A stretch of 64,000 bases of DNA. Source: Sporocytophaga myxococcoides DSM 11118 (GTDB lineage Bacteria > Bacteroidota > Bacteroidia > Cytophagales > Cytophagaceae). The notes under the pieces were generated by a model. That model ran no database searches and was not told the DNA's origin. It saw only the letters and a program-made list of their open reading frames with translations. This document shows positions 1 through 64,000 of this stretch, piece after piece. The position numbers and the translations under genes were made by a program. Positions within the stretch are counted from its first letter, which is position 1. Every line of letters starts with the position of its first letter. The stretch lies in NCBI RefSeq assembly GCF_000426725.1, contig NZ_AUFX01000004.1, forward strand, positions 496,001 to 560,000, in the 5' to 3' direction.

Positions 1-275
1 AGTCTGATATCATCGTCATCATTGATACCTCCACCGAAGTCAATAGCAAGATCCGTATAACCAGCTATCGTTTCAATGACCTCCTGATTCATTATCCTAC
101 CCTTTCTTGCCCCTTCAATATCAATCAGGTGAATTTTTTTAATGCCATGATCCTGAAATTTCAAAGCCATATCCAGAGGTCGCTCATCATAGATTTTAAT
201 GTTATCAAGGTTTCCGTTCTGAACCCTTGCTACTCTGAGCTTTACAACTGATATTGCCGGAATTATCTCGATCAT
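1..275 (-). CDS. HisA-like TIM-barrel protein, 3' part outside window
   Basis: The N-terminal 91 residues are visible; the rest runs off the left edge. The start MIEIIPAIS, the segment KKIHLIDIEGARKG (about 50-63) and the phosphate loop DFGGGI (about 80-85) match HisA, the ProFAR isomerase of histidine synthesis. Two family hallmarks are changed. The catalytic Asp of IPAID is Ser9, and the usual RLxQGDY segment reads RVQNGNLD. It starts 26 bases after trpA on the same strand, so it is probably the last gene of the trp operon. HisA is normally found in his operons. I infer a paralogue with altered or lost isomerase activity; the true function is unknown. Confidence 0.75.
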   Translation of the reverse strand, partial: MIEIIPAISVVKLRVARVQNGNLDNIKIYDERPLDMALKFQDHGIKKIHLIDIEGARKGRIMNQEVIETIAGYTDLAIDFGGGINDDDDIR

Positions 276-301
276 GGCAGTATATAAAATTTAAAAACGT
301 C

Positions 302-1090
302 TTATCTGATACCTTTTATAAAAACGTCGATATCCTTCTCCAGGTTTTTGCTTCCTGTAATCGCCTTTACAAATGCACTTCCTATAATTGCACCTTTAGC
401 ATAATTCGTTGCAAAGGCAAATGACTCTTTATCCCTCACATTGAATCCAATCATTAAAGGATTCTTCAGTTTGGATCCTTTTAATCTGGAAAAATATTCT
501 TCCTGCTGCTTGATATCTTTTGTATTTCCAGTAGTACTGTCTGTAGAAACTGCGTAAATAAATCCAGTTGCATGATCATCAATGAGTTTTAAACGCTCTG
601 GTGAGGTATGCGGAGTTACAAGGAAAATATTCGAAAGGTTGTTCTTTTGAAAGATCTCTTCGTAATCCTCCATATATTCTCTAACTGGTAAATCCGGGAT
701 AATTACTCCGTCAATACCCACAGCAGCAGCATCTTCACAGAACTTTTCAATACCATATCTCAAAACAGGATTGATATAACCCATTAGCAACACAGGTATA
801 TGAATCTCTTTACGCATGTCTTTGATCTGCTCGAAAAGTCCTTTAATGGTCATTCCGTTTTCGAGTGCAATTTCGCTGCTTCTCTGAATTACAGGACCAT
901 CAGCCAATGGATCAGAAAACGGCATTCCGATTTCCACCATATCCACGCATGCATTCTGTAAAGCCCTTAAAACAGGAAGAGTGTCATTCAAAGCAGGATA
1001 ACCCGCTGTGAAATAAATATTAAGCAATGGCTTTTGATTCTCGCTGAAAGCCGCAGTCAATCGGTTTTTTACCTGAATTTTAGTATCCAT
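302..1090 (-). CDS. trpA: Tryptophan synthase alpha subunit
   Basis: 262 residues, the usual length. TrpA cleaves indole-3-glycerol phosphate to indole and glyceraldehyde 3-phosphate and passes indole to TrpB through a tunnel in the alpha2beta2 complex. The catalytic pair is present: Glu53 in VEIGMPFSDPLADGP and Asp64 in the same motif, equal to E49 and D60 of the enteric enzyme. The phosphate-binding end (IGFNVRD and IIGSAFVK) is also conserved. It begins 4 bases after the trpB stop, which fits translational coupling in the operon. It is followed by the HisA-like gene. Confidence 0.97.
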   Translation of the reverse strand: MDTKIQVKNRLTAAFSENQKPLLNIYFTAGYPALNDTLPVLRALQNACVDMVEIGMPFSDPLADGPVIQRSSEIALENGMTIKGLFEQIKDMRKEIHIPVLLMGYINPVLRYGIEKFCEDAAAVGIDGVIIPDLPVREYMEDYEEIFQKNNLSNIFLVTPHTSPERLKLIDDHATGFIYAVSTDSTTGNTKDIKQQEEYFSRLKGSKLKNPLMIGFNVRDKESFAFATNYAKGAIIGSAFVKAITGSKNLEKDIDVFIKGIR

Positions 1091-1094
1091 TACC

Positions 1095-2288
1095 TTAGTC
1101 TTTTAAAAATTCTTCTTTTCTGGTTATATATGTCATCAGATCTTTATCACCTCTACCTGAAAGGTTCACTACAACAGTATCTGATGGTTTAAGATTTAAT
1201 TTTGCCATAGATGCTATCGCATGTGAAGATTCAAGAGCAGGAATAATTCCTTCCAGCTTGCTCAATAAGACTGCAGCTTTAAATGCTTCTTTGTCAGTGA
1301 TTGCTAAAAACTCAGCTCTTCCTGTTTCAAATAAATGACTGTGAATTGGTCCGATCCCAGGATAGTCAAGACCTGCAGATATTGAATGTGCTTCTACGAT
1401 CTGACCATCTGCTGTCTGCATCAATAAAGTTTTGCTTCCATGCAACACTCCTGGTTTTCCAAGAAAAGTCGTTGCAGCTGAATAACCTGAATCTATGCCC
1501 ATTCCTGCAGCTTCTACTGCCACAAGTTTAACATCCTTTTCATTCAGATAATGGAAAAATGCACCTGCAGCATTACTACCTCCACCAACACATGCAATTA
1601 CATAATCTGGATTTTCTGAGCCAGTCTTTTCTTTCAACTGAGCTCGAACTTCTTTACTTATTATAGCCTGGAATCTTGCAACCATATCCGGGTACGGATG
1701 TGGTCCTACTACAGACCCAATGATATAATGTGTATCGGAAGGGTTATTGATCCAGTCCCTGATAGCCTCATTGGTAGCATCTTTTAATGTTTTGCTGCCG
1801 GAAGTAGCTGGCACAACTGTTGCGCCAAGCATTTTCATACGCTCTACATTGGGCTTCTGACGTTCCATATCGATTTCGCCCATGTAAACGATGCAGTCAA
1901 AACCCATTAAAGCACAAACCGTAGCTGTTGCAACACCATGCTGTCCGGCGCCGGTCTCTGCTATAATCCGTCTCTTCCCGAGTCTCTTAGCAAGAAGGAT
2001 CTGGCCAAGCGTATTATTTATTTTATGTGCACCGGTATGACAAAGATCTTCTCTCTTAAGATATATATTTGCTTTAAAGTGTTCTGAAAGTCTCTTAGCA
2101 AAATATAAAGGTGTAGGTCTTCCCACGTAGTCCTTTAAGAGATTGTTATACTCTGTGATAAAGGATTCCTCATTCATAATTTTGAGGTATTTATCCTTTA
2201 GTTCTTCTACATTGGGGAAAAGCATTTCAGGAATGTATGCACCCCCGAAGCTTCCATAAAACCCGTTTTCGTCTACTGTAAAATTCAT
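1095..2288 (-). CDS. trpB: Tryptophan synthase beta subunit
   Basis: 397 residues. TrpB condenses indole with L-serine to give tryptophan, using pyridoxal phosphate. The PLP lysine is Lys89 in HTGAHKINN. The phosphate-binding GGGSNAAG loop and the C-terminal SGRGDKD motif are intact. The N-terminal [10 protein letters not shown] is typical of the TrpB1 type that pairs with TrpA. Its ATG overlaps the trpF TGA as ATGA (4 bases), a sign of translational coupling. Confidence 0.98.
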
Positions 2289-2911
2289 AATGCTTTTAGC
2301 TTTTGAGCAAATGATGTTATACTGTCTATATTTTTTAAGGCAGGTGTGATTTCAAACCTGCTGTTTACATCAATGGCGTGAATATTTAAACTTTTGCTTA
2401 GATCCGAAATTTCTCCCAGATGTTCTTCGCCAATTCCTCCGCTTAAAAAAAGCGGAATTTCATTATCATAATCTTTTAAAACAGACCAGTCAAATCTTTG
2501 GCCGCTGCCACCATAAGCTTCTGTTTTTGTATCCAGAAGAAAATAGTCCGATACTTTTTTAAACCTATCCAGTTCATTTGACGGCAATTGGTTGTTGACA
2601 GAAAAGACTTTAATAACCTTGAGTCCCAGACTCTTCAGCTCCTCAGCCTGATCAGGAGATTCATCTCCATGAAGCTGAATTAAATTAAGGTCCAGAGCTT
2701 TTGCGTGTTTGATAATTTCATTATTCTCTTCATTTACAAAAACTCCAACCTTTTGAATATTAAAAGGTTTAATGAAAGATATAGCTTCATCATCACCCAC
2801 AAACCTTTTGGACTTTTTATAAAAGATAAATCCAATATAATCCGGTCCAACCTGAATTAATTGCTTAAGGTTTTTTTCCTCCCTCATCCCGCATACCTTG
2901 AGCTTAATCAT
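2285..2911 (-). CDS. trpF: Phosphoribosylanthranilate isomerase
   Basis: 208 residues, a single-domain TIM barrel. It carries out the Amadori rearrangement of phosphoribosylanthranilate to CdRP, the third step of the Trp pathway. The general base is Cys7 in KVCGM and the general acid is Asp127 in LLDTK. The phosphate loops GGSGQRFDW and LSGGI are present. It is a separate gene, not fused to trpC as in enterics. It lies 3 bases after trpC and overlaps trpB by 4 bases. Because trpF is intact, the HisA-like gene at the operon end is not needed as a dual HisA/TrpF enzyme. Confidence 0.96.
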
Positions 2912-2914
2912 TTC

Positions 2915-3739
2915 TTAAATAGGTTTTTTGGTTTGAAATTGCTTCAGCTGTAATTCTCTTAATTCATTTGTAAAAGCTCCAAATGCCTCTCCCGGATTAG
3001 AATTCTTCATAAAATTCTCACCGATTAGAAAGCCTTCAAAGCCATATTCCTTCAGCTGAAGAATGGTTTTAACATCATGAATGCCACTTTCAGAAACCTT
3101 GATAAATCTATCAGGAATCTCTTCCGAAAGCTTATAGGAAGTTTCCAGGCTCACTTCAAATGTCTTTAGGTTTCTGTTGTTGACACCAATAGCATCTATT
3201 TCATCCCAGTGATTAGCCTCCAGTTCTTCAAGATCATGTACTTCCATCAAGATTTCCATCCCCAGGCTTTTAGTAAAGGCAGCCAGCGCTTTAAGTCTTT
3301 GAGGCTCCAGTACTGCAGCAATCAGGAGAATTACATTTGCTCCCATTGATTTTGCTTCCAGTATCTGATATTCATCTATAATAAATTCCTTCCTTAAAAT
3401 CGGACATTTGATTACATCTCTTGCATGAAGTAAATCTTCATCTGAACCGCCGAAGAAATCTATGTCTGTCAAGACAGAAACTGCGCTTGCTCCACAATTA
3501 TCATATGCAGAAACAACTTCTTCAACAGTAACCCTGTCATTGATTACTCCTTTAGATGGTGACTTTCTTTTAAACTCAGCTATGATGCCTGTTCTTGACG
3601 GATCTGTAAGAAACTTTCTGAAAGAAATATTCGGCAACTCGAAGTAAGCCGACTTTTCAAGCACACTTGCAGGAGTGAGCCTTTTTCTCTGCTCTACTTC
3701 CTTTATTTTGCGCTCGATGATTTTATCAAGTATGTTCAT
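2915..3739 (-). CDS. trpC: Indole-3-glycerol phosphate synthase
   Basis: 274 residues, a TIM barrel that closes the indole ring (CdRP to indole-3-glycerol phosphate and CO2). Active-site residues are visible: Glu55 and Lys57 in AEFKRKSPSKG, Lys117 in ILRKEFI, Glu166 in LMEVHDL, Asn187 in GVNNRNL, and the C-terminal SESGI. It is a stand-alone enzyme with 4 bases to trpD upstream and 3 to trpF downstream. Confidence 0.97.
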   Translation of the reverse strand: MNILDKIIERKIKEVEQRKRLTPASVLEKSAYFELPNISFRKFLTDPSRTGIIAEFKRKSPSKGVINDRVTVEEVVSAYDNCGASAVSVLTDIDFFGGSDEDLLHARDVIKCPILRKEFIIDEYQILEAKSMGANVILLIAAVLEPQRLKALAAFTKSLGMEILMEVHDLEELEANHWDEIDAIGVNNRNLKTFEVSLETSYKLSEEIPDRFIKVSESGIHDVKTILQLKEYGFEGFLIGENFMKNSNPGEAFGAFTNELRELQLKQFQTKKPI

Positions 3740-3743
3740 ATTA

Positions 3744-4736
3744 TTAATTCAGAGATAGCAATGTTTTAAATGCGCTCAAAGCTTTGCCAGATGCAAGAGA
3801 CTCTTTAGCAAGCCCGATAGAATCTTCCAGGCTAAGGTCTGGTCTTGCACACCAGATCGCCATCGCTGCATTTACAACGACCGCAGAGGTTTGCTCCTCC
3901 GTTGCCTCATTGCACAATACATTCGTAAATATTTTGGCCGATGATTCAAGAGATTTCCCTGATGACAAGGCTTCTGCCTTAAGCTTTTTGAAACCTAAAT
4001 CTTCTGGCTGAAGAATGGTTTCCTTTTTATTACTGATCAGTTTGAATGCTCCTGTAAGAGAAATTTCATCATATCCATCCAGTGAATGCAGAATGGCAAA
4101 GTTTTTACCTGTCTTTTGGTAAAGATAACCATAAAGCCTTGCCAATTCAAGACTGAACACACCTACAAGCTGGTTCTGAGGAAAGGCAGGATTCGACATT
4201 GGTCCAAGCATATTGAAAAAAGTTTTCACTCCCAGATCTTTTCTGATAGGACCAACATTTTTCATTGATGGATGGAACAGAGGAGCGTGCAGAATACATA
4301 TCCCTGCATTCTCAATCTGTTTTTTTAATGTACTTATATCATTGGTAAACTTATAACCGAAGTGTTCCATGATGTTAGAAGAACCAACGCCTGAAGAAAC
4401 CCCATAATTTCCATGCTTAGCAACTCTGACGCCAGCGCCAGCCACTACAAAAGATGCTAGGGTAGAGACATTAAAGGTATCTTTACCATCACCTCCCGTA
4501 CCGCAAAGATCTATAGGATTATATTCTGACAAATCCGTTGCAAGACAAAGCTCAAGCATAGCATCCCTGAAGCCTTCCAGCTCCTCAACAGTAATGCTGC
4601 GCATCATGTATACAGTCATGAAGCACGCCATCTGACTATGATTGACGCGCCCCATGGTAATATCAGTCAGAGCCTGTTTTGCTGTATCTTTGCTCAGACT
4701 CTTTTGTTCCAGTAGCTGAAGAATTATCTCTTTCAT
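3744..4736 (-). CDS. trpD: Anthranilate phosphoribosyltransferase
   Basis: 330 residues from the ATG at 4736; a longer reading would start at a TTG two codons upstream, which I reject. It transfers phosphoribose from PRPP to anthranilate. The PRPP-binding GTGGDGKDTFNVST motif (about 79-92), KHGNYGVSSGVGSS and the NMLGPMSNPA segment are present. It is not fused to the trpG glutaminase. It lies 12 bases after trpG in the operon. Confidence 0.96.
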   Translation of the reverse strand: MKEIILQLLEQKSLSKDTAKQALTDITMGRVNHSQMACFMTVYMMRSITVEELEGFRDAMLELCLATDLSEYNPIDLCGTGGDGKDTFNVSTLASFVVAGAGVRVAKHGNYGVSSGVGSSNIMEHFGYKFTNDISTLKKQIENAGICILHAPLFHPSMKNVGPIRKDLGVKTFFNMLGPMSNPAFPQNQLVGVFSLELARLYGYLYQKTGKNFAILHSLDGYDEISLTGAFKLISNKKETILQPEDLGFKKLKAEALSSGKSLESSAKIFTNVLCNEATEEQTSAVVVNAAMAIWCARPDLSLEDSIGLAKESLASGKALSAFKTLLSLN

Positions 4737-4748
4737 TATCAAATCGGA

Positions 4749-5318
4749 TTAACCGTTTAACCAGTTTTTCATAATCAATTTGCCATTTTCAGTAAGGACA
4801 GATTCCGGATGAAACTGGACACCTCTTACCTTGTGCTTCTTATGTCTCAGGGCCATTATATTGCCTTTCTCATCTGCGGCAGTTACCTCAATCTGATCAA
4901 GATTACTCTTAGGATCCACAGCCCATGAATGATATCTTCCACACATAAACTCCTGAGGAAGGCCATTGAAAATATAGTCTGGTACAGAGACCTTCGTCTT
5001 GATCGACAGGCCATGATACACCTGGTCCAGATTGATAAGGCTAGCTCCATATACTTCACCTATTCCCTGATGACCGAGGCATACGCCGAAAATATCTTTC
5101 TCGGCTCCGTATTTCTTTACTATTTCATGCAAAATACCGGCTTCCGAAGGGACACCAGGTCCTGGGGAAAGGAGTATTTTATCAAAATTCTTAACCTCGT
5201 CAATGGAAATTTTATCATTACGATGAATTTCCATGTTTGCTCCAAAGCCTAACTCTTTTATAATATGAACTATGTTATATACAAAAGAATCGTAATTGTC
5301 TAAAACTAAAAGGCGCAT
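4749..5318 (-). CDS. trpG: Anthranilate synthase component II (glutamine amidotransferase)
   Basis: 189 residues, a class I glutaminase that supplies ammonia to TrpE. The catalytic triad is visible: Cys80 in GVCLGHQ, His170 and Glu172 in VQFHPES. The oxyanion loop SPGPGVPSEAG is intact. In many bacteria this subunit also serves p-aminobenzoate synthesis; its place between trpE and trpD argues for tryptophan as the main role. Five bases separate it from trpE. Confidence 0.95.
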   Translation of the reverse strand: MRLLVLDNYDSFVYNIVHIIKELGFGANMEIHRNDKISIDEVKNFDKILLSPGPGVPSEAGILHEIVKKYGAEKDIFGVCLGHQGIGEVYGASLINLDQVYHGLSIKTKVSVPDYIFNGLPQEFMCGRYHSWAVDPKSNLDQIEVTAADEKGNIMALRHKKHKVRGVQFHPESVLTENGKLIMKNWLNG

Positions 5319-5323
5319 TGTAT

Positions 5324-6730
5324 TTATATTTCTTTAGCTAGTTTAATTGCAGTGCGCAGAGCAAGCAATTTATTATTTACTTCATTTAATTCGCTTTGCA
5401 ATTCAGATTTTGCAACTACTCCTGCTCCTGCCTGATAATACAGATGATTATTTTTACTCAGGAAAGAACGGATCATGATAGCATGGTTGAAATCTCCATT
5501 GAAGGAAAGCAGACCAATACAACCACCGTAATATCCTCTGTTTCCATTCTCAAATTTGTTGATCAGCGTCATCGCCATATGCTTAGGCGCACCTGAAAGC
5601 GTCCCTGCCGGAAACGTATCGGCCACAAGGCTTAACGAAGACTTATCGCCTTCCAATACACCCGTTACTTTAGAAACAAGGTGAATAACGTGAGAATAAT
5701 ATTGTATTTCTTTAAACGTTTCTACTGCTACCTCTTTTCCACTCCGGCTCAAATCATTACGTGCCAGATCGACTAGCATCACGTGTTCTGAATTTTCCTT
5801 AGGATCGTCAAAAAGTTTTCTGGCCAGCTCTGCATCATTGTCATCGTTCCCGGTTCTTTTAAAAGTACCGGCAATCGGGTGAATACTTGCTTTTCCGTTT
5901 TTAATAACGATTTGTGCTTCAGGGCTGGAGCCGAAAATTTTAAAGCTTCCGTAATCGAAATAAAAGAGGTATGGTGAAGGATTTACAGATCTTAATGCCC
6001 TGTATACATTGAATTCATCGCCGGTATAACTTTGTGAAAACCTTCTCGAAAGTACTATCTGAAAAACATCGCCTCTGTAACAATGATCAATTCCTTTCTT
6101 CACAACATCCAGAAATTCCTTGTCTGTGAAATTTGATATTTCGTCCTCGCAGGGAAAAAATTTATATGAAGCAAAATTCTTGTTTTTCAGAAGAGACTCT
6201 ACCTGATCAAGTCCTTTACATTCATCATTATAACAGTGCTCAAAAATAAACAGCTCATTTTTGAAGTGATTGATAACAATCACATACTGATACACATGGT
6301 ATAGAATTTCCGGGATTTTTCTGTCTTCAGTCTCAAATGTCTTGATTTCCAAGTCTTCGAAATATCTGACAGAATCATAGGCTATATAACCGAATAACCC
6401 ATTGTTGCTAAAATTAAACGGACTTTTTTCAGTTTCAAAAGAGCTTTTAAAAGTTTCTAATGCACTCAAAACCTGAGCTCTATCGGTAATTTTTACTGAC
6501 TTCGATGTTTTGTTAGGGAATTCAGTAATGATGTTTCCCTCAGAAACTTCGAATTTTGCCAGAGGATTGCAGCAGATGTATGAAAAGCTATTCTCATTGC
6601 TATGATAATCTGAGCTTTCCAAGAGAATGCTGTTCGCAAATTTATCCCTGATTTTCAGATAAATACTGACTGGCGTAATGGTGTCCGCTAATAATTTTTT
6701 GTAAGATGTCGTAAGTTTATACTGTACCAT
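5324..6730 (-). CDS. trpE: Anthranilate synthase component I
   Basis: 468 residues. TrpE makes anthranilate from chorismate with TrpG-derived ammonia. The N-terminal LLES (36-39) is the tryptophan-binding motif for feedback inhibition. Chorismate-site motifs follow: PIAGTFKRTG, EHVMLVDLARND and GTLSGAPK. It is the first structural gene of the operon. It lies behind an attenuator, so expression should respond both to enzyme feedback and to charged tRNA-Trp. The start is the ATG at 6730, 26 bases after the end of the attenuator T-run. Confidence 0.97.
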   Translation of the reverse strand: MVQYKLTTSYKKLLADTITPVSIYLKIRDKFANSILLESSDYHSNENSFSYICCNPLAKFEVSEGNIITEFPNKTSKSVKITDRAQVLSALETFKSSFETEKSPFNFSNNGLFGYIAYDSVRYFEDLEIKTFETEDRKIPEILYHVYQYVIVINHFKNELFIFEHCYNDECKGLDQVESLLKNKNFASYKFFPCEDEISNFTDKEFLDVVKKGIDHCYRGDVFQIVLSRRFSQSYTGDEFNVYRALRSVNPSPYLFYFDYGSFKIFGSSPEAQIVIKNGKASIHPIAGTFKRTGNDDNDAELARKLFDDPKENSEHVMLVDLARNDLSRSGKEVAVETFKEIQYYSHVIHLVSKVTGVLEGDKSSLSLVADTFPAGTLSGAPKHMAMTLINKFENGNRGYYGGCIGLLSFNGDFNHAIMIRSFLSKNNHLYYQAGAGVVAKSELQSELNEVNNKLLALRTAIKLAKEI

Positions 6731-6755
6731 AGTTTATCTTCTCCCCTTTTAAACT

Positions 6756-6787
6756 AAAAAAGCTTGCTGTTGTTGAACAGCAAGCTT
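6756..6787 (-). terminator. trp attenuator (intrinsic terminator in the trpE leader)
   Basis: On the minus strand a perfect 12-bp stem, AAGCTTGCTGTT with AACAGCAAGCTT, encloses the loop CAAC and runs into six T. It lies between the leader peptide and trpE, the position expected for an attenuator. Formation would stop transcription before trpE. Confidence 0.9.
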
Positions 6788-6824
6788 CCCTTAATATTTT
6801 TATGCATATATAGCTCTTGTGTTC
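6775..6824 (-). promoter_or_regulatory. trp antiterminator pairing
   Basis: The segment GAACACAAG (6824-6816) can pair with CTTGCTGTTC (6784-6775), nine pairs with one bulged C. The second strand includes most of the left arm of the terminator, so the two structures exclude each other. A ribosome stalled at the Trp codons (6852-6844) leaves GAACACAAG free. A ribosome at the leader stop (6832) would cover it. The pairing is read from sequence; the mechanism is inferred from classical attenuation. Confidence 0.65.
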
Positions 6825-6831
6825 ACACTTC

Positions 6832-6876
6832 TTAAGAAATGCTCCACCACCAGCTCATATGTACGTTTAACTTCAT
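6832..6876 (-). CDS. trpL: trp leader peptide with three tandem Trp codons
   Basis: A 14-codon ORF reads MKLNVHMSWWWSIS and then TAA. Three consecutive TGG codons in such a short ORF, directly in front of a terminator hairpin and trpE, are the hallmark of a Trp-sensing leader peptide. It starts about 20 bases after the predicted promoter -7 box. It has no product function of its own; its translation senses charged tRNA-Trp. Confidence 0.9.
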   Translation of the reverse strand: MKLNVHMSWWWSIS

Positions 6877-6895
6877 TTTTTTATCGACGAATACT

Positions 6896-6926
6896 CAAAT
6901 TAATTGATAATTTTCCGAAAGTCCAA
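6896..6926 (-). promoter_or_regulatory. Promoter of the trp operon
   Basis: On the minus strand TTG at 6926-6924 is followed, after 20 bases, by TTAATTTG at 6903-6896. This matches 7 of 8 positions of the Bacteroidota -33/-7 pattern TTG-N19-21-TAnnTTTG. Transcription would start near 6890, about 15 bases before the leader peptide ATG. Confidence 0.65.
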
Positions 6927-6948
6927 AAGTTATACAAAAAATATTGCA

Positions 6949-6979
6949 TTAACTAATCCCAATGGAATTGTTATCTTTG
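6949..6979 (+). promoter_or_regulatory. Promoter of lysA
   Basis: TATCTTTG at 6972-6979 is a perfect -7 box (TAnnTTTG). The -33 position, 20 bases upstream, reads TTA rather than TTG. It lies 30 bases from the divergent trp operon -33 element. Because the box is downstream of the first in-frame ATG (6962), it fixes the lysA start at 6998. Confidence 0.6.
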
Positions 6980-6997
6980 TATTTCATAAATTTTACT

Positions 6998-8230
6998 ATG
7001 TTGCTCAAAGAGGTCAATTATCAGATTCAGGGTGTAGAATTATCCGAAATCGCAAAAGAGTTCGGTTCGCCTGTTTATGTTTACGATGCGGAAAAAATCC
7101 TTTCGCAGTTTCAGAGGTTAAAAAATGCTTTTTCCGGTGTAAATCTAAAGATTAAGTACGCAGCAAAAGCATTGACCAATCAGGCCATCCTTAAACTTTT
7201 AAATAAAGCCGGATCAGGGATAGATGTAGTGAGCTTACAAGAGCTGGAGCTTGGCCTTCTGGCTGGTTTCACTGCAAAGGACATCATGTTTACTCCTAAC
7301 TGTGTGGCTTATGAAGAAATTCAGGCTGGTGTAAAAAAAGGTGTAACCATCAATCTTGATAACCTTCCTTTCCTGGAAAAATTCGGTAAAGAATTTGGCT
7401 CATCAGTACCTTGCTGCATCAGAATCAATCCACATATAGATGCGGGAGGAAATGTTAAAATCATGACCGGCCATAAAGAATCTAAATTCGGTATTTCGAT
7501 AGAACAGTTTCCTGAAATTCTTGAAGTAGTTTCAAAATACAACATTGATATAATCGGCCTTCACATTCACAGTGGTTCTGACTTTAAGAGTGCAGATGCA
7601 TTTGTGAAAGCAGCTGATATTCTTTTTGATCTTGCTAAGAACTTTAAGAACCTTCGTTTCCTTGACTTCGGAAGCGGTTTCAAAGTGGCTTATAAAGAAG
7701 GAGATTATACAACAGATATTGCAGAGCTTGGAGAAAAAATGTCTTCTTCATTTCAGCAATTCTGCAAAAACTATGGCAGAGAACTGGAGCTATGGTTTGA
7801 GCCAGGTAAATTCCTTGTGAGTGAATCAGGTTATTTATTGGTTCAGACAAACGTTGTAAAAGAAACCCCAGACCTGACTTTTGTTGGAGTAAACTCTGGA
7901 TTGAATCATCTGATCCGACCTATGATGTATGGTGCTTATCACAGCATTGTAAATATCTCTAATCCTTCAGGAGTTGAGAAGCCTTATAATGTAGTAGGAT
8001 ATATCTGCGAAACAGACACATTCGGAACAGGACTTGTGTTAAATGATGTTCGCGAAGGTGATATTCTTGCAATTAAAAATGCGGGCGCTTATGGTTTCAG
8101 CATGAGTTCAAATTATAACTCAAGGTTCAGACCTGCTGAAGTGCTTGTTTATAAGGGCAAAGCGCATCTGATAAGAAAAAGAGAAACAATGGAAGACCTG
8201 CTACGAAATCAGGTGAATATAGAGCTTTAA
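6998..8230 (+). CDS. lysA: Diaminopimelate decarboxylase
   Basis: 410 residues from the ATG at 6998. An ATG at 6962 gives 12 more residues but lies upstream of the -7 box and adds no family sequence. LysA decarboxylates meso-diaminopimelate to lysine, the last step of lysine synthesis. It is a fold-III PLP enzyme: an N-terminal barrel with Lys57 in YAAKALTN as the PLP lysine, HIHSGSD, the EPGKFLVSESG motif, CETDTFG as the DapDC active-site cysteine motif, and the C-terminal AGAYGFSMSSNYNSR. It is transcribed alone, divergently from the trp operon, and ends in a strong terminator. Confidence 0.95.
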   Translation: MLLKEVNYQIQGVELSEIAKEFGSPVYVYDAEKILSQFQRLKNAFSGVNLKIKYAAKALTNQAILKLLNKAGSGIDVVSLQELELGLLAGFTAKDIMFTPNCVAYEEIQAGVKKGVTINLDNLPFLEKFGKEFGSSVPCCIRINPHIDAGGNVKIMTGHKESKFGISIEQFPEILEVVSKYNIDIIGLHIHSGSDFKSADAFVKAADILFDLAKNFKNLRFLDFGSGFKVAYKEGDYTTDIAELGEKMSSSFQQFCKNYGRELELWFEPGKFLVSESGYLLVQTNVVKETPDLTFVGVNSGLNHLIRPMMYGAYHSIVNISNPSGVEKPYNVVGYICETDTFGTGLVLNDVREGDILAIKNAGAYGFSMSSNYNSRFRPAEVLVYKGKAHLIRKRETMEDLLRNQVNIEL

Positions 8231-8237
8231 GAAATTA

Positions 8238-8266
8238 AAGGCTGTCTTTTAAGACAGCCTTTTTTA
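8238..8266 (+). terminator. Intrinsic terminator after lysA
   Basis: GGCTGTCTT and AAGACAGCC form a 9-bp stem followed by seven T, starting 8 bases after the lysA stop. Confidence 0.85.
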
Positions 8267-8305
8267 TTCAACTCTTTTCGATAATGATCAGATTAAGGAT
8301 TAAAA

Positions 8306-10987
8306 TTATTTCGCAATCGTTTCCTCCATCTTTGAATCTCCAATTTCTACTCCTCCAGCTCCTTCACCCTTCCATTTTTTCTCTTCCTGCTTCTTTCGTT
8401 CATATTCTTCAGGATAGAATTTTTTTATGCATTCATTCAGACTCATTGCTTCATATAATGACAGGATATCACTTTTAAAATACCTTATTTCATCCTTTGT
8501 AAATTTGCTCTTCGGAGAATTTATCAGAAGCATTGTTTCATTCATATAAGCGTCCCCTTCCTTTCTGTCTCCAACCTGGTAAGCAGCTGTAATTGCTGAC
8601 CCACGCACATGTAGACTTATTTCTGATCCTACTCCAGTAAAAAGTTTCATATAGGTTTTAATCAGCTGGGATGCATTTTCTTTCTTACCAGCACGGGAAT
8701 AAAGAGAAGCAAGCCCAGTAATTTTGTAGGCATAATAATTATAGTATTCAGGCTCTATCTGTTGTAGGCTTTTAATGCTAAAAACAATTGAAGCAGGATC
8801 ATTCAGAAATATGTCCTTATCTCCTACTAGGGAATCAAATGGTAAACCTAAATTCACAATAAATCCTTTCCGAGAACTGACGTCACCGAATATATAATTG
8901 CTTTCAAACATTAATGGATACTTGGGATTCTTTTCAGTAAAGGCCTGAAGAAAATCCATCTGTAGGATTTCAGATTTTACAATATATGAATAAGTCTTTT
9001 GTGGGAACCGATAAAATCTATCCTTACTGATATGCAAATCCAAATTAGAAAGATTGTATGGCAACTCGAGCTTGCCTGATAGAACTTGTTTCTCCTGAAT
9101 CAATTCTAGAAAACTCTGGACCGAAATGTTTTTATATATACTGCTACCTGATGCTATTTGAAAACTGTTCATCTTATTATAAACCGAATCAGCGATGCTA
9201 AACTTCAGATCGTTCTCGTTCTTAATAAAGTCCCGATACCAGTCAGCCAGCAAATCATTTGCACCTATTACAATCACATCTTTTCTATAATTTTCAGTAA
9301 GCTGAATCCCATACAAAAGCAGCCAGTTTTGCGAAAACAGTAAAGCATTCTGCTCGCATTCACTCAAAACCCTCTTTCCGTGTGCTGAAAGAGTTGGGGT
9401 AAAATGGACTAGGGACAAAAATCGATTGTACTCTTTGATATTATTAAAATGTTTGGCACGAATAGCAATCAGCAGATAATTATATGCGAAAGAGTTCTCA
9501 TTTAGGCCGATTTTTGAAACAAATGGTTGTTTAGAAAATTCTTTCAATGATTTGAAATAATACTGAGTAGCTGTAGTATCCTTCTTTTCCAGCGATTGAA
9601 TGATCTGATCAACATATGCTTCGAATAAACTTGGTTGCAATGAATCCGGAACAGAAGCTTTTCCATGCAATAGTTTAATTACATCTTCTGACCAGCCATC
9701 ATAGCCGGAAAAAAGTGTCTTAGGCTTGAAAAGGTTGGCATTCTTCTTATAATATTCATTAGCACCTTTTCCATAAGCAGAATATTTTAAACCGGGAGCA
9801 GTTACAAACTTCTGATCTTTAAAGCTCCAGAGCATGATTAATCCCCCTGGTGTTTCCGGAGTTGAAATAAACCAGCCTGATGGTTTCCTATGCAAATAAA
9901 CCATTGTCTCAAAATTTGTAATGAGGTATTTAAAGACCTCTTCGAAAGAGATGAAATACCTCAGGTCTTGAAGCTTACCCGCAACTGATTCATTCGAATA
10001 GTTTTTCTCACCAATAAGTTTCCCAAATAAATCATACTCCTTCACAAGTCCTTGAGGCTGATCATTTATATAATTTACAATCTTCCTCTCTTGTCCAGTG
10101 TAATAAAATGTTTTGTCCGGACCATTCAGTTTACCACCTGTTCTCAATTCTTCAGATTTCAAAATTCCATTGGAGTAATATTCCCGGCCAATAAGGATGT
10201 TCCCTTCTCTTCGATATTCGTTTTTCAACTTCCCTAGAGGAGAATATTGCAATCTGAAAAGTACCTGATTTGAAGCAACCATTGTAGAGTCGAGAATATT
10301 TCCGTTTCTATAAAAATATGTTTTAGTTGATATTCCTGTCTGGTCATTTTCCGTGGTCGAATAAACTTTTTCTTTATTGGAATAATAAGTTTTAATAACA
10401 CCCTTTTCCGATTTAACAACTACTGTGTCAGTAATTTTGGAGTCCCGAAAATTTTGACTTTTACTTACATCGGGCAATACTTGAGGAGAGCCAATCTGAG
10501 GTAAATAATTTTTCACTTCATCAGGGAAATAATCAAACTTTATCGAGCTGCCCATAAGCCTATAGCCCTTGTTTGTTAAGACAGTTCTGACAATACATAC
10601 ATAGTTGCCGGTATCATTTATATTGAATGTGACCAGCACAAACTTTTGTTCGTTATCCTTTTTAGAAGGGAGCTGATAGGCTTTTTTAAATTTGACAAAC
10701 TTCCAGCCTATACCTCTTTCATAGATTTCACTATGTGCAGATAACACCTTCGAATAACCTCTCAAATACTCTCTTTCTAACGCTGTAGATTTTTCCGTTT
10801 CTTTTTTATTATCATATTCCTTTATCAATGGAACTGCATCTACCGAAACCATTACTTTCTTTAATTCCTCATACTTACATTCTTGCATGAGTTTAAAAAC
10901 ATGTTCTGCAAATTTTTTAGGACTATTAATCTGGGCTTTAACAAATGTACAATTGAGTACAAATAGTAGGGCAAAAGTATATTTCAT
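8306..10987 (-). CDS. Secreted MORN/YwqK-like repeat protein of unknown function
   Basis: 893 residues with a signal peptide (about 1-18, ending VKA before QIN). Residues about 180-330 hold repeats of the type YSNGILKSEELRTGGKLNGPDKTFYY, which resemble MORN/YwqK repeats (tracts of Gly, Tyr and charged residues). The remaining 550 residues are rich in Tyr, Lys and Phe and look helical, perhaps TPR-like; I do not recognise a domain. The last 30 residues are highly charged and contain a Gly-rich stretch. It stands alone, convergent with lysA. Location is probably the periplasm or outer surface. No enzymatic motif was seen. Confidence 0.6.
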   Translation of the reverse strand: MKYTFALLFVLNCTFVKAQINSPKKFAEHVFKLMQECKYEELKKVMVSVDAVPLIKEYDNKKETEKSTALEREYLRGYSKVLSAHSEIYERGIGWKFVKFKKAYQLPSKKDNEQKFVLVTFNINDTGNYVCIVRTVLTNKGYRLMGSSIKFDYFPDEVKNYLPQIGSPQVLPDVSKSQNFRDSKITDTVVVKSEKGVIKTYYSNKEKVYSTTENDQTGISTKTYFYRNGNILDSTMVASNQVLFRLQYSPLGKLKNEYRREGNILIGREYYSNGILKSEELRTGGKLNGPDKTFYYTGQERKIVNYINDQPQGLVKEYDLFGKLIGEKNYSNESVAGKLQDLRYFISFEEVFKYLITNFETMVYLHRKPSGWFISTPETPGGLIMLWSFKDQKFVTAPGLKYSAYGKGANEYYKKNANLFKPKTLFSGYDGWSEDVIKLLHGKASVPDSLQPSLFEAYVDQIIQSLEKKDTTATQYYFKSLKEFSKQPFVSKIGLNENSFAYNYLLIAIRAKHFNNIKEYNRFLSLVHFTPTLSAHGKRVLSECEQNALLFSQNWLLLYGIQLTENYRKDVIVIGANDLLADWYRDFIKNENDLKFSIADSVYNKMNSFQIASGSSIYKNISVQSFLELIQEKQVLSGKLELPYNLSNLDLHISKDRFYRFPQKTYSYIVKSEILQMDFLQAFTEKNPKYPLMFESNYIFGDVSSRKGFIVNLGLPFDSLVGDKDIFLNDPASIVFSIKSLQQIEPEYYNYYAYKITGLASLYSRAGKKENASQLIKTYMKLFTGVGSEISLHVRGSAITAAYQVGDRKEGDAYMNETMLLINSPKSKFTKDEIRYFKSDILSLYEAMSLNECIKKFYPEEYERKKQEEKKWKGEGAGGVEIGDSKMEETIAK

Positions 10988-11221
10988 AAGAACACTAAAA
11001 ATTATAAATCTAAAGTTACGGAATTTTGAATTCTTTATCAGGGCATGACTAAAGATTCGCAGGTATAGTTTTGTGCATACTGCGTGATATTAGCAATACA
11101 TACAGTTGCAGGAGAGGTGCAGCGTGAGCCATTACGTCTCGCGGCCATTTAGCTGATAATATGTTTTTATGTTGTGTTTAACTCTTACAGATTAAAGAAT
11201 CATAAAGTGAATGTTATGGCA

Positions 11222-12664
11222 TTACTTCCCACGGGGTTTAGGGTATTGAGTGGAAATTTGATTTTCATACCAACTTTCATTCTTATTTTTAAACGCTTGA
11301 GACTCCTTCCCCGATAACTTCATCGCAGCTATCTTTTCACCATGTTTTATGGCTAAACCAGCATCATCCCTTTTATCGGTATTATAAATATCCACTTTAC
11401 CATCATCTTCAGATTTATCTTTATTTACATGGACATGCTCAATAAATCGATGTGGGTAATTCGTAATTGTATGATGCCCTGGTACCCAGCCTCTCTTCCA
11501 AGGTCCGTTTAGTAGGTCTGCTTTATTTTGATCATTTCCAACATCGGTAGGTGCTATTTTTTGGTAACTCTTGTCGAAATGGAAGGTGTGAATGTTTTTA
11601 TCATTTCCTCCGGTCCCTTTTTGAGACTCCACATGAATACCAATACCACTATCCACTTGTGTTTTGAAGGGAAGCTTCGAAATGGATAATGAATTTTGTT
11701 TTAAAAATAGTGCTGCATCATTGGCATCTTTTATTTTTTCAATTTCAATTATCAAACGTGCCAATCTTTGATTGGCATCTTCGCTAGACTTTTTATCTTG
11801 CGGTGAAATTGTAGTATCTGCCTCTAGTTTTTTAGTAGAATCGCGTATAAATTTTTTAATTTTTTCTATTAACGGGTTTCTGGTAGCTCTTTTGGATAAT
11901 TCATCTACCTTCTCTTTCATTGGAGCACCTTCAAACATATTACTCCCTGCGTCTTCATATATGTCATTGACTCCATTTTTATCAATATGCTTATTAATGT
12001 AATCTTTTGGGTCGGCAAATGCTTTCTTAGAAAACACTTCTTTCTTTTGGATTGTTGTTTCTTTCAATTGTCCTTTATCCCTCAATGCCGTCTGAGAGTT
12101 ATAAGAAACAGCCTGTAATGCCTTTCCTCCCATCTCATCCGCCTCTTTCTCCAATCCCGCATCATCATTCGCATTCACTCCACCCTTCATTTGCATGGTC
12201 GGATTTACTCTCCCTTGTTTCTGCTGGACTATGTGCCAGGCTTCATGAGGCAGGTGTTTCTCCTGTCCGGGAGCTAAATGTATATCTGTCCCTTGTGCGT
12301 ATGCATGAGCATTGAATTGAGCAGGTTTATCAGAATTACGATGGACATTCACATCATCCATAGAATACCCAGAAAGGTTTTCTATACCAGATTTTAAATT
12401 ATCTGGCAAGCCTGTATTGTTTCCCTTTTTCTGAATAGGTGGCTGTCTGAGTGCGGTACTATTGTCAACCATAGTCTGCAGTTGAGCTGCTTGTTTCGCT
12501 TGCTGACTGTTATTTACCATGTCCTGAAGTTTTCTTTGAGCAACTGCTTCCGGCCGATTATCAACAAACTGAAAATTAGAATTGCTTCTACTTTGTCTTT
12601 GAGAAACGAAATTCGAAACTGATCGATTTTTGTTCTCTTGTCCTTTGTCGGCGTGAGTGCTCAT
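11222..12664 (-). CDS. DUF4157 putative metallopeptidase, contractile-injection-effector-like
   Basis: 480 residues, no signal peptide. Residues 40-70 contain two similar segments (RKLQDMVNNSQQAKQAAQ and LQTMVDNS). Residues 85-180 are a DUF4157 domain: LSGYSMDDVNVHRNSDKP, AYAQGTDIHLAPGQEKHLPH, the zinc motif HEAWH (140-144) followed by VQQKQGRV, and LEKEAD (171-176) with a possible third ligand. DUF4157 is common in cargo of extracellular contractile injection systems (eCIS) and in polymorphic toxins. The C-terminal 280 residues, rich in Lys, Asp and His, are not a family I know and may be the payload. No sheath, tube or spike genes lie in this window. It is a single gene, divergent from xseA. 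Confidence 0.75.
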   Translation of the reverse strand: MSTHADKGQENKNRSVSNFVSQRQSRSNSNFQFVDNRPEAVAQRKLQDMVNNSQQAKQAAQLQTMVDNSTALRQPPIQKKGNNTGLPDNLKSGIENLSGYSMDDVNVHRNSDKPAQFNAHAYAQGTDIHLAPGQEKHLPHEAWHIVQQKQGRVNPTMQMKGGVNANDDAGLEKEADEMGGKALQAVSYNSQTALRDKGQLKETTIQKKEVFSKKAFADPKDYINKHIDKNGVNDIYEDAGSNMFEGAPMKEKVDELSKRATRNPLIEKIKKFIRDSTKKLEADTTISPQDKKSSEDANQRLARLIIEIEKIKDANDAALFLKQNSLSISKLPFKTQVDSGIGIHVESQKGTGGNDKNIHTFHFDKSYQKIAPTDVGNDQNKADLLNGPWKRGWVPGHHTITNYPHRFIEHVHVNKDKSEDDGKVDIYNTDKRDDAGLAIKHGEKIAAMKLSGKESQAFKNKNESWYENQISTQYPKPRGK

Positions 12665-12801
12665 TGTTCTTCTTTCAAATTAGACTTATTGACTAAAAAC
12701 ATCAGAATAAAGGGTATATGATTTATTCTCCCAGGAACCACCAATCTAACTAATTTCCCATAACGATTGAGCTCAACCCGCAACTTATTTTTTACACTCC
12801 A

Positions 12802-12832
12802 TTTGAATCTTATAATTTAATTCAATAATTTG
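12802..12832 (+). promoter_or_regulatory. Promoter of xseAB
   Basis: TTTG at 12802-12805, 19 bases, then ATAATTTG at 12825-12832, close to the Bacteroidota -33/-7 consensus. A start near 12838 would leave a 5' leader of about 27 bases before the xseA ATG. Confidence 0.5.
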
Positions 12833-12864
12833 CCTTAAGCCATTAACCGTTCTCATTTCAACAA

Positions 12865-14271
12865 ATGCCTAACCAGATCAATGACAAGAGTGTATTTTCA
12901 TTGCTTGAAGTGACCAAGAGCATACAAAAGACTCTTTCTGAAAGGTATAAAAATGCTTTTTGGGTAATGGCAGAAATGAACAAGCTGAACCATTATAAAC
13001 ATTCAGGCCATTGTTATCCGGAGCTTGTTGAAAAGCAGGAGGGAAAAGTTATTGCTCAGTTAAAATCCATACTTTGGAAAACGGATTACTTAAACGCAAA
13101 CGACAAGTTTCTTAAGATTCTTAAAGAGCCATTAAAAGATGGTATCAAGATTTTATTTCTTGCAAAAATATGTTTTGATCCGGGATATGGTTTAGCGCTT
13201 AACATACTTGAGATTGATCCTCACTATACTCTTGGAGATCTTGAGAGAGAAAAGAAAGAGACTATTCTTAAACTACAAAACGAAGGAATATACCATCAAA
13301 ACAAAACATTAAAGCTTCCTCTGTTACCACAAAGGCTTGCCATCATATCGGTTGAAACGAGCAAGGGTTATGCAGATTTCATGAAAGTAATTGAGGAAAA
13401 TTCATGGAATTATAAATTCTTTACCTTTCTCTTTCCCTCATTACTACAAGGTGAAAAGGCTGTTGAAGACATCATCAGACAATTGAGGAACATCAAAAAA
13501 GTCATAGAGCACTTCGACGCTGTTGCAATCATTAGGGGTGGAGGAGGTGACGTGGGATTGTCATGTTATAATAATTATTTGCTGTCAAAAGAAATTGCCT
13601 TATTCCCGATCCCTGTTTTGACTGGAATTGGCCATGCAACCAATGAAACGGTAGCAGAAATGATTTCCTTTTCAAATCAGATCACCCCAACGAAGCTTGC
13701 TGAATTTCTCTTACAGAAATTTCACAACTTTTCCATTCCCGTTCAAAAGGCTGAGGATAAAATCAAAGACAAAAGCCTTCGAATGATCACGGATGAAAAG
13801 GCCAGATTTCATAGCGCTTCCAGGTTATTCAGGTCTGTTTCAACTAATAGTATTAACAAATACAAAAATGATATTGTGAATGAGAGCAAATCATTATCGC
13901 ATCATTCATTTTATATACTGAAGAAAGAGAACCTTTGTCTGAAAACGGTGACTGCAGATATGAGAAAAGATTTAAAGCTGCTCCACCGTCAATCTCTCCT
14001 GCTTTTGGCTCAGAACAAAAAAGAGATTGTTAAACGCTTACCAGGATTTATAGAATCAAAATCACAAGAATTAAAAAACATAGAAAAAAACATCAATAAC
14101 ATGAGCCCTGAAAGCGTGTTAAAAAGAGGCTATAGCATTACCTTGTATAATGGTAAGGCATTAAAAAGCGTTGACAAGCTAAAGAAGGGAGATTTAATTC
14201 AGACTAGAGTTATAGACGGTGTTATTGATAGTAATATTAAATCAATAGATCAATCAGACAAAGATGCGTGA
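12865..14271 (+). CDS. xseA: Exodeoxyribonuclease VII large subunit
   Basis: 468 residues, somewhat longer than the typical 400-450. XseA with XseB degrades single-stranded DNA from both ends. Order: N-terminal OB fold (about 10-115), then the nuclease core with LPLLPQRLAIISVETSKGYADF, AIIRGGGGDVGLSCYNNYLL and TGIGHATNETVAEMIS. A coiled-coil region (about 285-410) follows, then the C-terminal PESVLKRGYSITLYNGK motif. The core motifs are those of the Bacteroidota variant. It overlaps xseB by 8 bases. Confidence 0.93.
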   Translation: MPNQINDKSVFSLLEVTKSIQKTLSERYKNAFWVMAEMNKLNHYKHSGHCYPELVEKQEGKVIAQLKSILWKTDYLNANDKFLKILKEPLKDGIKILFLAKICFDPGYGLALNILEIDPHYTLGDLEREKKETILKLQNEGIYHQNKTLKLPLLPQRLAIISVETSKGYADFMKVIEENSWNYKFFTFLFPSLLQGEKAVEDIIRQLRNIKKVIEHFDAVAIIRGGGGDVGLSCYNNYLLSKEIALFPIPVLTGIGHATNETVAEMISFSNQITPTKLAEFLLQKFHNFSIPVQKAEDKIKDKSLRMITDEKARFHSASRLFRSVSTNSINKYKNDIVNESKSLSHHSFYILKKENLCLKTVTADMRKDLKLLHRQSLLLLAQNKKEIVKRLPGFIESKSQELKNIEKNINNMSPESVLKRGYSITLYNGKALKSVDKLKKGDLIQTRVIDGVIDSNIKSIDQSDKDA

Positions 14272-14467
14272 AAAAATAAGCTATACAGAAGCATTTGAAG
14301 AACTTCAACTAATTGTTTCAGAAATAGAACAAGGAGAAATTTCCGTAGATGACCTGTCAGATAAAGTAAAAAGAGCTGCTCAACTTATAAAAATCTGCAA
14401 GACAAAACTAAGTACAACAGAAGAGGATGTGAGTAAAATTCTTAAAGAATTAGAAAATGAGGAATAG
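14264..14467 (+). CDS. xseB: Exodeoxyribonuclease VII small subunit
   Basis: 67 residues, the family size. The motifs SYTEAFEELQLIVSEIEQGEIS and LSDKVKRAAQLIKICKTKL are those of XseB, a helical hairpin whose copies bind the XseA coiled coil. Its ATG lies inside the end of xseA (8-base overlap), so the two subunits are probably translationally coupled. Confidence 0.93.
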   Translation: MREKISYTEAFEELQLIVSEIEQGEISVDDLSDKVKRAAQLIKICKTKLSTTEEDVSKILKELENEE

Positions 14468-14494
14468 TTTCTTTTTGTCCGGAACAAAAACAAG

Positions 14495-14526
14495 AAAAGG
14501 CCATCTCTTAATGAGAGAGCCTTTTC
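14495..14526 (+). terminator. Terminator after xseAB
   Basis: AAAAGGC with GCCTTTT and an inner TCTCT/AGAGA form an interrupted stem 28 bases after the xseB stop. The A/T-rich outer arms could serve both strands. The converging gene ends at 14647. Confidence 0.6.
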
Positions 14527-14646
14527 CCTATACATTTAATTAATTGTCCTACTTCAGCCAACTCTTTATCTCTGCATATCCAAGATAAGGACAAACCTTT
14601 AGATTCCGCGTCATCTTGTTAAGAGGCTCAGAATTTCATTGTATCA

Positions 14647-15489
14647 CTATTTCCCCTTATCCAACTTCTTTCTCAGAACATCAAAATTCGCGTGAACAAA
14701 ATTATTTACTCCTTTTGCTCCTTGCCTCCAAAGTATAGTTCCATTCTTATCTAAAGAATAAATCATGATATATCCTACCTTAGCATTATCAACGTAATCA
14801 AAGTAAAGAACGTCTGACTTTTTCTCCTCTAGGGCTTTTGAAAATTCCTCTCCGCTTAAGACTTTTACCGGATATGGATATTTTGCTTTTATATCTTCCT
14901 CATCTCTTGAGCCTATATGTAATTTATTTACATAGATAGTCTTTTCTCTGATACTCTGTTTCGGGGCAATCAGATCATCCATCCCATTCAATAAGTAGCC
15001 TTGCAAATTATAGATATCTTTGATTATTCCTCCTTTTAAAGAAAACTCTTGCATGCTGGTTGGAACGAAAATGAAATTTGATTTTTTTACTTTTCCTTTA
15101 GCATTCACCTCTGGCCCAAGATAAGCATTCCTTTTAACCGTTTTACCAAAAGCCAATCCTCCACCAACGGTAGTTCCTACCTTTACAAATTCAAAACTTA
15201 GAAAAATATATTTTTCATTTTTCTGATAGTCACCAATTTTAGCTTCAAGCTCATGAGAAGAGACTACTTTATAAGGGGTTAATGTCCAATCCGTTTTTAA
15301 TGCTTCATTCAATGGTCCTTTTATATCATTTGTATATTCCTCTGACTCGTCAAGAATTACAACAAGCGTTTTATCCTTATAAGAAATAGGCTTGCTTAGA
15401 GGGTTCAATCCTAAATACTGTCCCAAAACAGCACTTGAAAACAGGATAAAAAACAAGAAAAAAAGACTGCTAATTTTAATTCTATTCAT
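14647..15489 (-). CDS. Secreted protein of unknown function
   Basis: 280 residues with an N-terminal signal peptide (hydrophobic 8-23, cleavage after VLG). No domain was recognised. The mature part is soluble-looking, with a glycine-rich VGTTVGGGLAFGKTV (about 105-119) and a C-terminal SLDKNGTILWRQGAKG segment. Residues 40-100 resemble an alpha/beta fold in which the product handles or compares paired values, but I do not claim homology. It is monocistronic. It probably sits in the periplasm. Confidence 0.5.
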   Translation of the reverse strand: MNRIKISSLFFLFFILFSSAVLGQYLGLNPLSKPISYKDKTLVVILDESEEYTNDIKGPLNEALKTDWTLTPYKVVSSHELEAKIGDYQKNEKYIFLSFEFVKVGTTVGGGLAFGKTVKRNAYLGPEVNAKGKVKKSNFIFVPTSMQEFSLKGGIIKDIYNLQGYLLNGMDDLIAPKQSIREKTIYVNKLHIGSRDEEDIKAKYPYPVKVLSGEEFSKALEEKKSDVLYFDYVDNAKVGYIMIYSLDKNGTILWRQGAKGVNNFVHANFDVLRKKLDKGK

Positions 15490-15580
15490 TTTTGTAAAAT
15501 TTAATCTTACGACAATAATACGTAAGACTAATCAGATTAAAAATCTCAGTTTCAAACAAACATTACTTCTAAAGCTAACT

Positions 15581-15607
15581 AAGAAGGGCCTTAACGGCCC
15601 CTTCTTT
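15581..15607 (-). terminator. Terminator after the glutamate-synthase-like gene
   Basis: AAGAAGGGCC and GGCCCCTTCTT pair with one bulged base around the loop TTAAC, 34 bases past the stop of the minus-strand gene that ends at 15641. The T-run on the minus strand is weak. Confidence 0.5.
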
Positions 15608-15640
15608 ATGCTAAAATCCTAAATATATAATAACAAACGT

Positions 15641-17227
15641 CTAAACCAGTTGCCCTTCTTTCTTCTTCGCAATTGCCGGTCCTCCAAGATAATGGCAATC
15701 CTTAATATCCTGCATACTAGTAAAGTTCACCTTTACCTTATCGTATTTGTAAGAGTCTCTCAACTTTATTGTCATGTTGTTATCACCCATACTAAGATCC
15801 ACATCTCTCATAGTCATCTGGCAAGGATGCTCATAACCGCATGCGTGTGTGATTTCAAGTAGTTCTTTTCTAAGTGTTTTAATATAATTATAACATCTTT
15901 CAGACTTCAAGGTCACATCTACCCCGGCAGCAAGCCATTTATTCTGAGTCGCAACACCTGCCGGACATCTGTTTGTATGGCATACCTGGGCTTGAATACA
16001 ACCAATAGACATCATCGCTTCTCTTGCAACGTTAATGATATCCGCCCCCATAGCAAAGGCCGTCAACGCTTTAGCCGGGAATCCCAGTTTACCAGAAGCT
16101 ATAAATACAATTCTGTCTGACAAACCTCTTTCAGCAAATACTTTATAGATTTTACTGAAGGCATAAGCAAAAGGTAATGAAACATGGTCAGCAAATGCGG
16201 GAGGTGCAGCTCCTGTTCCACCTTCTCCACCATCAATTGTAATAAAATCAGGACCAGTGCCTCTTTCTGCCATCAAATCAGCAAGTTCTTCCCACATCTC
16301 CAATTTACCAACTGCAGATTTTATTCCAACCGGCAAGCCTGTCCTGTCTGCTACCTTTTCTATAAAATCCATCATTTCAGGCACATTGCCAAAAGCTGAG
16401 TGACAAGCTGGAGATATTACATCTTTTCCCATTTGAACCTGACGAATCTCAGCAACCTCCGGAGTTATCTTGGCAGCAGGAAGTACCCCGCCCTTGCCAG
16501 GTTTAGCACCCTGGGAAAGTTTAAATTCAATTGCTTTCACAAACGTATTCTTCTTAACCAAAGCCTCCATTTTCTCCATTGAGAAATTTCCTAATTCATC
16601 TCTCACCCCAAAATATCCCGTACCTACCTGAAAGACAACATCTGCACCAAAAGAGTGATAAGGCGCTAAACCTCCTTCACCTGTATTATGATAACAACCT
16701 GCTTTCAAAGCGCCCTTATTCATAGATTCAACAGCTTTTGAAGAAAGTGAACCATAACTCATCGCAGAAATATTTACTATAGAATAAGGTCTGAACGGCT
16801 TTTTTCTTTTATTCGCAAGTCCGATGACCTTTGCACATGGCACAAATGCAGGGTCTTCAATATTTGGGTGGCCCGGCTTCAGACCGAAAGGAAACATTGC
16901 CGGGTTAATGAAAATATGCCCTGCCGCATTCTGGTCCTGGTCTGTACCAAATCCCTGGTAATTATTTTCTCTCTTTGAGCTTGCATAAATCCATGAACGC
17001 TGGCTACGGTTGAAAGGAAGTTCCTCTCTGTTATTAGCAACGATATACTGTCTCATTTCAGGTCCGATCTTCTCAAGCAAGTAGCGCAGGTGACCAACCA
17101 CAGGAAAATTGTGCTTAATCGTATGTGCACGGTTGAAGAAAATGTCCTTAATGGCTATCGAAACTATCACTGCCAGCGGAACAATCCACCAGAAATGATT
17201 CATGAAGAAATGAAGGATAGAGTCCAT
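15641..17227 (-). CDS. FMN-binding glutamate-synthase-family protein, membrane-anchored
   Basis: 528 residues. A transmembrane helix (about 9-27) precedes a domain like the FMN/3Fe-4S half of glutamate synthase large subunit: INISAMSYGSLSSKAVESMNKGA, the TGEGGLAPYH glycine-rich loop, DGGEGGTGAAPPAF (FMN phosphate site) and CIQAQVCHTNRCPAGVATQ, which supplies the Fe-S cysteines. The glutaminase domain and the small NADPH subunit are absent. Such stand-alone proteins are often annotated as glutamate synthase, but their reaction is not established. It is transcribed alone. Confidence 0.85.
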   Translation of the reverse strand: MDSILHFFMNHFWWIVPLAVIVSIAIKDIFFNRAHTIKHNFPVVGHLRYLLEKIGPEMRQYIVANNREELPFNRSQRSWIYASSKRENNYQGFGTDQDQNAAGHIFINPAMFPFGLKPGHPNIEDPAFVPCAKVIGLANKRKKPFRPYSIVNISAMSYGSLSSKAVESMNKGALKAGCYHNTGEGGLAPYHSFGADVVFQVGTGYFGVRDELGNFSMEKMEALVKKNTFVKAIEFKLSQGAKPGKGGVLPAAKITPEVAEIRQVQMGKDVISPACHSAFGNVPEMMDFIEKVADRTGLPVGIKSAVGKLEMWEELADLMAERGTGPDFITIDGGEGGTGAAPPAFADHVSLPFAYAFSKIYKVFAERGLSDRIVFIASGKLGFPAKALTAFAMGADIINVAREAMMSIGCIQAQVCHTNRCPAGVATQNKWLAAGVDVTLKSERCYNYIKTLRKELLEITHACGYEHPCQMTMRDVDLSMGDNNMTIKLRDSYKYDKVKVNFTSMQDIKDCHYLGGPAIAKKKEGQLV

Positions 17228-17347
17228 AATTCTGTTTTGCTATTTTATAAACTAAGGTTATGTACGGGGTAATTTCGCTTTGGATTTCTTTAAAAACGAA
17301 GAACAATGCTTATTCAGGTGAGTTTTAGGTAAAAATAATGTAAAACT

Positions 17348-17578
17348 ATGAAAAGACTAATTTTTTGCAGCTTGATATTTTCACTGATGTCTTGCAACAA
17401 ATCACCTGAAGAACAGAAGGCAAGAATGCAAGAAGATAAACTTCAAAATGCAGCGGATTTGGAAAAGGCAAGAGCAGACTCTTTAGATCTGGCAGCAAGA
17501 AAGCTTAAGAAAGAAGCAGATTCTGTAAGAGATGTGGCAAAAGAACTGAAGGACTCGTCAAGAAATATTGGAAAATAA
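17348..17578 (+). CDS. Small lipoprotein
   Basis: 76 residues with a lipobox ending at Cys16 (SLMSC). The mature 60 residues are almost entirely helical and charged (Glu, Lys, Ala, Asp), with heptad-like spacing that suggests a coiled coil. No family recognised. It lies divergent to the glutamate-synthase-like gene. It is probably anchored in the outer or inner membrane. Confidence 0.6.
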   Translation: MKRLIFCSLIFSLMSCNKSPEEQKARMQEDKLQNAADLEKARADSLDLAARKLKKEADSVRDVAKELKDSSRNIGK

Positions 17579-17622
17579 ATGCCTGTAAGTTTTCAATATA
17601 CAGACAAGCATTTACCTTTCAT

Positions 17623-18084
17623 TCAATCATTTGATAAAATCATCTTTACATTTGGCAAAAACTTCTTAGCCTCTTCAAATTGAGCCGGTTTCCAATAGGC
17701 ATGATCAGAAATGTTCACTGCCTGAAGATTAGGAAGCTGAGCCAAAACCGGAGGAAGCTTTGCCATGTAATTTGTACCGGTCAAATCGATATATCTTAAT
17801 TTTTTCAAATTCGCCATTTCAGCAGGGAGCGTGGTAATTCTGTTAAAAGAAACATCCAGACATTCCAGGTTGGTTAATTTTCCGATTTCAGGAGGTATGG
17901 CAGTAAGCTTTAACATACTGATATCCAACTTTACCACCTTCTCCGGCTCAGCAAGTGCATCCTGGAGAGAAGTGTATTTTTTTGCGTCCGGACAATAATC
18001 CGGGAAAAGAGGTTTAGAAGTTACGCTCAGAAGAGAAAGGCCTAAAATGATAAAAAATGCGGCCGGAACGATTATTTTTTTCAT
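17623..18084 (-). CDS. Secreted leucine-rich-repeat protein
   Basis: 153 residues with a signal peptide (1-23). Four LRR units are visible: LDISMLKLTAIPPEIGKLTN, LECLDVSFNRITTLPAEMAN, LKKLRYIDLTGTNYMAKLPP and LPNLQAVNISDHAYW. The repeats are of the bacterial IPxEI/LPxxL type. It is probably a periplasmic or surface binding protein; the ligand is unknown. It is divergent from the large dehydrogenase gene. Confidence 0.7.
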   Translation of the reverse strand: MKKIIVPAAFFIILGLSLLSVTSKPLFPDYCPDAKKYTSLQDALAEPEKVVKLDISMLKLTAIPPEIGKLTNLECLDVSFNRITTLPAEMANLKKLRYIDLTGTNYMAKLPPVLAQLPNLQAVNISDHAYWKPAQFEEAKKFLPNVKMILSND

Positions 18085-18154
18085 ACTTATAGAACTTTGA
18101 ATTTAAAAATAGCGATTTTTATAATAAAAAAGCAGAATTGTCATATTCTGCCCA

Positions 18155-18182
18155 TTTGTTATCCCGCAAATCGTTAAATTTG
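18155..18182 (+). promoter_or_regulatory. Promoter of the FAD/Fe-S dehydrogenase gene
   Basis: TAAATTTG at 18175-18182 is a perfect -7 box. TTTG at 18155-18158 is upstream but the 16-base spacer is shorter than the usual 19-21. The ATG follows at 18209. Confidence 0.45.
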
Positions 18183-18208
18183 TAGTTTCCTAAGAATATA
18201 AGAAGTTA

Positions 18209-21133
18209 ATGCTGGCGAAATTAGAAGAACTGAAGAATTCACTTGAAGGCGAGTTTTTTACAGACCTTACCATGCGTACTCTTTACGCAACCGACGCATC
18301 TGTTTACCGCGAACTGCCACTGGCTGTGGCAAGACCAAAATCGGAGTCGGATATTAAAAAACTAATAACATTCGCCAATCAACATAAAACATCGATCATT
18401 CCACGTACTGCAGGTACCTCACTTGCCGGACAGGTTGTGGGAAAAGGAATCGTGGTAGATGTTTCGTTCCACTGGACAAAAGTTCTGGAAATCAATAAAG
18501 CGGAGAAGTGGGTAAGAGTGCAGCCGGGTGTAAACCTTGACGAGCTCAACAAAATTCTTGAACCACAAGGACTTTTCTTTGCTCCGGAAACGTCCACCTC
18601 TACCAGATGTATGATTGGGGGAATGGTGGGAAACAACTCCTGTGGTTCTCACTCAGTCATTTACGGAACTACAAGAGATCACACTCTTGAACTGAAAACT
18701 ATTCTGAGCGATGGTTCTGATGCTACCTTTAAATCTGTTACCCTTGATGAATTTGAAGCAAAAACCAAAGGCTCAACCCTCGAAAGTAACATATACAAGC
18801 ATATTAAGAATATTCTTTCCGACTCTGCCAATGCTGAGGAAATCAGAAAAGAATTTCCTAAGCCTTCTATCAGAAGAAGAAATACCGGATATGCAATAGA
18901 CGAGTTGCTCGAATCACAGCCATTCACTTCTGGTAAACCTGCATTTAACATGTGTAAGTTACTTGCCGGTTCTGAAGGTACGCTTGCATTTACCACTGAA
19001 ATCAAACTTAACCTGGTGGATGTGCCGCCAAAGCATAAAGCTGTGGTAGCTGTTCACATGAATACCATCGACGAAAGTACAAGAGCTAACCTGATTGCGC
19101 TAAAGTATAATCCAGGAGCTGTCGAACTTATTGATGATATTATTCTTCAGTGCACCAAACATAATATCGAGCAGACCAAAAACCGCTTCTTTGTGCAAGG
19201 AGATCCGGGTGCATTATTGGTAGTTGAGTTTGCTAGAGACAGCAAAGAAGAAATTGAAAAGCTTGCCAGCGAAATGGAAGCTGAAATGAGAGCCAATGGA
19301 TATGGATACTATTTTCCGGTACTTCATGGAGCTGATGTAAATAAAGTCTGGAGTCTTAGAAAAGCGGGCCTTGGTTTGCTGGCGAATGTTCCTGGCGATC
19401 CTAAAGCAGTAGCCTGTATTGAAGATACAGCAGTAGCTGTAGAAGATCAGCCAGAATTTATTAAAGAATTCCAACAAATACTTGAGAAGCATAATAAGTC
19501 ATGTGTCTTTTACGCGCATATCGGTGACGGGGAAATTCACCTTCGCCCTATTCTTGATCTGAAAAAGGAAGAAGACAGACAAATGTTCTTCACTATCACT
19601 GATGAAGTAGCTGACCTTGTAAAAAAATTTCAAGGATCTCTCAGCGGAGAACATGGAGATGGAAGAGTAAGAGGGGAATTTGTTAAAAAGATGATAGGAG
19701 AAAAGAACTATAACATGATTGTAGATCTTAAACATGTATGGGATCCTAACAACATCTTTAATCCAGGGAAAATAGTTCATACTCCAAAAATGAATGAATT
19801 CTTGAGGTATGAATCCAATCAGGTTACCAATCAGTTTAATACTGTATTCGACTTCTCAGAAAGCCAGGGAATATTGAGACTTGCGGAGCAATGTAATGGT
19901 TCCGGAGATTGCCGTAAATCACATATCATAGGCGGGACCATGTGCCCTAGCTTTATGGCAACGAGAAGCGAAAAAGAAACTACAAGAGCAAGAGCCAACA
20001 TCCTGAGAGAGTTTCTTACCAGATCTCCTAAAAAGAATAAATTTGCCCACGACGAAATTTACGAGGTAATGGATCTTTGCTTGTCTTGCAAAGGCTGCAA
20101 ATCTGAATGTCCATCTAACGTCGATGTGGCAAAGATGAAAGCAGAATTCCTTCAGCAGTATTATGATGAAAAGGGAGTTCCTTTCAGAGCCATGATGATA
20201 GCTAATTTTGCTAAAGCCAACAGCATAGTTAGTAATTTCTCAGGCTTGTCAAATTTTGTCATGAAAAACAGTCTTACAGGAGGTATAATGAAAAAGGTAC
20301 TGGGCATGTCAAACAAACGTCCATTACCACTTCTTTCACCGGTAACTCTTAGAAAATGGGCAGGCAAAAATAAAGAAGCGCTGCAGGCAAAGGGAAGTAA
20401 AAAAGGAAAGGTCTTCTTATTCTGTGACGAATACACCAACTATAACGAGGCTGATATCGGAATCAAAGCAATAGCCTTGCTTACCAAGCTTGGATATGAA
20501 GTCGAAATACCTGAGCACCTTGAAAGTGCGAGAACATACATGTCTAAAGGACTTATCCGTGAAGCTCAGAAAATAGCAAGAAAGAACATTGACATGCTAA
20601 AAGACAAAGTAAGCAAAGAACATCCAATGCTTGGAATAGAACCTTCTGCGATCCTGTCTTTCAGAGATGAATATCCTGCGCTAGCAACACCTGAACAAAA
20701 ACAGTCCGCGGAAAACCTTGCTAAGAACAGCTTACTTATAGATGAATTCCTTGCAAAAGAAGCAGAAGCCGGAAGAATTGATGCCAATGCTTTCAAAAAA
20801 GAAGCAAAGCAGATAAAACTTCATGGTCACTGCCATCAGAAGGCACTTTCATCTGTATCATATACCCAGAAGATTCTTACCCTGCCTTCAAACTATAAAG
20901 TGGAGGTAATTCCATCAGGATGCTGTGGAATGGCAGGATCCTTCGGATATGAAGAGGAACACTATGATGTCTCCATGAAAGTTGGCGAACTTGTGCTCTT
21001 CCCTGCAGTCAGAAAAGCTTCTGAAGAGACAATCATTGCTGCGCCGGGAACAAGCTGCAGACATCAGATAAAAGATGGAACAGGCAGGTCTGCCAAACAT
21101 CCGGTAGAAATTTTATTTGACGCATTGGCATAA
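18209..21133 (+). CDS. FAD-linked 2-hydroxyacid dehydrogenase fused to an Fe-S domain (YdiJ/GlcD-GlcF type)
   Basis: 974 residues, a fusion of two parts. The N-terminal half is a VAO-type FAD oxidoreductase: PRTAGTSLAGQVVGKGIVVD, the PGVNLDELN segment, GGMVGNNSCGSHS, and SGEHGDGRVRGEF near the end. The C-terminal half carries [4Fe-4S] motifs (CNGSGDC...CPSF at about 567-585, CLSCKGCKSECPSNVD at about 625-640) and CCG-type cysteine motifs (HGHCHQKAL, SGCCGMAGSFGYE). The family oxidises D-2-hydroxyglutarate, D-lactate or glycolate and passes electrons to a quinone or other carrier. The substrate here cannot be told from sequence. Confidence 0.87.
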   Translation: MLAKLEELKNSLEGEFFTDLTMRTLYATDASVYRELPLAVARPKSESDIKKLITFANQHKTSIIPRTAGTSLAGQVVGKGIVVDVSFHWTKVLEINKAEKWVRVQPGVNLDELNKILEPQGLFFAPETSTSTRCMIGGMVGNNSCGSHSVIYGTTRDHTLELKTILSDGSDATFKSVTLDEFEAKTKGSTLESNIYKHIKNILSDSANAEEIRKEFPKPSIRRRNTGYAIDELLESQPFTSGKPAFNMCKLLAGSEGTLAFTTEIKLNLVDVPPKHKAVVAVHMNTIDESTRANLIALKYNPGAVELIDDIILQCTKHNIEQTKNRFFVQGDPGALLVVEFARDSKEEIEKLASEMEAEMRANGYGYYFPVLHGADVNKVWSLRKAGLGLLANVPGDPKAVACIEDTAVAVEDQPEFIKEFQQILEKHNKSCVFYAHIGDGEIHLRPILDLKKEEDRQMFFTITDEVADLVKKFQGSLSGEHGDGRVRGEFVKKMIGEKNYNMIVDLKHVWDPNNIFNPGKIVHTPKMNEFLRYESNQVTNQFNTVFDFSESQGILRLAEQCNGSGDCRKSHIIGGTMCPSFMATRSEKETTRARANILREFLTRSPKKNKFAHDEIYEVMDLCLSCKGCKSECPSNVDVAKMKAEFLQQYYDEKGVPFRAMMIANFAKANSIVSNFSGLSNFVMKNSLTGGIMKKVLGMSNKRPLPLLSPVTLRKWAGKNKEALQAKGSKKGKVFLFCDEYTNYNEADIGIKAIALLTKLGYEVEIPEHLESARTYMSKGLIREAQKIARKNIDMLKDKVSKEHPMLGIEPSAILSFRDEYPALATPEQKQSAENLAKNSLLIDEFLAKEAEAGRIDANAFKKEAKQIKLHGHCHQKALSSVSYTQKILTLPSNYKVEVIPSGCCGMAGSFGYEEEHYDVSMKVGELVLFPAVRKASEETIIAAPGTSCRHQIKDGTGRSAKHPVEILFDALA

Positions 21134-21228
21134 ACCTAAACAATTGGATAACAGATAAGTTAGGGGAATGCTCAACTTCTAATATCTCAGAAAACATTAA
21201 AAGAAAACAAATAGAACCATACCGCATT

Positions 21229-21900
21229 ATGAAAAAAATAGTTTTTGCGATAATTTCTCTTCTTATCTACAAGGTATCCTTTGCACAAATGAGCCTTACC
21301 CCTAAGGAGAAGCAAGCAATGGACTGGCTTCAAACTAAGACCAAAGCTTTTAAAGCTTCAAAGAATGATAGTCTGTTTGTTGTCAATAACAGTGAAAAGC
21401 CATACTACATAGTTCGTTTCAGTCCTGGTGACCAAAAAGAAGACATAGATAAAGAAATATTTGCTGCTAAAGTCGGAGATATAGTAGGACCGTTCAGAGG
21501 AGATTCTTTTTGTTATTCATTTAAAGTAAAAAAATTCAGCGAGCCTCTCAATAGAGTCAAAGCAGATCTTATACAGTTTATACCAAAGTCTTTTAAAGAT
21601 GAAGCTGAAATTAAAAAGTATATAGACAAGTATACAGCACTTGTGAAGAAAGACGATAAAGAGGTGTATAAGATTGCATTGAAAGATGAAGAGAAGCTTG
21701 CCCTGAAAAGAAAAGATCTGGGTTGGATCTGGGAAAATCAGACAGACAAAGAATATTACGAGCAAGTATATGCTGCAGAAAAAGGTGAACCTGTAGTGAT
21801 AAGAAATGCAAAGGGTATTTTTATTCTGAATATTACAGCTGAGAAACAAGAAGCACCTTATAAGGTAGAGCTTGTTCCTCTGGTGAAAAAAATTGAATAA
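21229..21900 (+). CDS. Secreted parvulin-like protein
   Basis: 223 residues with a signal peptide (1-19, cleavage after SFA). The segment FAAKVGDIVGPFRGDSFCYSFKVKKFSEP (about 83-111) resembles the C-terminal half of a PpiC/parvulin prolyl-isomerase domain. A second similar segment (KDLGWIWENQTDKEYYEQVYAAEKGEPVVIRNAKGIFILNITA) follows at about 163-205. The first part of the domain is hard to see, so it may be a degenerate chaperone rather than an active isomerase. It lies 95 bases after the dehydrogenase gene. Confidence 0.55.
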   Translation: MKKIVFAIISLLIYKVSFAQMSLTPKEKQAMDWLQTKTKAFKASKNDSLFVVNNSEKPYYIVRFSPGDQKEDIDKEIFAAKVGDIVGPFRGDSFCYSFKVKKFSEPLNRVKADLIQFIPKSFKDEAEIKKYIDKYTALVKKDDKEVYKIALKDEEKLALKRKDLGWIWENQTDKEYYEQVYAAEKGEPVVIRNAKGIFILNITAEKQEAPYKVELVPLVKKIE

Positions 21901-21921
21901 CGGAACAAAACAGCAAATAGA

Positions 21922-21951
21922 AGATCAGGCAGCAATGTCTGATCTTTTTTT
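21922..21951 (+). terminator. Intrinsic terminator after the parvulin-like gene
   Basis: AGATCAG and CTGATCT pair around a 10-base loop and are followed by seven T, 21 bases after the stop codon. Confidence 0.8.
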
Positions 21952-21960
21952 AGCCCTTAA

Positions 21961-24900
21961 TTAGCCAACGGGAAAATATAATCTGAAACTAGTACCTACT
22001 CCTTCTTCACTTTCCACTTCTATCTTGCCAGAAGCATTTTCCATAATCCTTTTAACTATATACATGCCCACACCTGTTCCTTCAACATGGCTGTGAAGTC
22101 TCTTAAACATTCCGAAAACCTTGTCCTTTTTACTCATATCAAACCCCATCCCATTATCAGAAATGGTTATCAGGATATAATTACCAGATATGGATTCTGA
22201 TCGTATTGAAATAATGGGAGCTCTTTCCGGAGAACGGAATTTAATTGCATTGCTAAGCATGTTATAAATAACACTACGAAAATTTTTCCTGGAAAACTTA
22301 ATTGATGGTACAGAGAGGTCAGAAAAAATCTCAGCATGAGATGACTTAATTTGCTCTGAATACTCAACCTTAAAATCCCTGATGATCTCTTCTATTCCAA
22401 TCCTCTCTTCATAATTTTCAGTTCCTTTCTGAATTTTACTGATTTCAGAAAGTTCTTCTATGGTCTTTTTAAGCTTTTCAACACTAAGCACAACAAAGTT
22501 CAGCATTTCATTGATATCGCCTTTGCATTGTTGATTTGCTTCTTCAAGTAGGCTTTTAAGCAGGCCTTCCATATTTACAATCGGACTTTTAAGATCATGA
22601 GAGGCGGTATATATAAAATTGTCAAGTTCAGAATTGATCTTAATAAGCTCGACATTCCTTTCCTCAAGAGATCTTTCATAATTATATCTGTCGGTAAGGT
22701 CTGTCCCCATGACTATGAAACCTTTCACCTCTCCCCTGTTATCTGTATCTGGTATATAATTTAGTTTAAAATAAACCTTTTCATTATTCTTACTCAGAAA
22801 ATTATTTTCTAAAGTAAGTTCTTCGCCGGCCAGGACTCGCTTCAGCATAGGGAAAATAATTTTAAAACTTTCTTCTCCGATCAATTCAGAAATATACTTA
22901 CCATTGATGCTTCCTTCTACATTAAAAACTTTATAGTAATGATCGTTGGCAAAAACGTATTTGAGATCCTTGTCGATATATGATATCAGTGCAGGCACTG
23001 CATTTGTAATTATCGTTAATTGTTTTTCTCTGTCCTTCAACTGCTCTTGGTTCTTTCGAAGCTCACCGGTCCGCTCCTCCACAATTTCTTCAAGGCTCGC
23101 ATTGAGTCTTTTAATTTCCTCCTCGATTTTTTTCCTTTCCGTAATCTCGGTTGCCGCAGCTATTACTTTAGTCACCTTACCTTCAGAATCTCGTTCAAAA
23201 GCAGAATCCTTAGATAAGCCCCAATGCCAGTTACCCTGTTTGTCTCTGGCCCTGTATTCAATAGTCCTGGAGGTTTCAAAGCCACCTAACGCAAACTCTT
23301 CAAGATGCTTTAATATTTTAGGTTGATCATCCGGGTGAATCAGTATTTTAAATGCATCCATGCCCATTGCAAGAATCTCCTCCGAAGTATAACCCAGTAT
23401 TTCTTCAACATACCTGTTGATATAAATCGGAGTTTGCGATTTCAGCTCGTGAATGATTATTACATTAGGATTGGCTTCCATAATCTTTGTTATAAAAGCC
23501 TTACTTTCTTCCAGCTGGTTTTCAGTTTTTTTAAGATCGGTAATATCTGTGGCAATTCCTATAACCTGGACTACTTGTCCAGTTTCATCCCTTTTAAATA
23601 CACTATGTCTGAGGTGAAACCAACGCCAGCTTCCATCTGCATGTTTCAGTCTGCCTTCCACTGATTTTACCTCTCCATTCTTCAGTGTCTTAAGTTCTTC
23701 CCAATGTTTAACGTTTTCATCAAAGTCGTCAGGATGCAACAATGCAGGCATAAAATTATCTCCAAGACTTTTAAAATATTCAGTGGGATAACCTAAATCA
23801 TCTCCTGGTGACCTTGCCGAAAATATATTGCTTCTCTTTTCCAAATCATATACATAAATAGAGTTAGGAGAAGTGTCAAGTATGCTTTGTACAAAATGCT
23901 GACTTTCCTGAAGGTGCAATTCAGCTTCTTTCCTTTCAGTTATGTCCATACTCGAAGCTATAATTTGAATGATATTTTCGGATGCATCTTTTTTGAAAGC
24001 AGACAAGGCTACATGTATCCATCTCCAGGAGCCATCAGCGTGCCTGAATCTAAACTCCTGCCTTAAGACTCCATCTCCCACATATTTAAGATCATCCTGG
24101 AATTTAGTTAACAAAGGCAGGTCGTCAGGATGAATAATTTCCCAGAAAACCTTTAGTGGATCTTCAAAATCTTCCTCTATATAGCCCAAATCTGCCAGAA
24201 TTGACCTGTTTGAAAAGATGACCTCCTGTGATACGATATCCTGAACAAATATATAACTAGGTATGGTTTCTGTGATCTTATTTACAAAGTGGATATTCTC
24301 CCGCAAATACTCCTCTGCTTCTTTCTTCTCAGTAATATCTCTTGCAACGCCGATGATTTCTTTAACTCGTCCCTGTTCATCTCTACTGAATACAGAAATC
24401 TGATTGTTCAGCCATTTCACACTTCCATCGGAAGCAACTACCCTGAACTCAAAAGTATTCATAGCATTCTGGGTCAGCTCCTTTAAATCGGCATGATTCT
24501 TATTGAAAATTTCCAGATCCTTAGGATAAATAATCTTTTGTAAAAAACCTATACCCATCTCCTCCACTTCCTTTGCGCTATAGCCTAGGGTATTTATAAC
24601 ATTGTTATTAACAAAAATATTCTTCTCCTCCAATACATCGTAGACAAAGACATCGAAAGGGCTCGAATTCATCACTTTGTCAATAAAGTTAAGACTGCGC
24701 TTTAATTGCTTCTCTGTTTCTTTCTTTTCAGTAACATCAGTGATTGTGCCTGTGATTTGTTTTACTCCTCCTACTTCATTTCTATCAAAGACAGACTCTT
24801 TCAGGATAAACCATCTCCAGGTGCCATCTGCATGTTTGAGTTTGGTATTAGTGACTTTAACCTCTCCATCTTTTAATTCAAGAATTTCCTTAAAATGATC

Positions 24901-25170
24901 AGATTTAAGATGGACAAATTCCGGGTCCATTATCTTATAAAAAAACTCTTCTCCAAATGCTTCAATTTCTGATGGCTCATAACCCAGCGATTGCCTGGCA
25001 TATTCATTTACATACACAAACCGCTTTTCTTCTATATCATAAATGTATATTGTGTTGGCAACAGTGCCCAGCACCTTCCGGATAAATGCAGATTTGTGTT
25101 CTCGGTCCAGTTGGTCATCTGCTAATCCCCTCTTTCTGGGCTTCCGGTTTTTCCTGCTTATATATCTCAT
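21961..25170 (-). CDS. Hybrid-free sensor histidine kinase with six PAS domains
   Basis: 1069 residues from the ATG at 25170; an earlier TTG start adds 15 residues and is unlikely. No transmembrane segment is evident, so it should be cytoplasmic. Five PAS/PAC units of about 125 residues come in tandem, each ending in a motif such as GTITDVTEKKE or GIATDITDLKK. A coiled coil (LNASLEEIVEERTGELRKNQ) and a sixth PAS follow. The kinase core has His858 in SHDLKSP, the N box NMLSNAIKFRSP, the G boxes DNGMGFD and GTGVGMYIVKRI. There is no receiver domain and no response regulator next to it. Ligands are unknown. Confidence 0.9.
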   Translation of the reverse strand: MRYISRKNRKPRKRGLADDQLDREHKSAFIRKVLGTVANTIYIYDIEEKRFVYVNEYARQSLGYEPSEIEAFGEEFFYKIMDPEFVHLKSDHFKEILELKDGEVKVTNTKLKHADGTWRWFILKESVFDRNEVGGVKQITGTITDVTEKKETEKQLKRSLNFIDKVMNSSPFDVFVYDVLEEKNIFVNNNVINTLGYSAKEVEEMGIGFLQKIIYPKDLEIFNKNHADLKELTQNAMNTFEFRVVASDGSVKWLNNQISVFSRDEQGRVKEIIGVARDITEKKEAEEYLRENIHFVNKITETIPSYIFVQDIVSQEVIFSNRSILADLGYIEEDFEDPLKVFWEIIHPDDLPLLTKFQDDLKYVGDGVLRQEFRFRHADGSWRWIHVALSAFKKDASENIIQIIASSMDITERKEAELHLQESQHFVQSILDTSPNSIYVYDLEKRSNIFSARSPGDDLGYPTEYFKSLGDNFMPALLHPDDFDENVKHWEELKTLKNGEVKSVEGRLKHADGSWRWFHLRHSVFKRDETGQVVQVIGIATDITDLKKTENQLEESKAFITKIMEANPNVIIIHELKSQTPIYINRYVEEILGYTSEEILAMGMDAFKILIHPDDQPKILKHLEEFALGGFETSRTIEYRARDKQGNWHWGLSKDSAFERDSEGKVTKVIAAATEITERKKIEEEIKRLNASLEEIVEERTGELRKNQEQLKDREKQLTIITNAVPALISYIDKDLKYVFANDHYYKVFNVEGSINGKYISELIGEESFKIIFPMLKRVLAGEELTLENNFLSKNNEKVYFKLNYIPDTDNRGEVKGFIVMGTDLTDRYNYERSLEERNVELIKINSELDNFIYTASHDLKSPIVNMEGLLKSLLEEANQQCKGDINEMLNFVVLSVEKLKKTIEELSEISKIQKGTENYEERIGIEEIIRDFKVEYSEQIKSSHAEIFSDLSVPSIKFSRKNFRSVIYNMLSNAIKFRSPERAPIISIRSESISGNYILITISDNGMGFDMSKKDKVFGMFKRLHSHVEGTGVGMYIVKRIMENASGKIEVESEEGVGTSFRLYFPVG

Positions 25171-25426
25171 AGGTTTAGATAATGAAATAGAGCATACAAA
25201 CAGCAAATAAACCAAAACTGATAATATTCTTTGAATACAAAATAATCAATACGAATTCACCAACTGTACTAAACAGAAGGCTTAATTTATCTCCTACTTT
25301 TTCAATGATGACGTTCAACTCCGGAAAAAATTAAAGTAATAAACCTTTAAATTCAACCTGATAACAAGATTTATGTTTTCCCCTAACAATCAGTCTTCAA
25401 TGAGCGATTCAATGATTTCGCTGGAG

Positions 25427-25458
25427 TTGTCTCGCAAAAAGAAACAGAATTTATTTTG
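25427..25458 (+). promoter_or_regulatory. Possible promoter of the GntP permease gene
   Basis: TTG at 25427-25429, 21 bases, then TTATTTTG at 25451-25458 (7 of 8 positions of TAnnTTTG). If used, transcription starts near 25465 and supports translation from the ATG at 25513. Confidence 0.4.
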
Positions 25459-25512
25459 CTCACAATGAACATCTTGAGCAAAATCGGTAAATTGCATATA
25501 AAAATATCTGAG

Positions 25513-26826
25513 ATGCCAGTAATCCTCATCACCTGCAGCATTCTGCTTTTGCTTGTTTTAATGCTTTTCCTGAAATTCAATGCCTTTATATCCCTCACAC
25601 TTGTATCATTATTTCTGGGCATCTCTTTCGGAATGCCTGCTGACAACTTGATTTCCTCCATACAGAAAGGTTTTGGAGACACTCTGGGAAGTCTTACTTT
25701 CATCGTTGTCTTCGGTGCAATGCTAGGAAAAATAGTGGGGGAAAGCGGTGCTGCCTTGCAGATCAGCAATAGTCTTAATCGTCTGTTTGGGCCCAAAAAT
25801 GTTGTTTGGGCAGTTGTACTTACCGGATTTATTATAGGAATTCCTCTGTTTTATACTGCAGGTTTCGTTTTACTTATTCCATTGGTATTTACTATCGCAG
25901 CTGTCGGGAATTTCTCTCCAGTATACATAGGAATCCCTATGGCAGCAGCACTTTCCGTAACACATGGCTTCCTTCCACCGCATCCGGGTCCGGTAGCTCT
26001 TGCTTCTATTTTTAAAGCAGACCTTGGCCTCACACTAATCTATGGAAGTATTATTGCTGTTCCTGCAATCGTGCTTGCAGGACCTTTTTACGGGAGATTT
26101 GTAAAAGATATAAAAAGCTCAGGAAGTCCTGCTAAATCAAATGTCCAGCCCTTGGAATTACCTTCCTTCGGAATAAGCTTATTCACCGCCTTATTCCCTG
26201 TACTTTTGATTTCCATCGGAGCTTGCCTGATTCCTTTTTTAACGAAAGAAACTATTGTTTATAAGCTCCTAAGTTTTTGGGGGAATCCTTTTATTGCAAT
26301 GCTTTTAGCAGTCATTGTAGCTACCTATAACCTAGGCATCTCAAGAGGTCAATCAGTAAAAGAAGTTATGGATTTGTACAATGTCGCCATATCGGAGGTC
26401 GCTTTAATCATACTGATTATAGGAGCAGGAGGTGCATTTAAACAAGTTTTGATCGACAGTAAATCCGCAGAATATCTTGCTGAAATTTTTCGTGGTTCCA
26501 GTCTATCTCCTCTTGTTTTAGCATGGACTATGGCCGCAATCATCAGACTAGCTCTTGGTTCTGCAACCGTTGCTGCACTTACTTCCGCAGGAATAATTCT
26601 ACCTTTAATTCAAAGTTCACATGTTAGTCCCGAGCTTACTGTCCTTTCCATTGGCGCTGGAAGTCTTATGTTCTCACACGTAAATGATGCAGGCTTCTGG
26701 ATTTTCAAAGAATATTTTAACCTTTCCATTGCTCAAACAATCAGGAGCTGGTCTATAATGGAAACTATTGTCTCTGTTACGGGACTTGCAGGGGTGCTGT
26801 TGTTAGATCTGATCCTGGTCAGTTAA
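25513..26826 (+). CDS. GntP-family gluconate/organic acid:H+ symporter
   Basis: 437 residues from the ATG at 25513 (MPVILITCSILLLL), which matches the family N-terminus. Upstream starts at 25456 (TTG) and 25465 (ATG) add a polar extension not seen in the family. About 12 hydrophobic helices. Motifs: GFGDTLGSLTFIVVFGAMLGK, FYTAGFVLLIPLVF, HGFLPPHPGPVA and SHVNDAGFW, all typical of GntP. It imports gluconate or related sugar acids. No kinase or dehydratase gene adjoins it, so the substrate is not fixed by context. Confidence 0.88.
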   Translation: MPVILITCSILLLLVLMLFLKFNAFISLTLVSLFLGISFGMPADNLISSIQKGFGDTLGSLTFIVVFGAMLGKIVGESGAALQISNSLNRLFGPKNVVWAVVLTGFIIGIPLFYTAGFVLLIPLVFTIAAVGNFSPVYIGIPMAAALSVTHGFLPPHPGPVALASIFKADLGLTLIYGSIIAVPAIVLAGPFYGRFVKDIKSSGSPAKSNVQPLELPSFGISLFTALFPVLLISIGACLIPFLTKETIVYKLLSFWGNPFIAMLLAVIVATYNLGISRGQSVKEVMDLYNVAISEVALIILIIGAGGAFKQVLIDSKSAEYLAEIFRGSSLSPLVLAWTMAAIIRLALGSATVAALTSAGIILPLIQSSHVSPELTVLSIGAGSLMFSHVNDAGFWIFKEYFNLSIAQTIRSWSIMETIVSVTGLAGVLLLDLILVS

Positions 26827-26943
26827 GGAGGTAGCAACAGCAAATGGAGGCAGAAATTATTCTGTTGCTGGTGCTCAAACTGTTGCTAAGCTAAAGTTAC
26901 CAATCATGATCTTCAGGAAAAAGATTTAAAACCTTAACAAATA

Positions 26944-26976
26944 AAAAAGGAGGCCATTATCACCAGCCTCCTTTTT
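26944..26976. terminator. Bidirectional terminator between gntP-like and ABC-F genes
   Basis: AAAAAGGAGGC and GCCTCCTTTTT form an 11-bp stem around an 11-base loop. The A and T tracts at the ends make it usable from both strands, as fits two converging genes. Confidence 0.8.
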
Positions 26977-26996
26977 CATTACTTTAAAACTTATTC

Positions 26997-28664
<1,668 letters not shown>

Positions 28665-28765
28665 CGAATAATTGGCGAGACTATCCCCTTAATATTTCTT
28701 AACTCTATTTCATTAGAAAATATCCCAAAGACTTATAAAAATTTTTATATTTCAGCATAATTATT

Positions 28766-30139
28766 TTGAAAGCCTTAAATAATTTCTCCTTGAAAAAGTC
28801 TTCCTTTTTAAAAAAAACATCTAAAATATTTCTGATCATTATCATCTGCCTCTTCTTTCTGGCTATTGCCCTGATAGACACAGTTGATAAAACGCCCTTA
28901 AAAGAAACAGCTTACTACCATCAAATGATGGAACAAGTCGATACACTTCATTACGAAGAAAATTCCTTGTCTATCACCGGAGGATGGGCCAAAACCAATA
29001 TTACTCCTTTGCAGCCATTACAAATTGCCAGTTACGGCCTGAGAAGAGATTTTGATGGTGTACACGATTCTTTATTTGTAAGAAGCTTTGTCTTTAAATC
29101 GAAAGAAAAGAAATGTGCACTTATCACTATGGATCTGTTGATAGTTCCTCCATCTGTTGCTGCAAAGGCCTTGGCCCTACTTCAAAAGGAGGGCTTTGGG
29201 CGAGATGAAGTTTATTTTTCTGCCACCCATTCCCACAATGGAGCAGGTGGTTGGGCAAAAGGCCCAGGAGGCCGCTTTCTTGCAGGTTCCTTTGAAGAAG
29301 ATTATGTTCAATTCATTGCAGATAAAATCGTTATCGCCGTTAAAAATGCTCAAAAAACTGCTGCTCCAATTGAAGTAGGCTTCGGCAAAATTGATGCCTC
29401 AAAACAAGTAGCAAACAGATTGATAGATGGTGGAAAAATCGATCCATATTTGAGGATCTTAAAACTTAAAAAGGACAATGGAGAAAATGCAATGATTTTG
29501 TCTTATTCAGCACATCCTACTTGCCTGGCAAAGAAAATTAATTATATCAGTTGTGACTATCCGGGTTTTCTGGTAGATTCCTTAGAGAGACGAAACGAAA
29601 CAGATTTCGCAGCTTTCTTTGCGGGAGCTGTCGGAAGCATGAAGCCAGGAGAAACAGGAACAGCAGATTTTGAAAAGGCAACAACTATAGCCGATAGCCT
29701 TGAAGAAAAAGTATCGGCAATCAGTGACAGCATTCATTTAGAAAAACCTAAAGAACTTCTTTCTGACTTTATACCCTTGTATGCCAGAAGTGCTCACTTA
29801 AGGTTAAGCGAAGATTTTCGCATTCGTCCATGGGTATTTAATTGGTTGCTGGGTGAGCAATCACCAGGAATTTCAGTATTTAAAATTGCCAATAATGTAA
29901 TGATAGGTACTCCATGTGACTTTTCGGGAGAACTAATGACTCCACTGGATAGCCTTGCTAAAACCAAAAATTTGAATCTTCAAATAACCAGCTTCAACGG
30001 AGCTTATCTGGGTTACATTACTCCTGATCAATATTACAACCTGGTGAAAAACGAAACACGTGAAATGAATTGGTTTGGACCATTCAATGGAGCTTATTTC
30101 AGCGAATTGATTGCAAAAATATTAAGGAAACTTGAATAG
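28766..30139 (+). CDS. Membrane-anchored neutral ceramidase-like hydrolase
   Basis: 457 residues from a TTG start; no ATG occurs between the upstream in-frame stop (28736) and the transmembrane segment, so TTG at 28766 or 28790 must be used. A helix (about 20-40) anchors it. The domain matches the N-terminal part of neutral/alkaline ceramidase: GWAKTNITPLQPLQIASYGLR, SATHSHNGAGGW (zinc and active-site region), YSAHPTCLAKK, and FAGAVGSMKPGE. The C-terminal immunoglobulin-like domain of full ceramidases is absent. Sphingolipids are made by many Bacteroidota, so a ceramide or related lipid substrate is plausible but not proven. Confidence 0.72.
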   Translation: MKALNNFSLKKSSFLKKTSKIFLIIIICLFFLAIALIDTVDKTPLKETAYYHQMMEQVDTLHYEENSLSITGGWAKTNITPLQPLQIASYGLRRDFDGVHDSLFVRSFVFKSKEKKCALITMDLLIVPPSVAAKALALLQKEGFGRDEVYFSATHSHNGAGGWAKGPGGRFLAGSFEEDYVQFIADKIVIAVKNAQKTAAPIEVGFGKIDASKQVANRLIDGGKIDPYLRILKLKKDNGENAMILSYSAHPTCLAKKINYISCDYPGFLVDSLERRNETDFAAFFAGAVGSMKPGETGTADFEKATTIADSLEEKVSAISDSIHLEKPKELLSDFIPLYARSAHLRLSEDFRIRPWVFNWLLGEQSPGISVFKIANNVMIGTPCDFSGELMTPLDSLAKTKNLNLQITSFNGAYLGYITPDQYYNLVKNETREMNWFGPFNGAYFSELIAKILRKLE

Positions 30140-30171
30140 ATTTTTATTAAAATCTATAGTCCATTAAAAAG

Positions 30172-30205
30172 CATAAAGGTTAAAGCAAAAGCTTTAACCT
30201 TTATG
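30172..30205. terminator. Bidirectional hairpin between converging genes
   Basis: CATAAAGGTTAAAGC and GCTTTAACCTTTATG form a perfect 15-bp stem with loop AAAA. It lies between the ceramidase-like gene and the malectin gene, 32 and 20 bases from their stops. There is no long T-run. Confidence 0.65.
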
Positions 30206-30225
30206 AATATAATTCCATTAAATCT

Positions 30226-31116
30226 TTATTGCTTAATCAGGCGAAGAGTTTCGCTTGCTTTATCATTGGTTACTTTCAACATATATACTCCTGATGGTTG
30301 AGAAGAAAGATCTACCCTTAAATCATTTCCTGAGAATTCCGCTTTAGGGTTGTCAATTTGCTTTCCATAGCTGTCAAATAATTGTAAATCTCTTACAGCA
30401 GAATTATCCAATTTTAATGTCACTACATCTTTACAAGGATTTGGAAATGCTGCAATAGTATTCTGAGTTCTCTTGCCAAAAACACTTTGAACTGTAGGTG
30501 TTACTTCAATTATTTCAATACCGTTAATCTTGGGCTGACCAACGTTCTTTGCAAATACTATATTAAGGGTATCATCATCACCAACTTCTGCAACAAAAGT
30601 TTTGGCAACTCCTGTAAATTTTCCGACTTCACTGAAAATGTCAAAGTTTGAAAGCACCTTTTCACCTTCTACCCAGATATCAAAAACTCTCACGCCTGGT
30701 TCATTAAAGTAAAGTTCAGCAAAATATAATCTCACTTCGACAAGCGAGGTAGCTTTCACAGGAAATTTCCATTCTAACTCAGTACCTCCTTTGAATTCAG
30801 AAAGACTTCTTTCACTCTTAAAAACTTTTACAGGTACAGATACGGGCACAGAAGCATCAAATAAAATAGTATCATATACTGTATATGTTCTGTTTCCGGC
30901 AATAGCCGTATCAACATATAAAGAGGGAGCATCCGGGTGATCATTTCCCCAGGCAACCTTTGATGTATCTATGCTCGATACAGTAGTACCTCCGGGATTA
31001 ACTCTATAGAGTGTTGTACTATATACAGTTCCTGAAGGCTGAGCGGATGCATTTATTGCAAAAAGGAAAAAGAGAGCAAGCCCTCCTATGAATTGAAGTG
31101 TAAATATTTTTTTCAT
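30226..31116 (-). CDS. Secreted malectin-domain protein with T9SS sorting domain
   Basis: 296 residues. Signal peptide 1-25 (ASA before QPSG). Residues about 40-205 form a malectin-like carbohydrate-binding domain (VRLYFAELYFNEPGVRVFDIWVEG, KINGIEIIEV). The last 75 residues are a type A T9SS sorting domain: AFPNPCKDVVTLKLDN, QLFDSYGKQI, LSSQPSGVYMLKV. It should be exported by the type IX system and attached to or released from the cell surface. Its sugar ligand is unknown. Confidence 0.85.
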   Translation of the reverse strand: MKKIFTLQFIGGLALFFLFAINASAQPSGTVYSTTLYRVNPGGTTVSSIDTSKVAWGNDHPDAPSLYVDTAIAGNRTYTVYDTILFDASVPVSVPVKVFKSERSLSEFKGGTELEWKFPVKATSLVEVRLYFAELYFNEPGVRVFDIWVEGEKVLSNFDIFSEVGKFTGVAKTFVAEVGDDDTLNIVFAKNVGQPKINGIEIIEVTPTVQSVFGKRTQNTIAAFPNPCKDVVTLKLDNSAVRDLQLFDSYGKQIDNPKAEFSGNDLRVDLSSQPSGVYMLKVTNDKASETLRLIKQ

Positions 31117-31493
31117 AATTATTAATTTGGCTAAATCATTTTCTCTTCACACAACCTGTATGGGTCCATCAGTGTTTAGCCTTTGTTTCAAATGAATTCA
31201 ATTAGCCAATTTTATTTATTGAGATTGCTCTGATTTATATACATTTCTCCCTCATTCTAAAAACCGGAAGCTTAAAAAATTAATCTCTTTTTAATCCTGT
31301 CAGATAAGAATACCGAGTGATTATATAAAAACACCATATTATATAAAGTGATTTTAATGGCACAAAACTAGAGCTTATAAGATGCGCCTTTTAGTATTGT
31401 CAAAAAAAATATATAGCTGTCCCCAACACTTTCTTAACAATATTGAACTTGTCTGGTTATCATTTTTAGGAACTTAACTAAAAAAAGAAAATT
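31117..31493. other. AT-rich intergenic region
   Basis: About 380 bases between the malectin gene and a tiny ORF. It is very A+T-rich. I see no gene, no convincing hairpin and no clear TAnnTTTG promoter here, although it must contain the promoter of the minus-strand malectin gene. Confidence 0.6.
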
Positions 31494-31577
31494 ATGACAA
31501 CTAAAGAAAAAGGTGCTCCAAAACCTCAGCCAACTAAACCTGAGGCACCAAAAAAACCAGAACCAAAAAAGAAATAA
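31494..31577 (+). CDS. Possible 27-residue Pro/Lys-rich peptide
   Basis: ATG ACA ACT to TAA gives MTTKEKGAPKPQPTKPEAP and then KKPEPKKK, with about half of the residues Pro or Lys and no hydrophobic ones. The ORF sits alone in a 570-base gap and is followed 56 bases later by a perfect hairpin terminator, which is what a short transcribed gene would have. No similarity is known to me. It may be chance, but the composition is not what random AT-rich DNA usually gives. Confidence 0.4.
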   Translation: MTTKEKGAPKPQPTKPEAPKKPEPKKK

Positions 31578-31633
31578 GGAAAATTTCTTTTTACAAAGCA
31601 TGAGCCAATAGATTCGTGCTTTTATTTTTAAAC

Positions 31634-31669
31634 AAGAAGAGGAAGGTATAAACCTTCCTCTTCTTTTGT
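31634..31669. terminator. Terminator shared by the small ORF and the FucP-like gene
   Basis: AAGAAGAGGAAGG and CCTTCCTCTTCTT form a perfect 13-bp stem with loop TATAAA, followed by T residues on the plus strand. Confidence 0.75.
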
Positions 31670-31690
31670 TATAGTTCTATTTACCTGGTT

Positions 31691-32923
31691 TTAATAGAAG
31701 TTGGTCCTCTTAGGGTATCTAGACCCTTTAAGACCAAAGTAAGCAATGAAAATATAACACAGGACAGGAAGAATAAATCCTGCTTTACCCTCAATCAATG
31801 CATGAGAAACAAATGGTACAACTGCTCCTCCGACAACTGCCATAATAAGCATTGCTGAACCTTCCTCCGAAAATTTTCCAAGACCGTCAATACCCATGGT
31901 AAAGATGCAAGGGAAAAGAACAGAGTTAAATAAACCTACAGCTACTATTGCGTAAATGGAAATTTGAGAATCTATTAACATAAAGCCCATTACCAGTAAT
32001 GATGCGATAATAGAAAATATTCCGATACTCTTTCTTGGACTAATTTTAACAAGTAAGGCAGACCCGACAAACCTTCCAACCATTGCACCGCCCCAGTATA
32101 AAACAGCTAATTCACTTGCGGCAGAAGCAAGATAAGTTCCTATAGTAACTTCTGCACCGACATATGCAAAAATAGCAAGGGCACCAAGACCCGCGTGAGA
32201 AAACTGCCACACCTGAGTTCTCGGAGGGTTTGTTTCCAAAACAAGAGGCTCAATTTCTTTAGTATTAATTCTCGGCAGTCTTGAGAAAAACAGGAAAACA
32301 CCAAGCAACAATAACACCACGCCAAGCAGCACAAATGGAAGCTGCACAAAATGAACTACAGAATTTCTGATTTCCTCAGGCGACATATCAAAATAACTTC
32401 TTTCATTAAGACCGGAAAGTTCCATCAGAAATCCTGACGCAAACAAAGTAGCAACAAATGCTCCCAGAGAATTAAAGGCTTGTACCAAGGTTAATTTACT
32501 TGCTCCCTTTCCTCTGGAACCAAGTAAAGCTACATATGGATTAGCCGCAACTTGAAGAATTGTGATACCTGTTGCCTGAATAAACAGCGCTGTCATAAAG
32601 AAGGAGTAAGATCGCATTCCAGTTGCAGGATAAGCCAGAAAGCAACCTGCAGCAGCAAGACTCAAACCCGTCATCATTCCTTTCCTGTAACCAATTTTGT
32701 CAATTAATTTTCCGGAGGGAACTGCCATTATGAAATATGTGGCAAAAAACAGAAAATTCATGGATATTGCTTCAACATAGCTCAACTGAAATACTGTTCG
32801 TAAATCGTTAGCAAGCATTATATTTGTTACCGTTATGAGTCCCCACATAAAAAACAATGTGGAAAGCACCGCGAACACAATCGTATAATTTGGCGATTCT
32901 TTTTCTGGGTTTAAAAAAGACAT
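31691..32923 (-). CDS. MFS sugar transporter, FucP/GluP-like
   Basis: 410 residues with about 12 transmembrane helices. Motifs of the fucose/glucose-galactose permease family: FFMWGLITVTNIMLANDLR (helix 1), IDKIGYRKGMMTGL (loop 2-3), ATGITILQVAANPYVALLG (helix 4-5), TLVQAFNSLGAF. It is a proton symporter for a monosaccharide, probably a hexose or deoxyhexose. The family Asn and Glu sugar contacts cannot all be placed with confidence; the segment VGAEVTIGTYLAS supplies a Glu in helix 7. It is monocistronic. Confidence 0.85.
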   Translation of the reverse strand: MSFLNPEKESPNYTIVFAVLSTLFFMWGLITVTNIMLANDLRTVFQLSYVEAISMNFLFFATYFIMAVPSGKLIDKIGYRKGMMTGLSLAAAGCFLAYPATGMRSYSFFMTALFIQATGITILQVAANPYVALLGSRGKGASKLTLVQAFNSLGAFVATLFASGFLMELSGLNERSYFDMSPEEIRNSVVHFVQLPFVLLGVVLLLLGVFLFFSRLPRINTKEIEPLVLETNPPRTQVWQFSHAGLGALAIFAYVGAEVTIGTYLASAASELAVLYWGGAMVGRFVGSALLVKISPRKSIGIFSIIASLLVMGFMLIDSQISIYAIVAVGLFNSVLFPCIFTMGIDGLGKFSEEGSAMLIMAVVGGAVVPFVSHALIEGKAGFILPVLCYIFIAYFGLKGSRYPKRTNFY

Positions 32924-33040
32924 ATTTAGAGTGATTTACAAGTTTATATTTTTCCTGGTTTCTATATAAATAAAAATTACGAATAAAACTTAAACTTGTT
33001 ACCTAAATATGCTTTTATCAATAAAATTTATTATTAAAAA

Positions 33041-33340
33041 ATGATAATCTACAATCTAACGCTTGTATCACTTCCAGAAATTCAAATGGAAGTCTTGACA
33101 GAAATAAAATCGAATTACATTCCTGGTTTGCAGAAAAGTAATTATGGAGCAAGCTATAAGGTCATGAAAATCCTATCAGGCGAGGGAAACGAAAGCACCT
33201 TTGCATTGCAGGTTTCCTTTGAAAATCAAGACAATTATATTTCATTTGCGGACAATTACGAATACATTCTTCTTGAAGAAATACAAAAAAAATTCCCCAA
33301 TCAGGTTATGCCTTTTGCAACCCTTCTTGAGGAATTATAA
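33041..33340 (+). CDS. DUF4286 family protein
   Basis: 99 residues, cytoplasmic. It starts MIIYNLTLVSLPEIQMEVLTEIKSNYIPGL and ends VMPFATLLEEL, the pattern of DUF4286, a small alpha/beta family of Bacteroidota with no known function. It lies convergent with serS. Confidence 0.75.
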   Translation: MIIYNLTLVSLPEIQMEVLTEIKSNYIPGLQKSNYGASYKVMKILSGEGNESTFALQVSFENQDNYISFADNYEYILLEEIQKKFPNQVMPFATLLEEL

Positions 33341-33376
33341 TATCGTTTAATTAAGTCTTTTGTAAGATTTATGGAA

Positions 33377-33404
33377 TTTAACCTTTTTTATACAAAAGGT
33401 TAAA
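33377..33404. terminator. Hairpin at the serS 3' end
   Basis: TTTAACCTTTT and AAAAGGTTAAA form an 11-bp stem that includes the serS stop codon. It lies between two converging genes. The stem is A+T-rich and lacks a clear T-run, so terminator function is tentative. Confidence 0.45.
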
Positions 33405-34668
33405 TTCTGTCAAAACCTGTATAAGGAATCAGAACTTCCGGAATTTTGATACCATCTTTGTCCTGGTTATTCTCAAGTAATGCGGCAACAATCCTTGGAA
33501 GAGCTAGTGCACTACCATTTAAAGTGTGCAGAAGTCTAGTTTTTCCTTCGGATTTAAAGCGCAATTTAAGTCTGTTGGCCTGGAATGTTTCAAAGTTACT
33601 TACAGAACTCACTTCAAGCCATCTTTTCTGAGCCGCGGAATATACTTCAAAATCATAAGTCAGAGCAGAGTTAAAACTCATATCTCCACCACAAAGACGT
33701 AAAATACGGAACTGAAGACCAAGTTTGTATAACAATTCTCTCACATGATCAACCATCTTGTCCAGGGCTTCATAAGAAGAATCAGGATGAACGATCTGAA
33801 CAATCTCCACCTTATCAAACTGATGCAACCTGTTTAAGCCCCTGACATCAGCCCCCCACGATCCCGCCTCTCTTCTGAAACAAGGAGTGTAACCAACATT
33901 CTTCACAGGAAGATCTTCCTCTTTAACAATAACATCTCTGTAAATATTAGTGATCGGAACCTCAGCAGTAGGAATGAGGTAAAAATTATCGGCAGATGCA
34001 AAATACATTTGCCCCTCTTTGTCAGGAAGCTGACCCGTAGCAAATCCTGAATCTGCATTTACTAAAATAGGAGGTTGCACCTCTCCATAACCGGCTTTCA
34101 GGGCTTCATCCAGAAAGAAGTTAATCAAAGCTCTCTGAAGTCTGGCACCTTTACCTTTATATACAGGAAAACCTGCACCCGTAAGTTTTACACCAAGATC
34201 AAAATCAATTATGTCAAATTTTTTAATAAGCTCCCAGTGAGGAAGTGCACCGTCATAAAGTGCCGGCGTGCTGCCATGTTCAAAAACATTGAGGTTTTCT
34301 TCGGGAGTACGTCCTTCTGGAACTGATGAATGTGGAAGATTGGGCAGCTTAACTAATGTATCATTTAATTCGCCTTCAAGACTTGCAAGTTTGTCCTCCT
34401 GTTCTTTACTCTTAGTCCTAAGATCAGCAGCTACAGCTTTAGCCTCCTCAGCAGCATCTTTTTGACCAGTTTTCATCAACTGCCCAATTTCTTTGGCCTT
34501 TGTGTTGCTTTGAGCAAGTATATCGTCAAGAAGTCTTTGTGTATCTCTTCTTTGTTGGTCAATCTCGATTACCTTATCAACGAACGTTTCAGCATCTTTA
34601 AAGTATTTTTTCTTCAGTCCGGCAATTACTTCCGTTTTATTCTCACGTATAAAAGCAATCTGTAACAT
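33400..34668 (-). CDS. serS: Seryl-tRNA synthetase
   Basis: 422 residues from the ATG at 34668 (MLQIAFIRENKTEV), which matches the family start; eight extra upstream residues are rejected. The N-terminal coiled-coil arm (about 25-105) binds the tRNA-Ser variable arm. Class II motifs follow: motif 2 FRREAGSWGADVRGLNRLHQF and motif 3 LNGSALALPRIVAALLENNQ. It charges tRNA-Ser, and tRNA-Sec if present. It is a single gene. Confidence 0.96.
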   Translation of the reverse strand: MLQIAFIRENKTEVIAGLKKKYFKDAETFVDKVIEIDQQRRDTQRLLDDILAQSNTKAKEIGQLMKTGQKDAAEEAKAVAADLRTKSKEQEDKLASLEGELNDTLVKLPNLPHSSVPEGRTPEENLNVFEHGSTPALYDGALPHWELIKKFDIIDFDLGVKLTGAGFPVYKGKGARLQRALINFFLDEALKAGYGEVQPPILVNADSGFATGQLPDKEGQMYFASADNFYLIPTAEVPITNIYRDVIVKEEDLPVKNVGYTPCFRREAGSWGADVRGLNRLHQFDKVEIVQIVHPDSSYEALDKMVDHVRELLYKLGLQFRILRLCGGDMSFNSALTYDFEVYSAAQKRWLEVSSVSNFETFQANRLKLRFKSEGKTRLLHTLNGSALALPRIVAALLENNQDKDGIKIPEVLIPYTGFDRI

Positions 34669-34770
34669 ATATTTTATTTGAAAAGAGCACAAATAAACCT
34701 AAAAAGACCACACGAGTCCAAACTTTTTAATTATTTTCCGCGTTAAAAATTTTAAATAAATAAAAATTAC

Positions 34771-34801
34771 TTGACAATTATCTCCTGATAATTTAATATT
34801 G
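34771..34801 (+). promoter_or_regulatory. Promoter and long leader of rho
   Basis: TTG at 34771-34773, exactly 20 bases, then TAATATTG at 34794-34801 (7 of 8 positions of the -7 consensus). Transcription from about 34807 would give a 5' leader near 160 bases before rho. Long leaders are known for rho in other bacteria, where Rho limits its own synthesis; whether that holds here is inference. Confidence 0.5.
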
Positions 34802-34965
34802 CAGAACCAAAACAGCATCTGAGCTTTTTCTTAAACAAGTTCATTTCTTTTTAGTTTAACTTAACATCTTAATAAATAACCAGTTTTCATCCTTAAATGG
34901 GATTCCCTTTTAAAACATAATCAGAATTGGTTAGTTGATCGTGTTTAATCTATCACAGCATTTCT

Positions 34966-36543
34966 ATGTACAATATTGAAGAATTAGAGGACAGATTATT
35001 ATCTGAATTGAAGGACATTGCCGAAAAGTTAGGTATTCAGAATTTTAAAAAGCTTCAGAAAAAAGAACTCATATATAAAATCCTCGACCAACAGGCGGTA
35101 ATGCCAGAGCCGCAACTCACCGAAAACAAACAAATGATGACAATTGACAATACGGAAGACGGCTCAAGAGATGAAAAGGAGCCTAGAAAAAGGATCAGAA
35201 AGAGAGAAAATGTAAAGGAAACTGAGCCAGCTAATGAAGAGTTCCCTTCCTTTTCCAGTTCAAATGAATTTGTTTTCGAACCTTTCCAAAGAGAATCCGA
35301 GCCACTATTTGAAACAGCAGCCCCAGCAGTTTCCACTTTTGAAGAAATAAGAGAAGAAAAGCCTGTAGAAAGAATAAAATCAACAAGACCAACACCTCAA
35401 AACAGCGGTGGCGTTAGCATGCGAGAGTTTGATGGCATTATTCTTAACTCAGGTGTACTAGAAATAATGCAGGACGGATATGGTTTCTTAAGATCAGCAG
35501 ACTATAACTATCTTGCGAGCCCTGACGATATATATGTATCTCCTTCACAGATAAAACTATTCGGATTAAAAACAGGTGACACTGTTAAAGGTCAGATCAG
35601 ACCTCCGAAAGAAGGTGAAAAATATTTTGCCCTACTAAGAGTTGAAAGTGTAAACGGAAAGACCACGGAAGAAATCAGAGATCGTATTCCATTTGAATTC
35701 CTTACGCCTCTTTTCCCACAGGAAAGACTTAACCTTAGCACAACACACAATCAATTATCTACCAGAATTCTTGATCTTTTCGCACCAATCGGAAAAGGCC
35801 AAAGAGGTATGATTGTAGCTCAGCCTAAAACAGGTAAAACAGTTCTCCTAAAAGAAATTGCAAACGCTATTGCCACAAACCATCCAGAGGTATATCTGAT
35901 GATCCTATTGATCGACGAGCGTCCTGAGGAGGTTACAGATATGGCAAGAAACGTGAAAGCTGAAGTAATCTCTTCTACTTTTGACGAACAGGCTGAAAGA
36001 CACGTAAAGATTGCTTCTATTGTACTTGAGAAAGCTAAGAGAATGGTTGAATGCGGACACGATGTTGTTATCCTGCTTGACTCAATCACAAGGCTTGCAA
36101 GAGCATATAATACAGTTGTTCCGTCTTCAGGTAAAATACTTTCGGGTGGTGTGGATGCAAACGCTCTTCATAAACCTAAAAGATTCTTCGGTGCTGCAAG
36201 AAACGTAGAAAATGGTGGATCTCTTACTATCATTGCAACTGCTCTTATAGAGACTGGAAGTAAAATGGACGAGGTTATCTTTGAAGAATTCAAAGGTACC
36301 GGTAACATGGAACTTCAACTTGATAGAAAGCTTTCAAACAAAAGAATTTACCCTGCTATTGACGTTCCTGCTTCAGGAACAAGGCGTGAAGATCTTCTTA
36401 TGGATAAAGACGAGCTTTCAAGAGTTTGGATTCTCAGAAAATACATGTCAGATATGACCTCTGTAGAAGCAATGGACTTCCTGATAGACAAAATGAAAAA
36501 CACCAAGGACAACAACGAGTTCCTTGTTTCAATGAACGGATAG
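34966..36543 (+). CDS. rho: Transcription termination factor Rho
   Basis: 525 residues, about 100 longer than enteric Rho. Order: N-terminal helical domain (1-45, [22 protein letters not shown]), an inserted low-complexity acidic/basic region (about 50-150), the RNA-binding cold-shock domain ([23 protein letters not shown], about 168-235), and the hexameric ATPase with Walker A QPKTGKT (286-292), Walker [17 protein letters not shown] and the Q/R loops near [20 protein letters not shown]. Such inserts are common in Bacteroidota Rho. It is followed by a strong terminator. Confidence 0.96.
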
Positions 36544-36566
36544 GTATTAAAATTACCAATTAATAT

Positions 36567-36592
36567 AAAAGCGGCCAAGTGCCGCTTTTTTT
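36567..36592 (+). terminator. Intrinsic terminator after rho
   Basis: AAAAGCGGC and GCCGCTTTT form a 9-bp stem with loop CAAGT, followed by more T. Confidence 0.85.
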
Positions 36593-36703
36593 CTATCTAT
36601 CTAGCAACTTTTAATTGCGGATTTACAAACATTCACCCTTTTATTCTCTTGTAATTCCGGATAATACTATACGCTTGTTTATATTCACTTTTTAACTAAT
36701 GCC

Positions 36704-37765
36704 ATGAGAAGTGTAAGACCTCACAATACAAGAAAAGCAGGACTCTCACCCGGAACCCTTGCAGAAAGAGAAAATATCGGTACTGCATCATCAATAACCG
36801 TTATGAGCTATAATGAAGCATTCCTCGAAGAACGGTCTATTACAAACCTTGAAGAACTGGAACAATATAGAAATGCAGATAGGGTCTCCTGGATTAACAT
36901 TGACGGAACTGAAGACAGCAAAAGCCTTAGCAAGATTGGTGAAATATTTAACCTGCATGCACTGTTGCTTGAAGACATTTCCATCGCAGGCCAGAGGCCA
37001 AAAGTAGACGACTTTGACGAACAGCTCTTTACTACATTAAATATGCTGAGCTATGATGATGAGAAAAATTGCATTTCAGTGGAACAAATCAGTATTGTTT
37101 TAGGTCGCAACTATGTATTATCTTTTCAGGAAGCCGGCGGGGATGTGTTCGATCCTAACAGATTTCGAATCAGGACTAACAAAGGGAAACTCAGAAAATC
37201 TCCGTCTGATTATCTTTTCTATACCCTCATAGATACAATTGTTGACAATTACTTTATCATACTTGAAAGAATCGGGGAAAAACTTGAAGACATAGAAGAT
37301 GCACTTATTATAGAGCCTACAGAAGACATTCTCAATGAATTATACTCTATAAAACGCGAACTGATACTATTGAGAAAGTCCATCTGGCCCTTGCGCGAGG
37401 TACTAATGAAATTTGAAAGAGAAGAGTTTGAACAAATTTCCTCAACTACTCAAACCTATTTCAAGGATGTATATGACCATACTGTTCAGATCATAGATAC
37501 TCTGGAATCTTTTAGAGATTTATCTGGAGGCATGCTTGATCTTTATATGTCAAGTATAAGCAATAAGATGAATGCAGTTATGAAGGTTCTTACTGTTATC
37601 TCTACCATATTTATACCATTGTCATTTTTGGCTGGAATATATGGGATGAATTTTGACTTTATACCTGAATTAAAGTGGAAATATGGCTATTTTGGATTTC
37701 TGGCTACATGCCTGACAATTTTAGTAGCAATGCTATTCTATTTCAAAAGAAAAAAATGGCTCTGA
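36704..37765 (+). CDS. corA: CorA magnesium/cobalt channel
   Basis: 353 residues. A large cytoplasmic N-terminal domain (1-290) with long helices is followed by two transmembrane helices. The signature YGMNF lies at about 313-317 between them, which is the ion-selectivity loop of CorA pentamers. The C-terminus is basic (FKRKKWL), as usual. It takes up Mg2+ and other divalent ions. Its stop codon lies inside the hairpin shared with the next gene. Confidence 0.94.
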   Translation: MRSVRPHNTRKAGLSPGTLAERENIGTASSITVMSYNEAFLEERSITNLEELEQYRNADRVSWINIDGTEDSKSLSKIGEIFNLHALLLEDISIAGQRPKVDDFDEQLFTTLNMLSYDDEKNCISVEQISIVLGRNYVLSFQEAGGDVFDPNRFRIRTNKGKLRKSPSDYLFYTLIDTIVDNYFIILERIGEKLEDIEDALIIEPTEDILNELYSIKRELILLRKSIWPLREVLMKFEREEFEQISSTTQTYFKDVYDHTVQIIDTLESFRDLSGGMLDLYMSSISNKMNAVMKVLTVISTIFIPLSFLAGIYGMNFDFIPELKWKYGYFGFLATCLTILVAMLFYFKRKKWL

Positions 37766-37775
37766 AAGAGCCATT
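37755..37775. terminator. Hairpin spanning the corA and FKBP stop codons
   Basis: AATGGCTC and GAGCCATT form an 8-bp stem with loop TGAAA. It contains the corA stop and touches the stop of the converging gene, so both transcripts would end within their own last codons or just after. Confidence 0.5.
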
Positions 37776-38208
37776 ACTTTACTTTTATCAAATGCATATC
37801 AAATATCAAAGTTGCATTAGGAGGTATTAAATAAGCTCCTGGGTGTTCATCATCTTTTACTCCTTTTTTACCATATCCAAGATTACCGGGAACTATCAAG
37901 ACCCCTTCTTCGCCTTCTGACATCAAAAGAACACCTTCATCCCACCCAGGGATTACTTCTTTATTTCCAAGAACAAACTGAAAAGGCCCTCCGGAGTCAT
38001 AGCTGCTGTCAAACTGTTTCCCATCAGTAAACTTTCCTCTGTAATGCACTTTTACTTTAGCCCCTTCATATGCTTTCTTTCCCGTACCTTTTTTCTTCAC
38101 AACATACTTTAAGCCGGATTTTGTTGTAATGGTATCTCCTTCAGCAAAAGCTTTGCTAAGCGTAAGTAAAAAAAGAAAGCAAAAATATATTAAATGTTTC
38201 ATAACCAA
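37774..38208 (-). CDS. Secreted FKBP-type prolyl isomerase
   Basis: 144 residues (142 if the second Met is used) with a signal peptide (about 1-22, AFA before EGD). One FKBP domain: VKVHYRGKFTDGKQFDSS, FQFVLGNKEVIPGWDEGVLLMSEGE, YGKKGVKDDEHPGAYLIPPNATLIFDMHLI. The active-site aromatic and Asp residues are present. It probably assists folding in the periplasm. It follows a two-domain FKBP gene on the same strand, 95 bases away with a terminator between. Confidence 0.9.
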   Translation of the reverse strand: MVMKHLIYFCFLFLLTLSKAFAEGDTITTKSGLKYVVKKKGTGKKAYEGAKVKVHYRGKFTDGKQFDSSYDSGGPFQFVLGNKEVIPGWDEGVLLMSEGEEGVLIVPGNLGYGKKGVKDDEHPGAYLIPPNATLIFDMHLIKVK

Positions 38209-38246
38209 ATTTTAGAAAGAAAAACGGAGATTAAAAAAATTGGTTT

Positions 38247-38281
38247 AAAGAAAAAGGGTTGCTCAACAAGAACAACCCTTT
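38247..38281 (-). terminator. Intrinsic terminator between the two FKBP genes
   Basis: On the minus strand AAAGGGTTG and CAACCCTTT pair around an 11-base loop and run into TTCTTT. It ends the transcript that contains the DHH phosphoesterase and two-domain FKBP genes. Confidence 0.7.
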
Positions 38282-38303
38282 ATCTATTACTTATTAAAGA
38301 ATA

Positions 38304-39269
38304 TTACTTTTTAACATCAAGCACTTCGATATCAAATACTAGAGGTGCATTTTTAGGGATCAGGAATTTATCTTTGTTTGCAGGATCAGGTACTCCAGTC
38401 TTTCCATAACCAAGAGGAGATGGAATAAAGATTGTAGCCTTATCACCTTTACCAAGCACCTGAAGAGCATCCTCCCAACCAGGGATAACTCTACCTAGCC
38501 CAACAACAACAGTAAACGGATCTTTACCTACTGATGAATCGAATGTAGTACCATCAAGCAACTTTCCAGTGTACTCAACAGTAACAGTATCGCCTGGAGC
38601 GATAAGTGGAGAATCTGCATCTTTAGTAATCAAATATGAAACACCATGCTTGGTTCTTTGAGCATTAATACCTTCTGATTTCAATTTTTTGTCAATGATA
38701 GCATGGTCTGTTGCTAGTTGGGCTTTTACAGAAGCAGAATCAAGCATTTTCGTGATATAATCTTCGACCATTGCCATTTGCTGCTTATTCATGTCCTGCT
38801 GCTGTTTCTTATACTTTTCTCTTTCAGCAGCTACCTCAGCTTTGGTATAAACTTTTACTACCTTCACATTGAATGTGGTGAAGCTACCTGGTTTAATTTC
38901 TTTTGGCATTTGAGTATTGAACCTCTTTTGGTAAAGAGAGTCACTGCTCACTAGAAAGATGGCGCTATCACCTTCGCTGAGCAGCACCAAACCTTCTTCA
39001 AGACTTCCTTTGAAAGGAGATTCAGAAACAAGAATATCTATAGGGTTTCCGTAATTTTGCTTTGCTGTGCTGAAAGTATCTTTTTCATTTTTATAGCTCA
39101 TCTGTACAAGGGCTACGCTTCCAACCTCAATTTTCTTACCACCAGTTGAGTCCTTTACTATTTTGTATTTAAGACCATTCTCCGTTTTTTTGTATCCGTC
39201 GCATGAAGACAGGATACCGGAAGCGGCTAAAATACATAGGCCAACTGCCGCAACACTTTTCTTTAACAT
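38304..39269 (-). CDS. Two-domain FKBP-type prolyl isomerase lipoprotein
   Basis: 321 residues with a lipobox ending at Cys23 (GILSSC). The first FKBP-like domain (about 30-140: VALVQMSYKNEKDTF, LEEGLVLLSEGDSAIFLVSS) is degenerate in the active site. A helical linker (140-200) follows. The second domain (about 205-320) is complete: VTVEYTGKLLDGTTFDSSV, VVVGLGRVIPGWEDALQVLGKGDKATIFIP, FDIEVLDV. It overlaps the upstream DHH gene by 7 bases, so the two are co-expressed. It should sit on the periplasmic side of a membrane. Confidence 0.88.
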   Translation of the reverse strand: MLKKSVAAVGLCILAASGILSSCDGYKKTENGLKYKIVKDSTGGKKIEVGSVALVQMSYKNEKDTFSTAKQNYGNPIDILVSESPFKGSLEEGLVLLSEGDSAIFLVSSDSLYQKRFNTQMPKEIKPGSFTTFNVKVVKVYTKAEVAAEREKYKKQQQDMNKQQMAMVEDYITKMLDSASVKAQLATDHAIIDKKLKSEGINAQRTKHGVSYLITKDADSPLIAPGDTVTVEYTGKLLDGTTFDSSVGKDPFTVVVGLGRVIPGWEDALQVLGKGDKATIFIPSPLGYGKTGVPDPANKDKFLIPKNAPLVFDIEVLDVKK

Positions 39270-40297
39270 AATGATTTTTCTAGTTTATAGTTCTGATACA
39301 ATTGTTCTTTATACGCGGGAAGCACTTCAATAAATTTCTTTATAGTATCTTCAAGGTTCAGATTTGATTTTCCTCCTGCTGCATTTAAATGGCCACCACC
39401 CTCAAAATGCCTTCTTGCAAATTCATTGACCGAAAAATCACCTTTAGACCTGAAAGATAGTTTTACAGAATCTGGCCTGTCTATGATAACTGCAGCAATG
39501 ACAACACCATCAATAGACAGAGCATAGTTGACCAATCCCTCCGTATCACCCGTCTGAGAATCGAATCTTTTCAAATCTGCTTCAGAAATTGCAATATAGG
39601 CAGCGTACAGATCTCTATTTACCACAAGTTTCTCCATAAGTGCAAAACCTAAAAATCTAAGTTTAGCTTCAGAATTGTTGTCGTAAATCAATCTATGAAT
39701 TCTCGACACATCGACAGCAAGATTCAGAAGTTCAGCAATAATCATATGCACTTCCTTATTGGTGCTTGGATGCCTGAATGATCCCGTGTCTGTCATGATT
39801 CCTGCATAGATGCATTCACCTATACAAGTATCAAGGTATTCTCTGTCACCCAAGCCGATAATAAGCTTATAAATAAGCACAGCCGTCGCGGCAGCTTTTA
39901 TATCCCAGAAAACAAAGTCAGCAAAATACTCAGGTTCAAGATGGTGATCAATCAGAACTTTTGTGGCAGAGGCATTTTTTATGAGATCTCCCAGATCATT
40001 TATTCTGCTGAGAGCGGAAAAATCCAGACAAAAAATAACTTCTGCTTCCTTTACCAATTTTGTAGACAACTCCACATTCTCTTCATACACAATCACCTCA
40101 TCATTACCATTCATCCAGTTAAGAAAAGTAGGATAATCGGTTGGGGTAATTACCTTTGGATCATGCCCTTTTTTCTTGAGATAAGCCCACATCGCAAGCG
40201 AAGATCCCAAGGCATCAGCATCAGGTTTTGCATGAGTTGTGATAACAATTTTTTTTGGAGTCCTTAGGATTTCCCTTAGAGATACAAGATCCTGCAT
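39263..40297 (-). CDS. nrnA: DHH/DHHA1 phosphoesterase, NrnA-like
   Basis: 344 residues. Motifs: His22, Asp26 and Asp28 in HAKPDADALGSS; Asp92 in CLDFSALSR; DHH at 117-119; TDTGSFRHPST; and the C-terminal DHHA1 motif GGGHLNAAGG. Members of this family cleave nano-RNA (2-5 nt oligoribonucleotides), pAp, or c-di-AMP-derived pApA. The exact substrate cannot be told from sequence. It is the first gene of an operon with a lipoprotein FKBP, overlapping by 7 bases, an odd pairing of a cytoplasmic nuclease and a periplasmic chaperone. Confidence 0.85.
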   Translation of the reverse strand: MQDLVSLREILRTPKKIVITTHAKPDADALGSSLAMWAYLKKKGHDPKVITPTDYPTFLNWMNGNDEVIVYEENVELSTKLVKEAEVIFCLDFSALSRINDLGDLIKNASATKVLIDHHLEPEYFADFVFWDIKAAATAVLIYKLIIGLGDREYLDTCIGECIYAGIMTDTGSFRHPSTNKEVHMIIAELLNLAVDVSRIHRLIYDNNSEAKLRFLGFALMEKLVVNRDLYAAYIAISEADLKRFDSQTGDTEGLVNYALSIDGVVIAAVIIDRPDSVKLSFRSKGDFSVNEFARRHFEGGGHLNAAGGKSNLNLEDTIKKFIEVLPAYKEQLYQNYKLEKSLC

Positions 40298-40433
40298 TGA
40301 TTTCTTGGACGAGTAGACCCGTAGAATTTAATTATGCTTAAACAAAATTCTCTAGCTTTTGATTATAAAAAATTAGAGAATCGGCGCAAAATGAGAATTT
40401 TTTAAAAAAAAACCAATATTTCAGGAATCTGTA

Positions 40434-40441
40434 TAATTTTG
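40434..40441 (+). promoter_or_regulatory. -7 box of ndk
   Basis: TAATTTTG is a perfect TAnnTTTG box, 33 bases before the ndk ATG. The -33 region is an A-tract without TTG. It overlaps a TTG that would open a longer reading frame, which argues against that start. Confidence 0.5.
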
Positions 40442-40474
40442 CGCTCTGAAATTTGTAACCCTAACAACAAAAAT

Positions 40475-40894
40475 ATGGCTGGTAACAGAACTTTTTCAAT
40501 GATTAAACCTGATGCAGTAGCAGCAGGTAATTCAGGCGCAATTCTAAAGATGATCGAAGAAGCGGGATTCAGAATTGTGGCATTAAAAAAATTTAAACTT
40601 TCTGAAGAGCGTGCAGGTCAATTTTATGAAGTGCACAAAGAAAGACCTTTCTACAATGATCTTAAGAAGTATATGTCAAGCGGATTTATCGTGCCAATGA
40701 TTCTTGAGAAAGAAAATGCAGTAGCTGATTTCCGTAAATTGATCGGTGCTACAAACCCTGCAAATGCGGAAGATGGTACTATCCGTAAATTGTATGCTAA
40801 ATCAATCGAAGCAAACGCAATCCACGGATCTGACTCTGATGAGAATGCAGCTATCGAAGGAAGCTTCTTCTTCTCAGGACTGGAGCAATTTTAA
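40475..40894 (+). CDS. ndk: Nucleoside diphosphate kinase
   Basis: 139 residues from the ATG at 40475 ([15 protein letters not shown]), the family length; the reading frame is open further up but only to a TTG inside the promoter. It transfers the gamma phosphate from ATP to NDPs through phospho-His117 in [17 protein letters not shown] at 11-15 and the hexamer-forming Kpn loop region are intact. It is monocistronic and converges with scpA. Confidence 0.96.
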
Positions 40895-40895
40895 T

Positions 40896-40975
40896 AAAGC
40901 GAAAAGCAAAAAGCTGAAAGCAGAAAATAAGTTGCTCTCTGTTTTCAGCTTTTCGCCTTACGCTTTCAGCTTTGT
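40896..40975. repeat. Imperfect inverted and direct AAAGC/GCTTT repeats
   Basis: The whole gap between ndk and scpA is made of units such as GCGAAAAGC, AAAGCTGAAAGCAG and TTTCAGCTTT. AAAGCTGAAAGCAG (40910-40923) pairs 13 of 14 with CTGTTTTCAGCTTT (40939-40952), and TTTCAGCTTT is repeated at 40964-40973. It can act as a bidirectional terminator for the converging genes but is longer and more repetitive than a plain one. Confidence 0.6.
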
Positions 40976-40977
40976 GC

Positions 40978-41739
40978 CTATAGCTCTGTTACTTCTTCCG
41001 TCTGTGCCTGCCTCTTCTCTACCCAGAAATTATTAAATCCTTCTCCTACATAAATCATAAGATAACCTTGTGTCAATAGTTCCAGAATTGCAAGGAAGTT
41101 GTAAACCATAGCTATTTTTGTCCTGTACTCTGAGATCACATCTTCAAAAGATAACCTTGCAACATCACTAAGCTTGGCTAAAATATATTCTTTCTGATTT
41201 TCAATAGTATAAGGATATTGCACCACTGTGTGAATAGGCTTATTCTTTTCTTCTTCGAATTTTCTAAGTACCCTTTCATAAACTTTGAGAAGCTTGTAAA
41301 GGTCAATGTCCTGAAGTTCTGATTCTACATCACTTACTTCTGAAAGTTGCTTTATCTCCTTTACAATGTTACCTCTCTTTTCGAGGTTCATTCGTTCCTC
41401 TTCAAGATTAGCGAGGTCATTAATAATACTCTTGTATTTTTTGTACTCCAAAAGATGAGCCACAAGTTCTTCCCTCGGATCGACCTCATTGCCTTGTTCG
41501 TCAATTTCTGGTCTTGGCAATAACATTTTGGCCTTCACTCTCATCAAGGTAGCCGCAACAAGGATAAATTCACTGGCAACCTCAATATTCATCTCTTCCA
41601 ATCGATGGATGTACTCAAGGAAGTCATTGGTTATTTTTGAAATAGGAATATCATAAATATCCAGCTCATCTCTCTCGATGAAAAAGAGCAATAGGTCAAA
41701 CGGACCGGTAAAGAGGGGTAATTTAATTTCGAAGCTCAC
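40978..41739 (-). CDS. scpA: Segregation and condensation protein A
   Basis: 253 residues. ScpA is the kleisin that links the heads of the SMC dimer in chromosome segregation. Family motifs: FTGPFDLLLFFIERDELDIYDIPISKITNDFLEYI (N-terminal helices), FILVAATLMRVKAKMLLPRPE, and a C-terminal winged-helix region (FNNFWVEKR). scpB is not adjacent, unlike in many Firmicutes. Confidence 0.93.
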   Translation of the reverse strand: MSFEIKLPLFTGPFDLLLFFIERDELDIYDIPISKITNDFLEYIHRLEEMNIEVASEFILVAATLMRVKAKMLLPRPEIDEQGNEVDPREELVAHLLEYKKYKSIINDLANLEEERMNLEKRGNIVKEIKQLSEVSDVESELQDIDLYKLLKVYERVLRKFEEEKNKPIHTVVQYPYTIENQKEYILAKLSDVARLSFEDVISEYRTKIAMVYNFLAILELLTQGYLMIYVGEGFNNFWVEKRQAQTEEVTEL

Positions 41740-41970
41740 TTAGTAAATTTAACAGTAGTCTTTCAAACGGCAAAATCAATCCTGATTTATAATCAAGACC
41801 ATGATTACTATCGAAAAAATTTAAACCACTGATTTTTAACAAATGGCGTTACAAAATTAGTTTTCTCGATTATTAACACCCTTTTAAAAAAATCCTTTTA
41901 TAAAAAAGTGAGTATAATATCTAAGTAACGCTGGCGTTATTTGCCGGAGGCACATTTTTTCTTTTTTTAA

Positions 41971-42000
41971 TTTAAGAAAACATATATTCTTTTATCTTTG
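41971..42000 (+). promoter_or_regulatory. Promoter of dxs
   Basis: TATCTTTG at 41993-42000 is a perfect -7 box. A TTT lies 19 bases upstream in the -33 position (41971-41973). The dxs ATG follows at 42019. Confidence 0.5.
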
Positions 42001-42018
42001 TTTTAGTTTGGACTTGCC

Positions 42019-43935
42019 ATGTTAATAAAACCGGGAAAATTATTGGGTCAGATCAACTCTCCTGAAGATCTGAGAAAACTGGATGAAACGCAACTTTACC
42101 AGGTTTGTACTGAGCTTAGACAGTTCATTGTTGACAATGTTTCCGTTTATGGAGGGCATTTCGCTGCCGGGCTTGGCGTGGTCGAACTTACTGTTGCGCT
42201 TCATTATGTATTTAATACCCCTAAAGATCAGCTTGTCTGGGATGTGGGACACCAGGCCTATGGCCACAAAATTCTGACAGGCAGAAGGGACGTTTTTCAT
42301 ACAAACAGGCTTTACAAAGGAATTTCCGGTTTTCCGAAAAGAAGCGAAAGCCCTTATGATTCATTTGGTGTAGGACACTCTTCCACATCAATTTCTGCAG
42401 CACTCGGCATGGCTGTGGGATCTAAATACAAACAAGAGTCTGACAAACAGCATATAGCAGTAATCGGTGATGGCGCTTTAACGGCTGGGCTTGCTTTCGA
42501 AGCAATGAATCATGCCGGAGTTTCAAACAGCAATCTGTTAATCGTACTCAATGACAATTGCATGGCAATTGACCCAAATGTTGGGGCCCTTAAGGATTAT
42601 CTTACAGACATTACCACATCACAGACTTATAATAAGCTCAGAGATGAGGCATGGCATATTTTGGGCAAAATAAGTAAATTCGGGCCTAACGCTCAGACTA
42701 TTGCTTCCAAAATTGAGACTGCTTTAAAATCTTCTTTGTTAAAAAACAGCAATCTTTTTGAATCTCTAAAAATAAGATATTTTGGTCCGGTAGACGGTCA
42801 TGACATTGACCACCTGGTAAATATCTTTAATGATCTTAAAAATATTCCAGGACCCAAAATCCTTCATTGCGTTACAACGAAAGGCAAAGGTTTCCCTCTT
42901 GCTGAAAAAGATCAGGTGAAGTGGCACGCTCCAGGAAAATTTGATAAGCTCACCGGAGAAATCAGTATCAAACATTATGATACACCTCAGGCGCCTAAAT
43001 TTCAGGATGTTTTCGGCCATACGATAGTTGAGCTCGCAGAAAAGAATTCTAAAATTATGGGAATTACCCCAGCTATGCCATCAGGCTCTTCATTAAACAT
43101 AATGATGGACAAAATGCCTGACAGGGCATTTGATGTTGGTATAGCAGAACAACATGCAGTGACTTTTTCTGCAGGGTTGGCCACGCAAGGACTTATTCCT
43201 TTTTGCAATATATATTCTTCTTTCATGCAGCGTGCTTACGATTCTGTCATTCACGATGTATGCCTTCAGAATTTACATGTGGTTTTCTGTCTTGACAGAG
43301 CCGGAATTGCAGGCGCCGATGGCCCTACGCATCACGGCGCATATGATATTGCATACATGAGATGCATCCCGAATATGGTTGTATCTTCTCCAATGAATGA
43401 AAGTGAACTGAGAAACCTCATGTACACAGCACAGCTGGATGGGAATGGGCCATTTACAATAAGATACCCAAGAGGTCAGGGAGTAATGCCTGAATGGCGA
43501 CTTCCATTCGAAAAGATTGAGATTGGCAAAGGCCGTACAGTAAGGGAAGGAGAAGATATTGCAATACTAACATTCGGACCTATAGGCAATAATGCTGTAG
43601 ACGCATGCAACATACTTGATCATGAAGAGCTGACGCCTGCTCACTACGACATGAGGTTTGCCAAGCCACTTGACGAAGAACTTCTACACAAAATCTTCAA
43701 GAAGTTTAAAAAGGTCATTACAGTTGAAGATGGTTGTCTGCAAGGTGGATTCGGAAGTGCTGTTCTTGAATTTATGGCAGACAACAACTACTCAGCCAAA
43801 ATAGTGAGGTTGGGGATCCCGGATAAAATCATAGAACATGGAGAGCAGCCACAGCTATACAAGGAATGTGGTTACGGTACAGAAGCAATTGTAGATACGG
43901 TAAGATCTTTAACTAGCATTGTACATCAAGAATAG
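42019..43935 (+). CDS. dxs: 1-deoxy-D-xylulose-5-phosphate synthase
   Basis: 638 residues. DXS condenses pyruvate and glyceraldehyde 3-phosphate with thiamine diphosphate, the first step of the MEP isoprenoid pathway. Motifs: VWDVGHQAYGHKILTGRR, the TPP/Mg site GDGALTAGLAFEAMNHAG with NDNCMAID, the catalytic Glu in DVGIAEQHAVTFSAGLA, and DRAGIAGADGPTHHGAYD. The C-terminal transketolase-like domain is complete. A short gap (17 bases) leads to an alpha/beta hydrolase gene that is probably co-transcribed. Confidence 0.97.
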   Translation: MLIKPGKLLGQINSPEDLRKLDETQLYQVCTELRQFIVDNVSVYGGHFAAGLGVVELTVALHYVFNTPKDQLVWDVGHQAYGHKILTGRRDVFHTNRLYKGISGFPKRSESPYDSFGVGHSSTSISAALGMAVGSKYKQESDKQHIAVIGDGALTAGLAFEAMNHAGVSNSNLLIVLNDNCMAIDPNVGALKDYLTDITTSQTYNKLRDEAWHILGKISKFGPNAQTIASKIETALKSSLLKNSNLFESLKIRYFGPVDGHDIDHLVNIFNDLKNIPGPKILHCVTTKGKGFPLAEKDQVKWHAPGKFDKLTGEISIKHYDTPQAPKFQDVFGHTIVELAEKNSKIMGITPAMPSGSSLNIMMDKMPDRAFDVGIAEQHAVTFSAGLATQGLIPFCNIYSSFMQRAYDSVIHDVCLQNLHVVFCLDRAGIAGADGPTHHGAYDIAYMRCIPNMVVSSPMNESELRNLMYTAQLDGNGPFTIRYPRGQGVMPEWRLPFEKIEIGKGRTVREGEDIAILTFGPIGNNAVDACNILDHEELTPAHYDMRFAKPLDEELLHKIFKKFKKVITVEDGCLQGGFGSAVLEFMADNNYSAKIVRLGIPDKIIEHGEQPQLYKECGYGTEAIVDTVRSLTSIVHQE

Positions 43936-43952
43936 AGTACATAAAAAATTTA

Positions 43953-44732
43953 ATGGCTATTTCATCTTTAAAATACAAATCAGCAGGCCGCGGGCCTGCT
44001 GTTGTTTTTATACATGGATTCTGTGAAGAAAAGTCTCTATGGAAAGACTTTTTAAACCATTTCCAAAGTGATTATCATGTTATCACTCCAGATTTACCAG
44101 GGTTTGGCGAAAGTCCCTTGAATACAATACCTGTGAGCATGGAATACTTTGCCGATGAAGTGAGAAATCTGCTAAAAGATCTTTCTGTAAAAGAATGTGT
44201 CATAATTGGACATTCTCTTGGAGGATATGTAGCCCTGGCTTTTGCTGAAAAGTATCCTGAAATGCTCAAAGGTTTTGGGTTGTTTCACTCCACTGCTTTT
44301 GAGGATAGCCTTGAGAAGAAGGAAAACAGAAACAGGACCATTCAATTTATTGAGAAAAATGGCGTTGACCCTTTTGCAGACAGCTTTGTAGAGCCCCTTT
44401 TTTTCATGAGGAACAGAAAAAATCTGAAAGAAGAAATTGAGATGATGATTGAAACGACTAAAAACACTTCGATCCAATCAATCATTGAAACAACCAAAGC
44501 AATGCGCGATCGGAAGGAAAGAATTGATGTGTTGAAAAAAACAGAAGTCCCGGTTCTATTCATTGTCGGCAAAGACGATGGACCAGTACCGTTAGAAAAA
44601 AGTTTAGAGCAATGTTACCTTCCCAAACACAGTGTGGTTCATTTTTTCTCTGAGTGCGGGCACATGGGCATGTTTGAGAAGAGAGAGGAGACATTGAAGG
44701 CTGTAGAAAAATATCTGGAGTTGTGCATTTAA
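43953..44732 (+). CDS. Alpha/beta hydrolase
   Basis: 259 residues, cytoplasmic. The fold signature is clear: oxyanion HGFCEEKSLW (21-30), nucleophile Ser88 in GHSLGGYVAL, an acid in FIVGKDDGPVPLEKS and His in ECGHMGMFEKRE. Substrate unknown; the cap region (about 115-195) is helical. It begins 17 bases after dxs, so it may share its transcript, but no link to isoprenoid synthesis is evident. Confidence 0.82.
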   Translation: MAISSLKYKSAGRGPAVVFIHGFCEEKSLWKDFLNHFQSDYHVITPDLPGFGESPLNTIPVSMEYFADEVRNLLKDLSVKECVIIGHSLGGYVALAFAEKYPEMLKGFGLFHSTAFEDSLEKKENRNRTIQFIEKNGVDPFADSFVEPLFFMRNRKNLKEEIEMMIETTKNTSIQSIIETTKAMRDRKERIDVLKKTEVPVLFIVGKDDGPVPLEKSLEQCYLPKHSVVHFFSECGHMGMFEKREETLKAVEKYLELCI

Positions 44733-44939
44733 AGAATTTTTCTTTATGAGCCCTTTCCTAAACGATAATGGGGTCATTTATTTTTTACAAACCTTCTATT
44801 TTAAAGGAATCCGGGTGTTATATCTCTCTTTACCCGGAAATGCGATGGCCAGAAATCTAATTTTGATTTTTAGATTTTATTAGCCAAGAACCACCTGATT
44901 AATAAAAAATTATAATGACCTTCGCTTAGTAAGTACATT

Positions 44940-46085
44940 GTGCATATGAAAATCAAAATTTATTTCCTGCTTGTTATTTTTTGTGTTAGCTGTCACAAAG
45001 ACAAAGAGGAAATTTCATTTCCTGGATTTCAACGTTTTTTTGAGCTCCCCTTAAGCTGTCAGGGAGAAATAGCTGCCCTTCAACTGCCGGATGATTCTTA
45101 TTTAATTGCCACAGACAATAAAGAGGGAAATGTATACCTATTAAAGATTTCTAAAGAAGGGAAACCACTAAGCGAAACATCTTTTGGAACACAACAGCCA
45201 GAGGAAGTTAAATCTATTTTCAAAAATGCCAATGGAAATTACATAGTTGCCGGCACCACTATAAACTCAACGAACAATTATATATTCATATGGGAATTTA
45301 ATGACCAGCTTCAGTTAGTTAAAAATTATGGATATGGAGGAGTTTCTTATTTATCGAAGCTGATTTATATAACCGAAACAGCCAAAGCCGGGACATATCT
45401 TTTAGTTGGAGAAATGTCTGTTGAAAAAGGGAAAAAAGTAATTTCTGTAGAGACCGATTTAAAGAATAGCACAACTCCTAAAGAACTTATCATACAGGAT
45501 TTCCGGGAAGGTATCCAATCTGTATTTCAAACACCAAATTCTGAATTACTATGGACAGGATATTTCACGGATGGCAATTTTACTAATATTTCACTCATAA
45601 AATCTGATTTACAATGCAACTTTGATTGGAACCTGAACTATACTTCATTTGACGACAGAAATCAGGTCGGGTATGGCACTATAGCAAATAAGTCCGGAGA
45701 ATTATTTATTTGTGGCTCTAACCAATCAGATCAAACTGGAATCGACTTTTTTATTGCAAAAGCCACTGTTAATGGCAAAAAAATTAAAGAGTACACCTAT
45801 GAACGGCCTACCAATCAATATCCTAAATCCATTATGCAAATGAATGGGGAAATTTTCATTGCAGGATCTACAGAAGAAAACGGGACCCGGGACATCCTGG
45901 TAGTTAAGGCCAATGCCGACCTCATCCCGACCGGGCAAAAAATAATCGGCAGCTCCAGCCATGATGAAGCAAAGTTAATATTGGCGACTGAAGATGGCTC
46001 TCTTCTGCTACTGGCTAAAGTCAGCATTGGGACTGAATGTAAACTTGCTGCTTACAAAATCAAACCAGAAGAAGTACATTTTTAA
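44940..46085 (+). CDS. Surface lipoprotein with beta-propeller-like repeats
   Basis: 381 residues with a lipobox ending at Cys18 (FCVSC). The mature part has repeated units such as LQLPDDSYLIATDNKEGNVYLLKISKEGKPLSETSFG, NGNYIVAGTTINSTNNYIFIWEFND and MNGEIFIAGSTEENGTRDILVVKANADL. These are WD/delta-60-like blades, so a beta propeller is likely. It is just upstream of the sigma factor cassette on the same strand, and it resembles in style the delta-60 protein at 48682, which is a T9SS cargo. Role unknown. Confidence 0.6.
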   Translation: MHMKIKIYFLLVIFCVSCHKDKEEISFPGFQRFFELPLSCQGEIAALQLPDDSYLIATDNKEGNVYLLKISKEGKPLSETSFGTQQPEEVKSIFKNANGNYIVAGTTINSTNNYIFIWEFNDQLQLVKNYGYGGVSYLSKLIYITETAKAGTYLLVGEMSVEKGKKVISVETDLKNSTTPKELIIQDFREGIQSVFQTPNSELLWTGYFTDGNFTNISLIKSDLQCNFDWNLNYTSFDDRNQVGYGTIANKSGELFICGSNQSDQTGIDFFIAKATVNGKKIKEYTYERPTNQYPKSIMQMNGEIFIAGSTEENGTRDILVVKANADLIPTGQKIIGSSSHDEAKLILATEDGSLLLLAKVSIGTECKLAAYKIKPEEVHF

Positions 46086-46121
46086 TCATCTCAATTTTTT
46101 CTCATTAAAAAATGAAAAGTC

Positions 46122-46153
46122 TGTAACATTCAGAACCCTTTATTTGTCTCAGG
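46122..46153 (+). promoter_or_regulatory. Putative ECF sigma promoter in front of the sigma gene
   Basis: TGTAACAT, then TTTGTCTCAGG starting 14 bases after TGTAACA (46143-46153). The same two blocks with the same 14-base spacing occur upstream of the delta-60 gene (48529-48560), while the sequence between them differs. GTAACA- and GTC-type boxes resemble -35 and -10 elements of ECF sigma factors. This suggests autoregulation by the sigma factor encoded next. Confidence 0.65.
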
Positions 46154-46184
46154 TGCTGTTTATCCCAATTTTAGCTGCAATTAA

Positions 46185-46673
46185 TTGAAAATAGAAAAAT
46201 ATAATGAAGCTGTAAAACTCTATTATAACAGACTGTTCTGGTATGTTGCAAAGAGTGCCGATGACAACGATCTAGCCAAAGACATTGTCCAGGATTGCTT
46301 TGCAAAACTGTGGATAGAGAGAAAAAATATAGATGAAAACAAAATAAAACCCTGGTTATTCTCTGTCGCACATAATTCGATGATTAATCATATAAACAGG
46401 CAAAAGAAGTCTGTCCCAATAGAACAGAGTGGATTACATGAACCACAGGTTCCATTTAATTCAGAATTTGAAACCAAAGAAATTATCGAAAAATGCCTGG
46501 AAGGACTTCCTTCAATTCAAAGATCTATTATAATTCTGAAAGACCTTGAAGGGTACGATTATAAAGAAATAGGCAAAATAACAGGGCTAAGTATGGAACA
46601 AGTAAAAGTATACCTATTCCGAGGAAGACAGAAATTAAAAAATTCCATTAAAGAAATAAAACTGTTGTTATGA
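46185..46673 (+). CDS. ECF-type RNA polymerase sigma factor
   Basis: 162 residues from a TTG start; the codon before it is a stop (TAA at 46182) and no ATG exists before the domain. Sigma region 2 (YYNRLFWYVAKSADDNDLAKDIVQDCFAKLWIERKNI, KPWLFSVAHNSMINHINR) and region 4 (LPSIQRSIIILKDLEGYDYKEIGKITGLSMEQVKVYLFRGRQKLK) are both complete. It overlaps the next gene by 4 bases (ATGA). It lies 18 bases past a bipartite motif shared with the cargo gene at 48682, so it probably directs transcription of both. Confidence 0.92.
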   Translation: MKIEKYNEAVKLYYNRLFWYVAKSADDNDLAKDIVQDCFAKLWIERKNIDENKIKPWLFSVAHNSMINHINRQKKSVPIEQSGLHEPQVPFNSEFETKEIIEKCLEGLPSIQRSIIILKDLEGYDYKEIGKITGLSMEQVKVYLFRGRQKLKNSIKEIKLLL

Positions 46674-47464
46674 ATAGCACACAGATAACCCGAGATAATG
46701 TAGAAGAATGGCTTTTTGAATACTGCGAAGGGACTTTGACTAATGCGGAAAAATTGAAAGTCGAAACCTTTATAAGGCAAAATCCGGAATATCAGGAAGA
46801 GTTGGGTTTCTGGAAAGAATCTTATCTTCAGCAATTACCTGTGTCACCTTTGCCACAAGAAGCGCAGCAATTATTAAAAAATAAGTACTTTCATCCGAAG
46901 TCTTCAACGTTACTTAAATACATAGCTGTCCTTTCAGCTTTATCATTCATTCTAATTCTTTATTATAAATCACAAAAGGGTGAAAGCAAAACTCAACAAA
47001 AGGGTTCGGTTAAAACAGAGAAACAGATAAAACATTCTGAAAGCCCTGTATTTTCTGAAAAGACACAACTTGAAAAGATCATAATTGTGAAATCGGATAA
47101 TCCAAAATCAGATATTTTAAACACAAAAATAGTTGAAAGACTTCAGGAGAATAGCTTAAAAGTATCCGACATTCAAATTACTCCCGATTCAGCCACTATT
47201 GAGCCCGGCGATTTATTGCCCGAATTGAACAATGAGATAACAGGAGAAAACACGAAGCTAGCACCAATGGCGAACCCACTCACAGCGGATCATGCAGAAA
47301 AGAAAGTACTTGAAAAAAACAACGTTACTAAAAACAAACTTTCTCCTGCTCAAAGACGAAAGGTTGCCAGGGAAATAAGAAAAGCACAGGACTTGAAAGA
47401 ACAAGAGCAGCTTATGAATGGGAACAAACCCTATATAGTACCATCAGATCAGACAATGCAATAA
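46670..47464 (+). CDS. Putative anti-sigma factor, single-pass membrane protein
   Basis: 264 residues. The N-terminal part (VEEWLFEYCEGTLTNAEKLKVETFIRQNPEYQEELGFWKES, 11-51) looks like the anti-sigma N-terminal domain of Bacteroidota, without the full HxxxCxxC zinc motif. One transmembrane helix lies at about 81-98. The periplasmic part (100-264) is low in complexity, with a basic patch (AQRRKVAREIRKAQD). It overlaps the sigma gene by 4 bases, which fits a sigma/anti-sigma pair. What signal it would sense is unknown. Confidence 0.65.
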   Translation: MNSTQITRDNVEEWLFEYCEGTLTNAEKLKVETFIRQNPEYQEELGFWKESYLQQLPVSPLPQEAQQLLKNKYFHPKSSTLLKYIAVLSALSFILILYYKSQKGESKTQQKGSVKTEKQIKHSESPVFSEKTQLEKIIIVKSDNPKSDILNTKIVERLQENSLKVSDIQITPDSATIEPGDLLPELNNEITGENTKLAPMANPLTADHAEKKVLEKNNVTKNKLSPAQRRKVAREIRKAQDLKEQEQLMNGNKPYIVPSDQTMQ

Positions 47465-47468
47465 ACCA

Positions 47469-48437
47469 ATGAAGTTATTCTTCATCTTAACTTTTGCATT
47501 TATATGCTGCTTTCAAAATTTGCAGGCACAAAGCCAGATTACAGCATTGCCGCTGGAATACAACCCAGCCAATGCAGGCTTCACTGGTGCTGGACGATTA
47601 TCAATATATGCCGGAATAAAGCCTAAATCCAGGAATAGTAATGAATTCCGGATAGGGACAAAATCTTTGTATTCTACAGCTGTATCCTATGATCAGTTCA
47701 TTGAAAAAATCTCCACGGGCATTGGTTTTCAGACAGCTTATATTCAGGAATCCATAACACCTGCTGAATATGAGTATGGATCCTATCTTAATATGGATTA
47801 TGTTCCTGGACATTATAACTCATCCATGAATGGATACAATTTTCTTGCTGCCATCTCTCCGAAAATTTCCTTTCGTGGCAAATATACACTAGCTCCAGGT
47901 TTCAGTTTTGAATACTCTAAACAGACTGTAAATAGTGCGTTTAGTCAACTTTATCTATACCCTGAAGCAAATTACAGTATGGAGAAATACAAATACACTG
48001 TTGGCATTTTACTAAATACAAAAAATTACTACCTGGGCTACTCCTGCCAGGTTTATTATAAATTAAAAGGAAGGTTTAATGAAGTGCATTATCAGACACC
48101 CTACTCTTTATTTCAGGCAGGCTGTGTTCTAAAAAGAAGCAATAAATCCAAGTTCATCTTTACGCCTGCCTTACTTATGAGAGTTAGAAATTTCGATGTT
48201 AGAGGCTATAAAAAACTTTCCCTTCTAATCAATTTAAACTTTAAATACAAAAAAATTATATGGGGAGTAATGCCTGGAATCATGGCCGGTTATCAAGGTG
48301 ATTCTTTTACTATTCAGCTTAACTATGCTCCTGCAAATTTTCAATATTTGTATGACCCTATGGAGCGTTTTAGCAAACAGTTTGAATTAAACATTAAATA
48401 CAGATTATTCAAAAATCATGTCTTGACCTCACATTAA
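47469..48437 (+). CDS. PorP/SprF-family outer-membrane protein
   Basis: 322 residues with a signal peptide (about 1-20, LQA before QSQ). The start EYNPANAGFTGAGRLSIYAGIKP is the PorP/SprF signature, followed by alternating beta strands that suggest a barrel of about 14 strands. PorP/SprF proteins act in type IX secretion and gliding, often as partners of individual large cargo proteins. It begins 4 bases after the anti-sigma gene and is followed by a T9SS cargo gene, so a dedicated secretion partner is plausible. Confidence 0.8.
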   Translation: MKLFFILTFAFICCFQNLQAQSQITALPLEYNPANAGFTGAGRLSIYAGIKPKSRNSNEFRIGTKSLYSTAVSYDQFIEKISTGIGFQTAYIQESITPAEYEYGSYLNMDYVPGHYNSSMNGYNFLAAISPKISFRGKYTLAPGFSFEYSKQTVNSAFSQLYLYPEANYSMEKYKYTVGILLNTKNYYLGYSCQVYYKLKGRFNEVHYQTPYSLFQAGCVLKRSNKSKFIFTPALLMRVRNFDVRGYKKLSLLINLNFKYKKIIWGVMPGIMAGYQGDSFTIQLNYAPANFQYLYDPMERFSKQFELNIKYRLFKNHVLTSH

Positions 48438-48528
48438 TCATAAATCAGAATTACTTTCCGATCTTAAAGCATAAGGCAATACTATAAACTGAAATCATTA
48501 ATTTTTTTTATAAATTTTTTGCATTCTC

Positions 48529-48560
48529 TGTAACATCTCACTGTATTCATTTGTCTCAGG
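48529..48560 (+). promoter_or_regulatory. Second copy of the putative ECF sigma promoter
   Basis: TCTGTAACAT, 13 bases, ATTTGTCTCAGG partly overlaps that block: the elements TGTAACA (48529-48535) and TTTGTCTCAGG (48550-48560) are identical to those at 46122-46153, with the same 14-base spacing. The ATG of the delta-60 gene is 122 bases downstream. Confidence 0.65.
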
Positions 48561-48681
48561 AACTGCCAATCAAGATTATAAAAAATCAGACGGCAAAAAT
48601 AATTTAAACATGTTCTGAACTTCAGCGGGCGCCATCTGAAATCGGGACCATTAGTAAGTTCAAAATTTAATCTGACAAAAA

Positions 48682-50073
48682 ATGAAAAAAATATTAAAAT
48701 CACTATATGTTGTTGCCATCCTAAGTGTTGGCTTAATTACAGAAACATTAGCCCAAAAGAACTGGCTTGATGAATCCTTTGGAAGAAAAGGAATTCTCAG
48801 ATATGATGATTTAACCCTGACAAAAGACTTTGACGAAGCCGCAGCAGTCTATTTGGAAGACAAGCTTTTATTATTAGGGATTGACACTTCCAATAGGGCG
48901 AATGGTTTCACCCTGGTCAGACTGAAAAATGACGGAAGCCCTGACTATTCCTTTATACCAAGGAGAATCATCGAAACTGATTCAACAGATTATTTTTCTC
49001 AAATTCTAGTCACGCCAGACAAAAAAATTGTTCTTTTTGGAATGAAAAATAAGGCGTTACACGAATATGAACATACTATATTAAAGTTTAATCAAAATGG
49101 TTTAGCAGACCAGGGATTTGGCAACAAAGGTTTGGTTACTATTCCACGGGATAAGAATTACATTGAACAGCTCCAATCCGCCATTATACAGTCTGATGGA
49201 AAAATTGTCTTTGCCATAACCTCAATGGATTTGAGAACGACTTATGATGCAGAACTTAAACCAAATAAAATAACTTTCTTCAGACTGAATATTGACGGAA
49301 GTAATGATGGGAGCTTTGGCAATGGGGGTCCGGTTAGTTATGCAATCTCCTATATAAATCCAGAGTTGAGTATGAACCTTCAGCCGGATGGCAAAATACT
49401 GGTTGGAGGAGCCTATACAAAAAACTGGAGCACTAATTCTGCCGCTATCACTCAAATCCGTCTAAATGCAGATGGAAGCTTAGATAAGAGTTTCGCCAAC
49501 AATGGGGCGATTGAAATTTCTTACCATGATTTGGGAATTGATACGACCTCATCAAAAGTTAGATTTGTTCAAAACCCGGTTTTTCTTGATGATAATCAAA
49601 TGATATATACATTGACTGAATGTCCTAATATAGGTTCGTATTCAGATTGTGTTTCAAAAATATACAGACTTAAATCTGATGGCACTCCGGACTTCGATTT
49701 TCAAATAAATTATGATGAGGTAAGCACATTGCCATATGCAGATTATGGATATTCTAAAACTTCTGATAATAATCTTCTTTTGAAAGATGAATTTGGATTT
49801 CGTAAGATAAAGCTAGACCCATCTAAAATTTCGATAGTCGCTAATATACAGAATGAACAAAAGTTTTTATTCAGGCCATTTCCCAATCCGTCAAACGGAA
49901 ACTTTGCTATAGAAAATGCAATGTCGGTTCAACAAGTGGTATTGACGAACAGTTTAGGTCAAATAGAAACCTTTGATGATGCTTCAAATATCCAGACTCA
50001 AATGAAAGGCTTACTCTTTGCAACTGTAAAAACTTCAAATGGCAGTTACAGTTTTAAAGTCGAAGTATTCTGA
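48682..50073 (+). CDS. Delta-60-repeat protein with T9SS sorting domain
   Basis: 463 residues. Signal peptide 1-24 (LAQ). Delta-60 units (about 55 residues each) are seen: LRLKNDGSPDYSF, DGKIVFAITSMDL, RLNIDGSNDGSFGNGG, LQPDGKILVGGAYTKN, RLNADGSLDKSFANNG, RLKSDGTPDFDF. They form a propeller-like domain. The C-terminal 75 residues are a type A sorting domain (FRPFPNPSNGNFAIENA to SYSFKVEVF). Exported to the cell surface by type IX secretion. Its upstream promoter block equals that of the sigma gene. Confidence 0.85.
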   Translation: MKKILKSLYVVAILSVGLITETLAQKNWLDESFGRKGILRYDDLTLTKDFDEAAAVYLEDKLLLLGIDTSNRANGFTLVRLKNDGSPDYSFIPRRIIETDSTDYFSQILVTPDKKIVLFGMKNKALHEYEHTILKFNQNGLADQGFGNKGLVTIPRDKNYIEQLQSAIIQSDGKIVFAITSMDLRTTYDAELKPNKITFFRLNIDGSNDGSFGNGGPVSYAISYINPELSMNLQPDGKILVGGAYTKNWSTNSAAITQIRLNADGSLDKSFANNGAIEISYHDLGIDTTSSKVRFVQNPVFLDDNQMIYTLTECPNIGSYSDCVSKIYRLKSDGTPDFDFQINYDEVSTLPYADYGYSKTSDNNLLLKDEFGFRKIKLDPSKISIVANIQNEQKFLFRPFPNPSNGNFAIENAMSVQQVVLTNSLGQIETFDDASNIQTQMKGLLFATVKTSNGSYSFKVEVF

Positions 50074-50087
50074 TAATTGATTTAAAT

Positions 50088-50121
50088 AAAAAAGCTGCAA
50101 GACAAGTCATGCAGCTTTTTT
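50088..50121 (+). terminator. Intrinsic terminator after the delta-60 gene
   Basis: AAAAAAGCTGCA and TGCAGCTTTTTT form a 12-bp stem around a 10-base loop. The A and T tracts allow use from either strand. Confidence 0.8.
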
Positions 50122-50189
50122 ATGAGTATGAAATTTCAAAGGTTTTGAAATAAAATAAATTCCTAGATCAAAGCAAAAATTCACCTTAT

Positions 50190-52055
50190 TTATTGCTTAA
50201 CCAATTTCCCATGCGATATCCCACTGGAATGATGCATCAATATAATGTAACTTCCTTTAGGCAACATATGAATATCTACTTGAGTCCATGCACGTGATGT
50301 GATCACCACATTCCCTAACATATCACAGATATCAATTCTGTTTATATTCATATTCTCAGGATTGTGAATATTCAGATACTCACTTCCAGGATTTGGATAA
50401 AGTAATAAAGACGATTTATCCGCTTTCCCAGGTAAAAAAAGACCCGTGGTCGTACCAAAGAATTCTCTGAAAACTCTTTCAAGGGCGGTATTAATGGTGG
50501 TCGTATCCACAGGCCTATCCCATCCGTCATATAATCCGAATGAAGATTCCTTATAAGAATGGTAGGTGAAATGATATCCAAGACTATCAAAAATATGCAA
50601 TGCGTCTGCAGCCCATCGGTCTCCACCTTTATCATTATTAAAGGTATTTCTGGCTGCGCCAAACTCTCCAAAATACACCGGATAACCTTTGTCCTCTATA
50701 TATTTTGAGTATGCAGTAATTTTCTCCACCAGATATTGATAGTTTCTAGCCCCTAGTGGCGCGTTGGAAGGTGAATTATAAAATTCAGTTGTAATAGATG
50801 CGGTAGCACCTGCTGGGATATTATCACCTTTCATCCAGCCACTTATTACATATTTGTGGCCTTTTGTTACTCTAAAACCAAAATTGGGGCAAATGACAGA
50901 TGCTGCCGCTTTATTTCCGGAGATTGCCACAGAATAATTGTCGTTATGACCAATTGATTTTTCTTCTGAATAAGCCCCTGAGCCATCTGCTGAATACCAC
51001 CAGTATGTGCCGGAAGTAGGATTTACAGAAAAGACGGTTCTGATTTCATTACCATTCTCATCTAGTTCTTTCAGCACAAAATCATCAAAATAAACTTTAC
51101 CTGCTCCTATTTTATTGGACACAAAAACAACCCTCCCCATTAAAATTTCATCGCTTGTTACTGTGAAGGGCTTTCCGGTATAATATTTCCAACCGCTGGT
51201 ACCAGAGCTTATGGAAGGATTGGTGTAGTTTCCGGTAAAATATGTAGCATCAGATGGCGCAGTGATATTATCTTCGTCAGGATACTTTCCCCCATCCCCG
51301 GTATTAGCCCAGTCAAGATTCTGATGAGTAAATTCATAAGGATCATAAAGGTGGACGGTATACATAAGATTTTCTTCCGTAATCTGCGGGTAATTATTGT
51401 TCGCATCGGAATAGCTATAATCACAATTCAATGCTAGAGCTCTTTCTGTCACAATCAGGTGATTGACATCAACGCTCCTTATGCTATCGATAATTTGCTG
51501 AGCAAGGTTGCTCCAGTTTTGAATGCTCCCAGATGGTGTTGGTTCATTCAGAATATCATAAGCTCCGATCTGAGGTTCATCTTTATAACGATCAGCAATT
51601 GCTTTCCAAAGAGCTGAAAGTCGCTTTTGATTTTCAAGGTTTGTCCATAAAGCATCTCCTTTACAAGCTGACTGGTAACCTCCCTGCGGTACATGCATGT
51701 TAAGTATCAGAAAAATACCGTGATTTTTAGCCCATTGCACATTTTTATCTATCCAGTCCCACCCACTTTGTTTATAAGTATAAGGATTAGCATCATCTTC
51801 GAATGTTTTATAGTTTAAATAAAACCGGATGGCATTCATTCCAAGATTATGAACTCGTTGTAAATCAACTTCTGAATGGTGAAGTGAAGGAGACAGGTTA
51901 TCAGAATAAACAACATTACCAAAAGCCATCCCTCTGAGATATATTTCCTCCCCCTTAAATTTGAGTTTTTTGCCTTCTCTTTTTACAAAATCCTGAGAAT
52001 AGGAATTGATGACTACAAGAAATAAGCTTAATGCAAACAGTAATTTTCTTTTCAT
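50190..52055 (-). CDS. GH5 cellulase-like hydrolase with an inserted domain and T9SS sorting domain
   Basis: 621 residues. Signal peptide 1-20. The GH5 barrel runs from about 25 to 245 and resumes at about 435-540. Acid/base is Glu171 in DILNEP and nucleophile Glu464 in YFGEFGA; HLYDPYEF at 235-242 is the usual His/Tyr strand. Between the two catalytic parts are about 150 residues (280-430) that look like a jelly-roll carbohydrate-binding module (VYFDDFVLKE, YVISGWMKGDNIPAG). The last 75 residues are a T9SS sorting domain (LLYPNPGSEYLNIHNPE). It should act outside the cell on a beta-glucan. It lies 119 bases downstream of a membrane AraC regulator. Confidence 0.87.
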   Translation of the reverse strand: MKRKLLFALSLFLVVINSYSQDFVKREGKKLKFKGEEIYLRGMAFGNVVYSDNLSPSLHHSEVDLQRVHNLGMNAIRFYLNYKTFEDDANPYTYKQSGWDWIDKNVQWAKNHGIFLILNMHVPQGGYQSACKGDALWTNLENQKRLSALWKAIADRYKDEPQIGAYDILNEPTPSGSIQNWSNLAQQIIDSIRSVDVNHLIVTERALALNCDYSYSDANNNYPQITEENLMYTVHLYDPYEFTHQNLDWANTGDGGKYPDEDNITAPSDATYFTGNYTNPSISSGTSGWKYYTGKPFTVTSDEILMGRVVFVSNKIGAGKVYFDDFVLKELDENGNEIRTVFSVNPTSGTYWWYSADGSGAYSEEKSIGHNDNYSVAISGNKAAASVICPNFGFRVTKGHKYVISGWMKGDNIPAGATASITTEFYNSPSNAPLGARNYQYLVEKITAYSKYIEDKGYPVYFGEFGAARNTFNNDKGGDRWAADALHIFDSLGYHFTYHSYKESSFGLYDGWDRPVDTTTINTALERVFREFFGTTTGLFLPGKADKSSLLLYPNPGSEYLNIHNPENMNINRIDICDMLGNVVITSRAWTQVDIHMLPKGSYIILMHHSSGISHGKLVKQ

Positions 52056-52174
52056 ATAGTGGAGTATAGTTGAGTATTGTCATTACCATAATTAGGATGT
52101 ACAATTATGGCATGTTTCCAATAATAACTATTCACAAAACCCGAAAAATGCTTCTCAAAAAATGCAATTTATTT

Positions 52175-53320
52175 CTACTCAGGCTTTTCCTGAAACTCAG
52201 ATGGAGTCTTGCCTGTCATACTTTTGAATACTCTATTAAAACTTCCCGGACTGCTAAAACCAACAGAATAGGCAATTTCACTTATATTAAGGTCAGATTC
52301 TTTTAAAAGTCTTTTTGCTTCGTTTATCCTGATTTGGTTTACATAGGTTTTAAAATTAACCTGGAATTTGTCCGAAATCGTGTCTGAAATATATCTTTGG
52401 TTTACACCAGTGGCTTTAGATATTTGAGAAAGATCCAATTCCGAATTATTAAAATTCTCATTGATATAGTCTAAAAAACTAAAGCCCGTTTCAGGCTTTT
52501 CGTCTATTGTCACAGGTCTATACCGAATATTAACAGAATTTGAATTCTCGCCAGATTTTAAACCCTTTAAATAAAACCGAAGTAACAAACTCAAAACAAC
52601 GAAAAATTCTCCAATTGCCATAGCTACCAGGACTTCTGTGTTGTCTCTGTAAAAACGCACCTTGTATAATTCTATAGCACTTTCCTTCCCGAGTATAGGG
52701 TTAAGGCCAGTTGCAAAAGAAAGCTGATTCAGGCTATTCCATTCCGGCTCGGAAAAATCACTTTTGGGCTGACCAATAGCTGTAAACCACCAGTCTGGAG
52801 TAGAAAAATTTTTAAATTTTAACCTCAAGGTCTGCCTTTTATCCGAGATTTCAACATTTGTTGAGGTATGCCGATCCCTCAACCTGTGATTTGTATCTTT
52901 GACATTTTTGTCCTTTGTAACTAAAAAGATAAGAAGATCTGAAACGTTTTTTGAGGAAACTCTAACTTCCAATCTGTTGTAATCCGAAACATCAAAAACC
53001 TGATATTCAGCTTTTGCGAGATTAATTCCTGAATAAGGCACCACAAATCCCTTTTTAAGCATGAAGTGAAAACCTATAACAGAATCATTCCGGTTTGAGC
53101 TTAATACTGTTGACATGCCATTGTCATTTTTGTCAGTATAAAAATTCACATTCAGCTTTTCGGCCGAAGGAAAAAGTACCAATTCTTCTTTATGAAAGAA
53201 GACAAAAAATATTACAATAAGTAAAGCAATGCTAATTGCAATTACCCGGATGCTAGCAGCATCCTGAATAAAATTTCGGAATAGATTTTTATTGAATGTC
53301 TTGGGAATGGGTCCCTTCAT
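52175..53320 (-). CDS. Membrane-spanning AraC-family regulator
   Basis: 381 residues. A helix at about 24-42 enters the membrane, a periplasmic domain of about 180 residues follows (NRLEVRVSSKNVSDLLIFLVTKD, FSTPDWWFTAIGQPKSDFSEPEW; beta-rich, like a carbohydrate-binding fold), a second helix lies at about 228-250, and the C-terminal 100 residues are an AraC DNA-binding domain with two HTH units (LDLSQISKATGVNQRYISDTI and ISEIAYSVGFSSPGSFNRVFKSMTGKTPSEF). It would read a periplasmic ligand and bind DNA from the membrane. The GH5 gene directly downstream is the obvious target. The periplasmic fold is inferred. Confidence 0.82.
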   Translation of the reverse strand: MKGPIPKTFNKNLFRNFIQDAASIRVIAISIALLIVIFFVFFHKEELVLFPSAEKLNVNFYTDKNDNGMSTVLSSNRNDSVIGFHFMLKKGFVVPYSGINLAKAEYQVFDVSDYNRLEVRVSSKNVSDLLIFLVTKDKNVKDTNHRLRDRHTSTNVEISDKRQTLRLKFKNFSTPDWWFTAIGQPKSDFSEPEWNSLNQLSFATGLNPILGKESAIELYKVRFYRDNTEVLVAMAIGEFFVVLSLLLRFYLKGLKSGENSNSVNIRYRPVTIDEKPETGFSFLDYINENFNNSELDLSQISKATGVNQRYISDTISDKFQVNFKTYVNQIRINEAKRLLKESDLNISEIAYSVGFSSPGSFNRVFKSMTGKTPSEFQEKPE

Positions 53321-53819
53321 ATAAGTAAAAAGAGCAAGGAAGATTTATTGCTGGACGAAAATAATACTCCTTAGTATACTTTTAGAAAAAAGAAGAGAAT
53401 AAATTGACCAGATGTTTAACCGAATGCAAAGATTGAAATTAAAATAATATATCCCACCGGGAGGGATGTCATCAAAAACACTATTCCAATAGTCTTCAAA
53501 TTTTGAAGGGTTTTAGATAAAATCAAGCATGTCTGATAATAGGCAATCAATATGCCGTGAACCACACATACAAATTATTTGACTCAAAAAACAATAAATA
53601 TTGAGCCGAATAGGGTCCTCTATTCGACTCAATATTTTAAAACCGTATGTGGCTTTGAAATGAAAACTTCCGTCGAAAGCTTTACATTTATGGCATGTGA
53701 CATTCGGGTGAGTTTAGGTTTGCTTAAGCGATGTCTTTAAATTTGTAAATGAAAAATGGCCAAAAAAAAGGCTGCCCAAATGGACAGCCTCTTTATCTTT
53801 AATAATCACTTAAGGAGGA
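53321..53819. other. Gene-free region with two hairpins
   Basis: About 500 bases between the AraC gene and the lipoprotein gene hold no credible ORF. Two structures stand out: a short palindrome ATCCC-ACCGGGA-GGGAT (53451-53466), and a 17-bp hairpin AATATTGAGCCGAATAG with CTATTCGACTCAATATT, one mismatch (53597-53636). The second is followed by TTTT on the plus strand. Neither is explained by a neighbouring gene end. The promoters of the AraC gene must also be here. Confidence 0.6.
53762..53794 (-). terminator. Intrinsic terminator after the lipoprotein gene
   Basis: On the minus strand AGGCTGTCC and GGGCAGCCT pair with one mismatch around ATTT and run into eight T, 26 bases after the stop. 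Confidence 0.75.
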
Positions 53820-54746
53820 TTATTGCTGTACTTTTACATTGATTGTAATTGCTCCAGAAGTTGTAGCAGATCCAGTAATGCTCTTTACAAGCACTAGACC
53901 ATTTTTTCCATCAACAGTTTTGAATGCGAATACCTGATTAGCAGCAAGATTTTTAACCTGAGAATCAGTAGCGCCAGAAGCAGCTAGTTCAATTTCAGAA
54001 CCATAGGTTATTGCATTAAACGCAGCCTCATTTAAAGAAGTAGTTTTAAATACAGTTGCATTTTTTGTAGTCCAAGTTTGAAGACCGCTGGTAGCATTGT
54101 TATAGATTGCAGCTGCATCTCCGTTGCTTGGAGCAGCAATTGCAGCACCATTAGTTGCACCATGGTAATAAACAAAGTCAACAAGGCTTTGGTTAGTTTT
54201 AGCAGCAGCCTGTCCGTATACTGTATTTGTATTTACATCATAAAAACTTCCTGTAGTTGCATTGTTCTCGTTACCAAGCAATACTGCACTGTAAGTGTTG
54301 ATTGCGCCTGACTGAGCAGTACCAATTGTCACTTTGATAGATTTGCTTGTTGAATTTCCGTCTTTGTCAGTAACTACAAATGTATACGTATCAGAAGTTC
54401 CTAGATCGGAAGAAACCACAGTAGAGATTTCGCCTTGATAAGTATTTTGATTAGATCCAGTTAGGTTGTAAGGATTTGAACCAGCACCATCCGGAGCATA
54501 ATCAGCTAAATAAGCACCATCTTTTGTGATAGCGAAAGTCTTCATGTCTTTGTCACCTTTGTTAGCAACCCATTTTACTTTTAGAGTTGAACCTGGAGCT
54601 AAAGTAACATCACCTGTTGTATATCCTGTTCCTGCAACGAAGTCAAGGCTTGGTGCTGGTTTCGGATCATCATCATCAGAACAGCTTGATAAAAGTGCAA
54701 CAGCCGCAAACGCCAGCATTGAAAAGAATTTTGAGATTTTTTTCAT
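53820..54746 (-). CDS. Surface lipoprotein with acidic export signal
   Basis: 308 residues with a lipobox ending at Cys22 (LLSSC) and SDDDD directly after it, the lipoprotein export signal that sends Bacteroidota lipoproteins to the outer surface. Residues about 34-142 resemble a fibronectin/Ig-like fold (LAPGSTLKVKWVANKGDKDMKTFAI, TYTFVVTDKDGNSTSKSIKVTIG). The second half is rich in Ala, Thr, Asn and Gly (AAAKTNQSLVDFVYYHGATNGAAIAAPSNGDAAAIYNN), a low-complexity composition unlike its neighbours. Function unknown; probably a surface component. Confidence 0.7.
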   Translation of the reverse strand: MKKISKFFSMLAFAAVALLSSCSDDDDPKPAPSLDFVAGTGYTTGDVTLAPGSTLKVKWVANKGDKDMKTFAITKDGAYLADYAPDGAGSNPYNLTGSNQNTYQGEISTVVSSDLGTSDTYTFVVTDKDGNSTSKSIKVTIGTAQSGAINTYSAVLLGNENNATTGSFYDVNTNTVYGQAAAKTNQSLVDFVYYHGATNGAAIAAPSNGDAAAIYNNATSGLQTWTTKNATVFKTTSLNEAAFNAITYGSEIELAASGATDSQVKNLAANQVFAFKTVDGKNGLVLVKSITGSATTSGAITINVKVQQ

Positions 54747-54880
54747 ACTTTTTTAAATTGTTAAATTGTTTTAAGGTTAAATTAATTTAGGGTAAATATA
54801 TAACTTTTTCTGTTACTCATGTTTTAGGAAAATGTTTCAAAAACGGTATAAAAATTACCTATTTTTAAACCGATTGCTTC

Positions 54881-54888
54881 TTATTTTG
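54881..54888 (+). promoter_or_regulatory. Possible -7 box of the DPP IV gene
   Basis: TTATTTTG matches 7 of 8 positions of TAnnTTTG and lies 39 bases before the ATG. The -33 region has a T-run but no clear TTG. Confidence 0.35.
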
Positions 54889-54926
54889 TTTAAATCACCA
54901 CAAAGAAATAATAACTTATTAAAACT

Positions 54927-57104
54927 ATGTTAAAAAGATTTTTTGTAATCAGTTTAATACTTTTCTCTCACTTATCTTATTCACAGTCAAAAAAACCAAT
55001 CGGGATAGAAGATATCTGGCTCAAAGCCACATTCCGTCCGGAAATCCCCCAAGGGTTTTCCTGGATGAAGAATGACTCCTACTATACCGAACTGGTCAGC
55101 GATGAAACAACTCAGCGCCTCATCCAATTTGATGCCAAAAATGGACAAGAAGTAAAAACCATACTCTCTTCCTCAGAAATAACTATTCAGCCTCAGATAA
55201 ATATAGAAGAATATTTTTTTAGTCCGGACGAAAGCATGCTCCTGATTGCCTCGGCAACTGAGCCTATTTACCGGAGATCTTCCAAAAGTATTTTTTATCT
55301 GATTAACCTTTCTACCAAAAAAACTACGCCGCTCTCCTCATCTGAAAAAATTGCTTACCCCACCTTTTCACCGGATGGGAAGAAAATAGCATATGTGAAA
55401 AACAATGATCTTTACTTTACCTCAGTTGCAGACGGAAAAGAAACCAGGATCACATTCTCCGGGATGATCAATAAAATCATTAATGGCAGTAGCGACTGGG
55501 TGTATGAAGAAGAATTTGAAATAACCAAAGCTTTTTCCTGGTCAGAGGACAGTAAAAAAATCGCTTTCCTGACTTTCGATGAGTCTGAAGTCAAAGAGTA
55601 TAATATGCAACTATGGGATGGTTTATATCCGACAGATTATAGATTCAAGTATCCAAAAGCAGGCGAAAGAAATTCAGAAATTACAGTTTCCTGTTATTCA
55701 ACGGAAGATAGCAAAACCAAAGAAATATTCTCAGGAAAAGGAAAGGACCTTTATATCCCAAGGCTTCAATGGACGAAAAATTCTTCTTTGCTGAGTTTTA
55801 TAAGATTGAACAGACTGCAGAATCATATGGAGATTTTGCACGCTGATGTTTCCACGGGTAAAATTAACACTGCATATGAAGAAAAATCGGATACATATGT
55901 TGAAATTAATGACAATCTGTCCTACCTGGCCGATGGTAAGCACTTTATATTAACAAGTGAAAAATCAGGATTCAGACACATTTACTTATATAATCTTGAA
56001 GGAAAAGAAGTTCGACAAATTACCAGTGGCAACTGGGAAGTGGAGAAAATTTCCGGAATTGACGAAGCAACACAAAAGGTCTTTTATACTTCTACTGAAG
56101 CCTCCCCAATGGAAAGACAATTTTATAGTATTGATTTTGATGGCAAGAGCAAAAAACAACTAAGTGAAGGAAAAGGAACACACGATATAGAAATGAGCTC
56201 CAATAAAAATTTTTACCTGGGCATTTTTAGTACAATCAGCACTCCACCTATTGCTTCTATATTTAATAGATCAGGTAAAGAGGTTCGTTCGGTTACTGAA
56301 AATAAGGAATTACTTCGGAGGATGGCGGCCTTTTCAATCATTGAGCCAGAATTTTTTCAGTTTAAATCTGCAAATGGAGATTCTTTTGACGGCTGGATGA
56401 TTAAGCCAAAAGAAATTGCTGCTGGTAAGAAGCTGCCTGTAATGTTTTATGTCTATGGTGGTCCGGGATTTCAGACAGTTAAAAATGAGTGGATGGGCCC
56501 CAACTATTATTGGTTTCAGGCTTTGGCAGCAAAAGGTTATATTATAGTTAGCGTAGATCCAAGAGGTTGCGGAGGAAGAGGAGCTTCAATAAAAAAAATC
56601 ACACAAAAAAGCCTTGGGAAATTTGAAACCGAAGATCTCATCTCCTCGGCAAAATATATTGCCAGTCTCAACTATGTTGATGGCAGTCGCATCGGAATTT
56701 TCGGCTGGAGTTATGGAGGCTATCTTTCTTCACTTGCGATGACACTGGGAGCAGATTATTTTAAAACCGGCATTGCAGTAGCGCCTGTTACAAACTGGAG
56801 GTTTTATGACACCATTTATACAGAACGCTATCTTGGCCTTCCACAAGACAATGCTGAAGGCTATGATAAATTTTCGCCATTGACTCATACGGCGAAATTA
56901 AAAGGCAACTACCTTCTAGTTCACGGAACTGCTGATGACAATGTACATGTTCAAAATTCAATGATGATGACAGATGCTTTGGTGAACAGCAATAAGCAAT
57001 TTGAGTTATTTTATTATACCAACAAGAATCATGGAATTTATGGAGGTTATACCCGGTTCCATCTATATAAGAAAATGAGTGACTTTATCGAAAAAAACCT
57101 GTAA
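54927..57104 (+). CDS. Dipeptidyl peptidase IV (S9B)
   Basis: 725 residues with a signal peptide (about 1-20). The N-terminal beta-propeller (about 60-460) carries the double-Glu motif that holds the substrate N-terminus (VYEEEFE, Glu194-196). The C-terminal alpha/beta hydrolase domain has the catalytic triad Ser595 (GWSYGGY), Asp670 (HGTADDN) and His702 (KNHGIYGG). It removes X-Pro dipeptides from peptide N-termini in the periplasm or at the outer membrane. It is transcribed alone. Confidence 0.95.
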   Translation: MLKRFFVISLILFSHLSYSQSKKPIGIEDIWLKATFRPEIPQGFSWMKNDSYYTELVSDETTQRLIQFDAKNGQEVKTILSSSEITIQPQINIEEYFFSPDESMLLIASATEPIYRRSSKSIFYLINLSTKKTTPLSSSEKIAYPTFSPDGKKIAYVKNNDLYFTSVADGKETRITFSGMINKIINGSSDWVYEEEFEITKAFSWSEDSKKIAFLTFDESEVKEYNMQLWDGLYPTDYRFKYPKAGERNSEITVSCYSTEDSKTKEIFSGKGKDLYIPRLQWTKNSSLLSFIRLNRLQNHMEILHADVSTGKINTAYEEKSDTYVEINDNLSYLADGKHFILTSEKSGFRHIYLYNLEGKEVRQITSGNWEVEKISGIDEATQKVFYTSTEASPMERQFYSIDFDGKSKKQLSEGKGTHDIEMSSNKNFYLGIFSTISTPPIASIFNRSGKEVRSVTENKELLRRMAAFSIIEPEFFQFKSANGDSFDGWMIKPKEIAAGKKLPVMFYVYGGPGFQTVKNEWMGPNYYWFQALAAKGYIIVSVDPRGCGGRGASIKKITQKSLGKFETEDLISSAKYIASLNYVDGSRIGIFGWSYGGYLSSLAMTLGADYFKTGIAVAPVTNWRFYDTIYTERYLGLPQDNAEGYDKFSPLTHTAKLKGNYLLVHGTADDNVHVQNSMMMTDALVNSNKQFELFYYTNKNHGIYGGYTRFHLYKKMSDFIEKNL

Positions 57105-57391
57105 GATAGCTGCTTCTGATTATATAATAATCTGATATAATGAACCTTAGTTAAAAATAGTTTCACAATCAGAACCAGAGCCATTCTTCATCGAAATGTA
57201 ATGGCAGGAAAAAAGATTATAAAAAGATTTATTTTACAGAAGGCTTTATTTGTTTAAATTTAAAGAAAAGTACCTCATACCGACGCTTGTGTTTAGAGAA
57301 AATTTGAACAGACTTTTCAAAAAAATACAGACTGTCGGGAGCAGCTTCGGCTTCTGTTGGGATGGTTAAAGTTTAATTATCATTAACGGAA

Positions 57392-58120
57392 ATGATTACA
57401 AAAGACACACCTTTAAAAGACATAATTGCTCAAAACAGGCTTTTGCAAAGTGTAGTGGAGAGATTCAATTTTAAGCTGCCATCCTGGAATGTGAGTGTGC
57501 AGCAAGCCTGTCTTTTAAATGGAGAGAATCCGGACTTCGTAATCGGTATTCTGAAAGCTTTTGATGAAAACACGGATTTTCCTACACAGGAGCTGATGTC
57601 ATTCAGTCTCACGTCTATACTTAACTACCTGAAGAAGACACATGAGTATTACCTGAGCAAAAAACTACCTGAAATTGAGCTTTCTATAGAAAACCTTATA
57701 AGAGAATATGCTCCCGGTTATCCTTCACTTGTGCATTCCGGTTCACTTTTTCTATCTTATAAAGAAGACCTTATCAAGCACATCTGGGAAGAAGAACTTG
57801 AACTTTTTCCTTATATAGAATATCTACAATCCATTAAACTTCACGGATTTAAGTTTGATGTGCATAGCAAGCTGAGCAAATATTCCATTTCAACCTTTAT
57901 TCACAGTCATGATGACCACGAAAAAGGTCTTGAAAGCATAAAGGAAATTATACTTGCAGCAGCAAATCAACGTGAGCCGGTAATGGCTTATAGAATATTT
58001 CTGATTCAGCTTGAAATTTTTTCAAAAGATCTACACAAACACTCCATGGTTGAAGATGAGATACTTATTCCGCTTGCACTGAAACTGGAGAAGGAGTTGA
58101 ATAATATTTTAAGGAATTAA
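57392..58120 (+). CDS. Hemerythrin-like protein, RIC/ScdA-related
   Basis: 242 residues. The N-terminal 60 residues resemble the DUF542/ScdA_N domain (TPLKDIIAQNRLLQSVVERFNFKLP, NVSVQQACLLNGENPDFVIGILKAF). The C-terminal part is a hemerythrin-type bundle with His and Glu ligands (YLKKTHEYYL, DLIKHIWEEELELFPYIEYL, FIHSHDDHEKG, LHKHSMVEDEILIPLAL). RIC proteins repair iron-sulfur clusters after nitrosative or oxidative stress. The N-terminal Cys motif typical of RIC is weak here (one Cys at about 39), so the repair role is uncertain. Confidence 0.72.
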   Translation: MITKDTPLKDIIAQNRLLQSVVERFNFKLPSWNVSVQQACLLNGENPDFVIGILKAFDENTDFPTQELMSFSLTSILNYLKKTHEYYLSKKLPEIELSIENLIREYAPGYPSLVHSGSLFLSYKEDLIKHIWEEELELFPYIEYLQSIKLHGFKFDVHSKLSKYSISTFIHSHDDHEKGLESIKEIILAAANQREPVMAYRIFLIQLEIFSKDLHKHSMVEDEILIPLALKLEKELNNILRN

Positions 58121-58431
58121 GACTTGGGAAATATTTTAGAAAGGTCTAACCAGGACATTTTTTAGTTGTTACCATTTACACCCCAATTCCCATTAAGGTA
58201 TTAAAAATACACCTTTAAAGGTTGGTTCGGATCAATATAACCTCTGATTAGGTCATTTTTTTGTAATTTTCACTTTCTTATGAGGTCACTAAATGGAATT
58301 GACTAGAGAAAAAATACGAATTGGGTGTACTGTAATGTTTAATATGGCATAAAAAATGTCATTTCAAATCCAAAACAATTCATAAAGATAGCGTTTAGGG
58401 AATAAACTCTTTTTTCGTAAAGCACTATTAT
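58121..58431. other. Intergenic region without visible gene
   Basis: About 310 A+T-rich bases after the hemerythrin-like gene. There is no ORF of interest. A short palindrome (CACCTTTAAAGGTTGG) occurs near 58211. The region leads into the promoter of the thioredoxin-like gene. Confidence 0.55.
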
Positions 58432-58439
58432 TAATTTTG
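58432..58439 (+). promoter_or_regulatory. -7 box of the TlpA-like gene
   Basis: TAATTTTG is a perfect TAnnTTTG box, 29 bases before the ATG at 58469. No clear TTG lies at -33. Confidence 0.45.
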
Positions 58440-58468
58440 CGTTCAATAAATACTGATTTATATTAACT

Positions 58469-59890
58469 ATGCAAGTTAGAAACACATTACTTTTATTGTT
58501 CTCCCTGTTCGTAGTCAACGCGTTTGCAGGTGGAACACCTCCTGCTTATTCTATTAAGGTAAAAGTGAAGGGCATCAAAGATACTACTTGCCTCCTTGCT
58601 TACCATTTCGGGGACAAACAATACTTGAAAGACACGGCAAAAGTCGATTCAAAAGGAAACTTCACTTTTGAAGGTAAAACTCCCCTAGAAGGCGGTATTT
58701 ATCTCGTTGTGCTTCCCGATAAAAGGTATTTTGAAGTGCTAATCAACGAACAGAAATTTGGTATGGAAACCGATACTGCTGATTATGTTAAAAACATGAA
58801 AGTAACCGGGTCCGCTGAAAATACCCTCTTTTACGATTATCTGAAATTTCTTAATCCTAAAGGAGAAGAGATGAATAAGCTTCAGAAAAGCCTTGCGGAT
58901 GCCAAATCCAAAAAAGATTCTACAGATATAAAAGATAAAATGAAAGCTGTAAGCAAAGAGATAAATGATTACAGGCTGAATGTCATTAATAATAATCCGA
59001 AAACTTTTGTTGCAAAACTTTTCAAGGCGATGATGCCGGTGGAAGTTCCTCCTGCAGATGAAGCTGCGGCAAAAGCCAAGGGTGATTCTCTCTTTACCTA
59101 CAGATTCTATAAAGACCATTATTTTGATAACATCGATTTCTCCGATGACAGAATCACAAGAACCCCGGTATACCATGAAAAACTGAAAGAATACTTTGAG
59201 AATCTGGTTTATCCAAATGTAGATTCAATCAATGCCGCAGCAGATAATCTTGTTAAAAAGTCTGAAGCCAACAAGGAGGTCTTTAAATATACAGTATGGT
59301 ATATCACTACCAAACATGAAACTTCCCAACTAATGGGAGCCGATGCAGTATTTGTGCACATGGTAAAAAAATACTACAAAACGGGGAAAGCATACTGGGT
59401 AGACAAAGAGACACTGGCGAAGATTGTACAAAGAGCAGATATTCTTGAACCACTTTTATTAGGTAAAAAGGCTCCTGATCTGATGCTGAAAGATTCAACT
59501 GGTACTTACCACAGACTTCGTGATCAGAAATCCAAATACACCTTTGTTTACTTCTGGGATCCAAACTGCGGCCACTGTCAGAAAACCACTCCGAAACTTT
59601 ATGAAGTTTATTTGAAATATAAGGATAAAGGATTGTCTGTATATGCAGTAGATATTGACAGAAAATACAAAGACTGGGTAAATTTCATTCAGAAAAATGA
59701 TCTGACCTGGACCAACGTTTATGACCCTGATCATACAATAAGCTTTAGAGATAAATATGATATCTACGCAACGCCTGTTCTTTATATTCTTAACGACAAA
59801 CAAGAGATTATTGCTAAAAGAGTTTCTTATGAGCAGGCAGAAGAGATTATTGCTAATTCAATAAAGCATGATCAGGAGAAAAAGAAATAG
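58469..59890 (+). CDS. Secreted TlpA-like thiol:disulfide oxidoreductase
   Basis: 473 residues with a signal peptide (1-20, AFA before GGT). The N-terminal part (about 28-120) matches DUF4369 (IKDTTCLLAYHFGDKQYLKDTAKVDSKGNFTFEG). The middle (120-325) is helical and resembles DUF5106. The C-terminal 140 residues are a thioredoxin fold with the active site CGHC (Cys367, Cys370) in FWDPNCGHCQKTTPKL and the cis-Pro in IYATPVLYIL. It acts as a periplasmic disulfide reductase or isomerase; the partner is unknown. Followed by a strong terminator. Confidence 0.88.
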   Translation: MQVRNTLLLLFSLFVVNAFAGGTPPAYSIKVKVKGIKDTTCLLAYHFGDKQYLKDTAKVDSKGNFTFEGKTPLEGGIYLVVLPDKRYFEVLINEQKFGMETDTADYVKNMKVTGSAENTLFYDYLKFLNPKGEEMNKLQKSLADAKSKKDSTDIKDKMKAVSKEINDYRLNVINNNPKTFVAKLFKAMMPVEVPPADEAAAKAKGDSLFTYRFYKDHYFDNIDFSDDRITRTPVYHEKLKEYFENLVYPNVDSINAAADNLVKKSEANKEVFKYTVWYITTKHETSQLMGADAVFVHMVKKYYKTGKAYWVDKETLAKIVQRADILEPLLLGKKAPDLMLKDSTGTYHRLRDQKSKYTFVYFWDPNCGHCQKTTPKLYEVYLKYKDKGLSVYAVDIDRKYKDWVNFIQKNDLTWTNVYDPDHTISFRDKYDIYATPVLYILNDKQEIIAKRVSYEQAEEIIANSIKHDQEKKK

Positions 59891-59915
59891 TTAAAAATAA
59901 CTTAACCCGATTAAT

Positions 59916-59946
59916 AAAAAAGGGCCGCGCTTGCGGCCCTTTTTTT
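59916..59946. terminator. Bidirectional terminator between TlpA-like and marC genes
   Basis: AAAAAAGGGCCGC and GCGGCCCTTTTTT form a 13-bp stem with loop GCTT. It suits both converging genes and is one of the most G+C-rich spots around. Confidence 0.88.
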
Positions 59947-59969
59947 ATTCTTGAATTGCCCTAAATTTT

Positions 59970-60614
59970 TCAGGGAAACAACTTGTGCAGAGCATTTACC
60001 ATGAACTGCACTGCTAGAGCTGCCTGAAGTATTGCAAAGATCCATCCTAATATTGAAAAAGCTGCTATACTAATCACCTTCATAATTTTCCGTACAAAAA
60101 CCATTGAAAGAAGATTTAAAAGCACAATCAAAAGTACAGCAACTATTACTGTAAGATCTGCCTCAAATCCACTTTCTAATGCCAGACTAGCAGCGGCAAT
60201 AATGGCTGCAACGCCTATTGGAGAAATAATTAAAGGAATGGCCAGAGGAGAAAGAGCTTTCATTGATAATTCCTTAGGTGAAAGACTTTGTGGTTTGATT
60301 TCACTTTCTGCAGCATGTTTAGCGCCAGCTCCAGGAGGTTTAAAGGCCAGAATCATCTTTAAAGAAGAAATGAATAAAAGGATACTTCCAGCGACAGTCA
60401 CAGAAGGAATAGAAATTCTCCAGGCTTTAAGCATATGAGTAACAACAAGAGCTAGCAAAAGAATAATTATCAGCGAAAACCATGTCCCTTTTAACGCAAG
60501 TTTTTTAAGGCTTTTTTCATCCAGCTCTATTGTCATTCCATAGAATAAAGGAATGATTTTAAGAGGCCCAATAGTGATAAAAAAAATCGTGAATATGTAG
60601 GAAAACTGTTCCAT
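59970..60614 (-). CDS. MarC-family integral membrane protein
   Basis: 214 residues with six hydrophobic segments. Family motifs: FFITIGPLKIIPLFYGMT (the NPIGALPLF region of MarC in variant form), PLAIPLIISPIGVAAIIAAA and the C-terminal AILQAALAVQFMVNAL. MarC was once linked to multiple antibiotic resistance, but its function is not known. The DNA is not organised with a partner gene. Confidence 0.82.
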   Translation of the reverse strand: MEQFSYIFTIFFITIGPLKIIPLFYGMTIELDEKSLKKLALKGTWFSLIIILLLALVVTHMLKAWRISIPSVTVAGSILLFISSLKMILAFKPPGAGAKHAAESEIKPQSLSPKELSMKALSPLAIPLIISPIGVAAIIAAASLALESGFEADLTVIVAVLLIVLLNLLSMVFVRKIMKVISIAAFSILGWIFAILQAALAVQFMVNALHKLFP

Positions 60615-60758
60615 TGAAATTTCTATTTCAGGCTAAAACAGGGTGTGAAAGAAAATGTTACTACATTAACCCATGCAATGGCTTAAACCGCTCAGAAATG
60701 CCGGAACAATTATTAACTAAACTGCTTTTCTTGATATAATTCAAATCTGATCGGATAT

Positions 60759-61744
60759 ATGAAAAACAGGACAGCAGAACAAAATATACGACCGCTTTTT
60801 AATAAAAGAACAACTAGAGAAGATGATCCTCTTCCGTCCTGGAATAATGGTCTACCCAAACAAGCAACAATGGAGTTTGTTGAAAAGGTAACAAATTCCG
60901 AACATTCTCAATATGTTCAGATGGAAGAAAGAGTTGCGGTTTTTGATAATGATGGTACTCTATGGACAGAGCAGCCCTATTATACCCAATTGGCCTTTTT
61001 GCTAGATCGTATAGATGACCTGGCTCCGCATCACCCTGAGTGGAGGGAAGAACAGCCATTTAAGGCTTTGCTTGAAAAAGACCTGAAAAGTGCTCTTTCC
61101 GGAGGATTAAAAGCCATTTCTGAAATGATTATGGCCACTCACGCCGGAATGACAACCACACAGTTCGATAAAATTGTGAAGACGTGGATTTCAAAAGCTG
61201 TACATCCCAGATTTGGAAAATTATATACAGAATGTACATTTCTCCCAATGCTTGAACTTTTAGATTTTTTAAAGTCTAATGGGTTTAAGAACTATATTGT
61301 TTCTGGCGGTGGAGTTGAATTTATGAGGCCATGGGCAGAATCCATTATGGAGTGCCTCCTTCACAGGTCATTGGCAGCAGCATCAAAACAAAATATGAAA
61401 TCATAAACGGAAATCCCGAGCTGTTGAGATTGCCTGAAATAAATTTCATAGACGACAAAGAAGGTAAACCAGTTGGCATATTTTCAAACATAGGACAAAA
61501 ACCAATCGCAGCATTCGGGAATTCTGATGGAGACTTCCAGATGCTTGAATGGGTGACCTCACAGGAACCTTTCTTAGGAATGATTATTAAACATGACGAT
61601 GCACAAAGAGAATGGTCCTATACCAAAGACACATTACAGGGAAAATTGGATAAAGCTCTGACGATGGCTTCAGAAAAAAACTGGATCATCACCAGCATGA
61701 AAAATGACTGGAAAACAATATTCTCATTTATGAATAAAAGTTAA
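60759..61744 (+). pseudogene. Frameshifted HAD-family hydrolase
   Basis: Two overlapping reading frames together cover one HAD phosphatase of about 327 residues. The first (60759-61406) holds motif I VFDNDGTLW (Asp63, Asp65) and motif II IVSGGG, and then breaks off. The second (61331-61744) goes on in another frame with YGVPPSQVIGSS, FIDDKEGK and motif IV GNSDGDFQML. The joint is RPWAESI then YGVPP near 61341-61352, where one T appears to be missing (CCATTATGG instead of CCATTTATGG). It is a recent mutation or a sequencing error; both halves are otherwise well kept. Confidence 0.8.
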
Positions 61745-61805
61745 ACAAAACTTTGTATTCCCTTCTATTCAATAATCGGGTACTTTAATAGGAGAAATTC
61801 TCAAC

Positions 61806-62003
61806 CTATTCTACCTTTACTTCTTTTACAATTTTTTTAAGTTGGGCATCAACATGAGTTTCTAACTCTTCAAAAGTCATTTGCCCCATTTCGTGCAAGA
61901 GAATAGCATTCTCCAGGCTAAATGCACACGCTTCTATATATAGAATTTTTGTATGCAGCCTTCTTATAAAAAGCTCATTTGTTTGATTGCGTTTTAAATC
62001 CAT
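61806..62003 (-). CDS. Small protein, RRLHTK family (copy 1)
   Basis: 65 residues from the ATG at 62003; an upstream start adds 11 hydrophobic residues and is less likely. Two predicted helices: FIRRLHTKILYIEACAFSLENAILLHEMGQ and TFEELETHVDAQLKKIVKEVKVE. It shares 32 of 57 aligned residues with the 64-residue protein at 63462, including RRLHTKILY, EAC, FSLENAILL and EM. I do not recognise the family. It lies downstream of two genes on the same strand (62150 and 62412). Confidence 0.6.
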   Translation of the reverse strand: MDLKRNQTNELFIRRLHTKILYIEACAFSLENAILLHEMGQMTFEELETHVDAQLKKIVKEVKVE

Positions 62004-62149
62004 AGCAAAAAGATTTAGAAAAAAGTTAAACAACAATTAAAAACACTGGACAACTTCCAGAAAATTATAATGTTAACGATAAATTAAGTTTATTTATTTA
62101 TCAGGAAATGAAAAATAATTTTCCACACTTTTGATTATAAAAAATTCTT

Positions 62150-62395
62150 TTAAAAATTTGCGCCTGAGCTCGATTCCAACATACGCAGCCGCTCTTCCAG
62201 AACCCTGATCCGATCCTGGAGTATTATCATTTCGGCTGAAAGTGAATCTGCCAAAATCATTAAATTTTCCCCATGATCCAAGTGGTCCATCTGTACATAA
62301 ATCTTCCCTTCAATTTTTACAATCTCTACATCTTTCCTCGTAATAGCCTCCCCGTTATCACAAGTTTTAATATTAATTTCCATAGCTGTAACCAT
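62150..62395 (-). CDS. Small protein with C-terminal coiled coil
   Basis: 81 residues (77 if the second Met is used). The N-terminal half has short beta-like segments (EINIKTCDNGEAITRKDVEIVKIEGKIYVQMD). The C-terminal half (MILADSLSAEMIILQDRIRVLEERLRMLESS) has a leucine-type heptad pattern. It starts 16 bases after the HTH gene upstream, so it is probably in an operon with it and may bind the HTH protein. Not recognised. Confidence 0.55.
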   Translation of the reverse strand: MVTAMEINIKTCDNGEAITRKDVEIVKIEGKIYVQMDHLDHGENLMILADSLSAEMIILQDRIRVLEERLRMLESSSGANF

Positions 62396-62411
62396 TTTTT
62401 ATAAAAATCTA

Positions 62412-62837
62412 CTAGCCGCCCTTTTCCTTTTCTATTAATTTCTGATAAAAATCCAGTAATTCTTTAAGATCTTCGTTAGTAGAAACCGCCATTTCCAAGG
62501 ACTTCTTATAAACATTGAGAGTAAGTTCCTGGTAACTGATCAGGGATTTCAGATTTTCGATTTCCATTTTCAGATACTCAGGTTTTTCTCTAATGTCAGA
62601 AACCGCATTATCATTTTTATACATTTCCCCTTCCTCAAACAATAACCAATAAAGATTAAGATCCGGCACCTCTCGTACGACACTTATAAACTTGTCAACT
62701 CCGTATTTCTTTCCCTTTATAATGTTATAAATTTGAGTCCCTGCCGTATCACTGGCTTTACCTAACTCATTAATTTTCATCCTTTTCGTATCTAGAAATT
62801 GCTTTAAGCGTTTCCCTACGAGAGATAAATCAATCAT
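62412..62837 (-). CDS. HTH-type regulator with C-terminal coiled coil
   Basis: 141 residues. The N-terminal 75 residues are an XRE-like helix-turn-helix of the Bacteroidota phage-repressor type: LVGKRLKQFLDTKRMKINELGKASDTAGTQIYNIIKGKKYGVDKFISVVREVPDLNLYWLLFEEGEMY. The C-terminal helix (about 90-138: LKMEIENLKSLISYQELTLNVYK) should form a coiled coil. It is upstream of the 81-residue protein in the same direction. An 8-bp palindrome, AACATGTT (62879-62886), lies 41 bases before the ATG and could be its operator. Confidence 0.75.
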   Translation of the reverse strand: MIDLSLVGKRLKQFLDTKRMKINELGKASDTAGTQIYNIIKGKKYGVDKFISVVREVPDLNLYWLLFEEGEMYKNDNAVSDIREKPEYLKMEIENLKSLISYQELTLNVYKKSLEMAVSTNEDLKELLDFYQKLIEKEKGG

Positions 62838-62878
62838 TTTTTACTGGCGGTTAAATTATGATTAAAATATTTATTTAC

Positions 62879-62886
62879 AACATGTT
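62879..62886. promoter_or_regulatory. Palindrome upstream of the HTH gene
   Basis: AACATGTT inside TTACAACATGTTAA, in the 190-base gap between the two HTH genes. It may be an operator for the HTH protein encoded at 62412; function not shown. Confidence 0.3.
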
Positions 62887-63026
62887 AAATCTATAAAAAT
62901 AAAAGATATGAATAAAGTTATATGCTAAAACTATTTTCTCCCTAAGAAAATATTAAAAAACTACAAAAAATATAATTTCAAATTGACTATCAAGGATTTA
63001 TACTAGAAAAATCTAAAAAATCTAAG

Positions 63027-63335
63027 CTAAACCTTCTTTTTCAATGCTTCAATCAAGTCTTTTTGAAGGTTCATGATTTCTTTATCCTTTTCTTCAATAA
63101 GTTTTTTACAAATATTAGGGGTTGCTGAAGAGCTGGAACCATACAAAAGAACTTCAACTACATCCATCCCATAAAAAGCTGCAAGTTTTTCAAGCTTGGA
63201 AAGTGTTATATCTGTTAACCCCCTTTCCAATTTTGAATAGGTAGAAAGTGAAATCTCCATTTCAAAAGCTAGAGCGTCCTGGCTTATTCCCTTTGAGATT
63301 CTGAGTGATTTTAAAATGTTACCAAGATCTTTCAT
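63027..63335 (-). CDS. XRE-family HTH regulator
   Basis: 102 residues from the ATG at 63335; 12 more upstream codons run through the inverted repeat and are rejected. Residues 1-60 are an XRE domain: LGNILKSLRISKGISQDALAFEMEISLSTYSKLERGLTDITLSKLEKLAAFYGM. The last 30 residues form a basic/acidic helix (KKLIEEKDKEIMNLQKDLIEALKKKV), probably a coiled coil. It is divergent from the small gene at 63462. The 15-bp inverted repeat 31 bases upstream is a good operator candidate. Confidence 0.8.
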   Translation of the reverse strand: MKDLGNILKSLRISKGISQDALAFEMEISLSTYSKLERGLTDITLSKLEKLAAFYGMDVVEVLLYGSSSSATPNICKKLIEEKDKEIMNLQKDLIEALKKKV

Positions 63336-63366
63336 GATACAGGGTAAATCTAAAGGTAAAAATAAC

Positions 63367-63419
63367 CACATGTAAAGTATATTTTAACAATACTTATGTA
63401 TTATTATACTTTAAATGTG
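63367..63419. promoter_or_regulatory. 15-bp inverted repeat in the divergent promoter region
   Basis: CACATGTAAAGTATA (63367-63381) and TATACTTTAAATGTG (63405-63419) are complementary at 14 of 15 positions, separated by 23 bases. ATTATAC recurs at 63404-63410 and 63424-63430. The repeat lies between the XRE gene and the small RRLHTK gene, so one bound regulator could control both. No similar structure is seen in the housekeeping regions. Confidence 0.6.
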
Positions 63420-63461
63420 TAATATTATACCTATATTTAAACTTTTTAAACTCAAAATGCT

Positions 63462-63656
63462 ATGGAGACAAACAAAGAAACAAACTACATCTATGTAAGA
63501 AGGCTACATACAAAAATCTTATATCTTGAGGCCTGCACTTTTAGCCTGGAAAATGCTATTTTATTATATGAAATGAATCAAATAGATTTCGATGAACTTA
63601 AAGAGATAACGACTAGCCAATTTGAAAAAATAAAAAGGGAAATTGCTGATTTATAA
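63462..63656 (+). CDS. Small protein, RRLHTK family (copy 2)
   Basis: 64 residues. METNKETNYIYVRRLHTKILYLEACTFSLENAILLYEMNQIDFDELKEI is followed by a basic helix. It is paralogous to the 65-residue protein at 61806. It starts 43 bases past the inverted repeat and is divergent from the XRE gene. No domain is known to me. It has a conserved Cys and conserved His, but no metal-binding pattern is clear. A role as a small regulator, adaptor or antitoxin-like protein is possible; none is shown. Confidence 0.6.
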   Translation: METNKETNYIYVRRLHTKILYLEACTFSLENAILLYEMNQIDFDELKEITTSQFEKIKREIADL

Positions 63657-63782
63657 AAGATAGCTTTCAAAAATCCTTATTTATTATGGTTCAAAAAGTA
63701 CTAAGTTAAACGCTAAGCAATTCGCAATTTTCCCTGAAATTTCTTATTTTTATATAGGTTCTTTTTTAACTGAGAATTAAAA

Positions 63783-64000
63783 ATGGGAGAGTTTTCAACC
63801 AACACAGCATTATTATTTAGTGTTGTTATAATGTTTCTCACGGTATATTTCTCTTATCGTGGATTTAAAGACAAGGTCTTTTTTGAAAAATACCTGTTCA
63901 GGGTAGATAATATTTTAGTTTCCAAGGACTACAAAAGATTACTTACTTCCGGTCTTCTTCATGGGAACTGGTTTCATCTCATTTTTAACATGTACGCTTT
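63783..64000 (+). CDS. Rhomboid-like intramembrane protease, 5' part
   Basis: The first 72 codons are inside the window. MGEFSTNTALLFSVVIMFLTVYFSYRGF gives one helix; the segment KRLLTSGLLHGNWFHLIFNMYA is the family loop and helix 2 (the H-x-x-x-x-N type motif of rhomboids). The catalytic Ser/His lie beyond the window end. The ORF is open to the last base. Confidence 0.75.
   Translation, partial: MGEFSTNTALLFSVVIMFLTVYFSYRGFKDKVFFEKYLFRVDNILVSKDYKRLLTSGLLHGNWFHLIFNMYA

Follow-up and report, generated by a model that had tools for sequence, protein, structure and literature searches.

An ECF sigma gene and a neighbouring delta-60 gene share a predicted two-block promoter in Sporocytophaga myxococcoides: a candidate Dma-type circuit with a separate T9SS-type barrel

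Within a 64,000-nucleotide stretch of the genome of Sporocytophaga myxococcoides DSM 11118 (the window; all positions below count from its first base), the gene of an ECF sigma factor and the neighbouring gene of a delta-60 protein carry, as read from the genome sequence, the same predicted two-block promoter, which is found nowhere else in the genome. We consider it likely that the genes behind these two sites form a self-contained ECF circuit, which would be a two-gene version of the Dma type with a barrel of the type IX secretion system (T9SS) type as its sensor. To our knowledge, little is known about the regulation of type IX secretion and of gliding-surface proteins in Bacteroidota.

Results

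The two copies of the motif lie at 46120-46153 and 48527-48560, exactly where the original prediction had put them, and a comparison within the window sequence found both blocks to be identical. The short form of the motif given there, TGTAACA-N14-TTTGTCTCAG, is correct as written, and the claim that 12 unlike bases separate the blocks holds for the length of the spacer, which is 12 bases, but not for the differing bases, which amount to 10 of the 12. On the forward strand, the first promoter extends over 46122..46148, with a -35 element TGTAAC at 46122-46127, a distance of 18 bp and a -10 element GTC at 46146-46148; the second extends over 48529..48555, with TGTAAC at 48529-48534, again 18 bp, and GTC at 48553-48555. 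According to the open reading frame (ORF) calls, the gene borders around the sites are 46085 and 46185 for the first and 48437 and 48682 for the second, so that both are intergenic.

When the whole genome (6,341,527 bases) was searched for the motif, as had been proposed together with the prediction, TGTAACA-N10..18-TTTGTCTC was present solely at the two sites of the window (control, 0). With up to three mismatches allowed, TGTAACAT-N12-ATTTGTCTCAG was found at six places (reversed control, 2), two of them exact and each intergenic, and four with three mismatches, these four being the intragenic matches, since all of them lie inside ORFs. That the two sites resemble each other by chance, or because a short segment was recently duplicated, can practically be dismissed: the site pattern at up to three mismatches gave 0 matches in 100 shuffles, the spacers and flanks of the two sites differ, and the sites are conserved in relatives.

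Shorter forms of the motif showed no enrichment, neither in this genome (G000; 4 against 13 in the reversed control) nor when 17 genomes were pooled (43 against 58). Genome-wide enrichment of such forms was rejected as a regulon signal because the reversed control was not exceeded, and the signal is thus the position of the sites and not their number. A match in another genome (G001) that recurs at five identical places resembles a mobile repeat and was excluded from the regulon. Predictions of sigma-70 promoters and of terminators were equal to the shuffle mean and were likewise discarded.

The sigma/anti-sigma/PorP-like cassette that had been claimed to lie between the sites was recovered as an ECF sigma factor, an anti-sigma factor with one predicted transmembrane (TM) helix and a FadL-type barrel, and the delta-60 protein was found as well. 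The sigma gene (46185..46673, forward strand) encodes the sigma regions 2 and 4 that define an ECF sigma factor, with PF08281 (4e-16), PF04542 (2e-11) and TIGR02937 (87.6 bits against a cut-off of 42.9) all above their cut-offs. It begins with TTG at 46185, and the same TTG is found in both congeners described below. Upstream of the first site lies a lipoprotein-like gene (44946..46085, forward strand; ATG at 44946, called from a GTG at 44940) with weak delta-60 similarity (TIGR02608 6e-5, below the cut-off and tested from base 44967), which is kept in both congeners and is probably outside the sigma transcript.

Behind the second site, the gene at 48682..50073 (forward strand) encodes the delta-60 beta-propeller protein (TIGR02608 9e-35; PF17164 over its cut-off). 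It had been described as a secreted cargo of the T9SS; the delta-60 assignment stands, but the sorting domain, a weak one of type A at residues 400-460, stays under both curated cut-offs (TIGR04183, 22.4 bits against 23; a second curated model, 20.9 against 27). The genome encodes SprA and thus has a T9SS. The stretch between site and cargo gene (48561..48681, forward strand), a putative leader of the cargo mRNA in which no gene is called, is strongly conserved in three species, beyond the DNA upstream of the site; as an RNA element it was rejected, with no match in Rfam and an ordinary fold (z -0.9). Convergent with the cargo gene, on the reverse strand at 50190-52055, lies a gene for a GH5 cellulase that includes a carbohydrate-binding domain; its type A sorting domain scores over the cut-off, and no copy of the site motif was found 5' of the gene.

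The cassette is present in two congeneric genomes, Sporocytophaga MAGs (L111 and L112), and both sites are kept in both. Across these two and the window, TGTAACAT is invariant at both sites, as are TTATTTGTCTCAGGTGCTG at the first site and ATTTGTCTCAGG at the second. The DNA directly upstream of the sites is more variable in the three genomes, but the leader 3' of the second site is not, and conservation there thus does not single out this site. In L112 (identical with L049), the barrel ORF ends early and several neighbouring genes are broken, which makes a sequencing error likely.

A first set of relatives comprised the loci of 22 out of 26 sigma matches; the four omitted were those with the weakest similarity (E 5e-20 to 1.5e-19). 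In 16 of the 22, the pattern TGTAAC-N16..19-GTC, searched within 160 bp, lies 46 to 75 bases 5' of the sigma start; in three (L079, L080, L081) it precedes a same-direction gene upstream of the sigma gene, and in three (L082, L085, L087) it is absent. A second set of 80 loci, which overlaps with the first at eight places, was fetched by similarity of the sigma protein alone. The same pattern, fixed beforehand, was found at most 300 bp from the sigma gene in 30 of these loci (reversed, 0; expected, 0.72). After loci in which anti-sigma and barrel are fused had shown mostly GTT for GTC, the pattern was widened post hoc to GTY, and this variant was found at most 150 bp from the sigma gene in 74 of the 80 (reversed, 0; shuffle mean 0.46, maximum 3), a count that is partly fitted because the widening followed inspection of the loci. 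Among the six loci without it, L141, L151 and L187 show TGTAACTTTT and then TTGTATTA.

The -35 block is nearly constant across the relatives, whereas the -10 block is specific to the sigma group, with GTC prevailing among the split loci, GTT among the fused ones and CGTC in a third group, as is expected if each sigma factor reads its own promoter. This observation bears on the alternative that both sites are read by a different ECF sigma factor or by some other DNA-binding regulator, and that the adjacent sigma factor is merely one of its targets. The genome holds 23 further ECF-like matches, so that a different sigma factor could read the sites, which we count against our own explanation; moreover, TGTAAC...CGTC also stands upstream of one further ECF gene in the genome (L038/L227), so that the -35 block is shared. 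Against this stand the group-specific -10 block and the fact that the exact sites are unique to the cassette of the window, and we hold it to be very improbable that another regulator is at work. Autoregulation from a predicted ECF promoter, in a circuit of two promoters, is well supported: a bipartite promoter, the hallmark of an ECF autoregulon, stands ahead of the sigma factor's own gene, and the conservation of the two-block pattern ahead of the sigma genes of relatives bears out the original reading of the sites as ECF promoters.

Second sites were also found in other genomes. In a genome from another family (G066, locus L083), one site lies 49 bp 5' of the gene of a 741-residue protein and another ahead of the sigma gene of the same locus; in this protein, PF18962 (4.3e-9) marks a sorting domain and PF07494 a propeller repeat, and the arrangement of the locus parallels, at the level of predicted domains, that of the window. 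A scan of the 80 loci revealed nine sites that do not front the sigma gene; two of these, in L111 and L112, correspond to the second site of the window. Four others, in L154, L157, L168 and L189, precede the gene after the anti-sigma gene (the one in L154 overlaps the end of the anti-sigma ORF), and we read the genes behind these four sites as putative barrels. No ORF was called close 3' of the sites in L130 and L131, and the site in L136 is on the opposite strand, within the sigma gene. A site in G002 (L197) lies ahead of a lipoprotein-like gene that is followed, as judged by eye, by a PorP-like ORF, and two sites in G121 precede a TonB-receptor-like gene (L195, PF07715) and a gene resembling an OMP barrel (L205, PF13505, below the cut-off). 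The other genome-wide matches that were inspected are intragenic, precede other genes or no gene, or belong to the G001 repeat.

The anti-sigma gene (46670..47464, forward strand) encodes an N-terminal domain, a predicted TM helix at residues 79-97, a tether of 153 residues and a tail, GNKPYIVP, at residues 251-258. The part between the TM helix and the tail is no more than a linker whose sequence varies except at its conserved end. The tail is invariant across the 11 rows of alignment A4, which were drawn from the nearer loci. A tail of the form PY.VP occurs in 12 of 21 separate anti-sigma factors, and none of the 44 fused ones has it; the other nine separate proteins, all from farther loci, have different ends, which we count against the explanation that we prefer. 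A TM helix with a mean hydropathy of at least 1.6 is predicted for each of 11 split proteins and for 38 of the 44 fused ones.

The gene that follows (47469..48437, forward strand) encodes the PorP-like outer-membrane barrel as a separate protein. Its identification as PorP-like, which goes back to the original prediction, holds for the FadL-type fold, seen in a barrel model of only moderate confidence, and for the relatives, since in its alignment of 15 rows 10 match TIGR03519 and two match PF11751 at E ≤0.1; the window protein itself, however, matches neither of these PorP/SprF models. A sequence-profile search of the barrels against solved structures gave no match at E 0.1.

Anti-sigma factor and barrel are combined in 44 of the 80 loci, where one ORF of 480 residues or more follows the sigma gene. 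PorP_SprF (PF11751) is matched by 38 of these 44 fused proteins at E ≤0.001. In profile comparisons, the N-terminus of the fused proteins was matched by the separate anti-sigma factors (prob 98.9, E 1.5e-17) and the C-terminal half by the separate barrels (prob 99.8, E 1.6e-28). Four of the 80 loci have no second ORF called, and L145 is broken; in L085, which belongs to the first set of 22, no barrel is found directly behind the anti-sigma gene. In L117 and L118, genes for a protein of about 800 residues and for a lipoprotein-like protein precede the fused sigma operon (about -3450 to -170 of sigma), and by eye they resemble a TonB-dependent receptor pair. A tree of the sigma factors was built with 93 rows; its labels reflect the length and place of the ORFs, the 13 rows that had been added were classed as split en bloc, and the root was set at the midpoint. 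In this tree, a branch with 99/90 support separates the 44 fused loci and four of unknown state from 24 rows labelled as split and having PorP, 20 rows that have a shorter anti-sigma factor of another kind and one row of unknown state. This topology suits a single event of fusion or fission.

Elsewhere in the same genome, there are 30 hits to TIGR03519 at E ≤0.001, the barrel of the window not being among them. Eight regions were selected for a PorP-family hit near an ECF-like match, such that the barrels beside their cassettes are present by choice, and they hold nine sigma/anti-sigma pairs. In seven of the nine, the anti-sigma factor has 365-384 residues and ends in a stretch resembling CHU_C, the T9SS type B signal, with scores over the cut-off of 27 in two (35.1 and 37.5 bits), exactly 27.0 in one and below it in four. 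These seven cassettes are located in G000 at L227 (3860-4960 and 15564-16715), L229, L230, L231, L232 and L233; the CHU_C-like domain is absent from the pairs in L226 and L228. The one PorP-family gene of these regions that was tested against Pfam matched PF11751 (2.8e-30). In the part of the source available to us, an association of PorP-like proteins with CTD proteins of type B is reported (PMC9143113). An anti-sigma factor with a type B-like tail beside a PorP-like barrel would fit the same scheme as in the window, with a different joint.

The tail and the barrel also have to be weighed under the assumption of an ECF circuit that is autoregulated but involves no signalling by the barrel. 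The PorP-like protein would then be the anchor partner of the secreted protein, and the anti-sigma factor would sense by means of its own periplasmic part. The accessible text on type B CTD proteins indeed describes PorP-like proteins as their anchors (PMC9143113), the operon alone would explain co-expression, and the divergence of the tail in nine of the 21 split loci points the same way. However, related loci fuse the anti-sigma factor to a PorP/SprF barrel, the anti-sigma factor of the window has between TM helix and tail only the variable linker with its conserved end, and the tail of the window's cargo is of weak type A and not of type B. On balance, we regard a circuit in which the barrel does not signal as rather unlikely.

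Discussion

Signalling from the barrel to the sigma factor is likely, as inferred from the fused relatives and from the conserved tail, and it could take the following form. The adjacent sigma factor would read both promoters and thereby activate its own gene as well as those of the anti-sigma factor, the barrel and the secreted protein. The anti-sigma factor would keep the sigma factor at the inner membrane, its tether of about 150 residues would span the periplasm, and the PorP-like barrel would retain the conserved tail at the outer membrane. A change in the state of the barrel, when a T9SS partner or a surface ligand binds or leaves, would cause the anti-sigma factor to be released or cut, and the sigma factor would be freed. 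The barrel would in this way report the state of the surface or of secretion.

Dma systems were reportedly first described in PNAS in 2024. Dma proteins consist of an anti-sigma domain, a TM helix, a disordered tether and a barrel, in that order, with an ECF21 sigma factor adjoining, and for the Dma/Das systems of Bacteroides thetaiotaomicron the available part of the source reports effects on vesicles and on glycan-use loci (PMC13088901); PorP has 0 occurrences in the main text of this paper. The fused relatives of the window cassette share with these systems the ECF sigma factor and the order of N-terminal domain, TM helix, tether and barrel. The predicted anti-sigma factor of the window likewise has the N-terminal anti-sigma domain, the TM helix and the long tether, but the barrel that Dma proteins carry at the C-terminus of the same polypeptide is encoded by a separate gene, and the window protein was not filed as Dma because the barrel is not in the same chain. 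Further differences are that its tether ends in a conserved tail, that its barrel is PorP-like and hence of the T9SS type, and that the predicted regulon includes a secreted protein of T9SS type. By analogy, the anti-sigma factor and barrel of the window most likely work like Dma. The original prediction had missed this link between anti-sigma factor and PorP barrel, which we infer to be Dma-like.

In the FecI/FecR/FecA system, a TonB-dependent receptor with a signalling domain forms the outer-membrane barrel that signals to the anti-sigma factor and from there to the ECF sigma factor. The route from an outer-membrane barrel to an inner-membrane anti-sigma factor and an ECF sigma factor would be the same in the window, which differs from Fec in its barrel, of the FadL type and not a TonB-dependent receptor, and in its short peptide tail.

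Two systems with a tie to the T9SS are also of relevance here. SigP of Porphyromonas gingivalis is, according to the text accessible to us, an autoregulated ECF sigma factor tied to the T9SS that is driven by PorXY, and the CTD protein PorA is put forward there as the relay of a surface signal (PMC7712824). The likeness to the window lies in an autoregulated ECF sigma factor with a connection to the T9SS; as far as that text goes, however, SigP is under two-component control and acts on genes of the secretion machine, whereas the window has an anti-sigma factor and a local, predicted regulon of two promoters. In Flavobacterium psychrophilum, the set SM6 joins T9SS genes and a sigma/anti-sigma pair by ECF-type promoters, as described in the accessible portion of the report (PMC9723704). 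This set is wider than that of the window and has a CGT -10 box, and the portion of the text at hand names no PorP-like barrel with its pair. In the literature searched, which was light on subscription papers and in which the spelling with a slash was possibly missed, no paper was found that pairs PorP/SprF with an anti-sigma factor, and SprF was paired with one in the F. psychrophilum paper only.

We tentatively propose, as a possibility that reaches beyond this locus, that FadL barrels of the T9SS type act, across Bacteroidota, as surface sensors to which ECF sigma factors are coupled. Their anti-sigma factors would be joined to the barrel by fusion (mainly in Flavobacteriales), by a short conserved peptide tail (in Cytophagales, including the window) or by a C-terminal type B signal domain of their own, for which the seven cassettes beside PorP-like genes in this genome would be the examples, such that the state of secretion or of the surface might be wired straight to transcription. 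The cassette of the window offers a small and testable model for this, namely a two-promoter regulon in which a sensor candidate, an anti-sigma factor and a target adjoin one another. If it is true that the barrel talks to the anti-sigma factor, the numerous PorP-like proteins of this genome would gain a role in signalling beside their role in anchoring.
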